7,067 nt of DNA, taken from Planctomycetota bacterium. GTDB taxonomy: Bacteria > Planctomycetota > Phycisphaerae > UBA1845 > UTPLA1. Below the pieces are notes generated by a model, which made no database searches, was not told the origin of the DNA, and saw nothing but the letters and a program-made list of their open reading frames with translations. Location of the stretch: the NCBI GenBank assembly GCA_027295245.1, contig JAPULF010000489.1, positions 1 to 7,067 on the forward strand. Direction: 5' to 3'. The position numbers were made by a program, and so were the translations under genes. Below, piece after piece: positions 1-7,067 of the stretch. Numbering within the stretch: the stretch's first letter is position 1; each line of letters begins with the position of its first letter.

Positions 1-17
1 TCGTCGTTCGTCGATGC

Positions 18-49
18 GGGGTCCGTGCCGGCCGGGCGAGCCGGACTCC
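18..49 (-). terminator. GC-rich hairpin just after the selenoprotein gene
   Basis: Three bases after the final UGA, GGAGUCCG can pair with CGGACCCC (7 of 8 pairs, one A-C mismatch), with further GC pairing inside. It is placed like a transcription terminator but has no run of U after it. It could also be chance pairing in GC-rich DNA. Confidence 0.3.
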
Positions 50-52
50 GAT

Positions 53-2113
53 TCACAGGACTTCTTCGACCTCACTCCGTGAGCCCAGGAGAATGACCGT
101 ATTTGGATGTATTTTTCGCCATTCGCCCAGCGGAACCGGAGCGGGCTTTTCGATAAACGGAATCGTCTCACCCTTTCTGGGCCCGGAGATGGCGGTCCAC
201 TGGTTGTCGTCCAGGGGATACCAGAGACTTTCAGTACGCCGATCGAATATCAGGAAAACGTTCCGATGCACGTAACCACTGACGCCAAACGAGTCGGTGT
301 CTCGTCCGTGCACGACGGACAGATTGGCAAGCGGTCACCAACCGATCGTGACGGGCATCCCGTCGACGTGGTCGTTGACGAGTTCGTGGCGGTCGAGCAG
401 GGCGGCGGGATAGGCGCGGGCATCGTCGCCGCGGGCGAAGCCGATGACCATGATTTCGTCGTTCGACTCGGGTTGCTCGTCGGGTCGGTAGCGACTCGCG
501 GGCAGGTCCAACAAGCGGGGATCGTCGGGCGAAACGAACAGGGGGTCGTCGATCGATCGAATCTTGTCCTGTCCGATACCGAATTGAAGCTCGGCTGAAG
601 GTATTGGGGCGCCCGTAAAGTCGTACCACTTGGCTTCGGACGTGTCGCGCTCGCCGGACGCCCATAGCAGAGTCCTGCTTCCGACATCCCGCACCTTGTC
701 GTTGTCGGGTCCGAGGAGCCCACGATACTTCGGCTCTGCCTCGACCTGCTGCGTGGCCGTATCGGAAGCATCGGACGACTTGGCACGCGTTCCCGTGCAG
801 TCCAACTCGCCAAACGGTCCGTTGTACTTGCCGGTGATTCGATTGCCGTTTACTCGGCCGACGAACGTCAGCGTACGATCGCCGCGCATCGATCGCGTGA
901 AGCTGAGCTTCTCGCCGTCGAATTCAATATCGCTCATTTCCATGTCGCGGCCCATGCTTTGCCAGCTTCCGACCAGGGCGCCGTCCCGGACGGACAGCTT
1001 CATGGTCGCCTCGATTGTGTTCTCGTTGAAGCTCGTTTCCATGCTCCACTCGCCCAGGATCCCCGCGAAACCGGACGGCTTCTCGCGCCGGACTGCCGTT
1101 GGCTCGGCGGGCTGCTCCAGGCGCTTCACCAGATTCCGGAAGCGACTTTCCGCGCGAATGATCTTGAAGTCCCAATCGTTGCGAAGGTGACCCGCGTCGG
1201 CGTAGCCGGCGTCGATGGCCTTTTCGAGCGATTGATAGGCCGCGTTCTTGTCGCCGAGCAGGCAATGGAGGCAAGCGACGTTGTAATGGCAGTCGCTGTC
1301 TTCGGGTCGGATTTCAAGCATGCTTTGGGCGACCTTCAAGGCCTTCGCGTAGTCCGCCTTCCGGTAGGTCCGAGCGAGCTTGCGGCGCAGCTCGTCGAAA
1401 CCAGGGACGTCCTTCTTGTCGGCGGCCGGCGACGATTCGCCAACGTCTTCGCCGGCCTCGGCAAGCGCCGGCTCGTCGCCGTCATCCCGGTAGTCGGCCA
1501 GCCATTCGGCGACTGCCTCCACGCCGGGCTTGAATCCAAAGGGCCCGCGACCGGACGCCACGCCGAGCCGCCCGTCCTTGCGGACGAGATACACGCGATC
1601 GGGCCGGGCCTGATAGGCATCCGCGACGGCGTTGTCCATGTTGTCGATCAGACACGGGATCGTCAGCTTCTTTTCCTTGACGAGCCTTTCGGCGACCGCG
1701 CAGCGCTCGCCGAAGTCGGTGTGCTTGTTGATGCCGAGATCCTTGGCATACGGTACGGGCCAACTGCTGTCGGCGGCGTGGGCCTCGCTGATGTAGACGA
1801 TGTAGAATTCGGCGGCGTCCTTGTAGTCCTGGTACATCTTTTCCATTGCGCCAACCTGGCGCAAAAAGGGCGGTCAGGTGTAGCTGCCGAAAAACAGGAT
1901 CACCGGCCGCTTGTCGGCAAACGACGCGAGGTCGACCTGGGCCTTGCCGTCGAGCGTCTTGAGACGGAAGGTCGGCGCCACCTCGCCCTTCTTCGGCGCC
2001 TTTTGCCGTCGCGACGATCTATCTTCTTCGGGTGCGCGGCCCGCGACCGCCGAAACATGTAGACCACAGCAAGCGGTCGCAATCAAGGCCGCGATCAGGG
2101 TTCGATTCCGCAT
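53..2113 (-). CDS. Exported two-selenocysteine protein: deiodinase-like domain, TPR, beta domain, DUF3179
   Basis: I read this as one 686-codon frame with two internal UGA codons, at residues 80 and 593. The ATG at 2113 has AAGGAG five bases upstream and begins a signal peptide (MRNRTLIAALIATACCG, residues 1 to about 24), so the protein is probably periplasmic. Residues about 47-209 match the iodothyronine deiodinase family: FGSYT-U-PPF, then YISEAHA. His112 lies 32 residues after Sec80, the same spacing as Sec126 and His158 in mammalian DIO1, and His131 fits DIO1 His174. Residues about 238-333 are TPR-like. Residues about 349-445 look like a small lipocalin-like beta domain. Residues about 462-686 are DUF3179, with ARAYP, HELVND, W-U-PLA, FGVSG and DRRTESLW. 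The second Cys of the usual CPLC is Ala595. Without UGA decoding the product would be a 79-residue fragment. Reductive or redox chemistry is inferred; the substrate is unknown, and thyroid-hormone deiodination should not be assumed. Confidence 0.9.
304..320 (-). promoter_or_regulatory. Candidate bacterial SECIS hairpin for Sec593
   Basis: Fourteen nt after the second UGA the mRNA can form a 6-bp stem, GUCCGU with ACGGAC, around the loop CGUGC. The loop starts 20 nt after the UGA and has G in its second position, within the usual bacterial SECIS limits. The stem is shorter than the one after the first UGA, and a 6-bp stem can occur by chance in GC-rich DNA. Its value comes from its position after a UGA that already looks like a Cys replacement. 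Confidence 0.68.
335..337 (-). other. In-frame UGA read as selenocysteine (residue 593), DUF3179 site
   Basis: The frame reads GMPVTIGW, then UGA, then PLANLSVVHGRDTDSFGVSG, with no shift. Typical DUF3179 proteins read roughly PVAVTFCPLCGSAVVFDR followed by FGVSG. The two align without a gap, and the UGA falls exactly on the first Cys of CPLC. The sequence after the UGA is clearly the conserved second half of the domain (FGVSG, DRRTESLW, EWRKIHPNT), so readthrough is needed for an intact domain. Confidence 0.85.
1846..1864 (-). promoter_or_regulatory. Candidate bacterial SECIS hairpin for Sec80
   Basis: The mRNA downstream of the first UGA folds into a perfect 8-bp stem, UUGCGCCA with UGGCGCAA, around a GGU triloop. 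With the top A-U pair open, the loop is AGGUU. The loop begins 17 nt after the UGA. Bacterial SECIS elements have their apical loop roughly 16-37 nt after UGA and a G in the first two loop positions; both hold here. The AGGU of the opened loop resembles the E. coli fdhF loop (AGGUCU). I recognised this by eye, without a folding program. The stem lies inside the coding sequence, as in bacteria. Confidence 0.82.
1874..1876 (-). other. In-frame UGA read as selenocysteine (residue 80), deiodinase site
   Basis: The frame runs through this UGA without a shift: ILFFGSYT before it and PPFLRQVGAMEKMY after it. Vertebrate deiodinases have GSCT-U-PPF or GSCT-U-PSF at the same place. The family homology continues on both sides (AhpC-like N-terminal half before it, EAHA histidine motif after it). 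A true stop here would cut the thioredoxin fold at its active site. Confidence 0.93.
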
Positions 2114-2118
2114 GACTG

Positions 2119-2124
2119 CTCCTT
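2119..2124 (-). promoter_or_regulatory. Ribosome binding site of the selenoprotein gene
   Basis: AAGGAG stands five bases before the ATG at 2113. The frame also opens at an earlier codon at 2188, but only the ATG at 2113 has this site and is directly followed by a signal peptide. This decides the start. Confidence 0.8.
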
Positions 2125-2256
2125 TTGATCTTGGAAGTACGTTGATTCTCGATTCGGCTCTAGTGGATTCTAACCGCACCTTCTCCACGGAGGGTACCCC
2201 AACTTAGATGATACCGAGAATCCCAACCGATTTGAGCCCGATTCTATTCCATCCGC

Positions 2257-2355
2257 TCAGGGACTGAGCACCGATGCGATGAAAGCTTGGGTAATCCCGA
2301 AGATGAAATTGAGGAATTGGGCGAAAAAGATCGTAAACAGGTCAAAGAACGCCAT
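2257..2355 (-). CDS. Small 32-residue hydrophobic membrane peptide, overlapping the cusA 3' end
   Basis: The frame reads MAFFDLFTIFFAQF, continues LNFIFGITQAFIASVLSP and stops at UGA. It is almost entirely hydrophobic with many Phe and Ile residues, and could form one membrane helix. Its ATG lies inside the last codons of the cusA-type gene in another frame, with a 14-base overlap. A perfect AGGAGG lies six bases before the ATG. Such overlap usually means translational coupling. I recognise no family. Small single-helix partners of RND pumps exist (AcrZ with AcrB in E. coli), so a pump-associated subunit is a reasonable guess, not a demonstration. The ribosome binding site is the main reason to believe the gene. 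Confidence 0.72.
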   Translation of the reverse strand: MAFFDLFTIFFAQFLNFIFGITQAFIASVLSP

Positions 2356-5300
2356 TGGCTGCCTCCTGAACCAAGTGTGATTGCCGCATGTCTCGCCGCA
2401 CCTCGAACTGCTTGGCCACCAGGAAAATGACCGGGTAGACCAGTAGCTCCATGGCGAAACTCGTGAGCAGGCCGCCGAACATCGGTGCGGCCATGCGTTT
2501 CATAACAGCGGAGCCGGTGCCCGTTCCAATCATGATCGGCACGAGCCCCATCATCGTGGTCATGACCGTCATGGTCTTGGGGCGAATCCGAAGGACGGCG
2601 CCTTCGTGTATCGCCGTCTTCAGGTCGGCCAGGCTCTTCATTCGCCCTTCGGCCTTGGCCCGATCATAACTGTTGCGAAGGTACAGGAGCATCACCATGC
2701 CCGTTTCGGCATCCAGTCCGGCCAATGCAATCAAGCCCACCCACACGGCCAGCGACATGTTGTAGTCCGCCAGGTAGAGAAACCAGATCGCGCCAACCAG
2801 GCTGAACGGGACGGCCAACAGTACGACGCAGGTATCAAACCAGCTCTTGTGCGACAGGTAGAGCAGCAGGATGATGATGACAAAGACACCCGGCACCGCG
2901 ACCGCCAGCCGTTTGTTGGCGGCCTGGATGTACTCGTATTGCCCGGACCAGATGATGTTGTAACCGGCGGGAAGCGGTACGGTCTCGGAAACGAGCTGCT
3001 TGGCCTTGTCGACCCAGCCCCCGACGTCGGTTGTGGTGAGGTCTACGTAAATCCAGGCGGTCTTGCGGGCGTTCTCACTCTTGATCGACGGCGGACCCTT
3101 GTGGACGTTGATGTCGGCCAATTGGGCCAGAGGTACCTGTGCGCCGGACGGCGTGGTCACCAGCGTTCGCTTGAGAGCCGGCAGATTGTCCCGAAGCTCG
3201 CGCTTGTAGCGAAGATTCACGGGGTACCGTTCGAGTCCTTCGACGGTCGAAGTGATGTTCATACCGCCCATCGCTGAGAGGATCACGTCCTGTACGTCGC
3301 CGACGCGGAGACCGTACCGAGCGACCTCATCGCGGTTGATGTCGAAATCCACGTAGTTTCCACCGACCGATTTCTCCGGATAGGCGCTCAACGTGTCCGG
3401 CTGCACGCGGACCTGCGAGGCAATTTGCTCCGCCAGGTCGGCGAGAACCGCCAAATCGTCGCCCATGATCTTGATGCCAACCGGGGTTTTTATTCCGGTT
3501 GACAGCATGTCGATTCGCGTCTTGATCGGCATGGTCCAGGAGTTGGTCAGACCGGGGAAGGCGACGATTTCGTTGAGCCCGCGCACGTGCTCGCCCTGAT
3601 CTTCGTAGCCGTAGGTGAGTTCGTCGATGGTGATCGGGCGTTCCTCCGGCCAGAAGTAGTGCAGCCCTGAGTAGTCCTTGACGAACTCCGGCACGAACGC
3701 GAACCAGCGTTTGAAATGCCGCTTGCGCCATTTGTCACTGTCGGGTTCGAGCATGATCGTGGTCTCGATCATGCTCAGCGGGGCCGGGTCGGTGGCTGTT
3801 TCGGCCCGCCCGATCTTGCCGAAGACGTGATGAACCTCCGGAAAGCTGGCAATGAGGGCATCGGTCTGCTGAAGCAGTTCCCGGGCCTTGGTGACGCTGA
3901 TGCCCGGATCGGTCGTGGGCATGTAGAGCAGGTCGCCCTCGTTGAGGGGAGGCATGAACTCGCTTCCCAGTTGTCGGGTCATCTTGAGCCAGGCGATGTT
4001 GTCGCCGATGACCTGCCGGCCAAAGAGGTATTCCTGTAGGGGAAAAATGATGCTCAAGATGACCAACAGGGCGATCAACAGGGTTACATATTTGCCTCGC
4101 ATGGCGATCTGGAAGAACGGTTCGTAGACTCGCTGAAGGAAACGGCTGATCGGATTGCGCTGTTCGTTGGGGATTCGGCCGCGGATGAAGTAGATCATCA
4201 GCACGGGAACCACGGTGATGGACAGGAGCGCCGATGCCCCCATCGCGAACGTCTTAGTAAAGGCCAACGGCTTGAATAGCCGCCCGCTCTGTTCGCCGAG
4301 CACGAAAATGGGAATGAAACTGACCGTGATGATCAGCAGGGAAAAGAACAGCGTGGGGCCCACTTCCTTGGCCGCCTCGATAATGATCTCGGCGTGGGGT
4401 TTTTTCCCTTTGTCGCGTTCATAGTGTTTGTGGGCGTTCTCGACCATGACGATCGAGCTGTCGACCATCGCGCCGACGGCGATGGCGATGCCGCCCAGGC
4501 TCATGATATTCGCGTTGAGACCCATCACCTGCATGATGATCAGGCTGGCTAACACCGCGGTCGGGATTACGAAGATCGCCACAAGACTGCTCCTCAGGTG
4601 GAGCAGGAAGACGGCACAGACGAGGGCCACGACGATCAGCTCCTCGATCAGTTTTTCCGTCAGCGAGTCAACGGCCCTTTCGATCAAGGCCGAGCGGTCG
4701 TACTCGGTGACCACGTCCACGCCGGGCGGCAATCCTTGCTTCAGTTCGTCGATCCTGCTCTTGGTGTTGCGGATCACCTGCAGGGCGTTTTCCCCGAAGC
4801 GCATGATGACGATGCCGCCGACGACTTCGCCTTCGCCATCTTCCTCCGCGATTCCGCGCCGAAGCTCGGGGCCGAGATGGACGTCGGCGACGTCGCGAAG
4901 GTATACGGGTGTGCCCGTGGCGGTGGCGCGGATGGCGATCTTCTTCAGGTCCTCCAGCCCTTGCCGGGCCCGAGCCCGAAAGAGCGGCACGCCTTTCTCC
5001 TTCGCCTCGCGGACCTGCCGCGGCGTGAGCGAAGCGATGTATCCTCTGCCGCGGACCATGTACTCCGTTTCTGACATCTCCAGGACGCGGCCGCCCACGT
5101 CGTTGTTGGATCTCTGAATGGCGGTCTTGACCTGGCTGAGAGGGATGTTGTAGGCAAGCAGGCGATTCGGATCGACGACGACCTGGTATTGCCGCACGAA
5201 GCCGCCGATCGCGGCGACTTCGGAGACTCCCTTCACGGCGGTCAACTCATATCGGAGATACCAGTCCTGAAGACTGCGCAGTTCCGACAGGTCGTATTCG

Positions 5301-5914
5301 CCGAGGACGAGTTCGGTCTCGCCGTCCCAAGGACAAGTGCCGGCGTGTTCGAAGATGCGGACCCGATCCAACTCATCTCGGATATCCTCGGGAGCCTCCT
5401 GAATCGTGCCATACCACTTGTCGGGCCGGTCCGGATGGTGATACATCCCATTGGGGTGATGCGGGCAGTAATAGCCGTTGCGGATGGAATACTGATACAC
5501 CCAGCCGACGCCGGTCGCGTCGGGGCCGAGCTGGGGCGTGATTCCCGCGGGCAGCCGGTTGGCAACGTAGTTAAGAGACTCCAGGACGCGGGACCGCGCC
5601 CAGTACATGTCCGTACCGTCCTCGAAGATGACATAGACAAACGAAATCCCGAAGAACGAGTAGCCGCGCACGACCTTGGCGAAGGGGACGGCAAGCATGG
5701 AGGTGGTCAGAGGATACGTTACCTGGTCTTCGACGACTTGGGGGGCCTGGCCTGGGAACTCCGTGAAGATGATGACCTGCACGTCAGACAGGTCTGGAAT
5801 CGCGTCCAGGCGTATGTTGTAAATCGTCCAAATCCCGCCCAGCACAACAAACCCGGTGAGCAGCAGGACAAGCAATCGATTCTTGCCACAGTATTCAATA
5901 ACTTTCGCGATCAT
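2342..5914 (-). CDS. cusA: CusA-type copper/silver RND efflux pump, inner-membrane subunit
   Basis: This 1190-residue heavy-metal RND permease would export Cu(I)/Ag(I) by proton antiport as part of a trimeric tripartite pump. I chose the ATG at 5914 because MIAKVIEYCGKNRLLVLLL is the normal family N-terminus; GAGAG ten bases upstream is a modest ribosome site. Family motifs include LSDVQVIIFTEFPGQAPQVV, GGIAIAVGAMVDSSIVMVEN and GTGSAVMKRMAAPM. The three Met ligands of E. coli CusA (573, 623, 672) correspond to Met665 (LLYMP), Met715 (PLSMIETT) and Met803 (RIDMLSTGIK). The relay residues Asp405, Glu939 and Lys984 correspond to Asp485, Glu1070 and Lys1113. It is longer than E. coli CusA (1047 residues) because of insertions at about residues 148-206 (Cys/His rich), 296-322 and 730-769. 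It lies 26 bases after the metal-binding protein gene, in an apparent operon. Copper versus silver specificity cannot be told apart. Confidence 0.95.
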   Translation of the reverse strand: MIAKVIEYCGKNRLLVLLLTGFVVLGGIWTIYNIRLDAIPDLSDVQVIIFTEFPGQAPQVVEDQVTYPLTTSMLAVPFAKVVRGYSFFGISFVYVIFEDGTDMYWARSRVLESLNYVANRLPAGITPQLGPDATGVGWVYQYSIRNGYYCPHHPNGMYHHPDRPDKWYGTIQEAPEDIRDELDRVRIFEHAGTCPWDGETELVLGEYDLSELRSLQDWYLRYELTAVKGVSEVAAIGGFVRQYQVVVDPNRLLAYNIPLSQVKTAIQRSNNDVGGRVLEMSETEYMVRGRGYIASLTPRQVREAKEKGVPLFRARARQGLEDLKKIAIRATATGTPVYLRDVADVHLGPELRRGIAEEDGEGEVVGGIVIMRFGENALQVIRNTKSRIDELKQGLPPGVDVVTEYDRSALIERAVDSLTEKLIEELIVVALVCAVFLLHLRSSLVAIFVIPTAVLASLIIMQVMGLNANIMSLGGIAIAVGAMVDSSIVMVENAHKHYERDKGKKPHAEIIIEAAKEVGPTLFFSLLIITVSFIPIFVLGEQSGRLFKPLAFTKTFAMGASALLSITVVPVLMIYFIRGRIPNEQRNPISRFLQRVYEPFFQIAMRGKYVTLLIALLVILSIIFPLQEYLFGRQVIGDNIAWLKMTRQLGSEFMPPLNEGDLLYMPTTDPGISVTKARELLQQTDALIASFPEVHHVFGKIGRAETATDPAPLSMIETTIMLEPDSDKWRKRHFKRWFAFVPEFVKDYSGLHYFWPEERPITIDELTYGYEDQGEHVRGLNEIVAFPGLTNSWTMPIKTRIDMLSTGIKTPVGIKIMGDDLAVLADLAEQIASQVRVQPDTLSAYPEKSVGGNYVDFDINRDEVARYGLRVGDVQDVILSAMGGMNITSTVEGLERYPVNLRYKRELRDNLPALKRTLVTTPSGAQVPLAQLADINVHKGPPSIKSENARKTAWIYVDLTTTDVGGWVDKAKQLVSETVPLPAGYNIIWSGQYEYIQAANKRLAVAVPGVFVIIILLLYLSHKSWFDTCVVLLAVPFSLVGAIWFLYLADYNMSLAVWVGLIALAGLDAETGMVMLLYLRNSYDRAKAEGRMKSLADLKTAIHEGAVLRIRPKTMTVMTTMMGLVPIMIGTGTGSAVMKRMAAPMFGGLLTSFAMELLVYPVIFLVAKQFEVRRDMRQSHLVQEAANGVL
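2362..2367 (-). promoter_or_regulatory. Consensus ribosome binding site of the small membrane peptide
   Basis: AGGAGG with six bases (CAGCCA) to the ATG at 2355. It sits inside the last codons of the pump gene and serves no other visible start. It is the strongest Shine-Dalgarno sequence I see in the window. Confidence 0.8.
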
Positions 5915-5924
5915 CGCAAATGAA

Positions 5925-5929
5925 CTCTC
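5925..5929 (-). promoter_or_regulatory. cusA: Weak ribosome binding site of cusA
   Basis: GAGAG ten bases before the ATG at 5914, in the 26-base gap after the upstream stop codon. The spacing is long and the match partial, so coupling to translation of the upstream gene may matter. No better site is visible near this start. Confidence 0.45.
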
Positions 5930-5940
5930 ACGGAGACAGG

Positions 5941-7067
5941 CTACTTGGTTTCGACGAGTTTGCCGCAGTCGAGCATCTTGAAGCCGTAGTACGGGTTGGC
6001 CTTCTTCTCGCTCGTTTGGATCCAATCGGCCTGACTCATCGGGCAGTGAAAGATGTAGAGCTTGGGCCAGCGTTTTTGATCCGGCCTTACGTCGTTCAAC
6101 ATCGACCGCACTGCGGTACTGACCTCGCCGAACAGTGCCCGATCGCTTGCGATGTCCGTTCCGGCAATCTTCAGGGTTGCAACGTGCAGTTTCCGAGCTG
6201 CCGCCAAGAGGGCGCCCCGCTCGTGCTCCTCGCCATCCCCGAGCAGCTTGACCAAGGCCTCGCTGGCCCCGACCAGGCCCAAGGCGTTTCGGGCGACATC
6301 GGTTGTCTTGTCGGCTGCCAGGAGGGTCTGCAGGGCCAGGTAATGCTCGGTGATGAAGTCAATCTGCCGTCGGATTTGCTCCGGCCCGGCACCCAAACCA
6401 ACGATCGACTCCACCGGTACGAGTTGCATCGCGCAAAGGCGGCAGGTGCCCGGCTGGTCCTGTTCGCCCTCGTTCACGTGCATCGGACAGACGAATTTGG
6501 TGGGCGCAACCACGGAACGTGCCAACTTGTCGGCCCAGGGTACATCCTCGATCGACTTGAGCTTCATGCCGCACGTCGGACACCGATCCTCGGTCTCGGA
6601 GAATTGCCAGCACTCCTCCATCGGACAGACAAACTTTGCGCCCGCTGGAATCTTACGCGGCTGGTCGCCGGCCACGACCGGAGCCGCTTCCACCAAGGCC
6701 TGGGCGCAAATCGTGCAGGGGCCGGGCTCGTTGCTGTGAACCAGCGGGTGTGCGTCGCAGTGGTACCGAGCAGCCTCTGCGGGCGCGGCGTCCGCGGGCT
6801 CGTTCCTCTGCGCCATTTCATCACCCAGCCAGGGGCCGCGAAATGCAACCAACGGATCGAGGCAGCGCGGGCAATCGCTCAGGAGTGTGCTGATCTCGCC
6901 GGCGTGCTCGGGATCGCGGCAGGTGTACATGACCTTGAAGGCCTCCAGCTTTTTGCCGCAGCGTGGGCAGTCGCCCGGGCGATCGGAGAATACGTGGTCG
7001 TGCTTCGGGCAGGTATAGCCCACGTCCGCCCCCTCGGCGGCCTTCATCGCCTGCACCCACTGTAGCT
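5941..7067 (-). CDS. Heavy-metal-binding protein with five Cys modules and a DUF3347-like C-terminus (5' end cut by window)
   Basis: The frame is open to the window edge and ends at UAG. Counting from the GTG at 7056, it has 371 residues. Five modules resemble the heavy-metal-binding domain seen with CusB-type adaptors (family pattern YTCPMHP, then PGKCPKCGM). They start at Cys16, 46, 100, 144 and 190 and each ends in a C-x-x-C pair, for example CPRCG and CPTCGM. A helical segment at about 225-330 is followed by FHCPMSQADWIQ, NPYYGFKM and CG, which I recognise as DUF3347-like. No barrel-sandwich or HlyD adaptor region is visible, so it is not a complete CusB as seen here; such a part may lie upstream. 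An ATG at 7047 is a possible start, but no clear ribosome site precedes it, so I treat the gene as partial. Its place directly before cusA suggests periplasmic metal capture or delivery to the pump. Confidence 0.85.
   Translation of the reverse strand, partial: LQWVQAMKAAEGADVGYTCPKHDHVFSDRPGDCPRCGKKLEAFKVMYTCRDPEHAGEISTLLSDCPRCLDPLVAFRGPWLGDEMAQRNEPADAAPAEAARYHCDAHPLVHSNEPGPCTICAQALVEAAPVVAGDQPRKIPAGAKFVCPMEECWQFSETEDRCPTCGMKLKSIEDVPWADKLARSVVAPTKFVCPMHVNEGEQDQPGTCRLCAMQLVPVESIVGLGAGPEQIRRQIDFITEHYLALQTLLAADKTTDVARNALGLVGASEALVKLLGDGEEHERGALLAAARKLHVATLKIAGTDIASDRALFGEVSTAVRSMLNDVRPDQKRWPKLYIFHCPMSQADWIQTSEKKANPYYGFKMLDCGKLVETK

Follow-up and report, generated by a model that had tools for sequence, protein, structure and literature searches.

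The gene on the minus strand at 53..2113 of the window (the whole stretch of 7,067 nucleotides of planctomycete DNA that was analysed) very probably makes a double selenoprotein. The probability of the full reading was put at roughly three in four, namely that this is a likely exported protein with selenocysteine (Sec) at residues 80 and 593, that each of the two in-frame UGA codons is followed by a conserved hairpin, and that the two active sites are likely a coupled redox pair.

Reading frame and domains of the 686-residue protein

When TGA was translated as U, the minus-strand frame running from 2113 down to 53 gave 686 residues with U80 and U593. The features of the window are listed below.

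53..2113, minus strand: predicted double-selenocysteine gene (686 codons plus the TGA stop at 53-55)
2039..2113, minus strand: likely signal peptide, residues 1-25, possible lipoprotein (sequence read by eye)
1496..2005, minus strand: deiodinase-like thioredoxin-fold domain, residues 37-206 (Pfam PF00837; PDB deiodinases 2 and 3)
1874..1876, minus strand: in-frame UGA, predicted Sec80, motif GSYTUPPF (frame and alignment)
1846..1864, minus strand: SECIS-type hairpin 1, 8 bp stem, apical loop GGU (folds, shuffles and covariation)
1115..1399, minus strand: TPR region, residues about 239-333 (NCBIfam NF047558; weak Pfam TPR_9; model helices)
785..1054, minus strand: beta-strand domain, residues about 354-443 (structure model; matches and sequences of relatives)
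56..745, minus strand: DUF3179 region, residues 457-686 (Pfam PF11376; confident model)
335..337, minus strand: in-frame UGA, predicted Sec593, motif IGWUPLANL (frame and alignment)
303..321, minus strand: SECIS-type hairpin 2, 7 bp stem, apical loop CGUGC (folds and shuffles)
53..55, minus strand: TGA stop codon (frame reading and comparison with the ends of relatives)
2257-2355, minus strand: 32-residue hydrophobic ORF (AGGAGG-like site upstream)
2342-5917, minus strand: CusA/CzcA-type heavy-metal RND gene, in the same direction as the selenoprotein gene (Pfam/NCBIfam)
5941-7065, minus strand: gene with two heavy-metal-binding (HMBD) stretches, upstream of the CusA-type gene and in the same direction as the selenoprotein gene (Pfam/NCBIfam)

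A plus-strand reading of 53-2113 was ruled out, as the joined frame is that of the minus strand.

The Pfam search placed T4_deiodinase (PF00837) at residues 37-206 (106.4 bits, cut-off 27) and DUF3179 (PF11376) at residues 516-676 (89.7 bits, cut-off 27), and each domain therefore spans its UGA. The proposal of the preliminary description, that one gene runs across two in-frame UGA codons, was borne out by this and by the joined frame. The NCBIfam deiodinase family NF038285 (deiodinase_rel) scored 154.6 bits, below its cut-off of 250. For the TPR region, the TPR end-of-group domain NF047558 was matched at residues 276-330 in the NCBIfam search (50.6 bits, cut-off 32), and TPR_9 gave a weak Pfam match at residues 250-302, below its cut-off. 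The beta-strand domain lies between the TPR region and DUF3179, and is also present in several relatives. The DUF3179 region was modelled with a mean pLDDT of 93.7; its model had no convincing match among solved structures, and a Rieske ferredoxin fold was also considered for DUF3179. Judging by its N-terminal residues, the 686-residue protein is likely exported.

The TGA at 53-55 is very probably the true end of the gene, because relatives end at a similar distance after the second Sec. This distance was 95-115 codons in the relatives (to a TAA, TAG or TGA) vs 94 in the window, leaving aside one copy in genome G299, of the same family, that is cut at the edge of its locus. The neighbouring CusA gene also ends in TGA, and UGA is therefore used here without global reassignment.

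Conservation of the UGA codons, hairpins and Sec machinery

The protein was searched against 397 genomes of the class with a threshold of E 1e-10 or better, and 158 of these genomes gave a match. Among the matches listed, a TGA was present inside the match in 57 genomes of this sample, the window's included. In the fetched loci, the TGA fell exactly on the Sec80 column in 18 distinct sequences of the deiodinase domain and exactly on the Sec593 column in 22 distinct sequences of the DUF3179 domain, again with the window's included. The search of the joined translation suggested beforehand thus recovered relatives with UGA at the same columns for both domains. All 40 UGA-bearing domain sequences read UGACC; within the window frame, a CCG codon lies directly 3' of each UGA, so that the proline noted earlier after both sites was confirmed. 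Six relatives in the genome contig database were assigned to Phycisphaerae or Phycisphaerales (3), Planctomycetota (1), Pirellulales (1) and KSB1 (1).

The residues at these columns were more variable in distant homologs without UGA. Eight such homologs of the deiodinase domain had Cys (3), Ser (3), Ala (1) or Glu (1) at the Sec80 column, and twelve homologs of the DUF3179 domain had Cys (6), Ser (3), Asn (2) or Asp (1) at the Sec593 column. The earlier statement that both families have a redox Sec or Cys at these positions therefore holds for part of each family, but Cys was found in only 3/8 and 6/12 of the non-UGA homologs.

By standard translation the window locus gives three open frames, and pieces of this kind stand as separate proteins in the databases, as would be expected if the UGA codons were real stops and the locus were a broken gene or three separate genes. 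This is very improbable, and is already contradicted by conservation: the same UGA codons and their flanks recur, with hairpins, in the 18 and 22 distinct sequences, G299 has one long frame with both UGA codons, and the match to each Pfam domain continues across its UGA.

Both UGA codons are closely followed by a hairpin whose small apical loop contains G/U, which is the pattern of bacterial SECIS-type elements. The stem of hairpin 1 starts 9-10 bases downstream of the UGA and its loop is GGU in most sequences, and the stem of hairpin 2 starts 13-14 bases downstream, with G-U in the loop. As coding constrains the bases of a hairpin, synonymous recoding was used as the control: the codons of each sequence were replaced by synonymous ones taken from the same gene, and the stem was measured at a fixed place, which was picked after the folds had been seen. 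With kinship among the sequences not removed, the mean stem was 6.6 bp vs 2.5 bp in the shuffles at site 1 (18 sequences) and 7.7 bp vs 3.4 bp at site 2 (22 sequences), and at either site 0/2000 shuffles reached the observed value. For the window alone, the observed stem was reached by 0.2% (site 1) and 3.9% (site 2) of the synonymous shuffles. The non-UGA homologs (8 and 12) had a stem of 0-2 bp at the fixed place, and at other positions of the segment their longest possible stems reached 7 bp; one UGA-bearing deiodinase-domain relative (L023) kept only 2 bp at the fixed place.

For hairpin 1, changes on both sides were observed in 5 of 7 pairs, with a covariation score reached by 0/500 shuffles. 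Hairpin 2 was nearly invariant, with one double change, and its covariation was no more than that of the shuffles (243/500 reached the score). The folding energy of the whole segment was unremarkable against synonymous shuffles (window z -1.3 and +0.5). The segments after both UGA codons are stem-forming at the fixed place, and synonymous recoding does not account for the hairpins.

The window is contig C433 of a bin of 3.13 Mb in 653 contigs (75.5% complete, 2.3% contamination), and its GC content of 0.61 resembles that of 12 other stretches of the bin (0.59-0.63). The preliminary description had called for the Sec machinery in the source genome, and this was recovered in part. The selD gene of the bin (L007) was found, and itself has an in-frame UGA at 537 (active-site motif ASCAGUAGK) with a strong hairpin after it, but searches of this 75.5%-complete bin for selA, selB, the SelB wing domain and tRNA-Sec did not find them. 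All 16 of the other sampled genomes of the family had selA, selB and tRNA-Sec (16/16 for each). In G296 and G290, for example, selA adjoins selB, and therefore one missing stretch could remove both.

Across the class, with selA called at E 1e-30 or better, this gene was present in 54/57 genomes with a TGA-bearing match vs 92/340 of the others (matches listed, 397 genomes; p about 2e-23). The three genomes with a TGA match that lacked selA were the window's bin, G337 and G385, with completeness of 76, 88 and 83%, respectively; G337 has tRNA-Sec although selA was not found. Within the order, where selA is near-universal, it was present in 40/43 genomes with a UGA match vs 47/55 without (matches listed; p 0.34). 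Outside the order the values were 14/14 vs 45/285 (matches listed; p 3e-11), and all 14 of these UGA-match genomes had the deiodinase domain (among the matches listed). Given that there was no association within the order, the class-wide association reflects kinship together with the deiodinase domain outside the order. One selA match (G352:C353:463-1812) has one TGA inside, which may be a sequencing error or something odd.

The negative searches for selA, selB and tRNA-Sec in the bin are the sole point in favour of UGA standing for Trp or Cys rather than Sec, through a reassigned code or a suppressor tRNA. Hardly any weight can be given to this reading. The neighbouring CusA-type gene ends in TGA, the 20 fetched non-UGA homologs have Cys in 9 cases and Trp in none at the two sites, the tRNA-Trp genes in the fetched stretches of the bin are of the normal CCA type, SECIS-type hairpins are present, and the family has the Sec machinery. 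The description of the product as a probable two-selenocysteine protein was thus supported, with both UGA codons kept in relatives, SECIS-type hairpins after both, and a lineage that has the Sec machinery. Translation of such a gene would require UGA to be decoded twice, independently and with a separate conserved hairpin for each site, and would offer a test of recoding processivity in bacteria.

Joining of the two domains and comparison with known selenoproteins

The same domain order was found in G299, in one 896-residue frame with both UGA codons and a longer linker. This linker consists of TPR and a segment that is GDSL-like by eye, vs TPR and the beta domain in the window. Part of the G299 linker resembles, by eye, a stretch of the database protein P0006 that matches GDSL lipase at 20.1 bits, below the cut-off of 23.6. 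A GDSL/SGNH-like segment (by eye) recurs with deiodinase and DUF3179 domains, in varying places, in L021, L061 and P0004-P0009.

A protein database search returned eight proteins with both Pfam families (P0003-P0009 and P0011), and the last residues of all eight (..VGW or ..VCW) are those that lead up to the second Sec. Genomic flanks were compared for P0003 only among these eight. This protein starts 10 codons after the first UGA of G299, ends just before the second, and is a letter-for-letter match to that piece of G299, which agrees with the earlier expectation that gene callers break such genes. Double-Sec proteins are hidden in the databases because gene callers cut their genes into pieces.

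Among the matches listed, the UGA-bearing deiodinase domain was present in 44 genomes, the UGA-bearing DUF3179 domain in 31, and both in 18 (p 1.4e-11 over 397 genomes, with ancestry and completeness not corrected for). In the 98 genomes of the order that could be listed (matches listed), 18 had both, 12 only the deiodinase domain, 13 only DUF3179 and 55 neither (p 1.2e-4, again with ancestry and completeness not corrected for). The fusion was observed in at least 2 of the 18 genomes with both UGA domains, the window's and G299. In relatives, therefore, the two domains are mostly separate genes, which co-occur more than by chance. DUF3179 is joined to a thioredoxin-fold domain a second time in G305, where the Cys-type form of DUF3179 and an AhpC/TSA domain are fused in one protein (L073:3384-4826). 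That two uncharacterised selenoprotein families are joined and co-occur suggests that they take part in the same reaction, and gives a way to test what DUF3179 does. Separately, a DUF547 domain is fused to a UGA-bearing DUF3179 at L062:6308-7822 (G216).

A bacterial deiodinase-like selenoprotein (PF00837) was reported in the Sargasso Sea selenoproteome (PMC1088965); as described there, it has in common with the window domain a Sec in the active-site motif, a SECIS-type hairpin after the UGA, and Cys homologs. In the family table of a 2026 review (PMC13188914) the deiodinase-like proteins are a one-Sec family with the motif UxxC, whereas the window has UPPF. Unlike the known deiodinase-like selenoproteins, the window domain is one module of a two-Sec protein. 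The closest solved structures by sequence were those of DIO2 (E 8e-23) and DIO3 (E 1e-18; PDB 9h48, 4tr3), which were also the two best Foldseek matches of the full-length model. The PPF motif after the Sec/Cys and the EAH and M-N segments of DIO2 and DIO3 align with the window domain. For DIO2 the RC cysteine aligns too, and Cys138 and Cys154 of the window lie opposite DIO2 cysteines. In contrast to animal DIO2 and DIO3, the window protein is bacterial, likely exported and fused, and is deiodinase-like by sequence and fold alone.

The DUF3179 selenoprotein (PF11376) is likewise a one-Sec family in the table of the review, with the motif UxxC/T (PMC13188914), and the family also appears in PMC9312934. 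A planctomycete protein (P0022) has already been named 'DUF3179 domain-containing (seleno)protein' by NCBI. The DUF3179 region of the window is of the same Pfam family and has Sec at the Cys position. However, in place of the tabled UxxC/T the window has UPLA, and all 22 distinct sequences have UPLA or UPLV (UPLV in two relatives). The Sec-DUF3179 domains are also mostly without Cys, and at the C-terminus they end about 100 residues earlier than most of the fetched non-UGA homologs.

Double selenoproteins are known, including MbdU, methyltransferase/UXPK-star, the HUGP/GUXX-star fusion and others (Table 1, PMC13188914); they share with the window protein two Sec in one bacterial protein, and some are named as fusions in that table. 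By our own count, at least two Sec are allowed in 14 rows of the 119-family table of this review, and the joining of PF00837 and PF11376 is absent from the 119 families of the table. Relative to these tables and reports, each of the two domains is a published selenoprotein family; what is new is the two-Sec fusion, together with its UPPF and UPLA motifs and the way in which the two families pair.

Possible coupling of the active sites and the gene neighbourhood

A Cys was present at +58 of Sec80 in 17/18 deiodinase-domain sequences, and the remaining one has Cys at +61. Around the Sec of DUF3179, no Cys was present from -140 to +100 in 20/22 distinct sequences, with one each in L022 and L024. 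These 20 domains therefore have no internal partner for the selenol within this segment, and a partner from outside likely recycles it. The obvious candidate for this partner is the deiodinase domain, and a relay between the two is proposed.

In the mechanism that we propose, SelB with tRNA-Sec would decode both UGA codons, and the linker of TPR and beta domain would hold the two redox domains together. The deiodinase-like domain may reduce a halogenated, peroxidic or disulfide substrate, with Sec80 acting together with the conserved Glu/His of YISEAH and with Cys138 and Cys154, which are likely the resolving cysteines. Sec593 sits by itself in a DUF3179 domain that has no cysteine; its exchange partner would be Sec80 or a thiol reaching it by way of the deiodinase domain. 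A more specific form of this proposal is tentative and seems somewhat unlikely: DUF3179 would serve the deiodinase-like selenoenzymes of bacteria as their dedicated redox partner, and the fusion would be a Sec-to-Sec relay, in which Sec80 attacks the substrate and the Sec593 selenol resolves or recharges it through a diselenide. If this were true, DUF3179 would gain a function, and the presence of partner selenoproteins across the order would be explained.

The protein may instead be a double selenoprotein with independent domains, the fusion serving only for co-expression or localisation and no electrons passing between the selenols, a reading to which we give somewhat less than an even chance. 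In line with it, for 26/44 genomes with the UGA-bearing deiodinase domain and 13/31 with the UGA-bearing DUF3179, the matches listed included no UGA-bearing copy of the other domain, and the linkers of the window and G299 differ. The full-length model (pLDDT 81.6) had a pTM of 0.46, and the packing and relative placement of the domains are therefore not predicted. Independence is, however, at odds with the co-occurrence of the two domains beyond chance, with their fusion in the same order in G299 and with the eight database proteins that carry both families, and the mostly Cys-free Sec-DUF3179 needs an outside thiol or selenol. Coupled active sites are thus retained as the preferred reading.

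The gene order in the window is the heavy-metal-binding-domain gene, the CusA/CzcA-type RND gene, the 32-residue ORF and then the selenoprotein gene. The position after two metal-related genes might indicate a role in metal or metalloid handling, with a periplasmic selenol pair protecting against, or processing, metals or arsenic compounds. Arsenosugar genes were also found beside UGA genes in two relatives. In G216 (L062) the UGA DUF3179 gene directly follows the arsenosugar radical SAM gene ArsS (TIGR04167, 395 bits, cut-off 300), with TIGR04282 in the same neighbourhood. In G305 (L073) the UGA deiodinase gene is accompanied by TIGR04282/TIGR04283 arsenosugar glycosyltransferase domains and by an FAD oxidoreductase, for which a MerA match below its cut-off was also obtained. 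We nevertheless regard such a role as unlikely. The arsenosugar setting was seen in only 2/8 of the relatives' neighbourhoods in which some neighbours were scanned, and the others hold genes such as those for ATP synthase, a magnesium transporter and EngA. No relative of the CusA-type gene was present among the ORFs called in 26 other loci, a comparison that covered this gene and not the HMBD gene, and no conserved neighbour of the UGA genes was found across the compared loci. The 32-residue ORF precedes the selenoprotein gene and is overlapped by the end of the CusA-type gene.
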